Positions 1-64,000 of a DNA stretch of 64,000 nucleotides are shown here, piece after piece. Within the stretch, counting starts at the first letter, position 1. Every line of letters begins with the position of its first letter. The position numbers were made by a program, and so were the translations under genes. The stretch spans positions 1 to 64,000 of the forward strand of contig JAUIJD010000022.1 of the NCBI GenBank assembly GCA_030431475.1, written 5' to 3'. The notes beneath the pieces were generated by a model, which saw only the letters and a program-made list of their open reading frames with translations, was not told the DNA's origin and did no database searches. This DNA comes from Verrucomicrobiia bacterium. Lineage in GTDB: Bacteria > Verrucomicrobiota > Verrucomicrobiia > Verrucomicrobiales > Akkermansiaceae.

Positions 1-60
1 CAGCCGCCGGGCGGCGTCGCGCCAGGTGGCGAAGGAGTGGCCGGGGTCGATGGAGTGCAT
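1..60 (-). CDS. N-terminal 20 codons of a UdgX/DUF4130-like DNA-repair protein (partial, runs off left edge)
   Basis: Reading leftward from the ATG at 60, the frame stays open to the window edge and begins MHSIDPGHSFATWRDAARRL. The 'FxxWRxAARxL' pattern is what I remember at the start of the TIGR03914/TIGR03915 proteins, which accompany a radical SAM partner; here that partner lies upstream on the same strand (1531-2757). In other genomes the two genes are usually adjacent. Here about 1.5 kb of repeats and a transposase separate them. Only 20 residues are visible, so the family call rests mainly on neighbourhood and could be wrong. Confidence 0.5.
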   Translation of the reverse strand, partial: MHSIDPGHSFATWRDAARRL

Positions 61-82
61 GAGTTGAAGGAGGTGCGGACTT

Positions 83-149
83 CGCCTGCGCCCCTCCGGG
101 GCTAGGGAGTTCGCGGGGGTGGCATCCTTGCCTTCGCCCCTGCGGGGCT
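83..149. repeat. Degenerate copy of the family G palindrome unit
   Basis: It contains GCCCCTCCGGGGC (90-102) and GCCCCTGCGGGGC (136-148), the outer modules of a composite repeat that recurs at 431-516, 1019-1110, 5408-5490 and 5530-5625. The central 20 bp palindrome of the other copies is missing here. Confidence 0.7.
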
Positions 150-180
150 GGATGGTTCGTTGGGCAGTGGGCGATTAGCG

Positions 181-425
181 GATGGCGGATGGCGGATGGC
201 GGATGGTGGATGGTGGATGGCGGATGGTGGATGGCGGATGGCGGATGGCGGATGGCGGATGGCGGATGGTGGATGGTGGATGGTGGATGGTGGATGGTGG
301 ATGGTGGATGGTGGATGAGCCGATGAGCCGATGAGCCGATGAGCCGATGAGCCGATGAGCCGATGAGCCGATGGGCGGATGGGCGGATGGGCGGATGGGC
401 GGATGGGCCGATGGGCCGATGGGTG
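181..425. repeat. Tandem array: 19 heptamers followed by 14 octamers
   Basis: Positions 181-313 are 19 uninterrupted 7-mers, GATGGCG or GATGGTG. At 314 the unit becomes an 8-mer: GATGAGCC seven times (314-369), then GATGGGCG, GATGGGCC and GATGGGTG to 425. The phase never slips within each block. The shift from 7 to 8 suggests gain of a base in one unit followed by expansion. Units differ at one or two positions, so this is not a CRISPR array. Open frames through it are simple-sequence artefacts. Confidence 0.95.
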
Positions 426-430
426 GTGCA

Positions 431-516
431 GGAGTCCCGGAGGGACGCAGGCGATTAGCCCCGGGGTTCACCCCGGGGGGAGCTGGACGGGTGAAGATTT
501 CGAGCCCCGGAGGGGC
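431..516 (-). repeat. Family G palindrome unit, left flank of RAYT 1
   Basis: The unit holds a degenerate GGAGGGAC-type module, a central 8-4-8 palindrome CCCCGGGGTTCACCCCGGGG (459-478) and a closing GCCCCGGAGGGGC-type module. It is oriented opposite to the copy at 1019-1110, so the two bracket the transposase gene as inverted repeats. Confidence 0.85.
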
Positions 517-532
517 GTTGGCGGACTTTGAC

Positions 533-982
533 TCACCAGAGATACCGTTCGTCGAAAGCGATGTCATGCCGCTCAAGAAACCTTCGAAACTCGTCTTTGA
601 AGCTTAACTCTCGATGATGCTCCGCCTGCCTCTGGATGTATTCGGAGACTCTCGGGAGGTCTGATTTGCTGACGGCGAAGGCTCCGTAGCCTTCCTGCCA
701 AGCAAACTTCTCTGCCCGGGCCTGGGTTTCATGGACCCAGCCCGAGGACCTGGATTTCAAGATACGCATGAAGTCGGAAAGGGAGTGTTTCGGTGGAACT
801 CGAACGAGGAGATGAAGATGGTCTGGCATGCCGCCAATCTCACAGAGGACGGAGTCGAGAGAACGGACGATGCCTCCCATGTAGTCGTAGAGTTCGGGTT
901 GAAGATCACCGTGGATCATCGGAAAGCGGTCCTTGGTGGAGAATACCAGATGATAGTGGAGCGAGGTGAAAGTGCCGGGCAT
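533..982 (-). CDS. REP-associated tyrosine transposase (RAYT 1, IS200-like TnpA fold)
   Basis: This is a 149-residue single-domain HUH/Y1 protein. The start at 982 (MPGTFTSLHYHLVFSTKDR) is where family homology begins; the frame extends farther upstream only through repeat DNA. The metal-binding HUH motif is 'HLHLL' in 'PDHLHLLVRV'. A tyrosine in 'VSEYIQRQ' is in the usual position for the catalytic residue. RAYTs act on REP palindromes rather than on classical insertion-sequence ends, and this gene lies between two inverted family G units. There is no second orf (tnpB) or accessory gene. The protein appears full length and intact. Confidence 0.88.
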   Translation of the reverse strand: MPGTFTSLHYHLVFSTKDRFPMIHGDLQPELYDYMGGIVRSLDSVLCEIGGMPDHLHLLVRVPPKHSLSDFMRILKSRSSGWVHETQARAEKFAWQEGYGAFAVSKSDLPRVSEYIQRQAEHHRELSFKDEFRRFLERHDIAFDERYLW

Positions 983-1018
983 GGTGGGGGACTGGGTTGG
1001 GAGGGGATGATGGGAGCT

Positions 1019-1110
1019 CGCCTGCGCCCCTCCGGGGCTTCGGGGTTTCCGGGGGGGCGGGCATCCACGGGGTGAACCCCGTGGCAAATCGCCTTCGCCC
1101 CTGCGGGGCT
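1019..1110 (+). repeat. Family G palindrome unit, right flank of RAYT 1
   Basis: The modules in order are GCCCCTCCGGGGC, then the perfect 8-4-8 palindrome CCACGGGGTGAACCCCGTGG (1065-1084), then GCCCCTGCGGGGC. Orientation is opposite to the copy at 431-516. Confidence 0.88.
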
Positions 1111-1118
1111 GTGGAAGT

Positions 1119-1430
1119 GTGAAGCCGTGAAGCCGTGAAGCCGTTGAGCCGTTGAGCCGTTGAGCCGTGGAGTCGTGGAGTCGTGGAGTCGTGGAGCCTT
1201 TGAGCCGTTGAGCCGTTGCGCCGTTGAGCCGTTGAGCCGTTGAGCCGTTGAGCCGTGGAGTCGTGGAGTCGTGGAGTCGTGGAGTCGTGGAGTCGTGGAG
1301 CTGTGGAGCTGTGGAGCTGTGGAGTCGTGGAGCTGTGGAGCTGTGGAGCTGTGGAGTCGTGGAGCTGTGGAGCTGTGGAGCTGTGGAGCTGTGGGGCTGT
1401 GGGGCTGTGGGGCTGTGGGGCTGTGGGGCT
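1119..1430. repeat. Tandem array of 39 octamers
   Basis: Phase is unbroken from 1119 to 1430. Units drift in blocks: GTGAAGCC, GTTGAGCC, GTGGAGTC, GTGGAGCT and finally GTGGGGCT. Neighbouring units are most alike, as expected from local slippage or unequal exchange. It is one side of the RAYT 1 locus, with the 7/8-mer array at 181-425 on the other side. I see no gene in it; long frames on both strands encode low-complexity peptides only. Positions 1431-1530 hold degenerate traces of the same unit and nothing else I recognise. Confidence 0.95.
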
Positions 1431-1530
1431 GTGGGGGCGGGGCTGTGGAAGGGCGGGGCTGTGGAGTTGGTTGGAATAGCGCGAATGGTGGTGCATTGGG
1501 GTGTCTTCCGTCTTCGAGTCTTTCGTCTTC

Positions 1531-2757
1531 TCAGCAGAACAACTCGAGTTGTTCGGGCTTGGGGGCGAAGCGGGCGAGGAGGCGGTCGCTGTCGAGCTCG
1601 GTGGCCGGGGGGCGGTGGTCGGCAGTGATGAGGAAGGGCCGCACTTTCGGAAGAGAGATCCGCAGCCGGGCGAGGTCGGCGAGGCGGATGGGAGCGAAGC
1701 GCCGGATGGAGAGGAGGCGCTCGACGTTTCGCGGGCCGAGGCCGGGGACGCGCAGGAGATCCTCGCGGGTGGCGGTGCGGAGGTCGAGGGGGAAGCGGTG
1801 ACGGTTGCGCAGCGCCCAGGCGAGCTTGGGGTCGAGCCGGAGGTCGAGATTCGGCAGTTCCGGGGTGAGGATTTCACGACGATGGAAGCCGTAGAAGCGC
1901 ATGAGCCAGTCGGCCTGGTAGAGCCGGTGCTCGCGCAGCAGCGGCGCGGGCTTCGCGGGAAGGATGGCGGAGGGCTCGGGGATGGGGCTGAAGGCGGAAT
2001 AGTAGACCCGGCGCAGACGGTAGGAGCCGTAGAGCTCCTCGGAGCGGGCGAGGAAGTCGGCGTCGGTCGATTCGTCGGCGCCGACGATGACCTGGGTGCT
2101 CTGGCCGGTGGCATGCCGCAGGCGGCGGTCGCCGCTGCGCTTGCGGTCGTTGGCCTCGTCGAGCTTGAGCCGGATGCGGCCCATCGCCTGCTTGGTGCGC
2201 CCGAGGTTTTTCTCCGGGGCGAAGCGCGACAGGCTCTCCTGCTTGGGCAGCTCGAGGTTGAGGCTGATCCGGTCGGCGTGGCGGGCGGCCTCCTCGATCA
2301 ACTCCGGCGAGGCCTCGGGGATGGTCTTGAGGTGGAGGTAACCGCGGAAGTCGTGCACCTCGCGCAGGGTGCGGGCCACGGCGACGAGCTGCTCCATGGT
2401 GTGGTCGGCACTGCGTATGATGCCGGAGCTGAGGAAGAGGCCTTCGATGTAGTTGCGCTTGTAGAAGTCGAGGGTGAGGCGGACGACCTCGGCCGGCGTG
2501 AAGGCGGCCCGGCGGACATTCGACGAGCGGCGGTTGATGCAGTAGTGGCAGTCGTAGAGGCAGCGGTTGGTGAGGAGGACCTTCAGCAGCGAAATGCAGC
2601 GTCCGTCCGGGGCGTAGCTGTGGCAGATGCCGGCTCCGCCGGCCGAGCCGACGCCGGTGCCACCGCGGGAGTCGCGTCGTTTGGCGCCCGAGCTGGCGCA
2701 GGACGCATCGTATTTCGCCGCGTCGGCGAGGATGGCAAGCTTCTCCTGTAAGTCCAT
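1531..2757 (-). CDS. Putative DNA modification/repair radical SAM protein (TIGR03916-like)
   Basis: This 408-residue protein has the radical SAM cluster motif CxxxCxxC in 'CLYDCHYC' near residue 67, which holds a [4Fe-4S] cluster that cleaves S-adenosylmethionine. The segment 'ICHSYAPDGRCISLLKVLLTNRC' (split here as ICHSYAPDGRC and ISLLKVLLTNRC) is typical of this family. Near the C-terminus a helix-hairpin-helix ('LLRVPGLGPRNVERLL') suggests DNA binding. Family members are usually encoded beside a UdgX-like protein and are presumed to repair or modify DNA, but the substrate is unknown. The partner start is probably the partial gene at 1-60. The protein shows no truncation. Confidence 0.88.
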   Translation of the reverse strand: MDLQEKLAILADAAKYDASCASSGAKRRDSRGGTGVGSAGGAGICHSYAPDGRCISLLKVLLTNRCLYDCHYCINRRSSNVRRAAFTPAEVVRLTLDFYKRNYIEGLFLSSGIIRSADHTMEQLVAVARTLREVHDFRGYLHLKTIPEASPELIEEAARHADRISLNLELPKQESLSRFAPEKNLGRTKQAMGRIRLKLDEANDRKRSGDRRLRHATGQSTQVIVGADESTDADFLARSEELYGSYRLRRVYYSAFSPIPEPSAILPAKPAPLLREHRLYQADWLMRFYGFHRREILTPELPNLDLRLDPKLAWALRNRHRFPLDLRTATREDLLRVPGLGPRNVERLLSIRRFAPIRLADLARLRISLPKVRPFLITADHRPPATELDSDRLLARFAPKPEQLELFC

Positions 2758-2811
2758 GCTGTTCGCATGAACTCTACCGGAAGATGGCTGCCGGGCAATG
2801 GATGTTAGAGT

Positions 2812-3624
2812 CTACTCCGGACTCCACTCGTCGATGAAGGCGCGGTCTTCCTTCGAAAGGTTGTCGAGCGGAAAGGTCATGCTGCGACCGTTGACACGGG
2901 CGGTCAGCTGGTTGCCGTCGCGGCGGAGCAGGGTGGCCTCGATCTTGCGGCCGTCCTGATGGGTGAGGGTGCGGTTGACCGGGTTCGCCCGGCCGCCGGC
3001 CGAACCCTCTCCTTCGGCGAGCGGGCTCTCCCCGGGCAGCTTGCGGCGGATCTCCTCGAAGCCGACCGACTCATGGAGGAGGAAGACGGCGTCGAGATTG
3101 AAGTTCTGCGAGCGGCCGTGGATGGTGAGCTCGTAGGTTCCGCCGGCCTCGAGGGTGTACACGGGATCCCACTTCTTGTGGTTCGCGTCGAGCTTGCGGC
3201 ACCAGCCCCAGCCTTCGGCGGAGCCGCCGAACATCTTGGTGTCGCTCTCGAGGATCTTCTTCGGGGTGTCGTTCGCGGACTCGAAATCGCCGTCGAGGGC
3301 GACGTAGCAGTCGTTGCAGATGTCGTCGCGCTTCGAGATCAGGTTCTTGTGGCCACGCAGCACGAGCGTGTAGCCCCCGGCCTTGGAAACGGTGAAGCGG
3401 TAGATGAGCGGGGATTCCGGTGGGCCTGTCTCGGGCTTGTTGCCGGTGAATTCGAGATGCCCTTTCCCGGAGAATCCCTCGACGTCGGTTTTCAACTTCC
3501 ATCTTCCGAGGCGCGAGGCGGTCGATTCGGCCTCGATCATGATGACTCCCCGCGTTTCCTGGAAGACCGGGTCGGCGACGGCGAGAGAGGCAGGAAGGAG
3601 AACGAGGAGGAGCAGGTGGCGCAT
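2812..3624 (-). CDS. Secreted protein with C-terminal SHD1-like domain
   Basis: The protein has 270 residues. It starts with a clear signal peptide (MRHLLLLVLLPASLAVA). The middle part, about residues 25-185, is beta-rich and resembles a carbohydrate-binding or CBM-like sandwich: 'IMIEAES', then 'YTLVLRGHKN', then 'YELTIHGRS'. The last about 55 residues ('RTLTHQDGRKIEATLLRR' to 'EDRAFIDEW') match the SLA1-homology-domain-1 pattern frequent in secreted Planctomycetes and Verrucomicrobiota proteins. It follows the DUF1501 gene on the same strand after 215 bp. Its ligand is unknown; the domain calls are from memory of the patterns. Confidence 0.65.
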   Translation of the reverse strand: MRHLLLLVLLPASLAVADPVFQETRGVIMIEAESTASRLGRWKLKTDVEGFSGKGHLEFTGNKPETGPPESPLIYRFTVSKAGGYTLVLRGHKNLISKRDDICNDCYVALDGDFESANDTPKKILESDTKMFGGSAEGWGWCRKLDANHKKWDPVYTLEAGGTYELTIHGRSQNFNLDAVFLLHESVGFEEIRRKLPGESPLAEGEGSAGGRANPVNRTLTHQDGRKIEATLLRRDGNQLTARVNGRSMTFPLDNLSKEDRAFIDEWSPE

Positions 3625-3788
3625 GTTTCAGCAGGTGGGGCTCTCCTGGATACGTTGCGGGTGGACGAAGTGTTTCCGCCGCAGTGGCGGATCCGGCGCG
3701 GGTGGACGTGGAGAAACCGGGAATGCCGTGGAGTTCGGCGGGCTGGAATTTCGTGGAGAAGGCGTGGCGGTGGAGGGTTGGCTCGCCA

Positions 3789-3835
3789 CGCGGCGGAGCC
3801 GCCGCGGATCCCCCTCGCAAAGCGGGAGCTTTGCG
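3789..3835. repeat. Two adjacent perfect palindromes between two minus-strand genes
   Basis: CGCGGCGGAGCCGCCGCG (3789-3806) is a perfect 8-2-8 palindrome, and CGCAAAGCGGGAGCTTTGCG (3816-3835) is a perfect 8-4-8 palindrome. They begin four bases beyond the stop of the DUF1501 gene. They could act as a terminator or mRNA 3' stabiliser, but no U-tract follows. They fit the palindrome pattern seen across the window. The rest of 3625-3788 holds nothing I recognise. Confidence 0.75.
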
Positions 3836-3839
3836 CCAC

Positions 3840-5309
3840 TCACCCAATGACGTCCCTCACCACGCGGCTCGGCTTGGTGACGTTGCTGAGGCGCTGGTCG
3901 AGGCCCTGGAAGGGATAGGTGAAGCGTTTGTGGTCGAAGCCGAGGAGGGTCATCAGCGTGGCGTGGAAGTCGTGGGCGCTGACCTTGTCGATGGCGGCTT
4001 CGTAGCCGATGGGGTCGGTTTCGCCGTAGGTGAAGCCGGGCTTCACGCCGCCGCCCGCCATCCACAGGGTGTAGGCGGAGGGGCTGTGGTCGCGGCCGAC
4101 GTTGCTCATCTCGACGCCGCCGCGGTTCTCCCGCATCGGCGTGCGGCCGAACTCACCGGACCAGATGACCAGCGTTTCCTCCAGCAGGCCGCGCTGTTTC
4201 AGGTCCTTGAGCAGGGCGGCGATCGGTTGGTCGATCTGGCGGCACTTGTCGGCGAAACCCTGGCGGAGGTCGGTCTGGGCATTCGTGCCGTGGGAGTCCC
4301 AGCCCCAGTCGAAGAGTTGGATGTAGCGCACGCCACGCTCGGCGAGGCGACGGGCAAGCAGGCAGTTGTTGGCAAAGGATTCGCGGCCGGGCTGCGTGGC
4401 GTAGGCCTTGTGGATGGACTCGGGTTCCTTCGAGATGTCGAAGGCATCGGAGGCGTGGAGCTGCATCCGGAACGCCATTTCATACTGCGCGATGCGGGTC
4501 TCGGTCTCGGGATCGCCGATGTCGGTGGCCACGCGCTGGTTGAGGGTGTTGAGCGCATCGAGGGTGCGGCGTCGCAGGCTGCGCGAGACGCCGTCGGGAT
4601 TGCCGAGGAAAAGCACCGGGTCGCCCTGCGAGCGGCATTGGACGCCCTGATAGACGCTGGGCAGGTATCCGGAGCCCCATACCGACTTGCCGGCGTCGGG
4701 GTTCTTGCCGCCGGAGGTCAGTGCGATGAAGCCGGGAAGGTTCTGGTTTTCCGAACCCAGTCCGTAGGTCGCCCACGCTCCGGCCGAGGGATTCCCGGGG
4801 ATGGCGCTGCCGGTGTGGAGGAGGAGCTGGGCGGGGCCGTGGTTGAACTGGTCGGACCACATCGACTTGATGAAGCAGACCTCGTCGATGACCTCCTCGA
4901 AATGCGGCAGCCGGTCGGAGATCCACGCGCCGCTGTCGCCGGCCTGGTGGAAGGGATACTGCGAGCCGAGCATCTTCGGCACGCCCTGGATGAAGGCAAA
5001 TTGCTTGCCGGCGAGAAACTCCTGCGGGCATTCCTTGCCGTCGAGCTTGGCGAGCTCGGGCTTGTGGTCGAACAGCTCGAGCTGGCTCGGTGCCCCGGCC
5101 ATGTGGAGGTAGATCACGCGCTTCGCCTTGGGCGCGAAGTGGGGGACGTCGGGCGCGAGCGGGGCGGCGGGGTTCTTCTCGAGCTTTGCGCCGAAACCCG
5201 TCTGGGTGCCCATCCACAGCGCTCCGAGCGAGAGCGAGGACTCGCGGAGGAAATGCCGTCGCGTGAGGTGGCGGACGCGGTCGTGGTGGAGTTGTTGGAA
5301 CAGGTTCAT
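3840..5309 (-). CDS. DUF1501 domain-containing protein
   Basis: This 489-residue protein begins MNLFQQLHHDRVRHLTRRHF. 'LTRRHFLRES' resembles a Tat-type export signal, as in most family members. Family hallmarks are 'KRVIYLHMAGAPSQLELFDHKP', seen in two halves, and 'VIWSGEFGRTPM', then 'GRDHSPSAYTLWMAGGGVK'. DUF1501 proteins are sulfatase/alkaline-phosphatase-fold proteins of unknown activity, and in this phylum they usually pair with a PSD1 cytochrome, here the next gene upstream at 5704. I chose the start at 5309 because sequence farther upstream is translated heptamer repeat (SPITDHRSPITDH). No Shine-Dalgarno is visible; the repeat fills that space. Confidence 0.9.
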   Translation of the reverse strand: MNLFQQLHHDRVRHLTRRHFLRESSLSLGALWMGTQTGFGAKLEKNPAAPLAPDVPHFAPKAKRVIYLHMAGAPSQLELFDHKPELAKLDGKECPQEFLAGKQFAFIQGVPKMLGSQYPFHQAGDSGAWISDRLPHFEEVIDEVCFIKSMWSDQFNHGPAQLLLHTGSAIPGNPSAGAWATYGLGSENQNLPGFIALTSGGKNPDAGKSVWGSGYLPSVYQGVQCRSQGDPVLFLGNPDGVSRSLRRRTLDALNTLNQRVATDIGDPETETRIAQYEMAFRMQLHASDAFDISKEPESIHKAYATQPGRESFANNCLLARRLAERGVRYIQLFDWGWDSHGTNAQTDLRQGFADKCRQIDQPIAALLKDLKQRGLLEETLVIWSGEFGRTPMRENRGGVEMSNVGRDHSPSAYTLWMAGGGVKPGFTYGETDPIGYEAAIDKVSAHDFHATLMTLLGFDHKRFTYPFQGLDQRLSNVTKPSRVVRDVIG

Positions 5310-5315
5310 GGTGAG

Positions 5316-5350
5316 GTGATCGGTGATCGGTGATCGGTGATCGGTGATCG
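5316..5350. repeat. Five perfect heptamers abutting the DUF1501 start codon
   Basis: GTGATCG is repeated five times without error, followed by degenerate 7-mers starting GTGAGAG, TGAAGAG and TGAGCGG up to about 5378. The array lies 7 bp upstream of the ATG at 5309 and replaces the normal leader and ribosome-binding region. Confidence 0.95.
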
Positions 5351-5407
5351 GTGAGAGTGAAGAGTGAGCGGTGAAGGATGGGGCCATGAGAGCTGCCCGG
5401 TGCGGTC

Positions 5408-5625
5408 AAGCCCCGGAGGGGTGCAGGCGCTTGGCCACGGGGTTCACCCCGTGGATGGATGGAGAGATGGTGGGGAGCCCCGGAGGGGCGAAGGTGAAGT
5501 ATGATTCATGCTTCGGGAGGCGATCGACACCGCCTGCGCCCCTCCGGGGCTCGGGAAGCTGGTGCGGAGGCCATCCCACGGGGTGAACCCCGTGGCAAAT
5601 CGCCGTCGTCCCTTCGGGACTGGAG
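5408..5625. repeat. Inverted pair of family G palindrome units
   Basis: The first unit (about 5408-5490) has its core CCACGGGGTTCACCCCGTGG at 5435-5454. The second (about 5530-5625) has CCACGGGGTGAACCCCGTGG at 5576-5595 and runs in the opposite direction. Each is flanked by GCCCCGGAGGGGC-type modules. This is the same arrangement as around RAYT 1 but with no transposase between, so it looks like a non-autonomous pair. The 394 bp gap 5310-5703 holds these repeats, the heptamers and no gene. Confidence 0.88.
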
Positions 5626-5703
5626 AAAAGGCGGGATGCGAACATGTTTGCGGGAAGCGGGAAGCGGCTGGGGCGCGGTCGCTTGGGTTTTCGTCAGATC
5701 GCG

Positions 5704-8583
5704 TCAGCGGTTCAGGGCGAGGTCGGAGTTGAGGAGGGTGTTGGCGACGAGGACGAGGGCGGCCTCGTTCGGGGTGGGGGCGAGCTTGGACGAGTCGGCG
5801 GGGGTTTTCTCATACTCGGCGAGCGCGTCGGCGTGGAGCGAGGCGAGGGTGTCGAGGGTTTCCTCACCCGGGTCACGGAGGGTGAGCAGGCGATAGCCGT
5901 GGGCGAGTTGTTCGCGGAGGTCGCTCCCGCCTGTGACCATGCGTTGGGTGAAGGCCCGGGCGAACTCGATGTGGGCGGGGTCGTTGAGCGTGACCAGCGC
6001 CTGCAGGGGGGTGTTGGTGGTGATCCGCCGCGGCAGGCAGACGTCGCGCGACGAGCCGTCGAAGGTGAGGAAGGCGGGGTAGCCGGCGGTCCGCTTGTTG
6101 TAGGTGTAGATGGCGCGCCGGTAGCGGTCGACCCCTTCCGAGGTCTCCCATTTCGCGCCGCTGTAGACCGAATTCCAGACACCGTCGGGCTGTGGTGGGA
6201 AGACCGGTTTGCCGCCCATCTTGCGCTCGAGCAATCCGGAGACGAGCAGTGCCTGGTCGCGGACCATTTCGCCGGTCAGCCGCTGGCGCGGACCTCGGGC
6301 GAGCAGTCGGTTGCGCGGGTCGCGTTTGAGCAAGGCCTCGGTGGCCTTGTTCGACTGACGATAGGTGGCGGAGAGGACGAGCTCGCGGAGGAAGGGCTTG
6401 AGATGCCAGTCGTGGTGGTCGCGCAGGCGGAGCGCGAGGAAATCGAGGAGCTCGGGATGGCTCGGCAGCGAGCCCGACGAGCCGAAGTCTTCCTGGGTCT
6501 CGACGATGCCGATGCCGAAAAGGTGGGCCCAGAGGCGGTTGGCGAGGGTGCGGGCCGCCAGCGGGTTGGTGTCGCCGACCAGCCATCGGGCCATGTCGAG
6601 ACGGTCGCCGCCGATGCCCTCGCCACCGAAGACGTCGGGCACGCCGGGTTCGACCTCCTCGTCGAGGGTCATGCGATTGCCCCGGATGAAGAGGCGGGTG
6701 GTACGCTTGGCGGCTTCGGAGCGTTCGCGCATCACGGGGATCATGGTGCCCTTGATGGAGCGGTACTGCTTGCGCAGTTTCTCGAGGTTGTTCCAGACCA
6801 GCCCGTGCTCGGGGGAGTTGAGGTGGGCGATGAGGGAATCGTTGTCGCTGGCCGAGAGCCGGAAGCGGGGGAGGATGGTGCTTTGGTTCTGGCCGTTGCA
6901 GACGGCGCCGTGACGGATGCGGAGTTCGAGGCGCTCGTCCGCTTCAGGCGTGGCCGTTTCCCCGGGGATGAACCAAGCGGTGCGGGGCCGTTGGGTGGAG
7001 GGAAATTCGCCGAAGCCGGCGCCGCCGCCGCGAAGCGAGTCGTTGGGATCGAAGGGGCCCGCGAGGAAGTCGGCGGCCACCTCCCGGAGCGGGATCGGGC
7101 GCCGGGAGCCGTCGGGGGCCACGTAGGCGGCCTCAAAGCCGGCGATCACCGCCCCTTCGCCGCGCCATTCCTTCGGATCGTCCTGCTCGGGGAAGATCTC
7201 GACCTGGATCAGGGACAGCGGCCGGGCATGGGTCTCAAGGACGAAGACCCCCTGGTTCGGGGTGGTTCCGGAGGACACCACGATGCCGTCGGCTTCCTGC
7301 GTGAGCCGTCCGGTCGATGGCTCGACGACCGCCCTGTCAAACTGGAGTGTCTGCCAGTCGTCGACCTTCGCGGCCAGGGCGCGCATGGGCGCGTTCATCG
7401 CTTCGCGACGCTGGCGGATGCGCTTTTCGAGGCGCACCGCCTCGGCCTGCTGACCGGGGTCGTGGGCGACCTTGGTGGTCGGCCAGTCGGAGTTCTGGTC
7501 GATGTCCTCGGTGTTGTTGAAGAACGCGAGGAAACGGTAGTAGTCCTCGTGCGGGACGGGGTCGTAGGGGTGGGCGTGGCACTGGACGCAGCCGAAGGTG
7601 GTGGCATTCCAGGCGGTCCAGGTGGTGTTGACCCGGTCGATCACGGCCATCATCCGGTACTCTTCGTCGTCGGTGCCGCCCTCGGTGTTGTTCTGGGTGT
7701 TGCGGTGGAAGGCGGTGGCGACGAGGTCTCGCGGTTCCGGATCCTTCAGCAGGTCGCCGGCGAGCTGCTTGATGGTGAATTCGTCGAAAGGAAGGTCGGC
7801 ATTGAACGCGTCGATGACCCAGTCGCGATACGGCCAGATCTCCCGGTGGGGGTCCTTTTCAAAACCGAAGGTGTCGGAGTAGCGGGCGAGGTCGAGCCAC
7901 ATCGCGGCCCAGTGTTCACCGTAGGCCGGTGAGGCGAGCAGCCGCTCGACGACTTCCTCCCTCGCCGATCGGGGATCCCGTCGGGCGGACTGCTGGAAGG
8001 CCTCTAATTCCTCGAGCGTCGGCGGCAGGCCGGTGAGGTCGAACGAGACGCGGCGCAGCCAAGCGGCGGGGTCGGCCTCGGGGGAAGGGGAGAGTTTCTC
8101 CGCCTCGAGGCGGGCGAGGACGAAGCGGTCGAGGTCGTGGCTCGGCCAGTCGGCGTCGGCGACCTCCGGGATTTCCGGGAGGACGGGCGGCTGGAAGGCC
8201 CAGTGCTCGCCCCACTCGGCGCCTTGTCGGACCCACTCGACGAGGGTGTCGATCTCTCCCTGGGCCAGGGGGTGGGGATGATGATCGGGCGGCGGCATCC
8301 GGTCGTCGGGGTCGTCCGTGAGAAGGCGGCGGACCATCTCCGAGCGATCGGGGTCGCCGGGGACCACCACCGGCCGGCCCGATTCGCCGTTGCCGAGCAC
8401 GTCCTCGCGGTAGAGGAACGAGACCTCCCCGGCCATCTTCACCCCGCCGTGGCAGGTGGTGCAGTTCTTGGTGAGGATGGGTCGGATGTCGCGGTTGAAG
8501 TCGACCTTCTCCGGCACCGCAAGGGCGACGGGCAGGGTCAGAATCGGGAGCAGAAGGGTGACCGGACGCATTGGAGGCATCAT
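5704..8583 (-). CDS. PSD1-type planctomycete cytochrome C domain protein (DUF1549/DUF1553)
   Basis: The 959-residue protein has a signal peptide (LLLPILTLPVALA), then a heme motif CTTCH at residues 41-45 in the planctomycete cytochrome C domain, followed by PSD1 domains of DUF1549 ('LPPTLEELEAF', 'MWLDLARYSDTFGF') and DUF1553 ('RTLANRLWAHLFGIGIV', 'YRRAIYTYNKR') type. A discoidin-like insert seems to lie in the middle. These are secreted proteins of the Planctomycetes-Verrucomicrobia group, typically paired with DUF1501 proteins (3840-5309 here) and often linked to polysaccharide breakdown; the biochemical role is unproven. The start could also be the Met at 8571. The divergent AraC gene may control it. 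Confidence 0.92.
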   Translation of the reverse strand: MMPPMRPVTLLLPILTLPVALAVPEKVDFNRDIRPILTKNCTTCHGGVKMAGEVSFLYREDVLGNGESGRPVVVPGDPDRSEMVRRLLTDDPDDRMPPPDHHPHPLAQGEIDTLVEWVRQGAEWGEHWAFQPPVLPEIPEVADADWPSHDLDRFVLARLEAEKLSPSPEADPAAWLRRVSFDLTGLPPTLEELEAFQQSARRDPRSAREEVVERLLASPAYGEHWAAMWLDLARYSDTFGFEKDPHREIWPYRDWVIDAFNADLPFDEFTIKQLAGDLLKDPEPRDLVATAFHRNTQNNTEGGTDDEEYRMMAVIDRVNTTWTAWNATTFGCVQCHAHPYDPVPHEDYYRFLAFFNNTEDIDQNSDWPTTKVAHDPGQQAEAVRLEKRIRQRREAMNAPMRALAAKVDDWQTLQFDRAVVEPSTGRLTQEADGIVVSSGTTPNQGVFVLETHARPLSLIQVEIFPEQDDPKEWRGEGAVIAGFEAAYVAPDGSRRPIPLREVAADFLAGPFDPNDSLRGGGAGFGEFPSTQRPRTAWFIPGETATPEADERLELRIRHGAVCNGQNQSTILPRFRLSASDNDSLIAHLNSPEHGLVWNNLEKLRKQYRSIKGTMIPVMRERSEAAKRTTRLFIRGNRMTLDEEVEPGVPDVFGGEGIGGDRLDMARWLVGDTNPLAARTLANRLWAHLFGIGIVETQEDFGSSGSLPSHPELLDFLALRLRDHHDWHLKPFLRELVLSATYRQSNKATEALLKRDPRNRLLARGPRQRLTGEMVRDQALLVSGLLERKMGGKPVFPPQPDGVWNSVYSGAKWETSEGVDRYRRAIYTYNKRTAGYPAFLTFDGSSRDVCLPRRITTNTPLQALVTLNDPAHIEFARAFTQRMVTGGSDLREQLAHGYRLLTLRDPGEETLDTLASLHADALAEYEKTPADSSKLAPTPNEAALVLVANTLLNSDLALNR

Positions 8584-8601
8584 ACGTCCGAATGGCCCGG
8601 A

Positions 8602-8624
8602 TGTTCAAAGCCGTAGATTGAACA
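8602..8624. promoter_or_regulatory. Inverted repeat in the PSD1/araC divergent promoter
   Basis: TGTTCAA and TTGAACA are separated by nine bases (AGCCGTAGA), in the 93 bp gap between divergent genes. The dyad spacing suits a dimeric regulator, and the neighbouring AraC-type protein is the obvious candidate. The role is inferred. Confidence 0.5.
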
Positions 8625-8676
8625 AAATGGGAGATGGTTGTGGATTTTGGTCGGATTTGATGGAGAATGCGCGGCC

Positions 8677-9480
8677 ATGCCGAAAACCTGGGATCGTCTG
8701 CTTGAGCAGCTCCGTTGTCCGCTGGGCCGGCTGGTGGAAATCGGCGTGGTGCGGAACTCGGAGGGAGGGATGGCACGCTTCCGGTATCTGCGGCGTTTCG
8801 CCCTGATCCTGATCACGCGCGGCGAGGGGATCTACGAGGATGAAATGGGGCGCCAGCGCAGCCTGGTGGCGGGCGACTGGGTGCTGGTGCTGCCGGAACT
8901 CGGTCACTCGTATCGGCCGCTCGTCGCCGGTGGCTGGGATGAGTTCTACGTGATGTTCGAGGGGCCCCTCTTCGAGCTTTGGCGCGAGCGGGGCATGCTG
9001 GGCACCGACCATGTGGCCGGACACCTGCACGGGATCGACCAATGGGTGGATCGCCTGCGACGGGAGGTGGTCGAATCCGACCGCTCGGCGACCTCGCGGA
9101 TCTGCGCCTTCCAGCACTTTCTGGCGGAGGTGCTGGAAGAAGGCGGCGGGGACTGGAGCTCGGCCCCGTCGGGACCGGGTTGGTTTGCCGAGGCGTGCCG
9201 ACTGCTGTCGCGGCCGGGTGCGGAGGTGAAGCGGGTCGCCGCCACGCTCGAGCTGAACTACGAGACCTTCCGCCGCCGTTTCCGCGAGCACGCGGGCATG
9301 CCGCCGCATCGCTACCACCGTCAGCAGCTGATCAACCGCGCCGCCCGCCTGCTGGAGACGACCGACATGAAGTCGGCCGATATCGCCAGTTCGCTCGGGT
9401 TCTGCGACGAGCCCTATTTTTCCAGGGTCTTCCGACAGGTCACCGGGCGCACTCCGAGCGATTACCGGCGGGGTCGGTGA
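8677..9480 (+). CDS. AraC-family transcriptional regulator
   Basis: The protein has about 267 residues. The N-terminal half is a cupin-like sensor ('GDWVLVLPELGHSYRPL'). The C-terminal 100 residues carry two helix-turn-helix motifs: 'VKRVAATLELNYETFRRRF' and 'SADIASSLGFCDEPYFSRVF', followed by 'GRTPSDYRRG', the AraC signature. I placed the start at MPKTWDRLL (8677), preceded by GGAG at a loose distance. It is divergent from the PSD1 gene, so it may control the PSD1/DUF1501 group in response to a sugar. The effector is unknown. Confidence 0.88.
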   Translation: MPKTWDRLLEQLRCPLGRLVEIGVVRNSEGGMARFRYLRRFALILITRGEGIYEDEMGRQRSLVAGDWVLVLPELGHSYRPLVAGGWDEFYVMFEGPLFELWRERGMLGTDHVAGHLHGIDQWVDRLRREVVESDRSATSRICAFQHFLAEVLEEGGGDWSSAPSGPGWFAEACRLLSRPGAEVKRVAATLELNYETFRRRFREHAGMPPHRYHRQQLINRAARLLETTDMKSADIASSLGFCDEPYFSRVFRQVTGRTPSDYRRGR

Positions 9481-9482
9481 AG

Positions 9483-9502
9483 TGTTCATGAGAACAGTTT
9501 TT
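9483..9502 (+). terminator. Weak intrinsic-terminator-like hairpin after araC
   Basis: TGTTC-ATGA-GAACA forms a 5 bp stem just past the araC stop and is followed by GTTTTT. The stem is short, so it may be coincidental. Confidence 0.35.
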
Positions 9503-9541
9503 AGTTGACGGGTCGTCTGACGACGGGTAGGCGGAGGAACC

Positions 9542-10003
9542 ATGAACCCGATTGCCGAACCTTCCCCGACGACCGACCGACTTCCCGAGCACGCCATCTA
9601 CAAGCCGAACGCGAAGGGCAGCGGCGGGGTGATCCGCTTCGGCCTCAATCCGGCCAAGGGCGCGGTCTTTCTGGATGCGGCGCCGCAGAGTGGCGAGCGG
9701 CAGTTCGACTGGGAGAACAAGGTCACGATGAAATGGGGCCTGCCCGATCTCGGGGCGGCGCTGGCGGTGCTCCAGGGTCGTGAAGCTTCGGCGAAGCTGT
9801 TCCACAAGTCCGAGCGGGCCAACAGCGCCTGCGAGTTGCGCCGTCGTGACGATCCGGACCGGGCGCCCTACCTGATGGGCGTGTCGCGGCAGGAGGCGGC
9901 GGACAAGTCGGTGAGGAAGGTGACGATTCCGATCACCCACGCCGAAGCCGCCGTGCTCGAGCAGGTCCTCCAGGCCGCGGTGCGGCGGCTGGTGGGGTGG
10001 TAG
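9542..10003 (+). CDS. Whirly-like single-stranded-DNA-binding protein
   Basis: This 153-residue protein is preceded by GGAGG at a good distance, one of the few strong ribosome sites in the window. Its layout resembles plant Whirly proteins: a K/G-rich strand ('KGSGGVIRFGLNP', 25-37), a strand with 'FDWENKVTMKWGLPDLG' (55-71), a helix with 'GREASAKLFHK', and a C-terminus 'VTIPITHAEAAVLEQVL' to a final 'GW' (127-153). Plant Whirly proteins have 'YDWSRK', 'CEFFHDP', 'VPVTKAEFAVL' and end near 'GW'. Such proteins bind single-stranded DNA and aid genome stability or transcription. The comparison is from memory, so the fold call is an inference. The gene stands alone after araC. Confidence 0.6.
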   Translation: MNPIAEPSPTTDRLPEHAIYKPNAKGSGGVIRFGLNPAKGAVFLDAAPQSGERQFDWENKVTMKWGLPDLGAALAVLQGREASAKLFHKSERANSACELRRRDDPDRAPYLMGVSRQEAADKSVRKVTIPITHAEAAVLEQVLQAAVRRLVGW

Positions 10004-10025
10004 GGACGAGCGCCCCCGCTCGTCC
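10004..10025. terminator. Perfect 9-4-9 palindrome directly after the Whirly-like gene
   Basis: GGACGAGCG, CCCC and CGCTCGTCC start at the base after the stop codon. It could serve as a terminator hairpin, though no U-tract follows, and it also matches the general palindrome architecture in this window. Confidence 0.6.
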
Positions 10026-10073
10026 TGGTGCCTGAGCCGCCGCTCTCCCCGGGAAATCGTGGCGTTGCGAGCC

Positions 10074-10167
10074 GGAGGTCGGCCGGGGGCGTCCGACCCT
10101 ACCTTTCCCGGTAGTCCCGAGGGCATGGGACGTGACCTCCGGAGGCCGGCCGGGGCGTCCGGCCCTA
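10074..10167. repeat. Two direct copies of a GC-rich palindromic unit
   Basis: A unit of about 27 bp beginning GGAGGTCGGCCGGGGGCG (10074) recurs as GGAGGCCGGCCGGGGCG (10141). Each ends in TCCGRCCCTA and contains a GGYCGG/CCGRCC stem. The second copy reaches the trmD stop codon (10165-10167). Confidence 0.7.
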
Positions 10168-10839
10168 TCTCAGCAGATCCGGCCGGTTGGTCCGGGTGCG
10201 TTCGAGGGCGTGTTCCCGTTTCCATTCCTCGATCTTCGCGTGGTGACCGGAGAGCAGGACGTCGGGGACCCGGAGTCCGCGGAATTCGGCGGGCTTCGTG
10301 TAGGCGGGGGCCTCGAGGAGCTTGGGGTCGGAGAAGGACTCGTCTTGCGGCGAGCGTTCATCGCCGAGCGCGCCGGGCAGCAGCCGGACAACGGCATCGG
10401 TGACCACGGCGGCGGCGATCGCGCCGTTGGTCAGCACGTAGTCGCCAATCGAGAGTTCGAGGTCGACGAGTTGTTCGATCACGCGGTGATCCACGCCCTC
10501 GTAGTGGCCGCAGACGATGAGAAGGTGCCCGCCCTTCTCGGAAAGCTCGCGGGCGACGGCTTGTCGGAAGACCTTCCCCTGGGGCGTCATCAGGATCACG
10601 GTGGTGTCGGGGGTCCTGAGCTCCTCGATGGCGGCGAAGAGGGGTTCGGGCTTGAGCAGCATGCCCTGGCCGCCGCCGCAGAGGTAGTCGTCGGTGCGGC
10701 GGTGCTTGTCGGTCGCCCAGTCGCGCAGGTTATGGGCGCGGATTTCGACGATCCCGGCCTCGCGGGCGCGGGCGATGATGCTCTCGCTCAAGGGCGCGAG
10801 GGCGATCTCGGGGAAAAGGGTGAGGATGTCGATGCGCAT
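10165..10839 (-). CDS. trmD: tRNA (guanine(37)-N1)-methyltransferase
   Basis: The protein has 224 residues and methylates G37 next to the anticodon with S-adenosylmethionine, which prevents frameshifting. It starts MRIDILTLFPE at 10839. The SPOUT trefoil-knot motifs are visible: 'LIVCGHYEGVDHR' (YEGxDxR) and 'ELSIGDYVLTNGAIAA', where 'NGAIAA' replaces the more usual 'GGELAA'. The C-terminal part 'PAEFRGLRVPDVLLSGHHAKIEEW' (here split as PAEFRGLRVPDVLL and SGHHAKIEEW) is well conserved. The usual ribosomal neighbours (rpsP, rimM, rplS) are absent from this window. Confidence 0.95.
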   Translation of the reverse strand: MRIDILTLFPEIALAPLSESIIARAREAGIVEIRAHNLRDWATDKHRRTDDYLCGGGQGMLLKPEPLFAAIEELRTPDTTVILMTPQGKVFRQAVARELSEKGGHLLIVCGHYEGVDHRVIEQLVDLELSIGDYVLTNGAIAAAVVTDAVVRLLPGALGDERSPQDESFSDPKLLEAPAYTKPAEFRGLRVPDVLLSGHHAKIEEWKREHALERTRTNRPDLLR

Positions 10840-10852
10840 GGGGATTCGGAGT

Positions 10853-10913
10853 ATCGACATTCCTGTCGATCTTCAAGGCGTCGGAGGGTGTGTTGATCGA
10901 CAGGAATGTCGAT
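10853..10913. repeat. Family A REP pair left of RAYT 2
   Basis: Two copies of the 18 bp palindrome ATCGACAGGAATGTCGAT (7-4-7) lie in opposite orientation at 10853-10870 and 10896-10913. The second carries the tail TCTCCGGAA that also follows the copies at 11534 and 27942 (TGCTCCGGAA there). Confidence 0.93.
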
Positions 10914-10922
10914 TCTCCGGAA

Positions 10923-11516
10923 TCAGGGCTGTTTCAGATGATCGCTTTCCCAAAGGGTGAAAGTGCCTGGCGGGAGCTCCGCCGGGTTGCCGCGGATGTA
11001 ACGGAGGGCGTTGACGAAATGTTCGCGGTCTCGGATCAGGGTGTCGCGGTAGTTCTTCTGCCAGATCGATCCCTTGCCGATCTTTCGTGCCGAAACGCCC
11101 TTCCATGCCTTGAGCAGGTCACCGAGTGGGACCTTTGGCTCGAAGAGGAGGTGAACGTGGTTGGGCATGATGACCCATGCGTGGTGAATCACGCGCTCAC
11201 CCTGGAAGCGCATCAAGGCCTGCTGCAGATGGGCTCGGTTCTCTGCGAACTTGAGCAGGCACGATCCGTGGCCCGCATCAAGCCAGCGTTCGATGCGGTA
11301 GGTGAAGCGCTGATGATAGTCGTCCTGCTGCTCGGGCGTCCATGGCTTCGGGTTGGCGAGCCGCCACTTGTGGATTTCCTCGGTCAGGGCATCGATCTTG
11401 GCCTTTGGCAAGGAATCACCGAGGCGGAAGGTGACGAACTGGCAGGAGTCGCCCTGTTGCCAGTGGGGGAGATCGAGGCCGTGTTTTTCGATCTTCCGGT
11501 GAGGATCGAGGAACAT
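10923..11516 (-). CDS. REP-associated tyrosine transposase (RAYT 2)
   Basis: This 197-residue protein has the HUH motif 'HVHLL' in 'MPNHVHLLFEP' and a tyrosine in 'NALRYIRGNP' in the typical catalytic helix. 'GDSCQFVTFRLGDSLP' at the start and 'IWQKNYRDTLIRD' are typical of the larger RAYT group, different from RAYT 1. It is bracketed by family A palindromes: a pair at 10853-10913 and a single copy at 11534-11551. RAYTs mobilise or maintain REP sequences. The frame is intact. Confidence 0.92.
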   Translation of the reverse strand: MFLDPHRKIEKHGLDLPHWQQGDSCQFVTFRLGDSLPKAKIDALTEEIHKWRLANPKPWTPEQQDDYHQRFTYRIERWLDAGHGSCLLKFAENRAHLQQALMRFQGERVIHHAWVIMPNHVHLLFEPKVPLGDLLKAWKGVSARKIGKGSIWQKNYRDTLIRDREHFVNALRYIRGNPAELPPGTFTLWESDHLKQP

Positions 11517-11533
11517 GCGAGGAGGATGTGTTG

Positions 11534-11551
11534 ATCGACAGGAATGTCGAT
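11534..11551. repeat. Family A REP palindrome right of RAYT 2
   Basis: A perfect copy of ATCGACAGGAATGTCGAT followed by TCTCCGGAA, 18 bp upstream of the RAYT 2 start codon. Confidence 0.93.
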
Positions 11552-11561
11552 TCTCCGGAAG

Positions 11562-12770
11562 TCACCCGCGCACGGCGATGAAGATGACGAACAGGACGGC
11601 GAGGACCAGAAGGACGACGAAGGCGATCTTCCAGGGGCTTTTGGGGAAGTGGGCGTAGGTGCTGCCGGTGACGGCGTTGAGGGCGCCGTTGTAGCTCTTG
11701 CCCCGGTACTGGTAGGCGAGCAGCCAGACCGGGCAGAGGATGTGTTTGAAGGTCTTGCGCGAATACTCGGGGTGGATGCGCAGGTTGCGGTAGGTGTCCC
11801 CGGGGACTTCGCGCGCGCACATGTTCCGGAGCTGGCCCTCCATGATGCCGAAGCCGGTGCGCGCCGCCTGCATCAGCGGCACCTGGTAGGCCTCGACGTC
11901 CCAGCCGGAGACGTAGCGGGTCTCGTAGGGGACGAGGTCCTTGGTCGGGAAGGGCTCGAGTTTGGAGAGGATGGTGGGATCGAGCCCGCGGGATCCGGTG
12001 ACGAGGATGTCGTCGAACCAGGTCGAAACATGGCCCCGGGCCGGCCGCCAGCGGACCTTCCGCTCGCGGTAGGTCTGGGTCTTGCCGTCGGGACCGCGAC
12101 GGGTACGAGTCACGTAGTAATAGGTGCCGCTCTCGGCGGTCCACGGGCACTCGGCGGCGCTGTCGAAGGTCCAGTAGGGCAGATACACGCCGTGGATGCG
12201 GTCGACGAGATTCCGGCGCTTCAGGTCGTTCGGCGCGAACCACTTCGAGGCGAGGAATTTCTTGAGCGAATGATAGGCCTGCTCCTTTCCGACGATGGCG
12301 GGGAGCAGGGACTCGGGCCGGACGGGGGCCTCGATCTCCTCGTAGTCGAGCATTTCCGGCGAGCCGCAGAAATCACAGGACTGGCCGACGTTCGACGCGT
12401 CGCGGGTGAGAACGGCGTGGCAGTGGGTGCACTGGACCTTGCGTTCGGCGGTCTCGACCGTGGTCGCCTTGTCGCCGAGCTCGGCGAGCATGGCGTCGAG
12501 ATCCCGCTCGGCGATGTCGGGCAGGGGCGGCGGCGCGACGCGGTCGAACTCGGTGCCGCAGTAGGGGCAGACGAGCTTGCGCTTGGTGGCGTTCCACTCG
12601 CCCTTGCCGCCGCACTCGGGGCAGACGTGGCGCTCGAGCGAACGCACCTCCGCGGCCGAGCCGCGGAGGTCGGGGTGGTGACGCGGGACCTCCTTTTTGG
12701 AGACCACGATGGGGTCGCCCTCCGCCTCACCGGAAAGGTCGTCGGGGATGGGTGGGGGTTCGGCGCTCAT
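11562..12770 (-). CDS. Zinc-ribbon membrane protein
   Basis: The protein has 402 residues. Two zinc ribbons are visible: 'CPECGG' paired with 'CPYCG' (about residues 50-74) and 'CTHCH' paired with 'CDFCG' (about 113-137). A beta-rich middle region with 'LPYWTFDSAAECPWTAE' follows, and a single membrane segment lies at the very end ('IAFVVLLVLAVLFVIFIAV'). Proteins of this type are often annotated as TFIIB-type zinc-finger or 'primosomal N-prime-like' proteins but are not helicases. It lies 60 bp downstream of the SPFH gene on the same strand, so the two may act together at the membrane. Function unknown. Confidence 0.7.
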   Translation of the reverse strand: MSAEPPPIPDDLSGEAEGDPIVVSKKEVPRHHPDLRGSAAEVRSLERHVCPECGGKGEWNATKRKLVCPYCGTEFDRVAPPPLPDIAERDLDAMLAELGDKATTVETAERKVQCTHCHAVLTRDASNVGQSCDFCGSPEMLDYEEIEAPVRPESLLPAIVGKEQAYHSLKKFLASKWFAPNDLKRRNLVDRIHGVYLPYWTFDSAAECPWTAESGTYYYVTRTRRGPDGKTQTYRERKVRWRPARGHVSTWFDDILVTGSRGLDPTILSKLEPFPTKDLVPYETRYVSGWDVEAYQVPLMQAARTGFGIMEGQLRNMCAREVPGDTYRNLRIHPEYSRKTFKHILCPVWLLAYQYRGKSYNGALNAVTGSTYAHFPKSPWKIAFVVLLVLAVLFVIFIAVRG

Positions 12771-12780
12771 GGGCTCCGCG

Positions 12781-12825
12781 GGCGGCTGGAAGCCGCCATG
12801 ACGGCCTGCGGCAGGGATGCCGCAG
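12781..12825. repeat. Two palindromes between the SPFH and zinc-ribbon genes
   Basis: GGCGGCTGGAAGCCGCC (12781-12797, 7-3-7) and CTGCGGCAGGGATGCCGCAG (12806-12825, 7-6-7) fill the 60 bp gap. If the genes are co-transcribed, these would fold in the intergenic mRNA. Confidence 0.7.
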
Positions 12826-12830
12826 CCACC

Positions 12831-13907
12831 TTACTGGGCGAGGAAGGCGTCGAGGGCGTCGCGGGTGATGCGGTGGGCGGAGCCGATCTTCTTGGCGGCC
12901 AGGTTGCCGGCTTCGATTTCGGCCATCACGTCGGCCTCGGCGACGCCGAGCATGCGGGCGACGGTCGCCGGGTCGAGGATGTCGGGATTCGCCGCCACCG
13001 GAGCGGCCGGAGCGCCGGGTTGGCCCGGCAGGGGCGGGGGTGCTCCCGTGAGATTGGTCTGCTGCATCATCTGCTGGGCCATGGCGAAGCCGATCGCCAT
13101 TTCGCTGGCCATGCCGGCGGCACCGCCGCCGCCGCCCTCGCCCGAGGCCATGCCCTGGCCCATCTGATACTTCACGTAGTCGTTGAGATTGCCGATGGCC
13201 GACATCGCCGAGCGCTTGTCGATGGCCTCCTCGACCTCCGGCGGGACGCTGACGTTCTCGACGATGAACGAGTCGATCTCGAGGCCGTACTTGGTGCCCA
13301 TGATGGGGTTGATCAGCGGCAGCAGGGCGGCCCCGAGCTCGGAGTAGCGGGTGGCGACGTCGAGCACCGGCACGCCGGCCGAGGCGAGGGCCTCGGAGAA
13401 GATGCTGACGACCCGCGAGCGCATGGTGTCGGCGAACTCATCGACGCGGAAATCGTGGTCGGAGCCGGCGACCTCCTTGAGGAAGGTCTGCACGTTGGTG
13501 ACCTTGAAATCATAGGTCCCGAAGGCGCGGGCGCGGACGATGCCGAAGTCCGGGTCACGCAGCATGATGGGGTTGGAGGTGCCCCACTTGTTGCCGGTGA
13601 AGAGGCGGGTGTTGACGAAGTAGCAGTCGGCCTTGAAGGGCGACTGGAAGCCGTATTTCCAACCCTTGAGGCGGGTCAGGACGGGGATGTTGTCGGTTTC
13701 CAGCGAGTGCTTGCCGGGGCCGAAGGTGTCGCCGAACTGGCCGAGATAGACGAACTGGACGGTCTGGCTCTCGCGCACGATGAGCTGGGCGCCGTTCTTG
13801 ATCGCCTTGTCGTCGTCGGGAAAGCGCCAGGCGATGGTGTCGCGCGAATCGTCCTGCCACTCGATGATCTCGAGAAGCTCCCCTTTGATGAAGTCCATGA
13901 TGCCCAT
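12831..13907 (-). CDS. SPFH-domain protein with C-terminal helix-turn-helix-like segment
   Basis: The 358-residue protein starts MGIMDFIKGELLEIIEWQDD, the usual beginning of the bacterial SPFH group sometimes named 'virion core protein-like'. The SPFH/band 7 region covers about residues 25-230. A Gly-rich linker follows ('GEGGGGGAAGMASEM'). The last about 48 residues ('LDPATVARMLGVAEADVMA' to 'HRITRDALDAFLAQ') look like an excisionase/MerR-type helix-turn-helix. SPFH proteins assemble scaffolds on membranes. It has no signal peptide. Its neighbours are a zinc-ribbon membrane protein downstream and a divergent transporter. The exact role is unknown. Confidence 0.8.
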   Translation of the reverse strand: MGIMDFIKGELLEIIEWQDDSRDTIAWRFPDDDKAIKNGAQLIVRESQTVQFVYLGQFGDTFGPGKHSLETDNIPVLTRLKGWKYGFQSPFKADCYFVNTRLFTGNKWGTSNPIMLRDPDFGIVRARAFGTYDFKVTNVQTFLKEVAGSDHDFRVDEFADTMRSRVVSIFSEALASAGVPVLDVATRYSELGAALLPLINPIMGTKYGLEIDSFIVENVSVPPEVEEAIDKRSAMSAIGNLNDYVKYQMGQGMASGEGGGGGAAGMASEMAIGFAMAQQMMQQTNLTGAPPPLPGQPGAPAAPVAANPDILDPATVARMLGVAEADVMAEIEAGNLAAKKIGSAHRITRDALDAFLAQ

Positions 13908-13992
13908 GTCGATGATGTGATGCGGTTCGTCGCAGGCTCCGCAAAGCATCGGCGGGAGGCAATGAGAAAACCGGGTCGGAAGTGGAACGGGG

Positions 13993-14009
13993 GTGACCGT
14001 ATTGGTCAC
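13993..14009. promoter_or_regulatory. Operator-like dyad between SPFH and SLC13 genes
   Basis: GTGACC-GTATT-GGTCAC is a perfect 6-5-6 dyad in the 135 bp divergent intergenic region, 34 bp before the transporter start. A regulatory role is inferred from position only. Confidence 0.45.
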
Positions 14010-14042
14010 GTTTCGAGCTTGGTTCACCCGAGCCCGCCGCCG

Positions 14043-15863
14043 ATGCTCGGGGGCGTGCCTCCCGAGTGGCAACAGTACTTCGTCTTCGCCCTGGTGATCG
14101 CGGTCTTCGCCGCCTTCCTGTGGGGGCGCCTGTCGGTCGAGCTCATCGCCCTCGGCGGTGCGGGAGCCCTGCTGGTTAGCGGCATCCTCGAGCCCGACGA
14201 GGTGCTCGCGGCCTTCTCGAATCCCGCACCGGTCACCATCGGGGCGCTGTTCATCATCAGCGCGGCGCTCGAGCGGACGGGTCAGATCGCCAGGCTGGGT
14301 CGCTTGTTCAACCTCGTGGCCAAGGGCAGCGAACGGAGAGCGCTGGCGGCGTTGCTCGTCGTCTGCGCGGTGTGCTCGGCCTTCGTCAACAACACGCCGC
14401 TGGTGGTGATCCTGCTGCCGGTGATCCTCGGTTTCTGCCGCGACAGCGGGGCCAAGCCCTCGCGGCTGCTGATCCCGATGTCCTACGCCACGATTCTCGG
14501 CGGCGTGTGCTCGATGGCCGGCACCTCGACCAACATCCTGGTCGATGGCATCGCGCGCGAGGCGGGTGCCGCCGAGTTCAACCTGTTTTCCATCGCCCCG
14601 CTCGGCATCGTATTCGCGCTCGTGGGCGGGACCTACCTCTGGCTCTTCGGCTCGAAGCTCTTGCCGGCGCGCGACACTCTGGCGACGCTGCTCGACGCGA
14701 CCAAGGGACGGGAGTTCCTGATCCAGGCGGCGGTGCCGGAGGACTCTCCCCTGATCGGGAAGCCGGCGGTCGAGGTCCTCGAAGGGCGCTCGAGGAAGCT
14801 CAAGATCATCGAGGTGCGGCGCTTCGGCCGGATCCTGAACGCCGCGCTCGATCGGATCACGCTGCAACAGGGCGACCGCATCCTGATCCGCACGGGGACG
14901 AAGGGGGTGGCGGAGCTCTCGCGTTCCGACGACGTCAACGTGGGCCTCGGCGAGCAGGATCTGCAGCCGATGGAAAAACGCGAGGCCGTGCTGCTCGAGG
15001 GCATGATCGGTCCGAACTCCTCGCTGGCGGGACAGACGCTGGCGGAGATCGCCTTCCGCCAACGCTTCGGGGCGCTGATCCTCGCCATCCACCGCGAGGG
15101 CCAGAACATCACCCGCAACTTCGAAACGCTGCGGCTCGAGTTCGGCGACACGCTGCTGGTCGAGGGGGCCCGCGAGGGCATCGAGCGGCTCAAGGCCGAG
15201 CGCGACTTCATCACGCTCTCGGAGCCCACGCCCGAGTCCTTCAATCTGCGCAAGGCACCGCTGGCGCTCGCGGGCATCATCCTTTTCGTCTTTCTGGCGT
15301 CCTTCAATTTCGGCTGGATCGGTCTGCCCGGCCTCCAATTCAACACCTTCGCCGCGGCCTTCGTCGGGGCGCTCTTCGTGCTGCTCACCGGCTGCCTGCG
15401 GCCGCGCGAGGCCTACGACGCGGTCGATTGGAAGATCCTGCTGCTGATCATCGGCATGCTGGTGATCGGCTCGGCGATGGACAAGACGGGCGGCGCCTCG
15501 ACCCTGGCCAACACGGTGGTCGGCTGGCTCGGGCCGCTGGGGCCGTGGGGGATCCTCTGCGGGATCTATCTGCTCGCCAACATCCTGACCGAAATGGTGT
15601 CCAACAACGCCGTGGCGGTGGTGCTGGCGCCGATCGCGATCCGCATCGCCGAGGCCGTGGACGTTTCCCCCATCCCGATGCTGGTGGCGGTCATGTTCGG
15701 GGCCAGCGCGTCCTTCGCGACGCCCATCGGCTACCAGACGAATACCTACGTGTTCGGCGCGGGCGGCTACTACTTCAAGGATTTCGTGAAGGTCGGCCTG
15801 CCCCTCAATCTGCTGCTGTGGGCGGTCGCCTCCCTGTTGATCCCGCGGATCTGGCCGTTCTGA
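14043..15863 (+). CDS. SLC13-family permease with two TrkA-C (RCK-C) domains
   Basis: The protein has 606 residues. The two halves of a DASS/SLC13 anion transporter (about 10-215 and 415-606) flank two TrkA-C domains (about 225-305 and 310-395: 'LKIIEVRRFGRIL', 'LQQGDRILIRTG', 'FGDTLLVEGAREGIERL'). Signature segments include 'FVNNTPLVVILLPVI' and 'AGTSTNILVDG' in the first half and 'TEMVSNNAVAVVLAPIAI' and 'ASFATPIGYQTNTYV' in the second. Homologues carry sulfate, dicarboxylates or other anions with sodium; the substrate here cannot be read from sequence. The start at 14043 gives the natural N-terminus. It is divergent from the SPFH gene. Confidence 0.9.
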   Translation: MLGGVPPEWQQYFVFALVIAVFAAFLWGRLSVELIALGGAGALLVSGILEPDEVLAAFSNPAPVTIGALFIISAALERTGQIARLGRLFNLVAKGSERRALAALLVVCAVCSAFVNNTPLVVILLPVILGFCRDSGAKPSRLLIPMSYATILGGVCSMAGTSTNILVDGIAREAGAAEFNLFSIAPLGIVFALVGGTYLWLFGSKLLPARDTLATLLDATKGREFLIQAAVPEDSPLIGKPAVEVLEGRSRKLKIIEVRRFGRILNAALDRITLQQGDRILIRTGTKGVAELSRSDDVNVGLGEQDLQPMEKREAVLLEGMIGPNSSLAGQTLAEIAFRQRFGALILAIHREGQNITRNFETLRLEFGDTLLVEGAREGIERLKAERDFITLSEPTPESFNLRKAPLALAGIILFVFLASFNFGWIGLPGLQFNTFAAAFVGALFVLLTGCLRPREAYDAVDWKILLLIIGMLVIGSAMDKTGGASTLANTVVGWLGPLGPWGILCGIYLLANILTEMVSNNAVAVVLAPIAIRIAEAVDVSPIPMLVAVMFGASASFATPIGYQTNTYVFGAGGYYFKDFVKVGLPLNLLLWAVASLLIPRIWPF

Positions 15864-15930
15864 GTGCAGAAACGGCTGTGTCGCCTGATCTTGCTTGTCG
15901 GGCCGGGGCGGAGAGACTTGCGTTGGCCTT

Positions 15931-16749
15931 GTGAAACTGCTGCTCGTTTTCTTCTTTCTGGGGATCGTGGCCTCTGCGTCGGAGATTCGATGGACGGGAT
16001 CCGGCACGGTGAGCGGGATGTCGGGGTCCGGTTTCGACGGTTTGGCGACGGCCGGGGACCCGGTCCAGATTGAGTTGGTCTACGACTCGGGATGTTTGGT
16101 CGACGGTCGGAGCCTTCTCCCGATCGGGGGCTCTCTCGCCGGACGCGCTTGGTTTCACGGGGCGGCGGATCTTTCGATTACGATCACCGTGGGTGAGAAT
16201 TCATGGGTCGGTGAGATGCCCACCGTGGGAGAAGGAACCAACGTGATGGAGTCGCTGTGCTGGGACCCTTCCGGCACCACCGACTGGTTCAAGGTGACCC
16301 TTGATGCCGCTCGGGGAGGCACGTTTCCAGGCTTCCCGTACGGAGGCTCGGAAACCGCGCGCTCTCTGGAGATCGAGTTTCGCGATGATGTCTCGCCGAC
16401 CGGTCTCTTTTCCGTTCACCAACTGCCGAATAGTCTCTCATGCCTGCCGGAGCTGACCTCTGCCAGCGGCGCGGTTCGTGCGGGAGCCGACTCGATCAGC
16501 TTCACTCTTGATCTGAGCACCGTGAAGGTCGCTCAACCGGGGGTGCCTCTCTCCATCGCACGCATCTCCGAGGGTATCGAACTCATCTGGGAGACGGAGA
16601 ATGGAAAGAATTACCGCCTTGAAAGCACTCCGGATCTGAAGTGCTGGATCTGGGAAGGCGACTTCCTCGGCGACGGGAACCCGATCAGCGAGGTGTTCAA
16701 CCCGTTCGGCTTCGATTCCAAGCGCTTCTATCGGGTTGTGGAGAACTAG
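15931..16749 (+). CDS. Secreted protein of unknown function
   Basis: From a GTG at 15931 the protein begins (M)KLLLVFFFLGIVASAS, a good signal peptide; an in-frame TTG at 15895 would add a charged extension. The mature part of about 255 residues is beta-rich without a family I recognise ('RWTGSGTVSGMSGSGFDG', 'DPVQIELVYDSG'). It ends with 'YRLESTPDLKCWIWEG' to 'FYRVVEN', the tail seen in many secreted Verrucomicrobiota proteins. It follows the transporter by 67 bp on the same strand. Confidence 0.7.
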   Translation: MKLLLVFFFLGIVASASEIRWTGSGTVSGMSGSGFDGLATAGDPVQIELVYDSGCLVDGRSLLPIGGSLAGRAWFHGAADLSITITVGENSWVGEMPTVGEGTNVMESLCWDPSGTTDWFKVTLDAARGGTFPGFPYGGSETARSLEIEFRDDVSPTGLFSVHQLPNSLSCLPELTSASGAVRAGADSISFTLDLSTVKVAQPGVPLSIARISEGIELIWETENGKNYRLESTPDLKCWIWEGDFLGDGNPISEVFNPFGFDSKRFYRVVEN

Positions 16750-16755
16750 CGAGGA

Positions 16756-17592
16756 TCAGTCCTCGGCCTTCAGCCACCCGAGACCGACGAGGAAGCGATC
16801 GGCTTCGGCGAGGGTTTCGTCGAAGGACTTGCCGCGGTTGAAGAATCCGTGGCCGGCTTCCGGGTAGCGGACGAGTCGGCACGGTCGTCCGGCCTTTTTC
16901 ATCTCGGCGGCGAAGGCCTCGGCGCTGGCGATGGGCACGGTGGTGTCGGCCGTGCCGTGGAGGATGAGGGTCGGCGGGGTGTGGGGTCCGATGTGATGGG
17001 CGGGTGACAGCTCGCGGGGTTCGGCTCCGAGGCGCTTCTCGGCCGCCTTGACTCCGAATCCACGCGCCTTCCAGGTTCCGACGTCGGCGAGGGCACAGAC
17101 GGGGTTGAAGAGGATCATCGCGTCGGGCCGCTCGTCGTGGCCGAATCCGGAGAGCGTGCCGGTGCAGGCGGCGACGTGGCCGCCGGCGGAACCCCCCGCG
17201 GCGGCGATGCGGCCGGGATCGATGCCGAGGCGTTCGGCGTGCTGGCGAAGCCACGCGACCGCCGCCTTGCCGTCCTCGACGCAGGCGCGCGCGGGCGTGT
17301 TGTGGCGGGAGCGCACGCGGTAGTCCGCGGCGATCGCGATCATGCCCCGTTCGGCGAAATGGCGGGCCTCTTTCTCGAACTGGGCGGGAGATCCGCTGTT
17401 CCAGCCACCGCCGAAAAAGAAGACGATCGCGGGCTTGGCGGTTCCCGGTTCGGTCTCACCGAAGATCCAGAGCTTCAGCTCGGTTTCGCCGACCGTTCGG
17501 TAGGTCCCCTCCCGGGCGTCCTTGAAGTCCGGCGGATAGTCGAAAGCGAAGGCGAACGAGGTGACGAACAGCAGGAGCGTGAGGGCTTTCAT
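16756..17592 (-). CDS. Secreted alpha/beta hydrolase (esterase/acetyl-xylan-esterase type)
   Basis: The 278-residue protein has a signal peptide (MKALTLLLFVTSFAFA). The triad is visible: nucleophile Ser135 in 'GGSAGG', Asp216 in 'HGTADTTVP' and His248 in 'EAGHGFF'. The oxyanion segment 'FFGGGW' at 60-64 is of the hormone-sensitive-lipase/BD-FAE type. It likely cleaves acetyl or other short esters from polysaccharides or small molecules outside the cytoplasm. It converges with the secreted protein gene, 6 bp between stops. Confidence 0.88.
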   Translation of the reverse strand: MKALTLLLFVTSFAFAFDYPPDFKDAREGTYRTVGETELKLWIFGETEPGTAKPAIVFFFGGGWNSGSPAQFEKEARHFAERGMIAIAADYRVRSRHNTPARACVEDGKAAVAWLRQHAERLGIDPGRIAAAGGSAGGHVAACTGTLSGFGHDERPDAMILFNPVCALADVGTWKARGFGVKAAEKRLGAEPRELSPAHHIGPHTPPTLILHGTADTTVPIASAEAFAAEMKKAGRPCRLVRYPEAGHGFFNRGKSFDETLAEADRFLVGLGWLKAED

Positions 17593-17687
17593 GGAGGGTC
17601 GAATACGCGGACGAAGCGCGACGAGCTTTCAGCCGGGAGCGATCCCGGATGGGGACGGGGCGGTCCGGTCGGGGCGCCCGGGCTCCG

Positions 17688-17708
17688 GCCGGCTGAAGCC
17701 GGCGCTCC
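17688..17708. repeat. Family D-like palindrome upstream of the DsbD-domain gene end
   Basis: GCCGGCTGAAGCCGGC followed by GCTCC. The same GCTCC flank and TGAAG centre occur in the family D pair at 39909-39967. A degenerate opposite arm (GCTTTCAGCCGGGAGC) lies near 17625-17640. The gap 17593-17737 holds nothing else. Confidence 0.65.
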
Positions 17709-17737
17709 TTGTGGTGCTCCGTTTCCGGCTCCGAAGG

Positions 17738-18547
17738 TCAGGGCGCGATCGAGCCGAAGTGGCGGTCGCCGTCGGGACCGTAGGCGATCAGGCCCGGGAG
17801 TCCCGGAGCCTTTTCGGGGCCGTGTTCCGCGCGGGCGAAGGTGCAGATCACGACATCCTCGGAAGGCGTCTCGACCTCCGGCGCGCCATCGGCGACCTGC
17901 CCGTCGGTCGAAAAGAAGTACGGCTTCTGCAGTAATGGAGAGTCGTCGCCGGTGCGGGTCAGCTTGAGGCGGATCACGGGCGCGTCGGTCTCGCTGAGGA
18001 GCTCCGCGGACCATCCCTTGAGGGGGGTGGGTTGCGCGGCGCGGGCCCGGTCGAAGCGCGCCGCGAGCTCCGGGTCGCGCTTCGGCGACGGTCCGACCGG
18101 CAGCGTGATGGAAAAGGGTTCGTCGCCCGGGTGGCAGGCGTCGGAGCAGGCCATCCAGGCGATGCGGGCATCGAGGGTGACCGTTTCGAGATCGATCTCC
18201 CGGGGCGGCGTGATGGTCACCATCAGCAGCACGTCGCGGTGGTAGCCGTGCGCCATGTGGCCGGCCATGTCGACCATCTCGGGCGTCGGCCAGACGATGG
18301 GGCCGGCCTCGAAACCCTCGGGGAGCTTCCACTCGATCCGGGTCGCGAATCCGACCCGTCCGGGGTTCTTCCAGTAGCTGTGGAACCCTTCGCGGTGATG
18401 GACCTCGATGCCGAGGGTGAAGGGTTGACCCGGGGCGATGACGGCGTTCTCCGAGACGAGCTTCAGGCGGGCGCCCCAGGCTTCCTCTTCCCCGGCCGCG
18501 GCGGCGGCTCCGAGAAGCAGGAGGGCGGAAATGACAGCGGCTTTCAT
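17738..18547 (-). CDS. Stand-alone DsbD N-terminal-like domain protein
   Basis: The 269-residue protein has a signal peptide (VISALLLLGAAAAAG). 'FTLGIEVHHREGFHSYWKNPG', seen in two halves, and 'IAWMACSDACHPGDEPFSI' are hallmarks of the thiol-disulfide interchange domain found at the N-terminus of DsbD/ScsB, with the Cys pair in 'CSDAC' (about residue 135-139). The transmembrane and thioredoxin parts of DsbD are absent, so a separate electron donor would be needed. It likely handles periplasmic disulfides. The frame is not broken. Confidence 0.82.
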   Translation of the reverse strand: MKAAVISALLLLGAAAAAGEEEAWGARLKLVSENAVIAPGQPFTLGIEVHHREGFHSYWKNPGRVGFATRIEWKLPEGFEAGPIVWPTPEMVDMAGHMAHGYHRDVLLMVTITPPREIDLETVTLDARIAWMACSDACHPGDEPFSITLPVGPSPKRDPELAARFDRARAAQPTPLKGWSAELLSETDAPVIRLKLTRTGDDSPLLQKPYFFSTDGQVADGAPEVETPSEDVVICTFARAEHGPEKAPGLPGLIAYGPDGDRHFGSIAP

Positions 18548-18679
18548 GATGTCGGGGCCAGAGGATACGCGGAGCCGCAGGATTTGCCAGTGCCGACCGG
18601 AAGGGAGGAAGGCGATGACACGGCGGGGTTTTCTCCACCGAGCCGCCCGGGGTTCCCCGCCGGCGCGGCGGGTGGGATG

Positions 18680-20152
18680 TCAGCGGCGTCGTTCCCGCCA
18701 GTCGCGGAAGGCACCGCCGAGATGGGCGAGGGTGTCGCTGGCGGTGAGGCTTTGTTCGCTCTCGTCCCCGTGGGTGAGGGCGCGTTCGGCGGCCCGTCCG
18801 CAGAGCCACGCGGCGAGGGTGGCGGCGTCGACGGGGGCGAGCCCGGATCCGAGGAGGGCGCCGGCGACCCCGGCGAGGACGTCGCCCTGACCGCCGCTGG
18901 CCATGCCCGCGTGGCCGGTCGGATTGAGCCTGGGATTCGTGCCGGGGGCGGCGATCACGGTCCGTGCGCCCTTGAGCAGCAGGGTGCAGGGATGGCGCCC
19001 GACGAAGCGGGTGGCGGCGTCGACCCGGGGCAGGTCGGCGAGGTCGGGCGCGAGGCGGGAGAACTCGCCCGGGTGCGGCGTGATCAGATGGTGGGGGCGA
19101 AGGAGGTCGGCACGCCCGGCGGCGGCGATCAGGTTGAGCGCGTCGGCGTCGAGCACGACGGGGCGGACGTCGTCGGCCAGTCGGTCGAAGAGCGTGTCGC
19201 GGTGGGGCTCGTTGAGCGTGCCGAGTCCGGGGCCGATGACGAAGGCGTCGGCGGCCGAGTCGAAGGCGTGCTCGATGCGCCGGGCGGAGTGGCGGACCAT
19301 GATCTCCGCCGGCGGGGCGGCCGGATTTCCGGGGTCGAGAAACAAGCTGACAAGACCGGCCCCGCCGCGCAGGGCCCCGTTGGCGGCGAGGGTCGCGGCG
19401 CCGCTCATGCCGGGCGATCCGGCGAGGACGGCGATCCGACCGGCATCGCCCTTGTGAAAGTCGTGCGGACGCGGCCTCAGCAGTGCCGGGAAACTCTCCG
19501 GGGTGGCGAGCTGCGGGCGGTCGCGGGCGGGGGGAGTCAGTTCGCCGAGTGGCACGACCAGCAGTCGACCGACGTGTCCGGTGGCGGCGTCGCGGAGGAG
19601 GCCGCTTTTCGGCGCGCCGACGGTGATGGTGAGATCGGCCACGACGCTGCCGTCGGCCGCCTCGCCGGTGTCGGCGTCGAGCCCCGAGGGCAGATCGATG
19701 CCGACGACGATGCCGCCGTGGTTGCGCCGCTGCTCCGCCATTTCCCGGGCGAGCCGGTCCAGCGGGGCGCGGGGAGCGCCGGCGGCACCGATGCCGAGCA
19801 GGGCGTCGAGCAGCAGCAGCGGGCCGGGGCCGTGGGGGATGACGGGGATTTCGTCGAGGCCGAGACGGCGGAGCCGCTGGCGGGTGAGCGTGCTGCACTC
19901 GGTCGCCGGATGGGCGACCCGGAGGGCGATCCGCCAGCCGTGGTGGCGAAGCTCCTCGAGCACGACGAGCGCGTCGCCGGCGTTGTTGCCCTTCCCGAGA
20001 TAGGCGACGGCGCGCCCCGGCGTGGGGAAGTGGTCGAGCAACCGGCGGGCGATGCCGCGGCCGGCGCGATCCATCAGTTCACCGGGATCGGTGCCGGTGC
20101 GAAAGGCCGCGTCCTCGAGGGCGCGCATTTCCGCGACGGTCACCGGACTCAT
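18680..20152 (-). CDS. nnr: Bifunctional NAD(P)HX epimerase/dehydratase
   Basis: The protein has 490 residues. The YjeF-N epimerase domain (about 1-210) contains 'GKGNNAGDALV' and 'IDLPSGLDADTG'. The C-terminal ADP-dependent dehydratase domain (about 215-490) contains 'KGDAGRIAVLAGSPGMSGA', 'LITPHPGEFSRL' and 'NPTGHAGMASGGQGDVLAG'. Together they repair hydrated NADH and NADPH. Key motifs of both halves are present. The length is normal for the fused enzyme. Confidence 0.94.
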   Translation of the reverse strand: MSPVTVAEMRALEDAAFRTGTDPGELMDRAGRGIARRLLDHFPTPGRAVAYLGKGNNAGDALVVLEELRHHGWRIALRVAHPATECSTLTRQRLRRLGLDEIPVIPHGPGPLLLLDALLGIGAAGAPRAPLDRLAREMAEQRRNHGGIVVGIDLPSGLDADTGEAADGSVVADLTITVGAPKSGLLRDAATGHVGRLLVVPLGELTPPARDRPQLATPESFPALLRPRPHDFHKGDAGRIAVLAGSPGMSGAATLAANGALRGGAGLVSLFLDPGNPAAPPAEIMVRHSARRIEHAFDSAADAFVIGPGLGTLNEPHRDTLFDRLADDVRPVVLDADALNLIAAAGRADLLRPHHLITPHPGEFSRLAPDLADLPRVDAATRFVGRHPCTLLLKGARTVIAAPGTNPRLNPTGHAGMASGGQGDVLAGVAGALLGSGLAPVDAATLAAWLCGRAAERALTHGDESEQSLTASDTLAHLGGAFRDWRERRR

Positions 20153-20194
20153 GACGGCAGCCTAGCGGGCGCCGCGGCCGGGTGTCGAACCGGA

Positions 20195-20797
20195 TCAGTG
20201 GCGCCGGAACTTCTGGATGCCGTCGGCGATGCCTTCGGCGAGCGCCTGGCGCCACCATGCGGACTTCATCCGCTTGCGTTCGGTCGCGTTGCTGACGAAG
20301 CCGCACTCGACGAGTACGGCCGGACAGGTGGCGTTGCGAATCACGTAGTAGCGGGCGTATTTCGCACCGCGGTCGTTGGTCCGCACCTTGCGCAGCATGC
20401 CGGACTGGATGTAGTGCGCGAGCGGCCGGCTCTGGGCGCTGGTGTAGAAGGTCTCAAGGCCGGCGACGTGCTGCTTCCAGGTGTAGTTGTAGTGCACGCT
20501 CACGAAGATCGCGTTGCGGTACTTCTTGGCGATGCGGACGCGCTCGGGCAGGGAGATGAAGTAGTCGCTGCGGCGGGTCATCACCGTCCGGAAACCCCGC
20601 TTCTTGAGTTCGGATTCAAGCCGGGCCGAGGTGTCCAGGGCGAGGTGCTTCTCGTAGACGAGGCCCCATTGGCCCCCCTTGTCGTGGCCGCCGTGACCGG
20701 GATCGATGACGACGGTGCGGAAGTATTTGGCGTGGGCCGGTGCGGAGAGGACAAGGGCCGCGACGACCGTGAAGAGTGCGCGGATGAGGATGTTCAT
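20195..20797 (-). CDS. N-acetylmuramoyl-L-alanine amidase (Amidase_3)
   Basis: The 200-residue protein has a signal peptide ending 'SAPAHA'. The zinc ligands are His35 ('DPGHGG'), Glu49 and His102 ('VSVHYN'), and the catalytic Glu164 lies in 'VLVECGF'. It cuts the bond between MurNAc and the peptide stem in the periplasm. It consists of the catalytic domain alone, without AMIN or LysM targeting modules. The sequence just upstream (20820-20850) is AT-rich and probably holds its promoter. Confidence 0.93.
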   Translation of the reverse strand: MNILIRALFTVVAALVLSAPAHAKYFRTVVIDPGHGGHDKGGQWGLVYEKHLALDTSARLESELKKRGFRTVMTRRSDYFISLPERVRIAKKYRNAIFVSVHYNYTWKQHVAGLETFYTSAQSRPLAHYIQSGMLRKVRTNDRGAKYARYYVIRNATCPAVLVECGFVSNATERKRMKSAWWRQALAEGIADGIQKFRRH

Positions 20798-20887
20798 GAT
20801 GGTTTGGCGATCCGAAAGGTAAGGATTTATTAAAAACTTTTGCGCGACTGTAAAGGATTTCCGGCGGATTGGGGGATTTCGTGGGTT

Positions 20888-21763
20888 TTACTCGTAGATG
20901 AAACCCGGTCGGTCCGAGGCTTTTCGGTTCTTTTCCCGGGCTTCGGCCTCTTTTTTCGGGTCGTAGAGCAGGCCGCCGACGGCACTCACGCCGCCGTCCT
21001 GAAGCCGGGCGAGACGCGGAGCGCCCCCCGGGCCCGGGCGGTAGAGGTCGACACCGAGCAGCTTGCCCTCGGCGCTGATCTTGGCGTGCCCCCAGAAGGA
21101 GGGGGTGGAGAGGTAGAGCACGTGCATCGTCAGGCCGCTGTCGACGGCGACGGTCGGCTTGCGCAGGCTGAGTGCCTCGCCGAGGCGGTGGGTGCGCAGG
21201 ATGCGGCCGGTCTTGGGGTCGGCGATCTGGGCGTAGAGGTAGTCCTTGCGATCGGCGGAGAAGCGCACGAGGCGGAACTCGTGGCTGACCCCGGGTTTGC
21301 CGGGCACGCCGACGACCTGGGACCAGGTCGGCCGGGCGGTGGAGATGTTGAAGAGCAGGCGGCGCGACTGGAAACCGCCGGTGCGTTGATTGGGCAGGCG
21401 GACGATGGAGTAGATCGAGAAGTTGCCGAGTTCGCTGAATCCGAAGATCTGGGTGAGGTCGATGGTTCGCGCGAAGGTCTTGCCGGCGGGGATCTTCACC
21501 GCGCCGAAGGCCGGGGCTCCCACCGGATTCAGCGGGACCCCGCGCGACGACTTCACGATGAAATCGATCCACGGGTTCTGCTTGCTGCCCTGGAAGACCA
21601 GCTCGTTGCCGGAGAGGTTGGTGATGGAGACCTTCACCGGGATGGGTTCGCCATTGAGGTAGGTCCGGCGCGCCAGCTCGAGGTTGACGGAGACCTGGCC
21701 GTGCGAAACGCCGAGAAGCGCGAACAGCGAGACCAGGAGGAGAAGAGGGAAGCGACGAGCCAT
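20888..21763 (-). CDS. Secreted protein of unknown function
   Basis: The 291-residue protein begins with a signal peptide (MARRFPLLLLVSLFALLGVS). The first 140 residues read like an immunoglobulin-like fold ('YLNGEPIPVKVSITNLSGNE'), the rest like a beta-rich domain with 'YLYAQIADPKTGRILRTHRL'. Family not recognised. It is upstream of the amidase on the same strand, separated by 90 bp with a likely promoter. The start at 21763 gives the natural signal peptide. Confidence 0.65.
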   Translation of the reverse strand: MARRFPLLLLVSLFALLGVSHGQVSVNLELARRTYLNGEPIPVKVSITNLSGNELVFQGSKQNPWIDFIVKSSRGVPLNPVGAPAFGAVKIPAGKTFARTIDLTQIFGFSELGNFSIYSIVRLPNQRTGGFQSRRLLFNISTARPTWSQVVGVPGKPGVSHEFRLVRFSADRKDYLYAQIADPKTGRILRTHRLGEALSLRKPTVAVDSGLTMHVLYLSTPSFWGHAKISAEGKLLGVDLYRPGPGGAPRLARLQDGGVSAVGGLLYDPKKEAEAREKNRKASDRPGFIYE

Positions 21764-21869
21764 GGGCCGCGACGCGTAGCGCACGACCGGCGGGGCGTCA
21801 ATCCAACGGATTTCGGCCGGGCTTCGTGGAATTCCTGACAAGCGTCCGTTGAGGTGGTAGGGAAGCTCC

Positions 21870-22403
21870 GTGAAATACCATGAGATGGCGGCCGACGAGC
21901 GCGGCGAAGGGTGGGAGATCCGCTGGGGCGAGGCCGACTCGCGCTTCGGGCGCCTGGTGATCGCCGAGGGGCCGGAAGGGATCTGCCGCATCGGCTTCGG
22001 GGACGGGGTCGAGCAGGAGCTGGCCCGCGACTGGCCGCGGGCGGAGCTCCGGCGCGATGATGCCCGGGCCGCGGTGCTGGCGCGATCCGTCATGGCCGGA
22101 GAGGAACTGCCGCTGTGTGTGCGGGGCACGCCCTTCCAGCGGGCGGTGTGGCGCGAGTTGCGACGGATTCCCGAGGGCGAAACGATTTCGTACGGCGAGC
22201 TGGCGCGCCGGGTCGGCCGACCCAAGGCCCAGCGCGCGGTCGGGGCCGCGGTGGGGGCCAACCGCATCGCGTGGTTGGTTCCGTGCCACCGGGTCGTCCG
22301 CGGTGACGGCGGTCTCGGCGGTTTCCGCTGGGGATGCGACTGCAAGCGGGCGATGCTGGAATGGGAGCGCAGCGGCGTTTCCCCCGGGGCCGGCCTTGTT
22401 TAG
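21870..22403 (+). CDS. ogt: Methylated-DNA--protein-cysteine methyltransferase
   Basis: The 177-residue protein has the acceptor Cys139 in 'VPCHRVV', the helix-turn-helix segment 'ISYGELARRVGRPKAQRAVG' and the upstream 'TPFQRAVWRELRRIP'. It transfers methyl groups from O6-alkylguanine to itself, once per molecule. I used the GTG start at 21870; the in-frame ATG at 21885 is an alternative. No Ada domain is fused. The next gene starts 10 bases after its stop, so the two are likely co-transcribed. Confidence 0.93.
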   Translation: MKYHEMAADERGEGWEIRWGEADSRFGRLVIAEGPEGICRIGFGDGVEQELARDWPRAELRRDDARAAVLARSVMAGEELPLCVRGTPFQRAVWRELRRIPEGETISYGELARRVGRPKAQRAVGAAVGANRIAWLVPCHRVVRGDGGLGGFRWGCDCKRAMLEWERSGVSPGAGLV

Positions 22404-22412
22404 GGAAGGAGC

Positions 22413-24404
22413 ATGAGTCCGCGCGATCGTTTCCTCGAGGCTGCCGTCGAGCCGCTGGCCGACCATGCCGAGCTGCAACTGGCGGCGCGCCATCATCTCG
22501 AAGCGGAGCTTTCGCCGGAGGCGGGGGAGGCGGAGCTCGATGCGGCGGCATCGCGCTTGGAGCGCGGGGGCAATATGCGGTGGCGGAGGGCCTGGGCGGC
22601 GGTGGTGCTGGCGGCATCGATCCCGATGCTGGTGGGCCCGGTGATGAAGCTGGCGCGGTCGTGGATCGCGATCCGCCCGCTCACAAGCTACGGGCTCCAT
22701 GAGCCGGGTTTCCCTTTCCGCGACACGCTGTCGCCGGCCGACCGCCTGTTGCTTTTCGGAGACGACACTCGGCCGGACGGGACGGATCGTTGGCAGCCGC
22801 TGTGGGAGAGCGATCCGGAGAATCCGATGTTCTACCTCGTCTACGCGCTCGCCTACGAGAACGAGCACGACGCCTTGCCTCCGGATTTCCTCGAGACGGG
22901 TCGGCGTATCGATCCGGACAACGGGTGGTTTTTCATCCGCCAGGCGGCGTCCGGCGCGGAGGCGGTGGTCGAGCGGGATTCTCAGAGCTGGAAAGACCGG
23001 AAGGCGGGCAAGCCTCCGACCTGGACGGTGAAGGACGAAGGGGGACTGGCGGAGCGGATCGATCTCTTGAAACAGGGGGCGGGGGCGCCGCAAATCCGTT
23101 CCTATCGGAACGAGCTTGCCCATCTTCGGTTCTCCAAACTGCCCGTTCCCGACGACTTCGCCGAATCCCTGCCGCCCATCGCCTATCTGGCGGGGACGAC
23201 GATCGACATGTCCGAGCGGCATGTCGCCGATCTGGTCGCGGCGGAGGCCCGGCGCTGCCTGCGTGAGCGAGACCGGGAGGCATTCATCGAACTCGCCGAG
23301 GTGTGGAACCGGCTCATGCCGTCGCGTCTCGCCGAAGCCGGCACCTTGGTCGAGTGCCTGATCGTCAACGCGATGATGGGAGCAACCCTGCCGCCGATGA
23401 GCAAGGCGGCGGAGGCATTGGGAGTGGATGCCGAACTCTGGAGATCTCGCTCGGAGGAGTGGCAGGCGAGAAAGGACGCGCTCCGTGAGCGCGGGGATGC
23501 GGCGGACCGCTCGGCTTCCGAGGACAGGATTCTCCATCACGGCTCGGCGCTGACGGTACTCACCGCACCGATGATCTCGCGGCAGGTGATGGATCCCCCG
23601 CCTCTGACCGCGTCCGATCTGCTCCCCGCCACGCGGGTCGAGCAGGCCTTGATCGCGAGGGCAATGTCGGTCGCCACTTGGCTGTTGCTGGGATGCTTTG
23701 TGCTGGTCTCGCTGGTGGTCGGCGCGACCCAGGCACCGCTGGCACGGTGCTCGGTGAAGTCGTTTAGCCGGATTTTTGACCGGGCGGATGTCGGTTGGAT
23801 CGGGGGTGCCGGAGTGCTCGCGCCCTTGTTGATCTACCTCGTCCTGCGCTACGGGACCCCTCTTTCGAGACTGGAGTGGGGGCCGAAGCTGACTCTCTAT
23901 GCCGTCCCGGTCGCTCACTTCGTGGGACTGGCCCTGATGTGGATCGTCTGGCCGCTGGCGATCGCGGGGTGGCGCGCGCAGGGCCTTGGCAAGCTGCTGG
24001 GTTGGAAGCCACCGGGCTGGTGGACGGCGTCGGCGATGCTCGCGCCGCTGGCGGGTATGGTTTGTTTCAGCTTTGCGGTTCCGCCCGGGCCGCGGTCGAT
24101 GCTGCTCGCGGGGATCGGGGTCTTCTTCGGGGCCTGGTCGCTCGCCTGGTGGCTCTGCCGAACGCTGGCGTCGTCCTTCGGTGGGACGGCGGGACGAGTG
24201 CCGCGCCAGACGGTGGACCGGGCGGCGCGTCCCGCATGGCTGGGAGCGATGCTCCTTCTCGTGGGCCTGGTGTTCCATTTCCACGCCGAGGAGCGCCGCT
24301 GGTTCGCGCGCGAGGAGGTGATGCGCTTCGACCCGGGATTCACGGCCTACGAGGCGAAGGTCTCCGAGCGCTTGAAGCAGGAACTCGGAGAGCTGCTGGA
24401 GTAG
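22413..24404 (+). CDS. Large multi-pass membrane protein of unknown function
   Basis: The 663-residue protein is preceded by GAAGGA at good spacing. One membrane helix lies near residues 60-80 ('AWAAVVLAASIPMLVG'), then a soluble, probably extracytoplasmic, helical region to about 410 that looks repeat-like ('ESDPENPMFYLVYALAYENE'), then about six helices to the end ('LLLGCFVLVSLVVGA', 'APLLIYLVLRYG', 'FVGLALMWIVWPLAIAG' and so on). I recognise no family. It lies 10 bp after ogt. The C-terminus is followed at once by the long hairpin at 24407. Confidence 0.7.
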   Translation: MSPRDRFLEAAVEPLADHAELQLAARHHLEAELSPEAGEAELDAAASRLERGGNMRWRRAWAAVVLAASIPMLVGPVMKLARSWIAIRPLTSYGLHEPGFPFRDTLSPADRLLLFGDDTRPDGTDRWQPLWESDPENPMFYLVYALAYENEHDALPPDFLETGRRIDPDNGWFFIRQAASGAEAVVERDSQSWKDRKAGKPPTWTVKDEGGLAERIDLLKQGAGAPQIRSYRNELAHLRFSKLPVPDDFAESLPPIAYLAGTTIDMSERHVADLVAAEARRCLRERDREAFIELAEVWNRLMPSRLAEAGTLVECLIVNAMMGATLPPMSKAAEALGVDAELWRSRSEEWQARKDALRERGDAADRSASEDRILHHGSALTVLTAPMISRQVMDPPPLTASDLLPATRVEQALIARAMSVATWLLLGCFVLVSLVVGATQAPLARCSVKSFSRIFDRADVGWIGGAGVLAPLLIYLVLRYGTPLSRLEWGPKLTLYAVPVAHFVGLALMWIVWPLAIAGWRAQGLGKLLGWKPPGWWTASAMLAPLAGMVCFSFAVPPGPRSMLLAGIGVFFGAWSLAWWLCRTLASSFGGTAGRVPRQTVDRAARPAWLGAMLLLVGLVFHFHAEERRWFAREEVMRFDPGFTAYEAKVSERLKQELGELLE

Positions 24405-24406
24405 GA

Positions 24407-24474
24407 AAGGACCGCGCGAGCCCACTCGCGCATCCTCGACCGGTTCGATGCGCGAGTGGGCTCGCGCGGTCCTT
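24407..24474. repeat. Family B inverted pair, 28 bp perfect arms
   Basis: Arms 24407-24434 and 24447-24474 are exact complements with a 12-base loop. Each arm contains the 18 bp palindrome GCGCGAGCCCACTCGCGC (24414-24431; complement at 24450-24467), so either a long hairpin or two small ones can form. It starts two bases after the stop codon of the membrane protein gene. A close copy follows the ClC gene. Confidence 0.95.
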
Positions 24475-24528
24475 GGCCGATCCCCTCTGGTCAAGGCCGC
24501 CGGTCCGTGATACCCGGCGCGTCTGCGG

Positions 24529-26322
24529 ATGAGTGAGGGAAAACGACGAAGCCTGCCGGACTGGATGCGCAGCCGGTGGAGCGACACGCAGCGTTTCGTC
24601 GTGCTTTGCGTCTTCGCCGGCCTGCTGTGCGGGCTGGCGGCGGTCGGCTTCCACCTGGCGATCCACCACCTTTTCCACTGGCTGTGGCACGAGGCGGAAG
24701 GCCGCGACCCGAAGCAGTTCGCGGTCCTGCTGCTGGCGGCGCCGACGCTCGCCGGCCTGCTCGTGGGTCTCGGCGTGCGGTTCTTCGCGCCGGAGGCGGC
24801 GGGCAGCGGGATCCCGCAGACCAAGGCCGCCTACTACAACAAGGGCGGCAAAATCTCCCTGCGCAGCGGAATCTGGCGCTTCGTCCTCGGGGCGCTCTAC
24901 GTCGGCTTCGGCAACAGCCTCGGGCGCGAGGGCCCGACCGTGCACATCAGCACGGCCATCACCTCGCGCATCGGCCGCTGGGCCTTCCGCGATCCGAACC
25001 GGGTGCAGGCGATGGCGCCGGTGGGCATGGCCGCCGGCATCGCCGCGGCCTTCAACGCGCCGCTCTCGGCGTTGACCTTCGTCTTCGAGGAGCTGCTCGA
25101 CAATTTCTCGATGAAGGCGCTCGGCGGCATGGTGGTCGCCGTGGTGGTGGCCGCCGCGGTGTCGCGCTCGCTGCTCGGCGAGGACCCGGTGGTGGCCGCC
25201 CACATGGCGGAGGACTACAAGACCTCGGCGTGGATGCTGGTGGCGATCCCGCTGGGCGTGGCGGCGGGACTCATCGGCCATGCCTTCGTGCGTAGCACGC
25301 TCGGCCTGCGTGGCTGGTTCAAGAGCCGGCGGTTCCTGCCCGGGTGGTTCCAGCCGGCGACCGGCGGGCTCGCCTGCGGCGTGCTCGGCCTGACGGCCTG
25401 GTACCTGACCGGTCACCTCGGCGATGCGCGCAGCTCGGTCTTCAGCATCGGCTACGACAGCCTCGAGGCGGCCTTCGAGAACGACCTCACCGTGAAGATC
25501 CTAGCCGTGCTGCTGGTCCTGAAGTTCCTCGCGGTCGTCCTCAACTACGCCAGCGGAGGATCGGGCGGGCTGTTCTCCCCGACTCTTTTCCTCGGCGGAA
25601 TGCTCGGCGGGATGGTCGGGGCCGGGCTGGCCAACGTCCACCACCTCGGCGACTGGATCCCGATGTTTCCGACCGACGACAAGGTGATCGGCGGCTGCGT
25701 GCTGCTCGGCATGGGGGCGATGTTCGCGGCGGTGGTGCGCTGCCCCTTCACCTCGCTGATCATCATCTTCGAGATGACGGGCAACTACTCGCTCATCCTG
25801 CCCTTGATGGCCGGCAACATGCTCGCCTGGCAGATCGCGAAGAAGCTGCAGCCGGTGAGCATCTACAACGCGCTGCTGCTGCAGGACGGCGTGACCCTGC
25901 GCCGCCTCCCCGCCTACCGCGGCGCGCAGGACTACCGCAAGCTGCCGGTGCAGTCGATCATGAGCCACGACGTCTTCGGCCTCGAGGTCGGGGAAACGGT
26001 GTCCGCGGCGTTGAAGCGGATCCGCAAGGAGAGCAAACGCTTCCACGCTTATCCGGTGTTCGAGGACAACGGGCGCCTGGCCGGGGTGATCACGCGCCAC
26101 GAGCTGACCGATCACCCGGCGGAAACGCCGGTGGCGGAGCTGGTCGCCGAGCAGCAGCTCCTCACCGTGACCGGCGACACCTCGATCCGCGACGCCGCCA
26201 ACCGGATGATCGCCCGCGATTTCCAGCAGGTGCCGGTGGTCAGTGCCGCGGACTCGCGGAAGCTCATCGGCTGGCTGACCCTCAACGACATCGCCCGCCA
26301 GCAGAACGCGGTGGAAGGGTAG
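24529..26322 (+). CDS. ClC-type chloride/proton antiporter with CBS domains
   Basis: The protein has 597 residues. Selectivity motifs are 'GSGIP' (92-96), 'GREGP' (132-136) with gating Glu134, and 'GGSGGLFSPTL'. A Glu pair in 'FVFEELLDNF' (187-188) matches the internal proton-transfer Glu of antiporters, so exchange rather than a pure channel is likely. Two CBS domains occupy about 470-595 ('SIMSHDVFGLEVGETVSAAL', 'TSIRDAANRMIARDFQQVPV') and may sense nucleotides. The gene stands alone between two copies of the family B hairpin. Confidence 0.93.
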   Translation: MSEGKRRSLPDWMRSRWSDTQRFVVLCVFAGLLCGLAAVGFHLAIHHLFHWLWHEAEGRDPKQFAVLLLAAPTLAGLLVGLGVRFFAPEAAGSGIPQTKAAYYNKGGKISLRSGIWRFVLGALYVGFGNSLGREGPTVHISTAITSRIGRWAFRDPNRVQAMAPVGMAAGIAAAFNAPLSALTFVFEELLDNFSMKALGGMVVAVVVAAAVSRSLLGEDPVVAAHMAEDYKTSAWMLVAIPLGVAAGLIGHAFVRSTLGLRGWFKSRRFLPGWFQPATGGLACGVLGLTAWYLTGHLGDARSSVFSIGYDSLEAAFENDLTVKILAVLLVLKFLAVVLNYASGGSGGLFSPTLFLGGMLGGMVGAGLANVHHLGDWIPMFPTDDKVIGGCVLLGMGAMFAAVVRCPFTSLIIIFEMTGNYSLILPLMAGNMLAWQIAKKLQPVSIYNALLLQDGVTLRRLPAYRGAQDYRKLPVQSIMSHDVFGLEVGETVSAALKRIRKESKRFHAYPVFEDNGRLAGVITRHELTDHPAETPVAELVAEQQLLTVTGDTSIRDAANRMIARDFQQVPVVSAADSRKLIGWLTLNDIARQQNAVEG

Positions 26323-26325
26323 GGG

Positions 26326-26398
26326 AAGGACCGCGCGAGCCCACTCGCGCACCGAGCAGCCTCGACCGATGCGATGCGCGAGTGGGCTCGCGCGGTCC
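26326..26398. repeat. Family B inverted pair, second copy
   Basis: The arms GGACCGCGCGAGCCCACTCG... (26328-26351) and the complement at 26375-26398 form a 24 bp perfect stem with a 23-base loop; the 18 bp palindromes are at 26333-26350 and 26376-26393. It starts just after the ClC stop and ends 45 bp before glpK. With the copy at 24407 it brackets the ClC gene. Confidence 0.95.
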
Positions 26399-26442
26399 GT
26401 CCGGGATTGCCGGACCACTCCGGGCTGTGTGAACATGCCACC

Positions 26443-27885
26443 ATGAAAGACGTGGTGATCGCGCTCGACCAGGGGACGACGAGCTCCCGGGCGCTGGCGG
26501 TGGACCGGGCCGGCAAGGTCGTGGCCGGCGCTCAGCGGGAATTTCCGCAGTCCTACCCGAAAGCCGGCTGGGTGGAGCACGACCCGCGACAGATCCTCGA
26601 GTCGCAGCTCGCCGTGATGGATGAGGTGCTGGCGCAGACCGGTGGCGCGCGGGCGATCGGGATCACCAACCAGCGCGAGACGACGGTGTTGTGGGATCGA
26701 GCCACCGGTGAGGCGGTGCATCCGGCCATCGTCTGGCAGGATCGCCGGACCGACTGGATCTGCGCGTCGCTCGAACCGCACGCGGCGCGTTTCGCCGAGC
26801 GCACCGGACTACGGCTGGACCCGTACTTCTCCGGCACCAAGCTGCGCTGGCTGCTCGACCACGTGCCCGGTGCCCGCGAGCGGGCCGAGGCCGGCGAGCT
26901 GGCCTTCGGCACGGTCGACTCGTGGCTGGTGTGGCACCTCACCGGCGGCCGCCACCACCTGACCGATGCCAGCAACGCCTCGCGCACGCTGATGTTCGAC
27001 ATCCATCGTCAGTGCTGGGACGACGAGTTGCTCGAGCTGCTCGGCATTCCGGCGCCGGTGCTGCCCGAGGTGGTCGATTCATCCGGGGTCGTGGCGGAGA
27101 CCGAATCCGGCATCCCGATCGCGGGCATCGCCGGCGATCAGCATGCGGCCTTGTTTGGTCAACGCTGCACCGAGCCGGGCATGGCGAAGAATACCTACGG
27201 CACCGGTTGTTTCCTGCTGATGCAGACCGGTCGCGAGGCGGTGCGCTCGAAGAACCAGCTGCTGACCACCGTGGCGTGGCGCATTGGCGGCGAGGTGAAC
27301 TACGCTCTTGAGGGATCGATCTTCATTGCCGGGGCGCTGGTCCAGTGGCTGCGGGACGAGATGGGAATCATCGCGACGTCGGCGGAAGTCGATGACCGGG
27401 CGGCGGAGGTGGAGGACAGCGGCGGGCTGGTCATCGTGCCGGCCTTCGCCGGGCTGGGGGCGCCGCACTGGGACCCGAAGGCGCGCGGCTTGGCGATCGG
27501 GATGACCCGCGGCACCAACCGCTCGCACTTCTGCCGGGCGGCATTGGAGAGCATCGCCTTCCAGAGCGCCGAGCTGGTGCGTTGCATGGAAAAGGACAGC
27601 GGCCGGGCGATGGATGAGCTGCGGGTCGATGGCGGTGCGACGCGCGGGGAGCTGCTGATGCAGATCCAGGCCGACCTGCTCGGGACGCCGGTGGTGCGCC
27701 CCGGGAATGTCGAGACGACCGCGATGGGAGCGGCGTTCCTCGCCGGGCTCGGGGTCGGCTTCTGGGAAAGCCTCGACGAGATCGAGTTCGAGAAGGAGGT
27801 GCGCTTCGAGCCGTCGGGCTCGGAGATCTCGACCCGCTGGCGGAACTGGAACCGGGCCGTGGAACTGGCGAAGGGGTGGGGGTAG
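26443..27885 (+). CDS. glpK: Glycerol kinase
   Basis: The 480-residue FGGY-family protein starts [17 protein letters not shown], the phosphate-1 motif. Other conserved segments are '[15 protein letters not shown]', 'WQDRRT', '[13 protein letters not shown]', '[14 protein letters not shown]', '[14 protein letters not shown]' and '[19 protein letters not shown]'. It makes glycerol 3-phosphate from glycerol and ATP. No glpF or glpD is next to it. The start is 45 bp after the family B hairpin. The length is near normal. Confidence 0.94.
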
Positions 27886-27895
27886 GTTTCGGAGC

Positions 27896-27959
27896 ATCGA
27901 CATTCCTGTCGATCAACACCCGAAACATCGATGGGAGGTAGATCGACAGGAATGTCGAT
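27896..27959. repeat. Family A REP pair between glpK and thrC
   Basis: Opposed copies of the 18 bp palindrome ATCGACAGGAATGTCGAT at 27896-27913 and 27942-27959, the second followed by GCTCCGGAA. It is identical to the pair beside RAYT 2, about 17 kb away, so it is probably a dispersed product of that transposase. Confidence 0.93.
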
Positions 27960-27968
27960 GCTCCGGAA

Positions 27969-27988
27969 GTCAGACAGGAGTGTCTGAC
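27969..27988. repeat. Family C palindrome overlapping the thrC stop codon
   Basis: GTCAGACAGGAGTGTCTGAC is a perfect 8-4-8 palindrome followed by CTCCC. Read on the minus strand it encodes the last thrC codons (S-D-T-P-V-stop). A variant with the same CTCCC flank lies at 40650-40669. Confidence 0.88.
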
Positions 27989-29277
27989 CTCCCTTCCAGC
28001 CACGCCTTGAACTCACCCTCGTCGGCGCTCATCGACTCGGCGACCTTCTCGCGGTCGGCGAGGATGGCGAGGCGCTGGGGGATCTCGACGGCGTCCTTGC
28101 CGAGCTCGTCCTCCATCACGTCGAGGAACTTCGCCGGGTGGGCGGTCTCAAGGGTGATGGTCGGGACGCTGGGATGCGACTCGCGCCACTTCCGCGCCGC
28201 GAGCCAGCCGACCGCGCCGTGCGGATCGATGGCGTAGCGATGCGTCTCCCACACCTCGCGGATCGCCCCGCGGGTGGTCGTGTCGTCGTAGGCGAAGCCC
28301 GCGATGACGGCCTTCATCTCTTCCCAGGACTTGCCGAAGATCGCCTGCATGCGGGCGAAGTTCGACGGGGCGCCGACGTCCATCGCGTTGGAAATGGTCG
28401 CGGCACTGGGGCGCGGGCGGTAGTCGCCGCTCTCGAGGTAGGCGGGCACGACGTCGTTGATGTTGGTCGCGGCGACGAAGCCGGCGACGGGCAGGCCGAG
28501 GTGCCTCGCCATCAGGCCGGCGGTGAGGTTGCCGAAATTTCCCGAGGGCACGACGAAGGCGGGCGTCTCCGCGACCTGCCGGGCACTATGGATGTAGTAG
28601 AAGCTCTGCGGGACGAGTCGGGCGAGGTTGATCGAGTTGGCCGAGGTCAGGTTGAGGCGCTCGGATAGCTCGCGGTCGAGGAAGGCGGACTTCACCAGTC
28701 GCTGGCAGTCGTCGAAGGAACCATCGACCTCCAGCGCGTGGATGTTGGCGCCGAGGGTGGTGAGCTGCTTTTCCTGGAGACCCGAGACCTTGCCCTTCGG
28801 GTAGAGGATGAAGACGCGGGTGCCCTCGACCTCGTGGAAGGCCGAGGCGACCGCGCCGCCGGTGTCGCCGGAGGTGGCGACCAGCACCGTCAGCTCGCGG
28901 TCCTCGTCGCGGGTGAGCCAGCCCATCAGCCGCGCCATGAAGCGCGCGCCGAAGTCCTTGAAGGCGAGCGTCGGCCCGTGGAAGAGCTCGAGGATGTGGT
29001 CGTTTTCCGACAGCGAAACGACCGGTGCGTCGAAGGTGAGGGTGCCGTCGACGATCCCGGCCAGCGCGTCCTCCGGCACGTCCTCGCCGAAGAAGGCCTC
29101 GGCCACCGCGTAGCCGATTTCCTGGAACGAGAGGTCGCGCCAGATCTTCCAGAAGTCCTCGCCGAGCGTGGGCAAGGCATCGGGCATGTAGAGCCCGTTG
29201 TCCGGCGGCAGCGAGCGGAGGATGGCCTCCTTCAGGTCGACGCGGTGGTCGGGGTTGTGGGTGGAGTGGTAGCGCAT
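27970..29277 (-). CDS. thrC: Threonine synthase
   Basis: The 435-residue fold-type II PLP enzyme starts MRYHSTHNPDHRVDLKEAIL. The PLP lysine is Lys107 in 'GPTLAFKDFGARF'. Other motifs are 'TSGDTGGAVASAF', 'SANSINLARLVPQSFYY' and 'VPSGNFGNLTAG'. It converts O-phosphohomoserine to threonine. Its partner thrB lies at 38889-39851 on the same strand, about 10 kb away, with the phosphonate genes between them. The C-terminal 'SDTPV' and stop come from a palindromic repeat. Confidence 0.95.
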   Translation of the reverse strand: MRYHSTHNPDHRVDLKEAILRSLPPDNGLYMPDALPTLGEDFWKIWRDLSFQEIGYAVAEAFFGEDVPEDALAGIVDGTLTFDAPVVSLSENDHILELFHGPTLAFKDFGARFMARLMGWLTRDEDRELTVLVATSGDTGGAVASAFHEVEGTRVFILYPKGKVSGLQEKQLTTLGANIHALEVDGSFDDCQRLVKSAFLDRELSERLNLTSANSINLARLVPQSFYYIHSARQVAETPAFVVPSGNFGNLTAGLMARHLGLPVAGFVAATNINDVVPAYLESGDYRPRPSAATISNAMDVGAPSNFARMQAIFGKSWEEMKAVIAGFAYDDTTTRGAIREVWETHRYAIDPHGAVGWLAARKWRESHPSVPTITLETAHPAKFLDVMEDELGKDAVEIPQRLAILADREKVAESMSADEGEFKAWLEGRSDTPV

Positions 29278-29335
29278 GCGGCGGCGCCTTGGTGACCCGA
29301 ATCCGGGCCGTGGGCAATCCGCAAGCGTGTCGCCA

Positions 29336-30424
29336 TCAGGGGAGGATGGCGGTCCGCAGGCCCGGGTGCTCGCTCGAGTGCCGGAAGGCGTTGTCGATCC
29401 GCTCGAGGTCGAAACGCCCGCCACCGAGCTGCTCGAAGGGGAAGCGCTCGCCGTGCTCACCGAGGAAATCCATAGCCGAAACGAGGTCGGTGGGCGCGTA
29501 GTTGTGGAGCCCCCGGATGTTGAGCATCCGGCGGACGAGCTGATTGGGATCGAGGGAAATCGACTGCCCGGGGGTGGTGGTGCCGGCGATGATGGCGGTG
29601 CCGCCGGTGCGGGTGACGTCGAGGGCTCCCCGGACGGCCTCGGCGGCCCCGGAGGACTCCATGCTGATGTCGGCCCCGCGGCCGGCGGTGAGGTCGAGCG
29701 CCATGTCCCCGAGCTCGTCGGGCGTGGCGAAGCGGGACGCGCCGAAGTCGAGAGCGAGGGCCTCGCGGTCCGGATCGAGGTCACAGGCGACGACCTCGGC
29801 GGCCCCCAGCGCCCGGGCCATGGCACAGGCGGTGAGGCCGAGGACACCGGCGCCGAGCACGGCGACGCTGGAGCCTTCGAGCGGGCCGCCCAGGCGGCAG
29901 GCCGCCGCCACCGTGGCGACCGCGCAGTTGGCCGGCGCGGCGAGCGTGTCGGAGACCGGGTCCGGCACGCGGACGACGCCGGTGCCGGCGCTCAGCAGGC
30001 AGCATTCGGCGAAACCGCCGCTGAACTCGCGTCCCGGCGCGATCGCGCTGTGGCCGTACTTGAAGAGGTGCTCGCACTTCTGCGGCAGGCCGCGGCGGCA
30101 GAAGAAGCACTCGCCGCACGAGGCCGCCAGCGTCCAGGTGATGCGGTCTCCTTCATGGATCGGCTGGCCCTTGAGGTCGATGCGGGGAGCGCCGGCCCCG
30201 AAGGCGAGGATGCGGCCGACGATTTCGTGGCCGAGCACGCAGGGGGTCGGTTCCTCGCGGCGTCCGTGCCAGGTGTGGAGGTCGCTGCCGCAGATCGTGC
30301 TGCAGGTGATTTCGACGAGCAGCTCACCGGCCCCCGGCGACGGGATCGGAAACTCCTTCAGCCGGAACGGTTCCCCGTGTCCGGAGAAAACGGCGGCCAG
30401 GGCTCGGGTGCGTTCGGTTCTCAT
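29336..30424 (-). CDS. Zinc-dependent alcohol dehydrogenase, phosphonate-associated (TIGR03366-like)
   Basis: The 362-residue MDR-family protein has a catalytic zinc site in 'CGSDLHTWHGR' and 'GHEIVG', a structural zinc site C-x2-C-x2-C-x7-C in 'CGECFFCRRGLPQKC', and an NAD-binding 'VLGAGVLGLTACAMARALGA'. It fits the dehydrogenases named as phosphonate-catabolism associated. It is divergent from the FAD oxidoreductase of the cluster. It could interconvert a hydroxyalkylphosphonate and its aldehyde; this is inference from position. The start at 30424 fits the family N-terminus. Confidence 0.82.
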   Translation of the reverse strand: MRTERTRALAAVFSGHGEPFRLKEFPIPSPGAGELLVEITCSTICGSDLHTWHGRREEPTPCVLGHEIVGRILAFGAGAPRIDLKGQPIHEGDRITWTLAASCGECFFCRRGLPQKCEHLFKYGHSAIAPGREFSGGFAECCLLSAGTGVVRVPDPVSDTLAAPANCAVATVAAACRLGGPLEGSSVAVLGAGVLGLTACAMARALGAAEVVACDLDPDREALALDFGASRFATPDELGDMALDLTAGRGADISMESSGAAEAVRGALDVTRTGGTAIIAGTTTPGQSISLDPNQLVRRMLNIRGLHNYAPTDLVSAMDFLGEHGERFPFEQLGGGRFDLERIDNAFRHSSEHPGLRTAILP

Positions 30425-30625
30425 GAAGAAAGGCAAGGGCCGGCGGTCGGCCGCCAAGACGCCGGTAGCCTAACTTGTCGATCCGGGGCGGCAAGCCGGA
30501 TGTTTCCAGGGGAATACATTGTTGACCAAAAAACAAAATCAAGAAAGGTTCCGGGCCGCCGGTCGGAGTTGTGATGAAGCCATATGTGAGGCAGGATCCC
30601 GCAGCATTTGATTCAAAATCTATCG

Positions 30626-31789
30626 ATGGAAGCAGAGAAACGCGTCCTGATTGTGGGTTCCGGCATGCTGGGTCTGGCCCACGCCTGGATGGCCCGCGAG
30701 GCCGGCTACGCCGTCACGGTGTTCGAACGTCACGGGCGTCCGCTCGGCGCGTCGGTGCGGAATTTTGGAACGATCTGGCCGATCGGTTGCGTGCCCGGCG
30801 CGGAGCGCGAGCAGGCCTTGTTCGGCGCCAGGAGCTGGCGGGAGGTCGCCGGTCGCGCCGGGATCTGGCACGACCCCTGTGGCTCCCTCAGTCTCGCCTA
30901 CCGCGACGAGGCGTGGGCGGTGCTCGAGGAATTCATCGCGTCGGAGGATTCGCCAGGCTTCGAGTTGCTTGGCCGCGACGAGGTGATCCGGCGTTTTCCG
31001 GCGGCCAAGGCGGAGGGGCTCCGCGGCGCCCTGCGGAGCCGGGACGAGTTGCTTCTCCACACCCCGACGGCGATTCCCGCCCTTGTCGATGCGCTACGTG
31101 CCCGGGGAGTGGCGTTTCATTTCGAGACCCCCATCGTCGAGGTCGGCGACGAGGAGATCGTGACGAGTCGCGGAGAACGCTTCGCCTTCGATCATCTGCT
31201 GATTGCCGCCGGCGAGGAAATGCGGCTGCTCTTTCCCGATGCCCTCGCCGCCGCCGACATCCAGCCGTGCCGGCTGCAGATGATGCGCACCGTGCCCCAG
31301 CCGGAGGCCTGGAAGCTGGGCGCGATCTTCGTCAGTGATCTCACCCTCTGCCACTACCCGGCCTTCCGCGACTGCCCGTCGATCGAGGCGCTCCGGCAAC
31401 GCCTGCACCGCGAACTCCCGGAGCACCACCGCTGGGGCGTCCACGTGATCGCCGCCCAGCATGGCGACGGATCGCTGACCCTTGGCGACTCGCACGAGTA
31501 TGGCCACGACCTCGACCCCGGCGGTCGGGAGGAGGTCGATGCGCTCATCCTCGACGCCCTCGGGGACTTCCTGGAGATGCCCGATCCACGGATCGCGACC
31601 CGCTGGCAGGGAACCTACCTGAAGAGCACCAAGGGCGTGACCCAGGTCGTGCTGCAGCCGCAGGAGCGCGTGACCATGGTCACCGCCATGGGCGGGCTCG
31701 GCATGACCTTGGGTTGGGGACGCGCGAGAGACACCGTCGAGGGGTGGAAGGCGTTGGATGCGTCGCAGCGGGAGGTGGCGAAATCGTGA
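30626..31789 (+). CDS. FAD-dependent amine oxidoreductase of the TIGR03364 (phosphonate) type
   Basis: The 387-residue DAO-family protein has the dinucleotide motif GSGMLG at residues 11-16 and ends with 'GGLGMTLGWGRARDTVEGW', a FAD-binding C-terminus. 'GRPLGASVRNFGTIWPIG' is typical of the TIGR03364 clade, which is known from phosphonate gene clusters and proposed to oxidatively deaminate aminophosphonates. Here it comes first in a run with a transporter, PhnA and PhnY, with no PhnW transaminase in sight. The likely product is phosphonoacetaldehyde; the exact amine substrate (2-aminoethylphosphonate, N-methyl or hydroxy form) is unknown. Confidence 0.82.
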   Translation: MEAEKRVLIVGSGMLGLAHAWMAREAGYAVTVFERHGRPLGASVRNFGTIWPIGCVPGAEREQALFGARSWREVAGRAGIWHDPCGSLSLAYRDEAWAVLEEFIASEDSPGFELLGRDEVIRRFPAAKAEGLRGALRSRDELLLHTPTAIPALVDALRARGVAFHFETPIVEVGDEEIVTSRGERFAFDHLLIAAGEEMRLLFPDALAAADIQPCRLQMMRTVPQPEAWKLGAIFVSDLTLCHYPAFRDCPSIEALRQRLHRELPEHHRWGVHVIAAQHGDGSLTLGDSHEYGHDLDPGGREEVDALILDALGDFLEMPDPRIATRWQGTYLKSTKGVTQVVLQPQERVTMVTAMGGLGMTLGWGRARDTVEGWKALDASQREVAKS

Positions 31790-31845
31790 CCTTCGATGAT
31801 GCTTTTGAGGTTTAATAAGTTTTCTGAAGGCAAACCTTTTCGGCG

Positions 31846-33171
31846 ATGACCCATTCGGCCTCGGAAATCACGATGACCCGCCTGCTGCGACGCCCCGGGA
31901 TACTGGCATTGTGGTGCGTGCTGGCTTCGTTCGGCACCTATGCCTGCATGTATGGTTTCCGGAAGCCCTTCACGGCGGCGACCTTCGAAGGCACGGGCTG
32001 GGGGGACGCCTTGAAGGTGTGGTATGTGACGGCCCAGGTGCTCGGCTACACCCTGTCGAAGTTCATCGGGATCAAGGTGGTCTCGGAGATGCCTCCGGAG
32101 CGGCGGGCCCGGTCGCTGCTGGCCTTCATCGGCGTGGCCCACCTGGCGCTGCTGGCCTTCGCCCTGACCCCGGCGCCGAGTTCGACGCCCTGGGTGCTGC
32201 TCAAAGCCGCCTGCCTTTTCGCCAACGGCTTGCCATTGGGGATGGTGTTCGGGCTGGTGCTGGGATTTCTCGAGGGCCGGCGCATGACCGAGCTCTTCGT
32301 CGCCGGGCTTTGCACCAGCTTCATCCTCGCCAGCGGTGTCACCAAGACCGCCGGCGCGATGCTGCTCGGGGCGGGCGTGGCCGACCACTGGATGCCCTTC
32401 ACCGCCGGGTTGATCTTCCTGCTGCCGCTGGTCGGGTTCGTCTGGATGCTGGCCCGCATTCCACCGCCGGACGAGACCGACGTGGTCGCGCGCTCGGAGC
32501 GCTCGACCATGACCGGCGCCGAGCGGTGGGCGATGTTCCGTCGGCACGGCTGGAGCCTGGGCGCCATCCTCTTCGCCTACCTCCTGATCACGGTGCTACG
32601 CGGGGTGCGCGACGACTTCGCTCCTGAAATCTGGGAGGCGCTCGGTCACAAGATCGATGCCACGGTGTTCGCGCGTTCCGAGTTCGTCGTCGGGATGGTC
32701 GTGCTGGTGGTCAGCGCGCTGGTGGTGCTGTTTCGCGACAACCGCCGCGGCTTCTTCTGCTCGCTGTGGATGAGCACCGGCGGCCTCGCCGTCGCGCTCG
32801 CGTCGGTCGCGGCCTGGCAGGCGGACCGGCTCTCGCCCTTCGCCTTCATGGTGGTGCTCGGGATCGGCATGTACGTCCCCTACGTCGCGGTCCACACCAG
32901 TCTCTTCGAGCGGCTGATCGCGATGACCCGCGAAAAGGGCAACATCGGCTACCTGATGTATCTCGCCGACTCGGCCGGCTACCTCGGCGTGTGCGTGCTG
33001 ATGTTCGGCAAGACCGCGGTCGCGGGCGGCGACGACTTCCTCGCGTTCTTCCTGCCGCTGTGCTGGGTGATTCTCGCGACCACTTTGGTCCTCTTTGCCA
33101 TCGCCCTCGGGCTCTACCGTCACCGTTTTCCCCGCGCCGCCGTTCCGAAGGCGGCGCCCCTCTCACCATGA
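31846..33171 (+). CDS. MFS-like transporter of the DUF5690 type
   Basis: The 441-residue protein has about 12 membrane helices. It begins 'LALWCVLASFGTYACMYGFR' followed by 'KPFTAATFEG', and has 'GYTLSKFIGIKVVSEMP' and 'FERLIAMTREKGNIGYLMYL', which I associate with DUF5690. The family has no proven substrate. It lies between the FAD oxidoreductase and phosphonoacetate hydrolase and its stop overlaps the phnA start by four bases (ATGA), so it is co-translated with phosphonate genes. A role in phosphonate uptake is inferred. No phnCDE-type ABC importer is present. Confidence 0.75.
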   Translation: MTHSASEITMTRLLRRPGILALWCVLASFGTYACMYGFRKPFTAATFEGTGWGDALKVWYVTAQVLGYTLSKFIGIKVVSEMPPERRARSLLAFIGVAHLALLAFALTPAPSSTPWVLLKAACLFANGLPLGMVFGLVLGFLEGRRMTELFVAGLCTSFILASGVTKTAGAMLLGAGVADHWMPFTAGLIFLLPLVGFVWMLARIPPPDETDVVARSERSTMTGAERWAMFRRHGWSLGAILFAYLLITVLRGVRDDFAPEIWEALGHKIDATVFARSEFVVGMVVLVVSALVVLFRDNRRGFFCSLWMSTGGLAVALASVAAWQADRLSPFAFMVVLGIGMYVPYVAVHTSLFERLIAMTREKGNIGYLMYLADSAGYLGVCVLMFGKTAVAGGDDFLAFFLPLCWVILATTLVLFAIALGLYRHRFPRAAVPKAAPLSP

Positions 33172-34397
33172 AATCCATGACCGTCAACGAACGCCTCTAC
33201 CCGCTTCCGGATCACCCCATCGCCGTCATCTGCCTCGACGGCTGCGCTGACGAGTATCTCTCGGTGGCGATCGCCCGCGGCCGCATGCCGCGCCTCGCCG
33301 CCATGGCGCGCGACGGCTACCGCGGCCTCGTGCGCGGGGCCCTGCCGTCCTTCACCAACGTCAACAACACCTCCATCGTCACCGGCGTGCCGCCGCGCGT
33401 GCACGGCATCTGCGGCAACTTCTTCCTCAACCCGGAGACCGGCGAGGAGGTGATGATGAACTCGCCCGAGTTCCGCCGCTGCGGGACCCTCCTCACCGCC
33501 GCCGCCGACGCGGGGCGCAAGGTCGCCTTCATCACCGCCAAGGAGAAGCTGCGCACGGTGCTGGGCGACGGCATCGTCGAGCGCGGCGGGATCGCGTTTT
33601 CCACCGAGAAAGTCGATGAGGCGAGGGCGGAAACCCACGGCATCGACGACGCGACCTCGATCATCGGCAAACCGCGGCCGGAGATCTACTCGGGCGACGC
33701 GTCGATCTACGTGATCGAGGCCGGCGCCTCGCTGGCCGAGCAGGGCAAGGCCGACTTCCTCTACCTCTCGACCACCGACTTCATGCAGCACAAGTTCGCG
33801 CCGGAAGCCGACGAGATCCTCGACTTCCACGAGGCCTTCGACGCCGCCGTCGGCCGCCTGCTCGACGCCGGCTGCGTGGTCGCACTCACCGCCGACCACG
33901 GGATGAACGCGAAGAACCGTCCCGACGGATCGCCGAACGTGCTCTATCTCGAGACGATGCTGAAGGAGAAGTTCGGCGATCGCTTCCGCGTGATCTGCCC
34001 GATCACCGACCCCTACGTCGTCCACCACGGGGCGCTGGGATCGCTGGTGATGGTGCATGCCGGAGAGGGGGCCGACCTTGAGGCGGCGAAGGAATACCTG
34101 TTCGACCTCGACGGCGTGACCGAGGTGCTGACCCGTGAGCAGGCGGTGGCGAAGCTCGAGCTGGCCCCCGATCGGATCGGCGACCTGGTCGTGCTCAGCG
34201 GCCGCGACGTGGTGCTCGGCAAGACCGAGGCGGATCATGATCTTTCGGTGCTGAAGGGCGGCCTGCGCTCGCACGGCGGACGCTACGAGGAGATGGTGCC
34301 GCTGGTCGTGTCGCGGCCGCTGACGCCGGAGCTCACGCGCCTCGCCCAGTCCGACCCCCGCAACTTCGATGTCTTCCACTTTGCCTGCCATGTTTGA
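33168..34397 (+). CDS. phnA: Phosphonoacetate hydrolase
   Basis: The 409-residue alkaline-phosphatase-superfamily protein splits phosphonoacetate into acetate and phosphate. All expected active-site residues are visible: Asp24 ('CLDGC'), nucleophile Thr68 ('NVNNTSIVTG'), Asp204 and His208 ('TTDFMQHKF'), Asp243-His244 ('TADHG') and His369 ('RSHGGRYEEM'). The spacing matches the characterised enzyme as I remember it (Asp29, Thr68, Asp211, His215, Asp250, His251, His377). It overlaps its neighbours on both sides: by 4 bases with the transporter and by 8 with phnY. Confidence 0.93.
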   Translation: MKSMTVNERLYPLPDHPIAVICLDGCADEYLSVAIARGRMPRLAAMARDGYRGLVRGALPSFTNVNNTSIVTGVPPRVHGICGNFFLNPETGEEVMMNSPEFRRCGTLLTAAADAGRKVAFITAKEKLRTVLGDGIVERGGIAFSTEKVDEARAETHGIDDATSIIGKPRPEIYSGDASIYVIEAGASLAEQGKADFLYLSTTDFMQHKFAPEADEILDFHEAFDAAVGRLLDAGCVVALTADHGMNAKNRPDGSPNVLYLETMLKEKFGDRFRVICPITDPYVVHHGALGSLVMVHAGEGADLEAAKEYLFDLDGVTEVLTREQAVAKLELAPDRIGDLVVLSGRDVVLGKTEADHDLSVLKGGLRSHGGRYEEMVPLVVSRPLTPELTRLAQSDPRNFDVFHFACHV

Positions 34398-35817
34398 GCC
34401 CCAGCACTTCCCCGCCTCGGTCGCCGGAGAAGCGGTGGAGACCGCGGAAACCCTCGAGGTCCACTACCCCTGGGACGGCTCGCTTGCCGGCACCGTGTCG
34501 GTGGCCGGACCGGCGCAGCTCGAGTCGGCGATCAGCGCCGCGCTCGATCCCGCCAACGAGCCGCTCGACCGCTACGCGCGCCACGCCATTCTGCGCAGGG
34601 CCGCCGCCCTGCTGGCGGAGCGGCGCGACGAGTTTGCCGCGCTGATCACCCGCGAGGCCGGGCTTGCCGCGCACGAGGCGAAGTACGAGACCGGCCGTAG
34701 TTCCGACGTGCTCGAGTTCGCGGCGATCGAGGCGCTCAAGGACGACGGCCAGGTCTTCTCCTGCGACATTTCCCCGCAGGGCAAGGCACGCAAGATCATC
34801 ACCACCCGCATGCCGCTGTCACTGGCGGCGGCGATCACGCCCTTCAACCACCCGCTCAACCAGGTCGCCCACAAGCTCGCCCCGGCGATCGCGGCGGGCA
34901 CGCCCGTCATTCTCAAGCCCTCGGAGAAAACCCCGCTGACCGCGCTCAAGTTCGTCGGGCTGCTCCACGAGGCCGGGCTGCCCGGGTGGATGCTCAGCGC
35001 CTTCGTCGGCCCGCTCGACTCGGTCGTCACGCCGCTGATCCGCGACCCGCGCGTCGAGCTGGTCTCGTTCACCGGCTCGGTCGAGATCGGCAAGGCGATC
35101 AGCCGCGAGGCAGGCTACAAGAAGTTGTGCCTCGAGCTCGGCGGCAACTCGCCGCTGATCGTGCTCGACGACGCCGACCTCGATCTCGCGGTGAAGCTCG
35201 CCTGCGAGGGATCGTTCCGCAACTCCGGCCAGCGCTGCACCGCGGTGAAGCGGATCCTCGTCCAGCGGGGGATCCTCGACGCGTTCACGGAGCGCTTCGT
35301 CGAGCGGGCGAAAACCTACCTCGCCGGCGATCCGGAGGACCCGGCGACGAAGGTTGGCACCGTGATCGACGAAGCCGCCGCCGAGGTGCTCGAGCGCCGG
35401 GTGCGCGATGCGGAGAGCCTGGGTGCCCGGGTCCTGTTTGGCGGGGGTCGCCGCGGTGCGCTGATGGAGCCGACCGTGCTCGCCGATGTCCCGCGCGATG
35501 CCGAGGTGGTCGACTGCGAGTCCTTCGGGCCGCTGGCGCCGATCCTTCCCATCGAGGACCTCGACGACGCGATTTCCTACTACAACTCCGGCCGTTTCGG
35601 ACTCAGCTCGGGCATCGTCACCAACGATCTCTCGCTCGCGCTGCGCGCCTGCAAGGAACTCAAGTGCGGCACGACCAACGTCAACGAAGTCCCCGGCTAT
35701 CGCATCGAGAGCAGCCCCTTCGGCGGCATCAAGGACTCGGGTCTCGGGATCAAGGAAGGCGTGATCGAGGCGATGAAATTCATGAGCCACGTGAAGACCT
35801 TCAGCCTGCCCTGGTGA
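34390..35817 (+). CDS. phnY: Phosphonoacetaldehyde dehydrogenase
   Basis: The 475-residue aldehyde dehydrogenase has the catalytic Cys283 in 'NSGQRCTAVKRI' and general base Glu249 in 'LELGGNSPLIV'. 'ITPFNHPLNQVAHKLAPA' (149-166) and Arg103 are in the region that binds the phosphonate in known PhnY enzymes. It oxidises phosphonoacetaldehyde to phosphonoacetate, the substrate of the preceding phnA. The ATG overlaps the phnA stop region (ATGTTTGA), indicating coupled translation. It could also be read as a generic glyceraldehyde-3-phosphate-type dehydrogenase, but the context argues for phnY. Confidence 0.92.
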   Translation: MFEPQHFPASVAGEAVETAETLEVHYPWDGSLAGTVSVAGPAQLESAISAALDPANEPLDRYARHAILRRAAALLAERRDEFAALITREAGLAAHEAKYETGRSSDVLEFAAIEALKDDGQVFSCDISPQGKARKIITTRMPLSLAAAITPFNHPLNQVAHKLAPAIAAGTPVILKPSEKTPLTALKFVGLLHEAGLPGWMLSAFVGPLDSVVTPLIRDPRVELVSFTGSVEIGKAISREAGYKKLCLELGGNSPLIVLDDADLDLAVKLACEGSFRNSGQRCTAVKRILVQRGILDAFTERFVERAKTYLAGDPEDPATKVGTVIDEAAAEVLERRVRDAESLGARVLFGGGRRGALMEPTVLADVPRDAEVVDCESFGPLAPILPIEDLDDAISYYNSGRFGLSSGIVTNDLSLALRACKELKCGTTNVNEVPGYRIESSPFGGIKDSGLGIKEGVIEAMKFMSHVKTFSLPW

Positions 35818-35852
35818 GCCGGGCCGGCTCCCATCTGACGCGATCCAGGACG

Positions 35853-36848
35853 ATGAGAACCATGAGCCATCTGTCACGTCGCCGTTTCCTCGCCGGGGGC
35901 ATCGGCGCGTCCGCCGCTTGCCTGACCCTGCCAGCACTCGCCCGTTCCGCCGCGAAGGGGAAGTTCCGCCTGGGGGTGATCACGGACGTGCATCACGACG
36001 TCATGCACGACGGGATGAAGCGCCTGTCCGCGTTCCTCGAGGCGATGCGCGAGGCCCGGGTCGATGCGATCGTGCAGCTCGGCGACTTCTGCCAACCGAA
36101 GGAGGCCAACCAGCCCTTCCTCGACCTGTGGAACGGGTGGGACGGCCCGCGTAATCACGTGCTCGGCAACCACGACATGGATGGTGGTTTCTCGCGGGAG
36201 CACGCGGCCAAATGGTTCGGCATGCCGGGACGATACCACGCCTTCGATCGCGGCGGCATCCGCTGGATCGTGCTCGATGGCAACGATCCGGGAGGAGGGG
36301 TGAAGGGCTACGCCCGATTCATCGGCGACGAGCAGAAGGCGTGGCTCGATGGCCAGCTCTCCGAATCCCTCCTGCCGGTCGTGGTGATGATCCATCAGCC
36401 GCTCGACCGGCCGGGCGGCGTGGCCAACCAGGAGGAGATCCGTGCGCTTTTGGAGAAGGACCGCGGTCCGGAGGTCCCCGGCGTGGCGGCGGTGCTCTGC
36501 GGTCACCTGCACCAGGACGGGGTGCGGCGGATCGGCGGCATCGCCCACGCCCAGGTCAACAGCGCCTCCTACGTGTGGCTGCCCGGCGATGCCCGCCGGA
36601 AGGTCTACGGGGCCTCCGCGCACGAGTCGCACCCGAATCTCGAGCGGGTGGCACCCTACCGCGATCCGTTGTGGACGGTCTTCACGCTCGATCACGACGC
36701 CGGCACGCTGAGCCTCGACGGCCGCGCCACCGACTGGGTCGGGCCGGATCCATGGCAGCGGGGGGCTCCCGAGAAGGACTACCCCCGCGACCTCGTCCGG
36801 CCCGCCATCTCGAAGTGGTCGGGCCCGTTCGGGCGGAGCGGGGAGTGA
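35853..36848 (+). CDS. Tat-exported metallophosphoesterase
   Basis: The 331-residue protein has a Tat signal ('HLSRRRFLAGGIGASAACL'). Calcineurin-type metal motifs are 'DVHHD' (about 46), 'GDFC', 'GNHDMDGG' and 'GHLHQDG'. It lies 35 bp after phnY with AGGA upstream, so it is likely part of the same transcript. It could remove phosphate from phosphonate or phosphate esters outside the cytoplasm before uptake; the substrate is not known. Confidence 0.82.
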   Translation: MRTMSHLSRRRFLAGGIGASAACLTLPALARSAAKGKFRLGVITDVHHDVMHDGMKRLSAFLEAMREARVDAIVQLGDFCQPKEANQPFLDLWNGWDGPRNHVLGNHDMDGGFSREHAAKWFGMPGRYHAFDRGGIRWIVLDGNDPGGGVKGYARFIGDEQKAWLDGQLSESLLPVVVMIHQPLDRPGGVANQEEIRALLEKDRGPEVPGVAAVLCGHLHQDGVRRIGGIAHAQVNSASYVWLPGDARRKVYGASAHESHPNLERVAPYRDPLWTVFTLDHDAGTLSLDGRATDWVGPDPWQRGAPEKDYPRDLVRPAISKWSGPFGRSGE

Positions 36849-37076
36849 ATCTCGGGCGGTTCTTCGCCATGGCGGTCCGCGTCGACCGGATCGGTCGGCG
36901 AGGGGGGCACCCTGATGGATGCCCTCACGCCGGCAGTTCCCGGCGCTGGTGCGAGCGCGATCATCGCCGGCCACCCTGCATCCGACCCCGGGGAGTGAAG
37001 AGTCATCAGAGTAAATATTGTTTCCCCAGAGAAACTTTCCACTTGCATCGCGAGCGCGGGTTTCCATGGTTCCGGA

Positions 37077-37481
37077 ATGCAGACCTTGAAATGGCTGACC
37101 GTGCCGCTGATTTCGGCGTGGGTGCTGACGGGATCGCCGCTGGCGGCGCAGACCGGACCGATGGTGGGGACCGTGAAGACGGAGGAGGCGTGGTTCCTCT
37201 ACCGTCCGGGCGCCGAGGAGAAGACGCTGCGTCTGAGCGTGCTCGACGGGGCGACGGTGGTGGCGACCGATGAATCAACCAGCGACCGCGGGACGCTGCT
37301 GGTGGGCAACGTGTTGAATCTCGTGGATCTGGAGAATGCCTACGTGGTCTCGCCGATTGGCAGTGCGGACCTCGGGAACACCTTCACGATCTCGATCTGG
37401 ACCTAGCTGGCCTACGGCGACAGCAATCGCAGCAACCGCTTCCATGCACTGGAGTCGGCAAACGGCGCCTTCGACCTCTGA
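37077..37481 (+). pseudogene. Remnant of a secreted LamG-domain protein, with an internal TAG
   Basis: A frame starting MQTLKWLTVPLISAWVLTG (signal peptide) runs to TAG at 37404-37406. The same frame then continues for 24 sense codons ('LAYGDSNRSNRFHALESANG') to TGA at 37479. Joined across the TAG, the text 'LGNTFTISIWT-x-LAYGDSN' looks like the first strands of a LamG/concanavalin-like domain, which should be far longer. It therefore looks like a gene broken by a nonsense change and cut off at the 3' end, where the XRE regulator begins. Upstream, 36849-37076 holds no gene; 37008-37030 is AT-rich and may be an old promoter. Confidence 0.6.
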
Positions 37482-37530
37482 GGATGCGGCCTTGACCGGC
37501 CTTTTCGTGCCTCCGAACCTCCGGGCCACG

Positions 37531-38091
37531 ATGAATCTCGTCGAACTCGCCTCCCGCCTGAAGTCCGCGCGCCTTTCCAAGGGCTACACCCTGGAACGGG
37601 TCTCGGAGCTGTCGGGGCTGGGCAAGGGGCTGCTCTCGAAGGTGGAGAACTTCCGGGTGACGCCGTCGCTGCCGACCCTCGCCCGCCTCAGCGAGGCGCT
37701 CGGCATGAGCCTTTCCGAGCTCTTCGAAGGGCTCGATGAGAAGCCGAAGATCAGCATCGTCCGCGCCCATGACCGCAAGGAGGTCGAGCGCAACCGCGAC
37801 CAGTCGGACATCGACTACGAGTCGCTCGCCCACCTCCGTCCGGACCGCAGCATGGATCCCTTCCTCCTCACGGTTCCCGCGGGAGGAGGCCGACGGGAGG
37901 CGATGCCTCACGAGGGCGAGGAGTTCCTGATGGTGGTCAAGGGCCGGGTCTCCTTCGAATACGAGGGTGAGGTCCACGAGCTGAAAGCCGGCGACGCCGC
38001 CTACTTCGATGCCGAGGTCGACCACCGCGTCTTCAATCCGAGCAAGTCCGACGCCCAGGTCCTGTGCGTCTTCCTCGGGCGGCCGATGTAG
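37531..38091 (+). CDS. XRE-family regulator with C-terminal cupin
   Basis: The 186-residue protein has an N-terminal HTH_3 domain (about 1-65: 'LKSARLSKGYTLERVSELSG', 'TPSLPTLARLSEALGMSL') and a C-terminal cupin (about 105-180: 'MPHEGEEFLMVVKGRVSFEY', 'LKAGDAAYFDAEVDHRVFN'). Regulators of this build control metabolic operons after binding a small molecule. It is the nearest regulator to the phosphonate genes and lies downstream on the same strand, but the broken LamG gene intervenes, so the link is tentative. Confidence 0.85.
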   Translation: MNLVELASRLKSARLSKGYTLERVSELSGLGKGLLSKVENFRVTPSLPTLARLSEALGMSLSELFEGLDEKPKISIVRAHDRKEVERNRDQSDIDYESLAHLRPDRSMDPFLLTVPAGGGRREAMPHEGEEFLMVVKGRVSFEYEGEVHELKAGDAAYFDAEVDHRVFNPSKSDAQVLCVFLGRPM

Positions 38092-38157
38092 TTGGTGAGG
38101 TGCGTCGGTTGTGGAACCGGGATCGCTGGAGAGGGGGAAAGGTCGATTCCAGAGGTT

Positions 38158-38192
38158 TTGACATCTGATGCGTGCTGAATTACATCATGATG
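38158..38192 (+). promoter_or_regulatory. vapBC promoter with operator palindrome at the start codon
   Basis: A consensus -35 (TTGACA, 38158-38163) is followed at 17 bp by TACATC (38181-38186), a weak -10. The perfect palindrome CATCATGATG (38183-38192) covers the -10 and ends one base before the vapB ATG at 38194. Transcription would then start at or next to the ATG, giving a leaderless message. VapBC complexes typically repress their own promoters through such dyads. Confidence 0.6.
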
Positions 38193-38193
38193 C

Positions 38194-38427
38194 ATGAGGA
38201 CGACCCTGGATCTTGAGAAGCCGGTGCTCGACGCGCTCAAGGAACTGCGTCGCAAAGAGAAGCGGACGCTGGGTCAGATCGCCTCGCGGCTGCTGGCCGA
38301 TGCGCTTGCGCGTGAAGCCTGCGATCCGCAATCCGGAACGGATTTCGCGTGGCATGCCGCGCCGATGGGCGCAAAGGTAAATCTCGCCGACAAGGATGCG
38401 GTCTATCGGGCGATGGAATCGGGATGA
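38194..38427 (+). CDS. vapB: VapB-type antitoxin (ribbon-helix-helix)
   Basis: The 77-residue protein begins 'MRTTLDLEKPVLDALKELRR', a ribbon-helix-helix DNA-binding start, and ends with an acidic, probably toxin-binding tail. It should neutralise the PIN toxin encoded next and repress the promoter. The stop overlaps the toxin start (ATGA). No Shine-Dalgarno is visible upstream. Confidence 0.85.
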   Translation: MRTTLDLEKPVLDALKELRRKEKRTLGQIASRLLADALAREACDPQSGTDFAWHAAPMGAKVNLADKDAVYRAMESG

Positions 38428-38858
38428 GTTATTCGATCGACGCCAACCTGCTGCTCTACGCCAGTAACACCGCCGCGCCGGAACATGAGGTGGCGCTGGG
38501 GTTTCTCAACAGGCGTGCCGAGGATCCGGATCTGCTGTGCCTGACGTGGCCGGCGCTGATGGCCTATCAGCGGATCGCAACCCATCCTTCGATCTTCCAA
38601 CGTCCGCTCGATCCCGCCACCGCGTGGCAGAATGTCCGCAGTTTGCTCTCGTTGCCGCGGACGCGGCTGATCCGCGAGGAGGAGAGTTTCGCGGTGGACT
38701 ACGAGGCGGTGGCGAAATCGGCGGGCGTGCGCGGCAACCTCGTGCCCGACGCTCATATCGCGACCATCCTACGCCAGCATGGAGTCGGCCGCATCTATAC
38801 GGCCGACACCGACTTCCGGAAGTTCGAGTTCCTGGAGGTCATCAATCCGTTGAGGTGA
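38424..38858 (+). CDS. vapC: VapC-type PIN-domain ribonuclease toxin
   Basis: The 144-residue PIN domain has acidic metal-binding residues in 'SYSIDANLLLYASN' (Asp6), Glu in 'APEHEVAL', Asp in 'NLVPDAHIATIL' and Asp in 'YTADTDFRKF'. VapC toxins cut specific tRNA or rRNA sites. 'EVINPL' at the C-terminus is typical of this subgroup. It is translationally coupled to vapB. Confidence 0.9.
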   Translation: MSYSIDANLLLYASNTAAPEHEVALGFLNRRAEDPDLLCLTWPALMAYQRIATHPSIFQRPLDPATAWQNVRSLLSLPRTRLIREEESFAVDYEAVAKSAGVRGNLVPDAHIATILRQHGVGRIYTADTDFRKFEFLEVINPLR

Positions 38859-38888
38859 GGCGGGTGCCGGTTTCACCACCGGCGCTCG

Positions 38889-39851
38889 TCACTTCGCGGC
38901 CTTCTCCTCCACCACGTGCACGCCGTGGGGGTTGATCTTCGAGACGTGGATCTGGTTCTCGAGGGGGACGGCCGAGAAGACGGCACTGATCGCATCGCCG
39001 ACCTTGCGCGCGATGTCCTCGCCCTCGCACAGCGCGAAGACCGAGGGGCCGGCGCCGGAGATCGAGAAGCCGAGGGCGCCGGCGGCCATGGCGGCACGCT
39101 TGGCCTTGTAGAAGTCGGGGATGAGCTTCTGGCGGCGCGGCTCGGCGATCACGTCGTGGATCGAGCGCGAGATCAGGCCGTAGTCGCTCTGGATGATGCC
39201 GCACAGCAGGCCACCGAGGTTGCCGATCTGCTGGGTCGCGTTGGTCACCGGGATGTCCTTGGGCAGGATCTCGCGGGCAACCTTGGTGAGGATCTCGATG
39301 TCGGGATGCACGACGGCGGCCCACAGGTTGTCGGGCGCGGGGAGCTGGGCGACGTCGAGTTCCTCGTTGCTGCGGATGAAGACGATGCCGCCGAGCAGGC
39401 AGGGGGCGACGTTGTCGGCGTGCCAGGCGCCGTCGGCCGAGGCCTCGCCGGCCATCGCGAAGGGCAGGAGCTGCTGCTTGGTCAGTGGCTCGCCGATGAG
39501 CTTGTTGACCGCGTAGGCGCCGGCGACGGCCGAGGCGGCCGACGAGCCGAGGCCCGAGCCGAAGGGCATCTTCTTGTGGATCTCCATCTCGATGCCGCGG
39601 TCGGTCATGCCGAGGTGGCGGAGCAGGTCGAGGGCGGCGACGCCGGCGGTGTTCTTCTCGGCGGACTTGGGCAGCTTGCCCTCGTCGCCGGTGATCGCGG
39701 TGATGTGCAGGCCGGGCTTGTCGTGGTGACGGACGACGACCTCGTCGCCGGGCGAGTCGATGGCGAACCCGAGCACGTCGTAGCCACAGGCCACGTTGGC
39801 AACGGTGGCGGGGGCGAAAACGCGCACTTCCTGAACGGCTTCCTTGAGCAT
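38889..39851 (-). CDS. thrB: Homoserine kinase
   Basis: The 320-residue GHMP kinase begins 'VRVFAPATVANVACGYDVLG', with the ATP-binding loop 'PFGSGLGSSAASA' (96-108) and the C-terminal 'SISGAGPSVFALCEGED'. It phosphorylates homoserine to O-phosphohomoserine for ThrC (27970-29277). It converges with vapC. The start at 39851 fits the family N-terminus. Confidence 0.95.
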   Translation of the reverse strand: MLKEAVQEVRVFAPATVANVACGYDVLGFAIDSPGDEVVVRHHDKPGLHITAITGDEGKLPKSAEKNTAGVAALDLLRHLGMTDRGIEMEIHKKMPFGSGLGSSAASAVAGAYAVNKLIGEPLTKQQLLPFAMAGEASADGAWHADNVAPCLLGGIVFIRSNEELDVAQLPAPDNLWAAVVHPDIEILTKVAREILPKDIPVTNATQQIGNLGGLLCGIIQSDYGLISRSIHDVIAEPRRQKLIPDFYKAKRAAMAAGALGFSISGAGPSVFALCEGEDIARKVGDAISAVFSAVPLENQIHVSKINPHGVHVVEEKAAK

Positions 39852-39908
39852 GGGGCGCGCGGGGTAGCAGCAGGACGCAGGATTGTCGATACCGGGGTTT
39901 TGCCGAAA

Positions 39909-39967
39909 GGAGCGCCGGTCTTCAGACCGGCATGGGAAAGGGGAGCCGGTCTGAAGACCGGCGCTCC
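39909..39967. repeat. Family D inverted pair between rlpA and thrB
   Basis: 23 bp perfect arms (39909-39931 and 39945-39967), each containing an 18 bp palindrome: GCCGGTCTTCAGACCGGC (8-2-8) and its complement. Outer flanks are GGAGC and GCTCC. The pair lies 10 bp from the end of rlpA and 58 bp upstream of thrB. Confidence 0.93.
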
Positions 39968-39976
39968 TGGCGCTCC

Positions 39977-40489
39977 TCAGAAGATCCCGAAGAACCACTT
40001 CTTTCGGCGCTTGCGCTTGAACTTGCCGTCGCCGACCGACAGGACCTCGACCTCGACGGTCGTCAGCCCCTGGTCGTAGAAGCCGATCGCCTTCGCCGCG
40101 CGGGGCGAGAGGTCGATGATGCGGCCGGCGATGAAGGGACCGCGGTCGTTGACCCGGCATTTCACCGACTTGCCGTTGTCGAGGTTGGTGACCTTGACCA
40201 CCGCCGGCAGCGGCAGGGTCTTGTGGGCGGCGATCTTGTGCCACGGCATCACCTTCTCGCCGAGCGAGGTGGTGCCGCGCTTGAGACCGAGCCATTTCGA
40301 CTCGTTGTACCACGACGCGGTGCCGACCTCCCGGTAGTCGAGCGCCTGGTCGACGCTCATCGGGTGATAGGTCTGGCCGCGCACCGTGTAGCTGCGGGTC
40401 ATGTGGCCCTTCCAATCGCCCCGCGGATGGGCGCAGGAGGCGAGCAGCAGGGTGGTGGCTGATAGAAGCAGCGTGGCGAGGAAGCGCAC
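39977..40489 (-). CDS. rlpA: RlpA-family septal-ring lipoprotein
   Basis: The 170-residue protein has a lipobox in 'LLLASCAH'. Double-psi beta-barrel motifs are 'VGTASWYNESKWLG', 'VKVTNLDNGKSV', 'VNDRGPFIAGRIIDLS' and 'AAKAIGFY'. Related proteins bind or cleave denuded peptidoglycan strands at the division site. The C-terminus is a basic tail (KRKRRKK) instead of the SPOR domain of Escherichia coli RlpA. An AT-rich 6-4-6 palindrome sits just upstream. Confidence 0.88.
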   Translation of the reverse strand: MRFLATLLLSATTLLLASCAHPRGDWKGHMTRSYTVRGQTYHPMSVDQALDYREVGTASWYNESKWLGLKRGTTSLGEKVMPWHKIAAHKTLPLPAVVKVTNLDNGKSVKCRVNDRGPFIAGRIIDLSPRAAKAIGFYDQGLTTVEVEVLSVGDGKFKRKRRKKWFFGIF

Positions 40490-40501
40490 GCCGGGATGAT
40501 A

Positions 40502-40517
40502 CTTAGGAAAACCTAAG
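40502..40517. promoter_or_regulatory. AT-rich dyad upstream of rlpA
   Basis: CTTAGG-AAAA-CCTAAG is a perfect 6-4-6 dyad, 13 bp upstream of the rlpA ATG on its coding strand. It differs from the GC-rich palindromes elsewhere and could be an operator. Inference only. Confidence 0.35.
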
Positions 40518-40649
40518 GATCAAGGTGGGAGGCGGCGGAGGGTTTGCCCGGTCGCGCCGGCGGCTCCCCGGGGGAAACGGGCTCGGGCCGGGTGCTCGTT
40601 GCGGCAGTGCGCCCGGAGGGCGTGCGCGGCGGGAGCCACGCGGTCCGGT

Positions 40650-40669
40650 GTCGGACAGGCGTGCCTGAC
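40650..40669. repeat. Family C palindrome (variant) after the HU gene
   Basis: GTCGGACAGGCGTGCCTGAC followed by CTCCC; the related perfect copy is at 27969-27988 with the same flank. Two positions in the stem no longer pair. It lies 5 bp past the HU stop codon. The rest of 40518-40649 holds nothing I recognise beyond GC-rich short dyads. Confidence 0.75.
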
Positions 40670-40674
40670 CTCCC

Positions 40675-40995
40675 CTACTCCCCTTCGCGCTCGCGGATGA
40701 GCGGGAGGGTGCCGGCAACCTGCTCCTTCATCTCCTTGCCGGGCTTGAACTTGACCACGGCGCGGGCCGGGATGGGCACGTCCTTGCCGGGATTCTTCGG
40801 GTTGCGGCCGATCTTGGCCTTGGTCTCCTTCACCTGGAAGGCGCCGAAGTTGCGCATCACCACCGAGTCGCCGTTGGCCAGGGCATCGGTGATCGAGTCG
40901 AGGGTCTTCTGGATCACATCGAACACCTCCTGCTGGGTGAGGCCGGTTTCGTTGCTGATTTTGACGACGAGTTCGCGCTTGGTGACGGTGGCCAT
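40675..40995 (-). CDS. HU/IHF-family DNA-binding protein
   Basis: The 106-residue protein starts MATVTKRELVVKISNETGL at 40995, preceded by GAGGA at nine bases. 'VFDVIQKTLDSITDALANGD' and 'MRNFGAFQVKETKAKIGRNP' followed by 'ARAVVKFKPGKEMKE' are the helices and the DNA-binding arm. It bends or compacts DNA. The C-terminal tail 'VAGTLPLIREREGE' is about 10 residues longer than in typical HU. Confidence 0.93.
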   Translation of the reverse strand: MATVTKRELVVKISNETGLTQQEVFDVIQKTLDSITDALANGDSVVMRNFGAFQVKETKAKIGRNPKNPGKDVPIPARAVVKFKPGKEMKEQVAGTLPLIREREGE

Positions 40996-41077
40996 GGGTG
41001 AAAATCCTCGAGACGGGAGAGCGGGGGGATGGACACCACAGGATGCCCTGTTTGTCCCGCCTAAAATTCCTGAAAAA

Positions 41078-42019
41078 TCATGCGGATTCCGTGCCACCCG
41101 GAGAGGAATCTCCGAGGACCCGGCCGGTGGTGCGGAAATGCAGCTTGGCGACGCGGCCCAGCGCGTCGGCTCCATGACGCTCAACGACTTGCTTTCCCGC
41201 GTCGATGACGGCCTGTGAGGCGCCGAGCGGCAGTTCCACTCCCCCGGCCACGGAGGTTTTGTCCATCCAGTCGACGAAGCGTTCGCGGGCCAGAATCGAG
41301 GCCGCTGCGACGGCCAGATCGGACTCCGCCTTGGTGCGCTGCTGGAGTTCGATGGCGACGCCGAGTTGTTTCAGCGCGCGCTTCAGCACGTCGGGTCGGG
41401 CGAACTGGTCGGAGAGCGCCCGCGGGCAGTCGGGACGCTTCTCCAACAGCCGGGCGATGGCCCTCGCGTGGCCCCAGGCGAGCAGGCGGTTGACGTTGCC
41501 GAAGGAGCGGTAGAGCTCGTTGTAGCGTTCGGGTCCGATGGAGACGACCACGTGGTCGATGCCCGGCGTCTCTCGGATGAGCTTCGACAGCTTGCGGATG
41601 CGGGCGGCGCTGGTGATGCGCTTCGAGTCCATGATGCCGGCATCGAGCAGGGCCCGGGCGCTGGCGGCGTCGGTGTAGGCACCGGCGATGACCAGCGGGC
41701 CGAAGTAGTCGCCCTTGCCGCTCTCATCGATGCCGAAATGCGGCTCGAACATGTCCGGCTGGTGGACCTCCTCGTAGCCGAGCCGGGCCTCGCCGAGGAT
41801 TTCCGGTTCGAGGGTGAAGCGGACGAAGTCCTCGGTCTCCTTGCCCTGGACCAGCACCTTCGGGCCCTTCTGATAGACGCTGACGTTCAGTTTGCCCTTC
41901 TTCGCGGCGTAGATCGTGTAGGGCTTCTCCGAGAACTCGAAGCCCTGCTGCTCGAGCACCGCGCGCAGCGTGTCCGCCTGTCCGGGGGAAAGCATCGCGG
42001 TGTAGGAGTTGGTGGGCAC
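41078..42019 (-). CDS. rnhC: Ribonuclease HIII
   Basis: The 313-residue protein has an N-terminal TBP-like substrate-binding domain (about 1-90, 'YTIYAAKKGKLNVSVYQKGP') followed by the RNase H domain with 'GIDESGKGDYFGPLVIA', acidic residues Asp98 and Glu99. 'AESDLAVAAASILARERFVD' is the conserved C-terminal block. It removes RNA from RNA/DNA hybrids. It shares a short divergent region with mutY that contains a heptamer array. Confidence 0.94.
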   Translation of the reverse strand: MPTNSYTAMLSPGQADTLRAVLEQQGFEFSEKPYTIYAAKKGKLNVSVYQKGPKVLVQGKETEDFVRFTLEPEILGEARLGYEEVHQPDMFEPHFGIDESGKGDYFGPLVIAGAYTDAASARALLDAGIMDSKRITSAARIRKLSKLIRETPGIDHVVVSIGPERYNELYRSFGNVNRLLAWGHARAIARLLEKRPDCPRALSDQFARPDVLKRALKQLGVAIELQQRTKAESDLAVAAASILARERFVDWMDKTSVAGGVELPLGASQAVIDAGKQVVERHGADALGRVAKLHFRTTGRVLGDSSPGGTESA

Positions 42020-42027
42020 GGGGGCGA

Positions 42028-42055
42028 GTTTCGAGTTTCAGGTTTCAAGTTTCAA
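42028..42055. repeat. Four heptamers in the rnhC/mutY divergent promoter
   Basis: GTTTCGA, GTTTCAG, GTTTCAA, GTTTCAA in unbroken 7-base phase, filling most of the 50 bp between the rnhC and mutY start codons. The unit is unrelated to those at 181 and 5316 but has the same length. Confidence 0.9.
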
Positions 42056-42069
42056 GACATGCTCGCCGC

Positions 42070-43092
42070 GTGCTGAAACCGCGATTCGAAACCGACCCGC
42101 TGGAGAAGCCCGACGAGTTCCGGGCGGCGCTGGCGGAGTGGTTCGGGACGCAGGGGAAGGACTACCCGTGGCGCCGGACGCGCGACCCCTACGCGATCCT
42201 GGTTTCCGAGGTGATGCTCCAACAGACGCAGATCGCGACCGTGCTCGGGCGGGGATTCTACACCCGCTTCCTCGAGCGCTTTCCGGATTCCGCGACGCTG
42301 GCGGCGGCCGACGACGACCCGCTGCTCAAGGCGTGGGAGGGTCTCGGATACTACCGTCGCGCCCGGATGCTGCGCGACGCGGCGCGGGCGGTGGAAACCG
42401 AGCACGGAGGGCGGTTTCCCGACACCTTCGAGGCCGTCCTCGCGCTGCCCGGGGTGGGGCGCTACACGGCGGGGGCGGTGATGTCCTTCGCCTTCGGGAA
42501 GCCGGCGGCGATCGTCGACGGCAACGTCGCGCGGGTGCTGTCGCGGCTCCTCGACTCGGCCGATCCGATCGATGCCGGACCGACCCTCAAGCGCTTGTGG
42601 GAGGTGGCCGGCGAGCTCCTCGACGAGGACGATCCCCGGGTCCACAACTCGGCGTTGATGGAGCTCGGGCAGACCCACTGCCGGCCCGGGGTGCCGGACT
42701 GCCTGGGGTGTCCGGTCGGCCGCTTCTGCCGCTGCCCCGACCCTTCCGCGCTGCCGGTGAAGGCGAAGCGGGTGAAGACCACCGAAGTCGTCGAGGATCT
42801 GGTGTTCCTGCGGCGGGGGAAACGGGTGCTGCTGCGCAAGCTCGAGGAGGGTCGCCGGGCGGGGATGTGGCGGCTGCCGGAGGGGCCGGGGCGCGGGGAC
42901 CCTCTCTATCAGGGGAAGTACGGGATCACCCGCTACCGGGTGACCATGCGGGTGCGGGCCGCGGCGAAGGGCCGGCGAAAGGGCGGGGGGGAGGCGTGGC
43001 ACGCGCTCGACGACCTGGACGAGCTGGTGATGCCGCCGGCGGACCGGGCGGCGCTGAAGAACTTGTTGGAGGATTCCGAAGAAATCGCGTGA
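42070..43092 (+). CDS. mutY: A/G-specific adenine glycosylase
   Basis: The 340-residue protein removes adenine mispaired with 8-oxoguanine. Catalytic Glu47 is in 'VSEVMLQQTQ' and Asp150 in 'IVDGNVARVLSR'. The helix-hairpin-helix is 'LPGVGRYTAGAV'. The [4Fe-4S] cysteines are Cys204, 211, 214 and 220 (C-x6-C-x2-C-x5-C). The C-terminal NUDIX-like 8-oxoG recognition domain is present (about 235-335). The start is GTG at 42070. Confidence 0.94.
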   Translation: MLKPRFETDPLEKPDEFRAALAEWFGTQGKDYPWRRTRDPYAILVSEVMLQQTQIATVLGRGFYTRFLERFPDSATLAAADDDPLLKAWEGLGYYRRARMLRDAARAVETEHGGRFPDTFEAVLALPGVGRYTAGAVMSFAFGKPAAIVDGNVARVLSRLLDSADPIDAGPTLKRLWEVAGELLDEDDPRVHNSALMELGQTHCRPGVPDCLGCPVGRFCRCPDPSALPVKAKRVKTTEVVEDLVFLRRGKRVLLRKLEEGRRAGMWRLPEGPGRGDPLYQGKYGITRYRVTMRVRAAAKGRRKGGGEAWHALDDLDELVMPPADRAALKNLLEDSEEIA

Positions 43093-43126
43093 GCATCGGC
43101 GCTCCGGTGCCGTAGTGTTCGGCCGG

Positions 43127-43894
43127 ATGTCATGGTCCTTCCCGATTCCGGTCGTGTGCGCACTGGCGCTCGCCGCCTGCACGCCCGCGCCGCCTCCACC
43201 GGTCACGGGAGCGCCCGCACCCGGCCGCGAGGTCTTCCAGACGGCCGCCCGCCGCTTCGCGGCCGTGGTCGTTTCGGACCGGGACGACATCGATGAGTGG
43301 ATCGGGGACCGCTTCGCCCGCCAGCGGGCGCCGAAGGACGCCGACGGGGGGTCGGCGGTGCCGATCACGGCCGACGGCTATTTCCTGACCGCCGACCATG
43401 TGATCGCCTCGGCCAAGGGGCGCCGCGTGTCGCTGCTGCTCCGCCGGGACGGCCGCCTGCGGGCATTTCCGGCGCGCATCGTGTGGCGCGGGCCCGCCGG
43501 GGACCTCGCGCTGCTTCACGCCGAGGTGGCCACGCCCGACCACTACCGCTGGACCCCCGGCAACCGCTGGCTGCCGCAGGGCACGCCGGTGATGCACGCC
43601 GGCATCGCCACCGGCTTCAGCAGCTCGTCGGGCAAGCTGATCACCCCGGTGGCGCCCGATTCCCCCTTTTCCGGGGGACGTCGTTTCAAGCACGACATCC
43701 CCCTCGAGCCCGGCGACAGCGGCGGCCCGGTGGTCGATGCCCGGGGGCGGCTGGTCGGTGTGAACTCGGCGGTCGAGTACCTGGTCCCGCTGGAAACCGC
43801 CTTCTTCATCGAATCCGAGGCCAACCGGCCGAATGTCCCGCGGTTGATGTCCCGCATCGCCTCCGATCGCAAAGCCCGACGTCCCGCCCCGTGA
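43127..43894 (+). CDS. Trypsin-like serine protease lipoprotein
   Basis: The 255-residue protein has a lipobox 'ALALAACTP' (Cys18). The catalytic triad is His91 ('LTADHVIA'), Asp126 ('GDLALLH') and Ser198 ('EPGDSGGPVV'). There is no PDZ domain, so it is not a full DegP. It likely acts on envelope proteins. Its stop overlaps the next ATG (TGATG), so the following lipoprotein is probably co-translated. Confidence 0.85.
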   Translation: MSWSFPIPVVCALALAACTPAPPPPVTGAPAPGREVFQTAARRFAAVVVSDRDDIDEWIGDRFARQRAPKDADGGSAVPITADGYFLTADHVIASAKGRRVSLLLRRDGRLRAFPARIVWRGPAGDLALLHAEVATPDHYRWTPGNRWLPQGTPVMHAGIATGFSSSSGKLITPVAPDSPFSGGRRFKHDIPLEPGDSGGPVVDARGRLVGVNSAVEYLVPLETAFFIESEANRPNVPRLMSRIASDRKARRPAP

Positions 43895-44328
43895 TGATGA
43901 AGTCCATCCCCGCCCTCCTCGCCCTGGTGCTGGTCTGCGCCTCCTGCGGCCACCGCATGCACTGGACCGAGCGCGCCGCGCAGGACCGCATCATGCTGGT
44001 GCGCGAGGAGCCGCCGACCCTCGGCTACCGCCGTCTCGGGCACCAGTCCATCTCCCATCCCGACCTCGGGCGTTTCCTCGAGAAGAAGGGCCGGCCCGAC
44101 TTCATCGCCGAGACCTCGGCCGAGGACCGGCAGTATCTCGTCCTCTACTACCTCGCGTCGAAGCGGGCCTACGCGTGCCGCTCGTGGCGGAGCCAGCCGA
44201 ACACGATCGAGTTCGCCGGTCCCTACGACATCACGTCGAAGGAGGTCGAGCTGTTGCAGGAGCTCAAGAAGAACGCCGCCGACATTCCCGACTCGGGCAT
44301 TGCCGCCGGCCGGTTGCTGGTCCCCTGA
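43894..44328 (+). CDS. Small lipoprotein of unknown function
   Basis: The 144-residue protein has a lipobox 'LVLVCASCGH'. The rest ('YLVLYYLASKRAYACRSW' in the middle) fits no family I know. It directly follows the protease lipoprotein with a one-base overlap, so the two probably act together in the envelope. Confidence 0.7.
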   Translation: MMKSIPALLALVLVCASCGHRMHWTERAAQDRIMLVREEPPTLGYRRLGHQSISHPDLGRFLEKKGRPDFIAETSAEDRQYLVLYYLASKRAYACRSWRSQPNTIEFAGPYDITSKEVELLQELKKNAADIPDSGIAAGRLLVP

Positions 44329-44344
44329 GGAGGGGAGGTCGCGG

Positions 44345-45637
44345 TCATCGCTTCATCCGTTTCAGCTTCGTCCGCAAGGTGGTCCGGTTGATGCCCAGTG
44401 CGGCGGCGAGGTGGGACGGTTTGCCGTCGAAGCGCCGGAGCAGGATGCGGAGCAGGAGGTTCTCCAGGCCGGTGCTCAGGGTCTTGTAGTCGGGGTCCGT
44501 CTCGAGTTGCTGATCGACCCACGGCTCCAGGGCGAGGGTCAGGGCGTCGTCGTCGCCGTGGTGGGCGGGGATGCCCGCGAGTTGCTCGGGGATGTGGTCG
44601 GTCGTGACCACCGCCGCGCCGCCACTGGTGACCAGGGCGAAGCTGATCACATTGCGGAGCTCGCGCAGGTTGCCGGGCCAGTCGTATCGGGAGAAAATCT
44701 CCAGCACGCGGTCGTCGAGCCGGGTGTGGCTCGCGGCATTGAGCTCGCCGAGGAAGCAGTCGCTGATGGCCGGGATGTCGGCGCGGCGTTCCCTGAGGGG
44801 AGGGAGGACCACTTCGAGGATCTGCAGCCGATAGTAGAGGTCCTGTTGGAAACTCCCGTCGTGGACCCGGGGAAGCAGGCCCTCGTCGCCGGTCGTGACG
44901 ATGGGCCGGGGCGTGCGCTCGTCGGGCTGGTCCAGCCGACGCGCCAGCAGGGTCTGGAGCTCGGGTGCCAGCGACTCGATCGACTCGATGATCAACTGGC
45001 CGCCCCGCGACGAGTCGAAGACATCGGTCAGCGTGCCCTCGTCGAGGAGGGTGGAGGCGTGGAGGGTCTGCGAGCGCTGACCCGGATCCGAGGCCTGACG
45101 GATGAGCCGGGCGACCTTGCTTTTGCCGGTGCCGGTGGCGCCGCGGATGACGACGGGCTGATCCGACGCGCAGGCGTGGGAGATCTGCCGGATGACCGGC
45201 CGCATGGCGGGCGAGGCGCCGACGAAGGGAGAAGCGCCGTCGTCGGGGGAGGGCTGTCCTTCGCCGGATTCGGCGGCCGCCGTCACGAGATCGAAGAAGG
45301 ACTGCAGCTCCTGGAAGTCGACCGGCTTGTCGAGGAAGCGGGCGATGCCCAGCTTCCGGGCATCGATCGCATTCTCGATCTCCCCGTGGGCGGTGATGAC
45401 CGCGATCTCGGGCTTGTGGTCCCAGGACCAGTCGCGGACGAGGTCGAGCCCGTGCCCGTCCGGCAGTCCGATGTCGAGGAGCAGGCCGCCGACCGGGCCC
45501 TCGTGGAGTCTTTCGCGGGCGGTGGCGAGGGACGGGGCCAGCAGGGGTTCCAGCCCGCTGCGTTCCGCGGCCGCGGCGATGGCGGCGGCCAGGGCGTGGT
45601 GGTCCTCGACGATCAGAAGGGTCTTCATGTCAGTCAT
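44345..45637 (-). CDS. NtrC-like response regulator with a degenerate AAA+ domain
   Basis: The 430-residue protein has a receiver domain (1-115; phosphoacceptor Asp55 in 'LLLDIGLPDG', Lys104), an AAA+ domain (about 138-370) and a Fis-type HTH ('HLAAALGINRTTLRTKLKRM') at the end. Walker A is intact ('GATGTGKS', 166-173). The GAFTGA loop that contacts sigma-54 is missing altogether, and the Walker B box reads 'GGQLIIESI' instead of 'GGTLFLDEI', losing the Asp-Glu pair. 'QQDLYYRLQILEVVLPPLRE' and 'WPGNLRELRNVISFA' are normal. It may regulate without sigma-54 or ATP hydrolysis. It overlaps the kinase gene by 8 bases. Confidence 0.9.
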   Translation of the reverse strand: MTDMKTLLIVEDHHALAAAIAAAAERSGLEPLLAPSLATARERLHEGPVGGLLLDIGLPDGHGLDLVRDWSWDHKPEIAVITAHGEIENAIDARKLGIARFLDKPVDFQELQSFFDLVTAAAESGEGQPSPDDGASPFVGASPAMRPVIRQISHACASDQPVVIRGATGTGKSKVARLIRQASDPGQRSQTLHASTLLDEGTLTDVFDSSRGGQLIIESIESLAPELQTLLARRLDQPDERTPRPIVTTGDEGLLPRVHDGSFQQDLYYRLQILEVVLPPLRERRADIPAISDCFLGELNAASHTRLDDRVLEIFSRYDWPGNLRELRNVISFALVTSGGAAVVTTDHIPEQLAGIPAHHGDDDALTLALEPWVDQQLETDPDYKTLSTGLENLLLRILLRRFDGKPSHLAAALGINRTTLRTKLKRMKR

Positions 45638-47030
45638 GCGCGGTGGTCCGGTCGCGGTCCATGGTGCCGTTGACGCGGGCGCCTCCGCCGGGGAGGTTCT
45701 CGGCCGACAGGCGGCCGCCGTGGGATTCGACCACCCCCTTGGCCAGCGCGAGGCCGAGGCCCATCCCGCCCTCCCGTTCGGAGTAGAAGGTTTCTCCGAA
45801 ATGACGGAGCGCGCTCTCGGAGAAGCCCGGTCCCTCATCGGAGACGGAGAATTCGATGCCGCCCGATCCGCGCCGTGCCAGCTCGACCCGGATCGTCCCG
45901 CCCCGGGGCATCGCCTTCACCGCGTTGTCGATGAGGTTGCGGAAGGTCTGCTCGATCCGCTGGGCGTCGCCGTCGATGGAAAGCCGGTCCGGGACGATGA
46001 GTTCGAGTCGGCACCGATGGAACTCCAGCAAGCTCCCGAGCTTGTCCTTCAGGCTCCGGAGCAGCGGGACGAGATCGGTTTCCGAGACCCGGGGAGGCTC
46101 GGGCCTGGCGACGAACAGCCACTGGTTGACCAGCGAGGTGATGTGCTCGCCATCCTCGCGGATGAAGGTGCCCTCGGGGCCCGTGCCCTGCTCCTCCAGG
46201 GACTTGGCGTGCATGATGATCGCTGCCGCGGGGTTCTTGATCTCGTGGGCGAGCGACGTCGCGAGCTGCCCGAGCAACGCCATCTTCTCGGCGTGGCGAC
46301 GGAGCTGCTGCTCGTTGAGCAGGGCGTCGCGCTCCTCGACCAGCGTGCGGGCGAGGATGCCGATCTCGTCCTGGCGCCCGGTGAGACTCCCGGGGAGGCT
46401 CATCTCGTGGTTGGCGGACGCCGAGAACACGGAATGCGCCAGTTTCTGGAGCGGCCCGACGACCGAGCGGGCGATCAGGAACGCGGCGGTGATGGCGACG
46501 ATCGTGATGCCCAGCAACGGGACAAAGGAGAAGTTGCTGGAGAACGCCAGCAGGGGGCGTGAGGGTTCGATCACGACGATGGATCCCCGGCGATCCGTGA
46601 TCGGCTGGCACAGCGCCCGCAACGGGTGCTCGACCACGATCTCGTGCTCCCGCTCTTTTGCCAGCCGGGCGATCGAGCGATCTTGCGACGACCAGCCCCG
46701 TCCCTCCACCAGTCCTTCGTCGGGCAGAAAGAAGCCGACCCGCGAACCCGTGATGACCGAGAGATTCTCCGCCATCAGCCTCGAGCGGGGCACCTTCACC
46801 TGCTCGAGGAAGCGGGCGTTGGCCGTCGCCACCTCCGCCATCCGCTCCCGGTCCAGCTTGCGCTGTTGGGACGCTTCCCAGAGCAGCCCGACCGTGCCCG
46901 CCGCCGCGGTGATCAGGATCTGGGGCAGAATGAAGCGCCGGAAAAGCCCGCCCCTACTGCGGGAGGCGGTGGCCGACTTGGAGGGATTCTTGCTCAAATG
47001 ATGAGGAAGGCATGAGCAAAAGTTATCCAT
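45630..47030 (-). CDS. Membrane sensor histidine kinase
   Basis: The 466-residue protein has a first membrane segment near 34-50, a periplasmic sensor of about 115 residues, a second segment ('PLLGITIVAITAAFLIA', 171-187), HAMP, the phosphoacceptor His262 in 'SLAHEIKNPAAA', the N box 'NLIDNAVKAMP', 'SDEGPGFSE' and 'GGMGLGLALAKGVVESHGG'. It is the partner of the overlapping regulator. It is divergent from a TonB receptor across a 69 bp gap, which suggests that the system controls uptake of the receptor's ligand. Confidence 0.92.
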   Translation of the reverse strand: MDNFCSCLPHHLSKNPSKSATASRSRGGLFRRFILPQILITAAAGTVGLLWEASQQRKLDRERMAEVATANARFLEQVKVPRSRLMAENLSVITGSRVGFFLPDEGLVEGRGWSSQDRSIARLAKEREHEIVVEHPLRALCQPITDRRGSIVVIEPSRPLLAFSSNFSFVPLLGITIVAITAAFLIARSVVGPLQKLAHSVFSASANHEMSLPGSLTGRQDEIGILARTLVEERDALLNEQQLRRHAEKMALLGQLATSLAHEIKNPAAAIIMHAKSLEEQGTGPEGTFIREDGEHITSLVNQWLFVARPEPPRVSETDLVPLLRSLKDKLGSLLEFHRCRLELIVPDRLSIDGDAQRIEQTFRNLIDNAVKAMPRGGTIRVELARRGSGGIEFSVSDEGPGFSESALRHFGETFYSEREGGMGLGLALAKGVVESHGGRLSAENLPGGGARVNGTMDRDRTTAHD

Positions 47031-47099
47031 CTGTAAAGTTCATGGGTAGAAAATGCCATTTATCTTGTGGAGAGCAGGGCTCTTGCTCACGCAGCTCCC

Positions 47100-49217
47100 A
47101 TGACGATTGAGTCACCTCAAACCCTGTTTGCCGTCTCCATGGTCGCGTCGCTCGGGATCCCCGGGCTTTCCGCCCAGGACGCCCTCGATCCGCTGGTCGT
47201 CTCGGCCCTGCGCACCGATGAGCCCGTCGCCGAGGTGCCGTACACCTTCGAGCTGCTCGACTCGGATTTCATCAATCAGAACACCCGCCGGACCTTGCCG
47301 GAGGCGCTCCAGTTCACGCCCGGCGTGCTGGTCCAGAAGACGGCCTACGGGCATGGCTCCCCCTTCATCCGCGGCTTCACCGGGCGCCAGAACCTGCTGA
47401 TGGTCGACGGGGTCCGTTTCAACAACTCGCTCACCCGTGGCGGGCCGGTGCAGTACTGGAACACGGTGGATTCCTACGCCCTCGACCGGATCGAGGTGAT
47501 CAAGGGCCAGGGCTCGGTGCTCTACGGCAGCGATGCCATCGGCGGCACGGTCAACGCCGTGACCCGCTCGACCGGATTCCGGAACGCGGCCGACGGCGAG
47601 TTCTTCAGCCACGGGTCCGCCTACTACGAGTATCGGAGCAATGGCGAGGGGTCGCACATCGGGCGGATCGAGTCGTCCACCGGCGTCGGCGGTCGCTTCG
47701 GCGTCATGCTCGGCGTGACCGGCAAGGAGTTCGGCGACATCGAGGACTCGGGGATCGGCCGGATGCGCCATACCGGCTACCCGGAGCAGGACATCGACCT
47801 CAAGGTCGAGGCGGCGCTGGGTCCGGAAACCACCCTGACCTTCCTTCACCAGCGGGTGAACCAGGACGACATCTGGCGCTGGCACTCGACACTCTTCAAT
47901 CCGGGCTGGCAGCACTCCGGGCACGTCGCCGCCCCGGGCCGCTTTCTCAGCCGGGTCTATGACCAGGAGCGCACGCTGACCTACCTCCGGCTCGAGGGCG
48001 AGCCGTCGGCGGCGGCCTGGCTGAACCGCTGGAGCGCGACGCTTTCCTACCACACCGGTCGCGACATGGAGGCGCAGTACCGGCGGGCCACCGACCAGCG
48101 CTACCAGGTGGCGGACATCGACACGATCGGCTTCGACCTCACGCTGGAATCGCCGCTGGGTCCGGGCGAGCTGATCTACGGCTTCGACTACTATCACGAC
48201 ACGGTGGACTCCGCCGGCTACCGTGACCGGGGTGCCGGACTGCTCTACGACCCCTCGTTCCGGCCGGTCGCCGACGATTCGGAATACGATCTCTTCGGCG
48301 CCTTCGCGCAGTATGCCTGGCGTCCCGTCGAGCAGCTGGAGATCACCCTCGGCGGGCGCTACACCCATGCCGACGCCAAGCTCGGCCGTGCATGGGATGC
48401 GGGGCTCGGTGCCGATGTCTACGGTCAGTCCCGTCGCTGGGAAAACTTCAGCGGTTCCCTGCGGGCGCTGTGGACGATCAACGACTGCTGGAGCATCTAC
48501 GGGGGCGTTTCGCAGGCCTTCCGTGCGCCGAACCTGAACGACCTCTCCGGCAACCTGACGGCCCGCTCGGGCGTCGCCGCGGCCGGCTCCGTCGGTGTCG
48601 ATGCCGAGGAATTCCTCATCTACGAACTCGGCACCCGCTACCACCACGGCGACTTCGGCTTCGGGGCGGCGGCCTTCTACACCGACGCGACCGACCTGAT
48701 CACCTCGGTGGCCACCACGCCGACCGGCGGGGCGACGGTTCCGACCAATGCCGCCGATGCCTACGTTTACGGCTTCGAGCTCGACGGCGAGTGGCGCTTC
48801 GCGCCGGACTGGATGCTCAGCGGCTTCGTCGCCTGGCAGGACGGCCGCACCGACACGCCGGCGTTCATTGGCGGGCCGACGATCCACGACGTGGCGTCGC
48901 GCATGGCGCCGCTCACCGGATCGCTGGCGCTGCGCTGGACCCGTCCCGATGGAAAAGTCTGGGTCGAGGGGCGTGTGCTGGCGGCCGCCGAGCAGGACAA
49001 TCTCTCGACCGGTGACCGCGGCGACACGCAGCGGATCCCGGTCGGCGGGACTCCGGGCTACATCGCCTGGATGGTGCACGCCGGCTGGCAGGCGACCGAC
49101 TGGCTCGAGTTCACCGGTGGCATCGAGAACCTCACCGACGAGGACTACCGCAACCACGGCTCGGGCGTGAACGAGCCCGGCCTGAACGGCATCCTCGCCG
49201 CCAAGGTGAGCTGGTAG
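47100..49217 (+). CDS. TonB-dependent outer-membrane receptor
   Basis: The protein has about 705 residues. After a signal-like start (SLGIPGLSAQ) comes a TonB-box-like 'LDPLVVSALR', the plug ('RRTLPEALQFTPGVLVQKTA', 'IRGFTGRQNLLMVDGVRFNN', 'IEVIKGQGSVLYGSDAIGGT') and a 22-strand barrel ending 'GLNGILAAKVSW' with a terminal aromatic residue. It resembles heme/siderophore or metal receptors, and the ligand is not clear. I used the ATG at 47100; a GTG at 47067 is in frame. It is divergent from a two-component system. Confidence 0.93.
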   Translation: MTIESPQTLFAVSMVASLGIPGLSAQDALDPLVVSALRTDEPVAEVPYTFELLDSDFINQNTRRTLPEALQFTPGVLVQKTAYGHGSPFIRGFTGRQNLLMVDGVRFNNSLTRGGPVQYWNTVDSYALDRIEVIKGQGSVLYGSDAIGGTVNAVTRSTGFRNAADGEFFSHGSAYYEYRSNGEGSHIGRIESSTGVGGRFGVMLGVTGKEFGDIEDSGIGRMRHTGYPEQDIDLKVEAALGPETTLTFLHQRVNQDDIWRWHSTLFNPGWQHSGHVAAPGRFLSRVYDQERTLTYLRLEGEPSAAAWLNRWSATLSYHTGRDMEAQYRRATDQRYQVADIDTIGFDLTLESPLGPGELIYGFDYYHDTVDSAGYRDRGAGLLYDPSFRPVADDSEYDLFGAFAQYAWRPVEQLEITLGGRYTHADAKLGRAWDAGLGADVYGQSRRWENFSGSLRALWTINDCWSIYGGVSQAFRAPNLNDLSGNLTARSGVAAAGSVGVDAEEFLIYELGTRYHHGDFGFGAAAFYTDATDLITSVATTPTGGATVPTNAADAYVYGFELDGEWRFAPDWMLSGFVAWQDGRTDTPAFIGGPTIHDVASRMAPLTGSLALRWTRPDGKVWVEGRVLAAAEQDNLSTGDRGDTQRIPVGGTPGYIAWMVHAGWQATDWLEFTGGIENLTDEDYRNHGSGVNEPGLNGILAAKVSW

Positions 49218-49280
49218 TCGCGATTGCTTCGCGGGTCGGGCTTGGGCTCTCCGCCCATGAGTGGGGCGGGCTGCCGGGAG

Positions 49281-49333
49281 ATAGGTCCCATGGGTCGTAT
49301 AGGACCTATGAGAGAAGAGCCCGCTGGAGGCTC
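49281..49333. terminator. Two hairpins between convergent genes
   Basis: ATAGGTCC (49281-49288) pairs with GGACCTAT (49302-49309), and GAGCC (49317-49321) pairs with GGCTC (49329-49333). They lie between the ends of the TonB receptor and the DUF3472 gene and could stop transcription from both sides. The second overlaps the DUF3472 stop codon. Confidence 0.5.
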
Positions 49334-50621
49334 ACCCCCGCGGCAGCTTCTCGAACGCGATCTCCGGCTGGTCCTCGGGCGTCGGCGTGCGCTCGAGCCA
49401 GCTGCCGATCTCCACCGGTTCGTCGAAGAAGCCGCCGTTGCGCATGAAGAAGGTGTCGCCGTCGGTGCCGCCGGCGTAGTCGAGGCGGTGACGACCGCGG
49501 GCGGTGCCGTCGCCGGTGAAGCGGGCGCGGGTGAGCTCGTGCCAGGTGCCTTGGTGGTCGCGGACCCACTGGTTGCCGTGGAGGCCCTTGCGGCCGAGGG
49601 CCCCGTAGTCCGGAGCGAAGTTCTCGAGGAAGGAATGGAAGCCGGTCAGCCAGGTGTCGGTCTTCGGCCGGCGGAAGCTGGCGATGAGCATCCACTCGCC
49701 GTCCTTCTCGCCGAACCATCCGGTGTAGGTGGTGCGGCCTTCGCCGTCGGGCGTGACCTTCGTCAGGAAGCGGTAGGTGGTGCCGGCCTTCCACGGGTAG
49801 CGCAGGAAACTCTGCCCGCCGGACCCCTCGCCGCCGAACTTCCGGGCGACGACGTCTTCGCCGTGGGCGAGCGTCAGCACCCGGTCTTCCTCGGGAACCT
49901 CCTTCGGGTTGTTGGTACGGAACGGGCTCCACACGGAGAACAGCACCCAGCGCTCGGTGGGGCTCTTCACCTGCAGGCCGAAGTAGCCCTGGCCGAAGCC
50001 GTTGGCCATGAAGTACGAGCCGATCGGGTCCTCGCCCTCGGGCACGGTGAGCTCGCTGTAGGCGTACTCGATCTCCCGGCCCTTCGGCAGCGGGTAGTTG
50101 AGGTGGACCGAGGGCCCGCGACGCCCCCAGTAGAACATCCGGCCTTCGTTCGACTTCACGTAGTCGAGGGTGAGACCTTCGGTGTCGGAGTCGACGACCA
50201 GCGAGCGGATGCGGCCGAAGCGACCCGCTTCATTGGTGGCGACCCCGCCGAGGGAGACGGCGAGGTAGCCGGCTTTCGGGACTTCGACCCGTCCGGCCGG
50301 GTGGCGCTGGAAGTCTCCGGGCTCCGGTTTCACGGAGAAGACCTGGTCGCGGACGGCGACGCGGACCTCGGACGCGCCATCGGCGGCCTCCAGCGAAAGA
50401 TCGAGCACCGCGGGGCGGTCGAGGCGGAAGTAGAGGGTGTAGCGTTCGGATTCGTCGCCCCACTGGAGCGCCCCCTCGCGGTCGACGGGCAGCCGCCCGG
50501 GCCCGGGCTCGGTGCGGTAGGTGTTGCCGGCGACCGGCACCGACCATTCGGCGGCGGTGGCCGGAACGAGGAGGGCGGCGGCGAGAAGCGATTTGAAAAG
50601 GGCGGCTTTCACGAGGGTCAC
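49332..50621 (-). CDS. Secreted DUF3472/DUF5077-type protein
   Basis: The 429-residue protein has a signal peptide (FKSLLAAALLVPATAA). The first about 130 residues fit DUF5077, a beta-sandwich ('RYTLYFRLDRPAVLDLSLEA'), and the rest fits DUF3472 ('SYFMANGFGQGYFGLQVKSP', 'DTWLTGFHSFLENFAPDYGA'). Such proteins are assumed to bind or process sugars. It starts with GTG that overlaps the stop of the upstream cytochrome gene by four bases (GTGA). Confidence 0.82.
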   Translation of the reverse strand: MTLVKAALFKSLLAAALLVPATAAEWSVPVAGNTYRTEPGPGRLPVDREGALQWGDESERYTLYFRLDRPAVLDLSLEAADGASEVRVAVRDQVFSVKPEPGDFQRHPAGRVEVPKAGYLAVSLGGVATNEAGRFGRIRSLVVDSDTEGLTLDYVKSNEGRMFYWGRRGPSVHLNYPLPKGREIEYAYSELTVPEGEDPIGSYFMANGFGQGYFGLQVKSPTERWVLFSVWSPFRTNNPKEVPEEDRVLTLAHGEDVVARKFGGEGSGGQSFLRYPWKAGTTYRFLTKVTPDGEGRTTYTGWFGEKDGEWMLIASFRRPKTDTWLTGFHSFLENFAPDYGALGRKGLHGNQWVRDHQGTWHELTRARFTGDGTARGRHRLDYAGGTDGDTFFMRNGGFFDEPVEIGSWLERTPTPEDQPEIAFEKLPRG

Positions 50622-53600
50622 TGAGCTTCGGTCCTGAGGGAGGCGAGGTAGTCGACGAGCGAGATGAACTCGTCGACGGTGAGGTTCGCCGCGAGACCCG
50701 GGGGCATCATCGACTGGGGCATCTCCTCCTCCTTGGCGATGTCGGTGCGGGCGACCTTGCTGGCCGCGCCGGAGATGTCGCGGATCTCGACGACGCCGTC
50801 GGCCTCGCCGGTGATGAAGCCCATCTTCACGTCGCCGTCCTTCAGCGTGAGCAGCGTCGTGCGGAACCCCTGGGCGACGACCTGGTTGGGATCGAGGACC
50901 GACTCGATCAGGTAGTCGCGGGTGAACTTCGATCCGGCGGAGCCGAGGTAGGGGCCCTTCTGCTCGGCGGCCGGGTCGACGGCATGGCAGGCGATGCAGC
51001 CCTGCGCGGTGTAGAGCCGCTTGCCCTGCGCGACATCACCCTTGCCCTTCATCACGGCCGCCATCACCTCGTCGGGCTTCATCTCGGCGACCTTCTTCCC
51101 GGACCCCGCCGAGCCGGCGGTCGCCTCGCGGGCGAGCTTCGCCGCGGCGATGAGCTCGTCGTTGTCGAAGGAAAGCCCCGCCTCGATCTGCTTGTCGAAC
51201 CCGGGAAGGCCGAGGTCCGCCAGCGCGAGGAAGAAGCCGACCTCGCGCGGGTTCTTGTCGATCTCCTGACGCACCTGTTGCTGCCAGCGGTCTTTGGCCA
51301 GCGGGCTGTTGAGCACGGTGAGCAACGACTTCCAGGCGATGCGGCTGGCGTCGTCGCTTTGTTTCGCGGCGATGCGACGCAGCAGCTTCACCTCGGCGCC
51401 GCGCTGGGTTTCGTTGACGAAGTCCTCGACGTGTTCCGCCACTTCCGAAGGCGCGTCCTCTTCCGAGGTCCAGTCGGCGAGCACCGCGATCCGCGACGGG
51501 GTGACGAGCTTCTCCGGCGCCCGGCTGATCGCCTTGTAGCACTCGACGCGGCGGGCGAAGGGCAGCTTGGCGTCCTTGGCGGCGTCGATCAGCAGCTTCA
51601 CCTGGGTGGCGTCCGGCTGGGCGGCGCCGAGCGCGGCCATCAGCGGGTCCAGCCCCTCGAGCTCGAGCTCCGAGATGGGGATGCGGTTCTTCGCCAGGAG
51701 GTCGAGGTAGGCGCTCTGGCGGTCGGCGGGGATCAGCCCGTAGCCCTTCTCGAGGGCGATCTTGATCCGCGGGGTCGCCTCCCAGGCGACGGGCGTGAAG
51801 TACGGGCCGCGGTCGTCCGGGCGCGTGCCCCACCAGGCCTTCAGGTCCCACTCGGCTTCGCGGAAATGGAGCCGGGCGAGGGCGGCCAGCCCCTCGAAAC
51901 GGAGCGCGGGATCGCCGCTGCCGCCGACCAGCGACAGCAGGGCCTGCACCGCCTCGGGCTGGTGCAACCGGGCGAGCGCGTGGAGCGCCGGGGCGCGGGT
52001 GGCGGGGTCCGCGGCGCCCTGCGCGAGGGCCGGGACATCCGCCAGCGAGGTCAGGGTGGCGATGGCGGTGTGGTGGAGTCGCGGCGACTTGCCCGGTTCC
52101 TGCCACTTCGCGGAGGCGGCGAGAATGGCGGAGGTCGCCTCCTTCGGGCCGAGGCGCTCGAGGCCGATCAGGGCCTGGAGCACGACGCGCGGATCCGGGT
52201 CGTCGAGGGCCGCGAGGTAGGCCTCGGTCGGCACGCCCTCCAGTTCGCTCCGGCGGTCGGTCATCGCCCGCAGCGCGAACTCGCGCATGACGTCGTCGCC
52301 GACCAGCTCGGCGATGTAGCGGGTGCTCTCGGTGCCGAAGAGCTGCTTGAAGGTGAACAAGGCCGCGACCCGGGCGAAGACCGGCTGTCCGGCATCCTGG
52401 GCGATGCCGAAGACGCCCTCGGCCAGGGCCGGCTTGCGGCCGCGCTTGAGGATCTCGCGCTGCGCTTCCAGGCGCTGCACGCCCGAGCGCGAGGCCAGCA
52501 GCTCGACCAGGCGGGAGTCCTCCGCCTTCGTGACATCCTCGTATTTCGCGGGCGTGCCGCCTTCCGGGACGACCTGCAGGATCATGCCGACCGGCTTGCC
52601 TTCGCCGGCGAAGTTGAAGCGGCCGCCCCGCCAGTCGGCGAGGTAGAGGCGCGAGTGGCCGTCGACGTCGATGTCGACCGCCCGGGGGAGCTCGTGGAAG
52701 ACCTTCTGCTCGACCTCGAAGCTGGCGCCGACCCGCTTACTAGGGTGGTAGTAGACATTGCCGGTGGTCCAGTCGCAGGAGAACAGCATGTCGCCGAACT
52801 CGCCCGGGAAGCCGGGTTCGTGCAGCCAGAGGGCGCCGGTGCCGGAGCCGCCGCCGTAGTCGGCGAGCGGCGCGATCGTTTCGTCGGCGAAGTTCTGGTA
52901 AAGCCGCGGGTAGCCGTGGTCACCGAGCGCGGTGTAGTGGTGGAAGCGGGTGTTCCAGCCCTTGCCGTCGTTGGTGTTGTCGCGGCTGAAAAGATCGAGG
53001 GTGGGGGAGATGGCGGTGTCGCAGATGTTGCGCACCATCAGGGCGTAGGGCTCCATCTCGGATCCGTCCGGCCGCACCCGGACCACCCCGCCGCCGTGCA
53101 AGGTGTAGCGCGTGCCGTCGGCGCCGACCGCGTCGGCCATGCCGAAATCGCCGACCGAGACGTAGAGCCAGCCGTCGATGCCCATGCGCACGCCGTTGGT
53201 CGTGTGGTCGGCCCCTCGCGGGTGCTCGATGCCGCCGCCGAAGCCCTTGACGAGCTGCTTCTTCTCGTCGGCCACGCCGTCGCCATCGGTGTCGCGGAAG
53301 GTGCTGAGGTAGGGCGGGTGGATGAGGTAGAGGGTGTCGCCGACGAGGTGGCCGCCGCGCGGGCTGTCGACGTCGGGAACGAAGTGGACGTAGTCGTCGG
53401 CCTTGCCGTCGCCGTCGGTGTCGCGGCAGCGGATGATGCGCCCCATGCCCTCCTTTTTCCCGAGCGAGCCGTTCTGGTCGGAGGAGACATAGACGTCGCC
53501 GTTCGGGGCCACGGTGATGGCGGCCGGGTAGTCGGCCTCCGGCGGCGCGGCGAATTCGTGGATCGTGAAGCCCTCCGGGACCGCCAGGGCGGGCGCGGCG

Positions 53601-53635
53601 AGGGCGGCAAGGTGGAACGTCAGACGGAGATTCAT
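50618..53635 (-). CDS. PVC-type heme-binding protein (beta-propeller, HEAT repeats, cytochrome c)
   Basis: The 1005-residue protein has a signal peptide (LTFHLAALAAPALA). Residues about 20-370 form a glucose-dehydrogenase-like beta-propeller ('RCRDTDGDGKADDYVHFVPD', 'MGIDGWLYVSVGDFG'). HEAT-like repeats follow (about 370-830). The C-terminal cytochrome c domain has 'GCIACHAVD', then 'GPYLGSAGSKFTRDYLIESV' and 'MMPPGLAANLT' with a possible Met ligand. It is a secreted, probably dehydrogenase-like protein typical of the phylum; its substrate is not established. It is co-translated with the DUF3472 gene. Confidence 0.93.
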   Translation of the reverse strand: MNLRLTFHLAALAAPALAVPEGFTIHEFAAPPEADYPAAITVAPNGDVYVSSDQNGSLGKKEGMGRIIRCRDTDGDGKADDYVHFVPDVDSPRGGHLVGDTLYLIHPPYLSTFRDTDGDGVADEKKQLVKGFGGGIEHPRGADHTTNGVRMGIDGWLYVSVGDFGMADAVGADGTRYTLHGGGVVRVRPDGSEMEPYALMVRNICDTAISPTLDLFSRDNTNDGKGWNTRFHHYTALGDHGYPRLYQNFADETIAPLADYGGGSGTGALWLHEPGFPGEFGDMLFSCDWTTGNVYYHPSKRVGASFEVEQKVFHELPRAVDIDVDGHSRLYLADWRGGRFNFAGEGKPVGMILQVVPEGGTPAKYEDVTKAEDSRLVELLASRSGVQRLEAQREILKRGRKPALAEGVFGIAQDAGQPVFARVAALFTFKQLFGTESTRYIAELVGDDVMREFALRAMTDRRSELEGVPTEAYLAALDDPDPRVVLQALIGLERLGPKEATSAILAASAKWQEPGKSPRLHHTAIATLTSLADVPALAQGAADPATRAPALHALARLHQPEAVQALLSLVGGSGDPALRFEGLAALARLHFREAEWDLKAWWGTRPDDRGPYFTPVAWEATPRIKIALEKGYGLIPADRQSAYLDLLAKNRIPISELELEGLDPLMAALGAAQPDATQVKLLIDAAKDAKLPFARRVECYKAISRAPEKLVTPSRIAVLADWTSEEDAPSEVAEHVEDFVNETQRGAEVKLLRRIAAKQSDDASRIAWKSLLTVLNSPLAKDRWQQQVRQEIDKNPREVGFFLALADLGLPGFDKQIEAGLSFDNDELIAAAKLAREATAGSAGSGKKVAEMKPDEVMAAVMKGKGDVAQGKRLYTAQGCIACHAVDPAAEQKGPYLGSAGSKFTRDYLIESVLDPNQVVAQGFRTTLLTLKDGDVKMGFITGEADGVVEIRDISGAASKVARTDIAKEEEMPQSMMPPGLAANLTVDEFISLVDYLASLRTEAQ

Positions 53636-53681
53636 GCGTGTGGGCCGCTCAATACGCCGGAAATCGCCGGATTTCTCGGGA

Positions 53682-53815
53682 TTTTTGGGGTGCGGTGGCT
53701 TGCCGCCGCTTGCGGAGCGGCGGGAGAGCGGTTTCATGAAATCGAGGATGGCCCGCCCCTTGCGGCCGCTCCGAGGGTGCCCCCAAAGCGGTGGCAAGCC
53801 ACCGCACTCCAAAAA
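53682..53815. repeat. Family E long inverted repeat
   Basis: 23 bp arms (53682-53704 and 53793-53815) match with one mismatch. They contain the palindromes GCGGTGGCTTGCCGCCGC (53692-53709, imperfect) and GCGGTGGCAAGCCACCGC (53788-53805, perfect 8-2-8). The 88 bp between them has further complementary GC-rich segments, so the whole 134 bp can fold. It fills most of the gap between two divergent genes. Confidence 0.9.
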
Positions 53816-53854
53816 GCCTTGTCGCGCCGAGGTTTCCACCGGAAACCCGGGGCC

Positions 53855-54796
53855 GTGATCCACAAGGCCTTCCTCCTCGGCGCCGGGCTCGGCACGCGCC
53901 TGCGCCCGCTCACCGATCTGCTGCCGAAGCCGCTCGTCCCGCTTTTTCACAAGCCGCTGATCGAGTGGGGCATGGAGGCCTGCGCGGCGGCGGGGATCCG
54001 CGAGTTTGCGATCAACACCCACCACCTTCCGGAGCAGTGGATGATGGCGGATCGCGGATGGCGGATCGTGGATGGCGCGGAATCGGAAACCACTGGTGCG
54101 AACGGAGCCCCGGCGATGGGGGGACGCTGGAAGGGGATGCCGGTGAGCCTTTTCCACGAGCCCGAGCTGCTCGAAACCGGCGGGGGCATCCGCAACATCA
54201 CCTCGTGGATCGGCGACGATCCGGTGCTGGTGCACAATGGGGACATCTTTTCCTCGATGGACCTGCCGCGGCTTCTCGCCGCGCACGAGGCGTCGGGGCA
54301 CGTGGTCACGCTGGCGCTGCGCTCCGAGGGCGTGGCGAAGCACATCGCGCTCGAGGGCGACCGCGTGGTCGATATCCGCGAGCTCCTCGGCCGGGCGCCG
54401 GGGACGCATGTCTTCTCGGGCGTCTATGTCTTTTCCCCGGAGCTGCTCGAGCGCATCCCGCCCGGCGAGAAGGTTTCGGTGATTCCGGCCTTTCTCGAGC
54501 TGGCGAAGGAGGGGCGTCTCGGGGCGGTGACGCTCGACGAGGGCGTGTGGTTCGACCTCGGCGACCTGCCGAGCTATCTCGCCGCCCACCGCGAACTCCG
54601 CCTGGCCGATCCGATCCACCCGGAGGCCTGCATTGCCGCCGACGCACAAGTCAGCGGATCGGTGGTGGGTCCCGGCGCGGTGGTCGAGGCCGGCGCGGTG
54701 GTGCGCGACTCGGTGCTGTGGCCCGGCGTCCGCGTCGGCGGGTCGGTCGCCGACGCGGTGGTGACGCCCGGGGGCGTGGTCACTGGTACGGATTGA
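53855..54796 (+). CDS. NDP-sugar nucleotidyltransferase (MurU/ManC-like)
   Basis: The 313-residue protein has the signature 'GAGLGTRLRPLTDLLPKPLV' at its start, 'ELLETGGGIRNI' and 'VLVHNGDIFSSMDL'. A C-terminal stretch of hexapeptide-like repeats ('ACIAADAQVSGSVVGPGAVV') forms a left-handed helix as in sugar-phosphate nucleotidyltransferases. It transfers a nucleotide to a sugar 1-phosphate; which one is not clear. Residues about 64-90 ('MMADRGWRIVDGAESETTGA') are extra relative to relatives and contain five heptamer repeats in the DNA. It starts at GTG and overlaps the end of the convergent protease gene by 17 bases. Confidence 0.87.
   Translation: MIHKAFLLGAGLGTRLRPLTDLLPKPLVPLFHKPLIEWGMEACAAAGIREFAINTHHLPEQWMMADRGWRIVDGAESETTGANGAPAMGGRWKGMPVSLFHEPELLETGGGIRNITSWIGDDPVLVHNGDIFSSMDLPRLLAAHEASGHVVTLALRSEGVAKHIALEGDRVVDIRELLGRAPGTHVFSGVYVFSPELLERIPPGEKVSVIPAFLELAKEGRLGAVTLDEGVWFDLGDLPSYLAAHRELRLADPIHPEACIAADAQVSGSVVGPGAVVEAGAVVRDSVLWPGVRVGGSVADAVVTPGGVVTGTD
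54043..54077. repeat. Five heptamers inside the nucleotidyltransferase gene
   Basis: GATGGCG, GATCGCG, GATGGCG, GATCGTG, GATGGCG without a break, the same unit family as at 181-313. They encode part of the extra loop between 'HHLPEQW' and 'GGRWKGMPVSL', and the reading frame remains open. Confidence 0.93.
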
Positions 54797-57287
54797 ACTC
54801 GATCCGGATGAAGTGCTTCGGGGTGCCCGGGATGGCCTGGGTTGCCACGCCCTGGAGCAGGCCGGGCAGGGTCGGGTGGGGCTGGATGGTGATGCCGGGG
54901 ACCGGGTTCCAGTGCACCAGGTCGCTGGACGCGCGGACCTGATACCAGGGGCCCTGGATTTCCGGCGACAGGCGGAAGCGATAGGTGAAGCTGCCCGCTC
55001 CGACCGTGTGCTGGAAGGCACCGGCGGTGTCGGCCTGGTGGGGGTCGCCGCCGATGAAGAACTCCCAGATGGTGGTGTAGCGATCGCCGTCGAGATCGGC
55101 GTCGTCACCCGAGGCCATCGGGTCGCCGAGCTCCGCCGGGCTGAAATGGTCGTGCCGCCACGCGAGGTAGGCGAATTCATGGACCTGCAGCGCGGTGACG
55201 CCCTGGGCGGTCAGCGGGCCCCCGAAGCCGCTCGCGCCGCCGTCGTTGGCGACCACCGTCAGGGTGTCGGGCTGGATCGTTCCCCCGGGTACCGGGTTGC
55301 CGATGTAGGTCACGCCCATCGGCTGGGCGAAGGTCGTGTTGATGGCGTTGAGCGCGGCGGTGACGGTCACGCTCGGCGAGCCGTTGCCGAGGGTTTGTCC
55401 GGGGGCGATGCCGCCGGGCACGCTTTCATCGACGTTCAGCAGGCCCTGGGTGACCCCGAGGGTCACGACAAAGGTCGCGGTGGTGGTGTCCGGGTCGGAG
55501 ACCGTGAGTCCGTTCAGCTGTTCCGGGATCAGTTGGGCGCACTGGAACGGACCCGGCGGGCACGCCACCACCGGGGGCACGTTGAGCTGCTGTCCCCACG
55601 CGTCGGCGAGCGGGCGCCCGGCGCCGAAGAGGAAGTCGAAGCCGTCGGGCGCGGTGCTGGGAAGATCGAGAGCCGCCGGGAAGGGTGGCAGCTTGAGCGC
55701 GTTCTCGACCGCCGAGGCCGGAAGCGTCGGGCTGCGGCTCCAGGCGAGCGCGCAGACGCCCGCGACGTGCGGCGCGGCCGCGCTGGTGCCGTAGAAGGGG
55801 CTGCCGAAGCCACCGACGCCGCTGACCGTCACGCCGTCGGCCGCGGCGCAGTCGGGTTTCGGCGTCTGGAACATCCCGAGGGTGGTGAAGGGACCCTGCG
55901 AGCAGTCGATCTCGATCTGGTTCGGGGTGGCGTGGTCGGTCGAGGCGACGGCGATCACCGATCCGTGGCCCGGATGGCCGAAGATCGCGTCCACCGGACT
56001 GATCCCGTTGCCGTAAACCCAGCCGGCCGGGCCGACGTTCTCGAGGATGACCTCGAGCTCGCGGTTCAGGCTTCCCGACGAGTGGTAAATCCACAGCACC
56101 ACGTCCTGATCCGCCCCGGTCGTGTTGGTGTAGAGGAGGATCTCGCCGACGCTGCCGACCGTGGTGCTCTGGGCGATCGCGGTGGTCGAATTGTTGATGT
56201 CGTGAAGGTAGAGGTCGTAGTCGTCGATGGGGGGCGCGGTCGTGGTTTCGTCCCACCCCATGAAGACGTCGAGGGACTCGCCGGCCGGCACGCGGGCGAT
56301 CAGCGCCTGGTCATGGAAACCGTCGCCGCCGGCATCGGTGAAGGTCTGCTGGTGGTGCCGCAGGCCGTCGTTGCCGGCCGCCGAGACGTGCAGGTAGTCG
56401 CGCTGGGCCCGCAGGTTGGCGACCAGGTTGCCGAGCGAGCTGTGCTCGAAGAAGGGCTCGGTGTACCAGCCGACGTCGTCGCAGATGATGTCGCAGCCCT
56501 GCGCATGCAGCGCGAGGATGGCCTGGCCGAAGCTGGCCACCGAGTTGCCGGCGGCGCAGAAGCTGAGCTGCGCGCCCGGGGCGAGGTCGTGAATGATCTC
56601 GAGCATCGCGGTGCCCTCGTCCCCGGTCCCGGGGTTGATCACGTTCACCGGCGGGAGGTCGAGGGTGCCCTGCGCCAGCCCGAGGCTGGTGACGCCGTCG
56701 GAGATCACGCCGACCTGCAGCGGTGCGCCATCGACGCCGAAGCTTGTCCGCGCGGCGGGACCGTGGTGCAGGGCGTCGCCTTCGGTGGTGAAGTTCCCCG
56801 CGCGGTAGCGGGGCGGATGGACGCCGCGGATGAAGCGCGTCTCCGACAGCAGCGCGACCGTCGGCAGTTCCTCGACCCGGAGCCACCCGGCGAGCGCCTC
56901 GAGCCCCTCGTAGCTATCCGGGGGATCGGTGAAATACGGGTCGAACACGGCGGGATCGGCGCCGGGCTCGAGGTGGACGTAGACGAACACCCGCTCGGGT
57001 GGTCCGGGCAAGTACTGTCCAAGTCGTAGCAGCTCGTCCTTGTGCTGGGCGAGGTCGACGACCCGCAGGTCGGGGTTGAACAGGGCCCCGAGCTGCGCGC
57101 TCATCTTCTCCTCGGCCGGGGAGCGGGTCACCGCGGCCGGCGTGAGGTCGGGGTGACCCTCGGCAAGCAGGGCCTCGAAGAGGGCTGCGACGGGAGGATC
57201 GAGTTCCGGCGGAGGCACCGGGGGCGCGGCGTCGAGGGCTCCGCAAAGCACGAGGGCGGGGACCGCCCGGAGAAGACGGGTTTTCAT
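54780..57287 (-). CDS. Secreted subtilisin-like (S8/S53-type) serine protease
   Basis: The 835-residue protein has a signal peptide (LLRAVPALVLCGALDA). Asp197 is in 'VGVISDGV' and Ser502 in 'GTSAAAPHVAGVCAL'; the oxyanion Asn306 is in 'SAAGND'. At the position of the usual 'HGT' the sequence is 'GDEGTAMLEIIHDLAPGA' (222-239), with Glu224 in place of His, as in Ser-Glu-Asp sedolisins and a subgroup of bacterial S8-like proteins. An insert of about 140 residues separates the oxyanion Asn from the Ser region. The C-terminus (about 560-835) is beta-rich and ends 'HFIRIEFNPYQ'. Probably exported to degrade proteins. Confidence 0.87.
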   Translation of the reverse strand: MKTRLLRAVPALVLCGALDAAPPVPPPELDPPVAALFEALLAEGHPDLTPAAVTRSPAEEKMSAQLGALFNPDLRVVDLAQHKDELLRLGQYLPGPPERVFVYVHLEPGADPAVFDPYFTDPPDSYEGLEALAGWLRVEELPTVALLSETRFIRGVHPPRYRAGNFTTEGDALHHGPAARTSFGVDGAPLQVGVISDGVTSLGLAQGTLDLPPVNVINPGTGDEGTAMLEIIHDLAPGAQLSFCAAGNSVASFGQAILALHAQGCDIICDDVGWYTEPFFEHSSLGNLVANLRAQRDYLHVSAAGNDGLRHHQQTFTDAGGDGFHDQALIARVPAGESLDVFMGWDETTTAPPIDDYDLYLHDINNSTTAIAQSTTVGSVGEILLYTNTTGADQDVVLWIYHSSGSLNRELEVILENVGPAGWVYGNGISPVDAIFGHPGHGSVIAVASTDHATPNQIEIDCSQGPFTTLGMFQTPKPDCAAADGVTVSGVGGFGSPFYGTSAAAPHVAGVCALAWSRSPTLPASAVENALKLPPFPAALDLPSTAPDGFDFLFGAGRPLADAWGQQLNVPPVVACPPGPFQCAQLIPEQLNGLTVSDPDTTTATFVVTLGVTQGLLNVDESVPGGIAPGQTLGNGSPSVTVTAALNAINTTFAQPMGVTYIGNPVPGGTIQPDTLTVVANDGGASGFGGPLTAQGVTALQVHEFAYLAWRHDHFSPAELGDPMASGDDADLDGDRYTTIWEFFIGGDPHQADTAGAFQHTVGAGSFTYRFRLSPEIQGPWYQVRASSDLVHWNPVPGITIQPHPTLPGLLQGVATQAIPGTPKHFIRIEFNPYQ

Positions 57288-57308
57288 GGCAATGGGGATC
57301 TGGGGTTT

Positions 57309-57328
57309 CGCTGGAGGGGTCTCCAGCG
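57309..57328. repeat. Perfect 8-4-8 palindrome between protease and sulfatase genes
   Basis: CGCTGGAGGGGTCTCCAGCG, 22 bp upstream of the protease start codon. A second dyad, CCGGCAAG/CTTGCCGG, spans 57332-57374. The rest of 57375-57542 shows no gene. Confidence 0.75.
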
Positions 57329-57542
57329 CTCCCGGCAAGCGTCATCGTGGGGCGCCGCACGCCGTCCTTGCCGGCGCGCACGCGACCGATGCCCTGTCGG
57401 GGCGACGAGCCCCTTCCATGGCATCCGTTAGTCTGGACGCGCCGTCGAGCGGGGTCAATGAAACGCCGGAATTGTCACCCGGCTTGTGCCGAATTCGAGA
57501 GCGTTCACGTCAAACGGCACAACGCCGCTGCGGGTTCCCGAT

Positions 57543-59408
57543 CTATTTCGGGGCCAGGTGGCCGAGATGGTTGCCGATCAGGCCGCCGGGGACCTTCTTG
57601 AACCGCCCCCCGACCGCCTCGCGGGCCGCGGGGAAATCGAGTGCGGCGGGGCCGTCGTGGAGCATGGTCATGGTGTTGAGCACGAGCACCGCCTCGGCCG
57701 GCGTGTCCGCCTTGCGCAGGCAGTCGGTGAGCAGCGCCGCCGCGTCGTCGCTGCCGAGGATCGCCAGGCACTCGGCGGCGCGCAGGCGGACGAGGTTGTG
57801 ATGGTCGTCCTTGGCGAGACGGGTGATCGCCTCGCGCCACCCGGCCACCTGTTCTCCGAAGGACGAGCAGACGACGAGTCCCCAGTAGCGCTGCCACGGG
57901 TCGCCGGACTGCAGGGCGGCCTTGAGCTTCGGCTCGGCCTCGGCGAAGGGAAGCAGCGCGAGGTCGGCGGTGTCGACCAGCGCGGCAATCTCGTCCTGGT
58001 GCTTGCGGCCGAAGGCGACCGGATTCCCCCACGCCGTCTCGATGAGGTGGCACTCCGGGTAGAAGCTCAGGTCGGGCATGCCCTTGACCCAGGCGGTCAG
58101 TCCCTTGCGCATCGCCAGCAGGGTGTCGCGGTGGGCGGGGTCGCCGGCGAGGTTGTTCAATTCGTGGGGGTCGTTCTCCAGGTCGTAGAGCGCCTCGGGG
58201 GCCCGCGGACGGAAGAACTGGTCGAGCGCGGGATCGAGTTTGCCGGCTTCGTGCAGCTCCCGCCACTCGCGGTAGAGCGCCATCTTGTAGCGGTACTGGT
58301 TGTTCGCGAGGTCCGGATTGAAGGGCTGGTAGCTGCGCATGTACTTGAAGCGCCCCCGGCGGAATGTACGGACCGGATCGTACTTTTCGTCGAAACGATC
58401 GGCGTAGCCGAAGGCGGTGTCGCGTTTCGCCAGATCGGCGGCGGTCACGCCCTCGCCGAGGAAGGCGGTGCCGTCCATCCCCTCCGGAACCTCCACGCCG
58501 GCGAGCTTGAGCATCGTCGGGCCGAAGTCGATGAAGCTCACGAAGCCGCCGACGCGTTCCCCCTTCGCCGCGGGGAACAGGTGCTTCCATTTCTCCGGCA
58601 CGGTCACGACCAGCGGCACGTGGAGGCCGCTTTCGTAGGCGTAGCCTTTCGAGCGCGGAAGGACGCCGCCGTGGTCGCCGTAGTAGAAGATGATGGTGTC
58701 CTCGAGCAGGCCGTCCTTTTCCAGCTCGCCGAGCAGGGCGCCGATCTGCTGGTCGAGCTGGCGATGTCGCTGGAGGTAGTACTCGCGGGTCAGCTTCGAG
58801 AGCTTCGTGTCGGGCAGATACGGGGCGGTCGCGCTGTCCTCGAGAGCCGGCAGCTTCGAGGCATCGACCTTCTTCGGATTGAAATGCAGGCCACCCTCAT
58901 GGGTGGTGCCGAAGTTGCGGACGTGAAAGAAGGGCTGGCCGGGTTTCCGTTTGCGCCAGGTCGCCTTGCCGTTCGACTGGTCCCAGACGTCCGCGGCCTT
59001 TTCGAGGTTGTAGTCTTCCTTGGAGTTGTTGGTGCAGTGGTAGCCGGCGTCGCGCAGGTAGGCGGGGAACATGCGCAGTCCTTCGGGCATCGGGACCTTG
59101 GCCATGCGGCGGTGGAACTGGGCGCCGATCCGCGGCGCGTAGCAGCCGGTGATCAGCGTGCTGCGGGCGACCGAACAGACCGGGGCGTTGGAGAAGGCGT
59201 GGTCGAAGACGAGGCCGCGCTCGGCGAGCTTCTCCACGTTCGGCATCTCCGCCCCGTGGGGGTCGTAGAGCTTGAGGTATTCCGCCGCGTTGTCCTCGGA
59301 AACGATCCAGACGATGTTCGGTTTGTCCGCCGTAGCCTTGGCGGAGGCGGGGCGTTCGGCGGCGAGCGCGGTGAGGCAGCAGAGGAGGAAGGGAAGCAGG
59401 AATCTCAT
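57543..59408 (-). CDS. Secreted sulfatase with C-terminal HEAT-like repeats
   Basis: The 621-residue protein has a signal peptide (MRFLLPFLLCCLTALAAE). The formylglycine site is 'PVCSVARSTLITG' with Cys78 and Arg82; the usual Pro at +2 is Val80. Metal-binding residues appear in 'VSEDNA' and 'FYYGDHGGVLPRSKGYAYES'. The last about 130 residues, after 'LYDLENDPHELNNLAGDP', are HEAT-like helices. It removes sulfate from carbohydrates or other esters outside the cytoplasm. A separate maturase is needed and is not in this window. Confidence 0.93.
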   Translation of the reverse strand: MRFLLPFLLCCLTALAAERPASAKATADKPNIVWIVSEDNAAEYLKLYDPHGAEMPNVEKLAERGLVFDHAFSNAPVCSVARSTLITGCYAPRIGAQFHRRMAKVPMPEGLRMFPAYLRDAGYHCTNNSKEDYNLEKAADVWDQSNGKATWRKRKPGQPFFHVRNFGTTHEGGLHFNPKKVDASKLPALEDSATAPYLPDTKLSKLTREYYLQRHRQLDQQIGALLGELEKDGLLEDTIIFYYGDHGGVLPRSKGYAYESGLHVPLVVTVPEKWKHLFPAAKGERVGGFVSFIDFGPTMLKLAGVEVPEGMDGTAFLGEGVTAADLAKRDTAFGYADRFDEKYDPVRTFRRGRFKYMRSYQPFNPDLANNQYRYKMALYREWRELHEAGKLDPALDQFFRPRAPEALYDLENDPHELNNLAGDPAHRDTLLAMRKGLTAWVKGMPDLSFYPECHLIETAWGNPVAFGRKHQDEIAALVDTADLALLPFAEAEPKLKAALQSGDPWQRYWGLVVCSSFGEQVAGWREAITRLAKDDHHNLVRLRAAECLAILGSDDAAALLTDCLRKADTPAEAVLVLNTMTMLHDGPAALDFPAAREAVGGRFKKVPGGLIGNHLGHLAPK

Positions 59409-59614
59409 GGGCTGGTTCAGGCGAATAGCGTGGACGCGCCGAACGTTACGCAGTTTCGGCGTCGGGTTCTTCATCGGTTCCGGCACCGCGGCTGCCTGCT
59501 TGGAGCAACTCACGCCCAGAGAAGCGGCGAAAACGCGGCCAAGGGGGCGGGAGGGTCCGGGTATGATCGCTACGGTCGCCACCGGCCCGACGCCGGTGCG
59601 CCACCGCCACCGCC

Positions 59615-60253
59615 ATGAAACGCGAATGGGGAGGCATCGTGTTCAGCCTCGGTCTGGCCGTCGTGCTGGCCGGCACCGGGGTGCTGCTGGTGCTCGATGG
59701 CCTGCGCGAGCCGTCGTGGCCGGATGACCGGCGCTTCTCCCGGGAGGAAACCAGCAGCCGCCTCAACCGCGAGGAGGTCCGCATGCCGGAGGTCGAGCTG
59801 GCGATGGCGACCGGGGAAACCGGGCCGGACGGGCAGCCGGTCATGCAGACCTGCGCCGAGTGTCATGCCGACCGCCGCCCGAACCCGCACGCGCGCAGCA
59901 TCTCGAGCAAGGGCTTTCACGCCGGCATGGACTACCACCATGGCGCCCAGAGCTGCCTGACCTGCCACGACATGAAGAACTACGACAAGCTGCACACCGT
60001 CGCCGGACGGCCGCTGTCGATGTCGAACAGCCTCAAGCTCTGCTCGCAGTGCCACGTCTTCCAGCATCGCGATTTCGTCGATGGCGTGCACGGCGGCATG
60101 AGCGGCCACTGGGACCTCACCCGGGGCGGCCGCCAGCGGCAGACCTGCATCGATTGCCACGACCCGCACCATCCCGCGACGCCGCCGGTGGAGGCCGAGC
60201 CGCCGCCGGTGCTGGTGCGGGGGGAAACCGAACCCGAAGAGAAGACGCCATGA
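59615..60253 (+). CDS. Membrane-anchored tetraheme cytochrome c
   Basis: The 212-residue protein has one N-terminal membrane anchor ('GIVFSLGLAVVLAGTGVLLV') and then four CxxCH motifs: CAECH, CLTCH, CSQCH and CIDCH. Extra histidines ('HADRRPNPHARS', 'HHGAQS', 'HGGMSGHW') can serve as second ligands. It fits NapC/NrfB- or DsrJ-like carriers. The stop overlaps the next ATG (ATGA), so it is co-translated with the Fe-S subunit. The 206 bp before it (59409-59614) is the divergent promoter region and holds no gene. Confidence 0.9.
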   Translation: MKREWGGIVFSLGLAVVLAGTGVLLVLDGLREPSWPDDRRFSREETSSRLNREEVRMPEVELAMATGETGPDGQPVMQTCAECHADRRPNPHARSISSKGFHAGMDYHHGAQSCLTCHDMKNYDKLHTVAGRPLSMSNSLKLCSQCHVFQHRDFVDGVHGGMSGHWDLTRGGRQRQTCIDCHDPHHPATPPVEAEPPPVLVRGETEPEEKTP

Positions 60254-61182
60254 AGCCCGTCTGCGCCTGCCATGCGAAACCCGGCGCCATCTCCCGCCGC
60301 ACCGCGCTCAAGGGTGCGGGCGCGATGCTCGGGGCCGCCGCCTTCGCCAAGGCCCTCGCGCCGCTGGCGAACTGGGCGCGCGAGGAGCTGACGGTCGAGG
60401 AGTTCGTCCAGAAACACTACCGCGAGCTCGATGCGGAGGGCCTGAAGCAGGTGCTCGCCCGCCATGAACGGTCGGCGCTCGAGGACTACGGGGCGGAGGT
60501 CACGATCGGCGACCACCGGCCGCGGGAGGGCGTCGTCTTCGGCTACGCGCTCAACCTCGGGGTGTGCATCGGCTGCCGCAAGTGCGTCGAGGCCTGCCAC
60601 CGCGAGAACAACCACGACCGCCCGGGTCGCGGGTCGTACATCCGCGTGCTCGAGATGGAGAAGGGGTCGATGGACCTCGAGAAGGGCAACGCACGATACG
60701 AGGGGCTCGTGCCGAGGGAGGGCAGGTTCTACCTGCCGGTGCAGTGCCATCAGTGCGAGCACCCGCCCTGCGTCGACGTCTGCCCGGTCGAGGCGACCTG
60801 GCGCGAGGACGACGGCATCGTGGTGGTCGATTACGACTGGTGCATCGGCTGCCGCTACTGCGAGGCCGCGTGTCCCTACCACGCCCGGAAGTTCAACTGG
60901 AGGAAGCCGGCGATCCCGAAGGACGAGATCAACCCGGACCAGAGCTACCTGGGCAACCGCATCCGCCCGGCCGGCGTGATCGAGAAGTGCCACTTCTGCC
61001 TGCACCGCACCCGCGAGGGACGGCTGCCCGCCTGCCTCGAGGCCTGCCCGACCGGTGCCCGCGTCTTCGGCAACCTGCTCGACCCGAGTTCCGCCGTCCG
61101 CAAGGTCATCGACCACCGACGGGTGTACGTCCTCAAGGAGGAACTCGGGCTGAAACCGAACTTCTTCTACTTCTTCGACTGA
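60250..61182 (+). CDS. Tat-exported four-cluster ferredoxin subunit (DsrO/NrfC/PsrB-like)
   Basis: The 310-residue protein has a Tat-like start ('SRRTALKGAGAMLGAAAF'). Sixteen cysteines form four [4Fe-4S] sites: 'CIGCRKCVEAC', 'CHQCEHPPCVDVC', 'CIGCRYCEAAC' and 'CHFCLHRTREGRLPACLEAC'. An inserted N-terminal region of about 60 residues ('LTVEEFVQKHYRELDAEGLK') precedes the clusters. It passes electrons between the NrfD-type membrane subunit and the tetraheme cytochrome. It is coupled to the cytochrome gene, and the next gene follows 4 bases later. Confidence 0.92.
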   Translation: MKPVCACHAKPGAISRRTALKGAGAMLGAAAFAKALAPLANWAREELTVEEFVQKHYRELDAEGLKQVLARHERSALEDYGAEVTIGDHRPREGVVFGYALNLGVCIGCRKCVEACHRENNHDRPGRGSYIRVLEMEKGSMDLEKGNARYEGLVPREGRFYLPVQCHQCEHPPCVDVCPVEATWREDDGIVVVDYDWCIGCRYCEAACPYHARKFNWRKPAIPKDEINPDQSYLGNRIRPAGVIEKCHFCLHRTREGRLPACLEACPTGARVFGNLLDPSSAVRKVIDHRRVYVLKEELGLKPNFFYFFD

Positions 61183-61186
61183 GGCC

Positions 61187-62452
61187 ATGAACGAAGCCGC
61201 CGCCTCCCCGAATCCCGAAGCCCCCCGTGGCGTGCGCTCCCACGCGCGCGGGTATCTCGGTTTCCTCCGCATGGCCGCCGGGCGGGTCACCCGCGGGTCG
61301 CCGGGGTTCTGGATCTGGACGGTCGGGCTGCTGGTCGTCGTCTGGTTCGGGGTCGACGCCTGGGCGAAACAGGTCGAGCAGGGCATGGGCGTGACCGGCA
61401 TGACCGACCACGTCTCCTGGGGCCTCTACATCGCCAACTTCACCTTCCTCGTCGGCCTCGCCGCCGGGGGGGTGATGATGGTCATCCCGGCCTACCTTTA
61501 CCGCGACAAGGACCTGCACGAGACCGTCATCCTCGGCGAGTTGCTGGCGATCGCGGCCATCGTCATGTGCCTGCTGTTCGTGGTGGTCGATCTCGGGCGG
61601 CCCGACCGCGCCCTGCACCTCGTGCCGTGGATCGGTGAGTTTCATTTCCCCAGCTCGCTGATGAGCTGGGACGTGATCGCACTCAACGGCTACCTGCTGC
61701 TCAACGCCCACGTCTGCGGCTACCTCCTCTACAAGCGCTACCGCGGCGAAACGCCCGGCCGCGGGTGGTACCTGCCGCTGGTGGTCGTCGGCATCGCCTG
61801 GGCGATCTCCATCCACACCGTCACCGCCTTCATCTACTGCGGCCTCGGCGGTCGGCCGTTCTGGAACACGGCCCTGATGGCGCCGCGATTCCTCACCTCC
61901 GCCTTCGTCGCCGGGCCGGCCTTCATCATTCTCATCCTCCAGATCGCCCGGCGCTTCGGCGGGCTGACCCATGGCGAGGGATCGATCCGCACGCTCACCG
62001 GCATCCTGCGGGTGACGATCTGGATCAACCTCGTGATGCTCGGCTCCGAGGTCTTCACCGCCCTTTACACCGGCGGCAGCCACGCCGCCACGACGCACTA
62101 CCTCTACTTCGGCCACGACGGCAAGGAGGCGCTGGTGCCGTGGATGTGGACCTCCCTCGGCGCGATGCTTCTCGGCGCGCTCATCCTCTTCCTGCCGCGC
62201 GTCGATCGCCGGCGCGGGTGGCTCGACCTCGCCTGCGTCCTCGTCTTCGGCGGCGTGTGGATCGAGAAGGGGATGGGGCTCATCGTCCCCGGCTTCGTGC
62301 CCTCGGCCCTGCACGAGTGGGTCGAGTACGTGCCCACCCCGGCCGAGTGGAAGATCACCTGGGGCATCTGGGCCGGAGGGCTGCTGCTCTACACCCTGAT
62401 GCTGAAGGTCGCCCTGCCGGTCATGACCGGCCAACTCCGACAAAAACCATGA
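61187..62452 (+). CDS. NrfD/PsrC-family membrane subunit (DsrP-like)
   Basis: The 421-residue protein has about ten membrane helices, including 'TGMTDHVSWGLYIANFTFLV', 'IHTVTAFIYCGLGGRPFWNT' and 'WGIWAGGLLLYTLMLKVALP'. NrfD-type subunits oxidise or reduce quinones and hand electrons to a ferredoxin-like partner, here the gene just upstream. With the tetraheme cytochrome this makes a three-subunit quinone-linked complex. The stop overlaps the start of the small gene at 62449 (ATGA). Confidence 0.92.
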   Translation: MNEAAASPNPEAPRGVRSHARGYLGFLRMAAGRVTRGSPGFWIWTVGLLVVVWFGVDAWAKQVEQGMGVTGMTDHVSWGLYIANFTFLVGLAAGGVMMVIPAYLYRDKDLHETVILGELLAIAAIVMCLLFVVVDLGRPDRALHLVPWIGEFHFPSSLMSWDVIALNGYLLLNAHVCGYLLYKRYRGETPGRGWYLPLVVVGIAWAISIHTVTAFIYCGLGGRPFWNTALMAPRFLTSAFVAGPAFIILILQIARRFGGLTHGEGSIRTLTGILRVTIWINLVMLGSEVFTALYTGGSHAATTHYLYFGHDGKEALVPWMWTSLGAMLLGALILFLPRVDRRRGWLDLACVLVFGGVWIEKGMGLIVPGFVPSALHEWVEYVPTPAEWKITWGIWAGGLLLYTLMLKVALPVMTGQLRQKP

Positions 62453-62727
62453 ACCGCACCGAACTCCCCGAAGTGTACGAAGCCGACCTCGATGCCGAGG
62501 CCTTCGACGCGCTCGCCGCCGACCTCACACCCATCATCGCCGTCGCCCTGCTGCGCGAGAGCGACCAGCCGGTCCCGCTGAAGCGCGCGCTGCGCGAACT
62601 GCGCGCCCACCGCACCCGGGGCGTGCGCATCCGCTACCGGCACGAAGGCCAGCTCTGGCTCGACACGCTGATGCCGTCGGACGCCGGCATCTGCCGCCTG
62701 GTGCGAATCCGGGAAACGGTGGTCTGA
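62449..62727 (+). CDS. Small protein of unknown function co-translated with the NrfD subunit
   Basis: The 92-residue soluble protein begins 'MNRTELPEVYEADLDAEAFD' and ends 'GICRLVRIRETVV'. It has no cysteines in motifs (one Cys only), no signal peptide and no membrane segment; it is likely alpha/beta with a basic middle ('RELRAHRTRGVRIRYRHEGQ'). I know no family. The four-base overlap with the upstream gene places it firmly in the electron-transfer operon, perhaps as an assembly or regulatory factor. Confidence 0.75.
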   Translation: MNRTELPEVYEADLDAEAFDALAADLTPIIAVALLRESDQPVPLKRALRELRAHRTRGVRIRYRHEGQLWLDTLMPSDAGICRLVRIRETVV

Positions 62728-62777
62728 CGCGGATTCCGCGGGGAGCGGGTGGAGCCCATGGGGCACGGCGATCGGAA

Positions 62778-64000
62778 TCAGGGCTGCACCACGCCGAAGC
62801 GGACGAAGTGTCGCGGATCGCCCGCAGGCAGTGTGTAGCCGATGCGGTGCGGGTCATCGAAGTCGGGGGCGACGGGAGTCCACGGATCGACATTGCCGAG
62901 GTCGGTGGACGTTTCGATCCACAGAAGGGCCCCGGCGGCGACGGCATCCGGGCCTTTCGGGAAAGTGACCCCAAATTTGTCGAGCGTCGCGGGTGAGGGG
63001 TCGGCATGCTCCGGATCCAGACCGAGGCCGTATTCGAGAAGCGCGTTGAGGCCGTCGTGGTCGTGGTCGTCGGTTTCGAGCGCGCCGGCGATGCCGTGGC
63101 TTTCGCACCAGTCGGCGAAGCTCCGGCCGGCTTCGGAGACGCCGGACAGGACGATGTTTCCGAGGCCGATGCCGCGCTGGCTGGCCGCTCCGTTGGTACC
63201 GAATCCGGCGGATTCCGGATCGATCAGTAATTCGATCGTCCCGGCGCTGCGGCTGATCGGTGCCAGGCTCCACCCGAGCGTGACCGGGCCGGTGTTGCCG
63301 GCGCCGCTGATGCTGGCGCCCTGCTGTTGTCCGAGCGAGGTCCATGCCGACTCCCCTTGGCGCCGGAAGTAGAGCGTCCAGTTCGCCGAGGTGGTGCCGC
63401 TGAGCGTGCTGTGGGCGAAGGTGTCGAGATCGAGGGTGCCGGCGGTGAAATCGAGCACGGTGCCGGCGTCGGGCCCGAGGTCGAAGGTGAACCAGGTGCT
63501 TGCCTGATCCCCACCGTCCGCGTTCGGCGTTTGGGCGTCGCTTTCCCGGGCCGACGCGATCCGCAGGTGGGGGACGTGGGCGCCGACGTGGGCGCGGTTG
63601 ATCGGATCCTGATTCCCCGCTCCCAGGGCGCCGGTGCCGACGGCGTGGTCGATGAGGTCGGTGACGGTCCAGCCGGTCGTCGGCAGGTCGGTGAGGTCGG
63701 CGATGCCGGCGGCGGTGTGGTCGGGCGAGAAATCGAACACCGCGAGCGTGGCGGTGCCGGGCGGTGGCGGTGGCGGGTCCGCCGGCGGAGCGATGGAGGA
63801 GACCCCGATTACGAAATTGTCGAAGCCGATCGATCGTTGCGCGGCGGTGCCGTTGGTCGAGCCGGTCGAGACCGGATCGAGAAGGAAGCGGACTTCTCCG
63901 GCGACCGATCCGATCGGCGAGAGGTCCCAGACGAGCGGCACGGGGCCGGCGCTTCCCGCCCCGCCGATCGAGGCGCCGGCCTGGGTGCCGAGCGAGGTCC
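62778..64000 (-). CDS. C-terminal part of a secreted repeat protein (runs off right edge)
   Basis: The frame is open to position 64000, so the N-terminus is missing; an internal GTG at 63941 is not the start. At least two copies of a beta-rich domain are visible: 'TSLGTQAGASIGGAGSAGP' to 'FDNFVIGVSS' near the right edge, and 'TSLGQQQGASISGAGNTGP' to 'GLGNIVLSGVS' in the middle, each containing 'GTNG(A)A-QR-IG'. The C-terminus has a calcium-rich 'DDHDHDGLNALLEYGLGLDP' segment and ends 'DPRHFVRFGVV', the tail typical of secreted Verrucomicrobiota proteins. Ligand unknown. Confidence 0.75.
   Translation of the reverse strand, partial: TSLGTQAGASIGGAGSAGPVPLVWDLSPIGSVAGEVRFLLDPVSTGSTNGTAAQRSIGFDNFVIGVSSIAPPADPPPPPPGTATLAVFDFSPDHTAAGIADLTDLPTTGWTVTDLIDHAVGTGALGAGNQDPINRAHVGAHVPHLRIASARESDAQTPNADGGDQASTWFTFDLGPDAGTVLDFTAGTLDLDTFAHSTLSGTTSANWTLYFRRQGESAWTSLGQQQGASISGAGNTGPVTLGWSLAPISRSAGTIELLIDPESAGFGTNGAASQRGIGLGNIVLSGVSEAGRSFADWCESHGIAGALETDDHDHDGLNALLEYGLGLDPEHADPSPATLDKFGVTFPKGPDAVAAGALLWIETSTDLGNVDPWTPVAPDFDDPHRIGYTLPAGDPRHFVRFGVVQP

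Follow-up and report, generated by a model that had tools for sequence, protein, structure and literature searches.

The open reading frame at positions 9542-10003 of the window (by which we mean the whole 64,000-nucleotide stretch of DNA analysed here, from a bacterium of the Akkermansiaceae) encodes a true homologue of the plant Whirly proteins, and the gene appears, from the sequence of a predicted operator in its promoter, to belong to the LexA (SOS) regulon. Plant Whirlies bind single-stranded DNA (ssDNA) and protect chloroplast and mitochondrial genomes. Family and fold point to an ssDNA binder, the operator to the SOS response, and the neighbours of related genes to replication and repair; we therefore read the protein, with a probability of about 0.8, as an SOS-induced ssDNA-binding homologue of the plant Whirlies that would serve repair and fork restart together with SSB and RecA. 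That it binds ssDNA, forms a tetramer, is controlled by LexA and is induced by damage is what we infer from these lines of evidence.

The reading frame is a real gene, as judged from its conservation in L002, the closest relative among the fetched loci (83% identity), from dN/dS, from its third-position GC of 0.87 and from its homologues in the family; because dN is 0.108 against a dS of 0.878 in the comparison with L002 (dN/dS about 0.12), we consider it to be under purifying selection. It is present as a single copy in its own genome, on the plus strand and with all the motifs (KGSGGV, FDWENK, ASAKLFHKS, VTIPITHAEAAVL and a final GW) from which an earlier note on this DNA had proposed a likeness to Whirlies, and the pI calculated for the product, 9.4, would be compatible with ssDNA binding. 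The same note had pointed to a good ribosome-binding site, which is indeed found close to the start codon (Table 1); its suggestion of possible good expression probably does not hold for undamaged cells, because the promoter contains a LexA-type operator. A scan for sigma-70 promoters gave no match. The AraC-family regulator encoded upstream shows no sign of membership in the whirly system, and a reading nearly identical to the TrmD-type neighbour adjoins the whirly gene in L002 too. At 5704-8583, the minus strand carries a large PSCyt1-PSCyt2-PSD1 (DUF1549/DUF1553) gene, of a kind typical of Planctomycetes and Verrucomicrobia, with a relative at the same place in L002.

Table 1. The whirly gene and its surroundings in the window, and the other operator sites of the same genome.
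Feature	Coordinates	Strand	Remarks
Whirly-family protein	9542..10003	+	ATG, 153 aa, ends ...RRLVGW; predicted beta4-alpha-beta4-alpha
Shine-Dalgarno-like GGAGG	9533..9537	+	4 nt 5' of whirly ATG
Predicted LexA operator TGTTCATGAGAACA (operator site, whirly gene)	9483..9496	.	exact TGTTC-N4-GAACA palindrome
AraC-family regulator, upstream neighbour	8638..9480	+	HTH_18 5e-22
tRNA (guanine-1)-methyltransferase, TrmD type, convergent downstream neighbour	10165..10860	-	PF01746 2.4e-60
Operator site, recA			TIGR02012, 515 bits
Operator site, lexA			TIGR00498, 166 bits
Operator site, ssb			TIGR00621, 146 bits
Operator site, integron integrase			TIGR02249, 387 bits
Operator site, split integron-integrase-like locus			220 bits, under cut-off 265; 186-aa ORF ~660 bp on
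Operator site, imuA-imuB-dnaE2-like operon			Y-family polymerase (PF00817), then error-prone DnaE (best match NF004225)

The Whirly profile PF08536 matches the window protein significantly (E 8.2e-11, 42.3 bits, above the gathering cut-off of 23), and none of 14 control genomes was positive for this family. A single-sequence phmmer search against all PDB chains found six different sequences with an E of 10 or less, every one a plant Whirly (6e-8 to 3e-6), and a profile built from 15 sequences of the bacterial group to which the window protein belongs (group I, see below) found the same six at E 1.4e-10 to 5.4e-8. The trypanosome proteins MRP1 and MRP2 were absent from both sets of matches up to E 10, and neither NCBIfam nor PHROGs has a family for the window protein. 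Over 133 positions, the window protein is 20-24% identical to five plant Whirlies; D56, W57, H88, P130, E135 and W153 are identical in all five plant rows and all 17 group I rows. The resemblance put forward in the earlier note is thus borne out by the profile score, by PDB matches that are all from plants and by the predicted fold, with one of its parallels holding in part: KGxGGV was said to match the plant KGKAAL, and it does so in an alignment of 65 sequences, one residue off the claimed register, but not in the pairwise phmmer alignment, which pairs SGGV of the window protein with a plant SGGV located further along.

An AlphaFold model computed from the 15 group I sequences (pLDDT 88.8, pTM 0.81) has the order E4-H-E4-H, so that the window protein is predicted to have the two four-stranded sheets and two helices of the Whirly fold rather than a different one. 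When aligned with VIA-align, the model superposes on Arabidopsis WHY2 with a Z of 17.6 and an rmsd of 2.2 A over 133 residues, followed in the ranking by MRP (16.2) and then by PURA (8.5). Foldseek against the PDB, at E <= 1e-3, returned 23 chains, with plant Whirlies at ranks 1-16 and trypanosome MRP1/MRP2 at ranks 17-23.

The window protein shares with the plant Whirlies (WHY1, WHY2, WHY3 and p24/PBF-2) a PF08536 match above cut-off, the fold (Z 16.1-17.6), a basic pI, the YDW/FDW motif, FH, IPITxAE and the C-terminal GW; unlike them, it lacks the acidic/aromatic C-terminal tail, stopping at ...LVGW, the segment that separates KGKAAL from the following strand is shorter in it (65-sequence alignment), and it is bacterial, with a LexA-type operator. 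The second Lys of KGKAAL, K67 by number, is replaced in the window protein (KGSGGV) by Gly or Ser, depending on the register; as it has no K67-type Lys, we call the protein a Whirly homologue and not a plant-type Whirly. We count the loss of this Lys and of the tail, like the sharing of the fold with the RNA-binding MRP1/MRP2, among the points against our preferred reading. According to a passage of PMC6963530, this second Lys is required for the plant Whirly 24-mer, and KGKAAL is described in a section of a review as largely confined to angiosperms. As for MRP1/MRP2, they have the same fold but no detected sequence similarity to the window protein. They are guide-RNA-binding RNA-editing proteins of kinetoplasts. 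PUR-alpha and its Borrelia counterpart have a similar arrangement, with Z values (8.5 and 6.4) near or below the level of 8 at which VIA-align warns of a mere common arrangement, and are absent from the sequence matches. Bacterial SSB (PF00436), an OB-fold protein, presumably has the same ligand; it carries the same operator in the window genome, is paired with Whirly in a second bacterial group, and is found alongside Whirly, not replaced by it.

Three bacterial groups of Whirly-like proteins could be distinguished. Group I, that of the window protein, was found at 15 loci of the species-genome collection, all in Verrucomicrobia (the scan was for close relatives). Its distribution is patchy: among 195 genomes of the family, 44 matched query A1. 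Many relatives thus live without a Whirly, which we count against the SOS reading. Group II sits in another class of Verrucomicrobiota: 52 of 387 genomes searched were matched, and 46 of these 52 are outside the window's order. In the class to which G242 belongs, its profile matched 103 of 288 genomes. Of two members scanned with PF08536, one scored above the cut-off (24.6 bits) and the other below it (22.5 bits); because of these matches and of its link to group I (hhalign 99.8%), we assign group II to Whirly, while noting that its profile alone (A4) found no plant Whirlies in the PDB, only coatomer and RNA polymerase omega at E 0.065 to 0.79. Group III, to which two weak matches (E 0.08 and 0.3) led, is a C-terminal domain of hypothetical proteins, and relatives of the first one are found on 59 plasmids. 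In the 12 plasmids fetched (11 from Pseudomonadota and 1 from Thermodesulfobacteriota), Whirly was the best Pfam match every time, above the cut-off in two and at 13 to 22.9 bits in the other ten; the group III profile matches plant p24 in the PDB (E 3.5e-4) and is linked to group I at 95.5% by hhalign. The region of the plant IYKGKAALTV reads VYGGKAALCF in the group III consensus, with GGKAAL exact in 3 of 11 rows, and the column of the second Lys holds Lys or Arg in 10 of these 11 rows, whereas groups I and II have Gly there without exception (L025, left out of the rows as a near copy, has Asn there). In an unrooted tree of the 65 sequences over 135 columns, plants and groups I, II and III are separate, with ultrafast bootstrap values of 87, 100 and 99 for the three bacterial groups, and groups I and II are joined at 99, which gives no direction of descent.

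Turning to viruses, tblastn against phage records gave no match with the window protein, a group II protein or a group III domain, and viral contigs gave none with queries A1 or A5. A group II-like Whirly reading was seen in one contig classed as viral (IMG/VR IMGVR_UViG_3300033463_000099, 69.9 kb; L172:3950-4483), the only viral contig matched by query A4 (27% identity, E 3e-13); this reading has no Pfam match at 0.01, none to PF08536 included, and its model is poor (pLDDT 51.7). Nine viral BFVD proteins have folds like that of the window Whirly model (Foldseek E 7e-7 to 6e-4), among them A0A172Q074 of Acinetobacter phage ME3 and three from one Bacillus phage (W.Ph. Gp208/212/230); judging from such models, phage Whirlies may be common. 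The protein A0A6J5NR37 of an uncultured Caudovirales phage (Foldseek E 7e-7, 25% identity) bears the name "Whirly transcription factor", so databases already apply this name to a protein from outside the plants; unlike the window protein, it is phage-encoded.

The predicted operator lies 45 nt 5' of the whirly ATG and 2 nt 3' of the end of the upstream ORF. Its motif, TGTTC-N4-GAACA, is reportedly the LexA operator of Verrucomicrobia, and we tested it in the genome itself. The exact motif occurs seven times in 4.73 Mb, whereas the reversed control does not occur; the genome encodes both LexA and RecA, each with this operator beside its gene, and the other sites are listed in Table 1. At the imuA-type operon, the first gene has no Pfam or NCBIfam match and the reading of the error-prone DnaE is cut by the end of the stretch; at the split integron-integrase locus, the ORF nearest the operator has no match. 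Two integron-integrase loci of this genome (L168:2927-3904 and L167:3685-4919) thus sit at a predicted LexA operator, one being above the model cut-off and the other apparently split. Across ten related genomes we counted 81 operator sites, 5 to 13 in each, versus 4 control sites.

The operator is also kept in front of related genes. Among 42 group I loci (the window, 5 others and 36 fetched, leaving out hits G432, G468 and G470), 41 could be counted, L137 being excluded as it has no upstream sequence: in the 260 bp that precede the YKPN motif, the full site is found in 32 and the core GTTC-N4-GAAC in 35, versus an expectation of 0.0015 and 0.0025 per 260 bp, calculated from the remainder of the same loci (515,339 bp with 3 full sites and 5 core sites). 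The 36 group I sites have 25 different spacers, and the flanking T and A, not demanded by the search, are each kept in 34. By this count the core is absent from six loci (L076, L134, L144, L152, L157 and L158), which weighs against the SOS reading; in L157 an exact operator is located just inside the longest ORF, 4 nt from its start, and sites with one mismatch are present in L134, L152 and L158. Also weighing against it, none of 35 group II promoters contains the operator. A search for a shared operator upstream of ssb in 22 group II loci returned dyads in A/T runs only. By eye, many of the group II ssb promoters in L077-L101 show a pair of blocks of the type TTTTCCGGAAA...TTCCTT, for which the dyad count is no test. 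Two clusters of conserved genes, c1 and c2, were also seen near group II ssb; c1 looks sigma-factor-like by eye, and one scanned member of each had no Pfam match.

To describe gene neighbourhoods, neighbours were clustered, the clusters turned into models that were searched near whirly, and one representative of each named by Pfam, which yielded PriA, SSB, a ComM-type Mg-chelatase, YraN/UPF0102 and MutS; the counts that follow are not independent events, because the loci are related by descent. In group I, a divergent PriA gene lies within 260 bp in 12 of 42 loci, two further loci have PriA at a distance of 1.1 and 2.5 kb, MutS is found in one, and a GyrA-like gene, so named from its sequence, is upstream in four (238 to 1231 bp). 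None of the sought repair genes lies within 3 kb in 23 of the 42, the window among them, and the window's own neighbours, the AraC regulator and TrmD, are not repair genes; both observations count against the SOS reading. In group II (35 of 46 loci fetched), 22 loci, spread over 12 of 17 family codes, have a co-directional SSB gene no more than 525 bp upstream; MutS is found in 3 and ComM in 3, and 7 have none of the sought genes. The 22 genomes with an SSB-linked locus have two or three SSB genes each, so the Whirly-linked one is an additional SSB; the window genome has a single SSB gene. A replacement of SSB by Whirly was considered and rejected, as SSB is present in the window genome and in these SSB-linked ones. 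On the group III plasmids, annotated neighbours include replication initiators, ParB, helicases and an exonuclease, not all of them everywhere. In L024, L025, L116 and L118, the group III genes adjoin helicase genes or sit one gene away from them, and some have RdgC, restriction endonuclease or exonuclease genes close by; these four loci are possibly a plasmid DNA-processing module.

Under the reading that we prefer, the whirly gene would be repressed by LexA and its product made once RecA-ssDNA filaments inactivate LexA. By analogy with plant Whirlies, this small basic protein of Whirly fold would most likely form a tetramer coating ssDNA. Together with ordinary SSB, it would occupy the ssDNA that becomes exposed where the DNA is broken or forks have stalled, and faithful recombination and fork restart would be favoured over microhomology-mediated joining, the task that plant Whirlies perform in organelles.

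Other explanations have to be weighed. The protein could bind RNA in the manner of MRP1/MRP2, or act as a damage-induced transcription or RNA-processing factor: the fold match to MRP nearly equals that to plant Whirlies, RNA binding is reported for plant Whirlies as well, and an RlmN-like ORF adjoins one group I gene and a pseudouridine-synthase-like ORF another (both named on sequence grounds). The sequence similarity, however, is to plant Whirlies, with no MRP among the PDB matches up to E 10, the recurrent Pfam-named neighbours are DNA replication and repair genes, and the operator is of SOS type, so that we regard an RNA-binding role as unlikely. A role in natural transformation or mobile DNA, coating incoming ssDNA rather than serving repair, would suit group II, paired with an additional SSB or with ComM/YraN, and group III, which is carried on plasmids, often near replication, partition or helicase genes; it fits poorly with group I, to which the window protein belongs, with its SOS-type operator and, in part, its PriA or GyrA-like neighbours, and with the lone SSB of the window genome, and we give it little credence.

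Somewhat less probable still is that the palindrome is the site of another regulator, or serves a neighbouring gene, and that the whirly gene is constitutive. Its identity as a LexA operator is predicted from sequence, and in 12 of the 42 relatives the divergent PriA gene shares the intergenic region; yet the six remaining sites of the genome are at SOS-type loci, including lexA (one being the split integron-integrase locus), and in the window the upstream gene is co-directional and ends at 9480, so the palindrome presumably serves the whirly gene. As for the idea that bacteria recently received a Whirly from plants by horizontal transfer, the patchy distribution in the family would agree with it, but the low identity to plant Whirlies, the three deep bacterial groups with long branches to plants (I+II 99, III 99) and the involvement of three bacterial phyla, two of them through plasmids, make it very improbable.

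Whirlies are called "unique to plants" in a passage of PMC6963530 and plant-specific or unique to plants in passages of PMC9070903 and PMC11359715, and part of PMC10909546 states that no homologue was found in a cyanobacterium. Among the matches listed in our search of the open-access literature, nothing dealt with a bacterial Whirly or with a link between Whirly and LexA. As the Pfam profile finds bacterial proteins and a phage entry is named Whirly, the homology itself is already visible in databases; what we believe to be unreported is the extent of the bacterial family, its SOS-type operator and its pairing with SSB. Since a bacterial homologue is apparently placed behind an SOS switch, the supposedly plant-only family looks like a bacterial DNA-repair family too. 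A broader view, which we hold tentatively and at somewhat less than even odds, is that Whirlies make up an ancient class of bacterial proteins that bind ssDNA and maintain the genome, separate from SSB and divided into at least three branches: one SOS-induced, in Verrucomicrobiaceae and their kin, one in SSB operons of another class of the phylum, and one on plasmids of Pseudomonadota and Thermodesulfobacteriota with a KGKAAL-like stretch. The organelle Whirlies of plants would then have been acquired from such bacteria or plasmids, and their suppression of illegitimate recombination inherited from a bacterial damage response.

The bacterial Whirly is thus a candidate for a second ssDNA-binding protein of the bacterial SOS response, and in a simple bacterial cell its gene could be deleted without developmental side effects. 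An SOS-type Whirly in bacteria would also make the origin of plant Whirlies testable, as well as the question of whether their role in organelle repair is ancestral.
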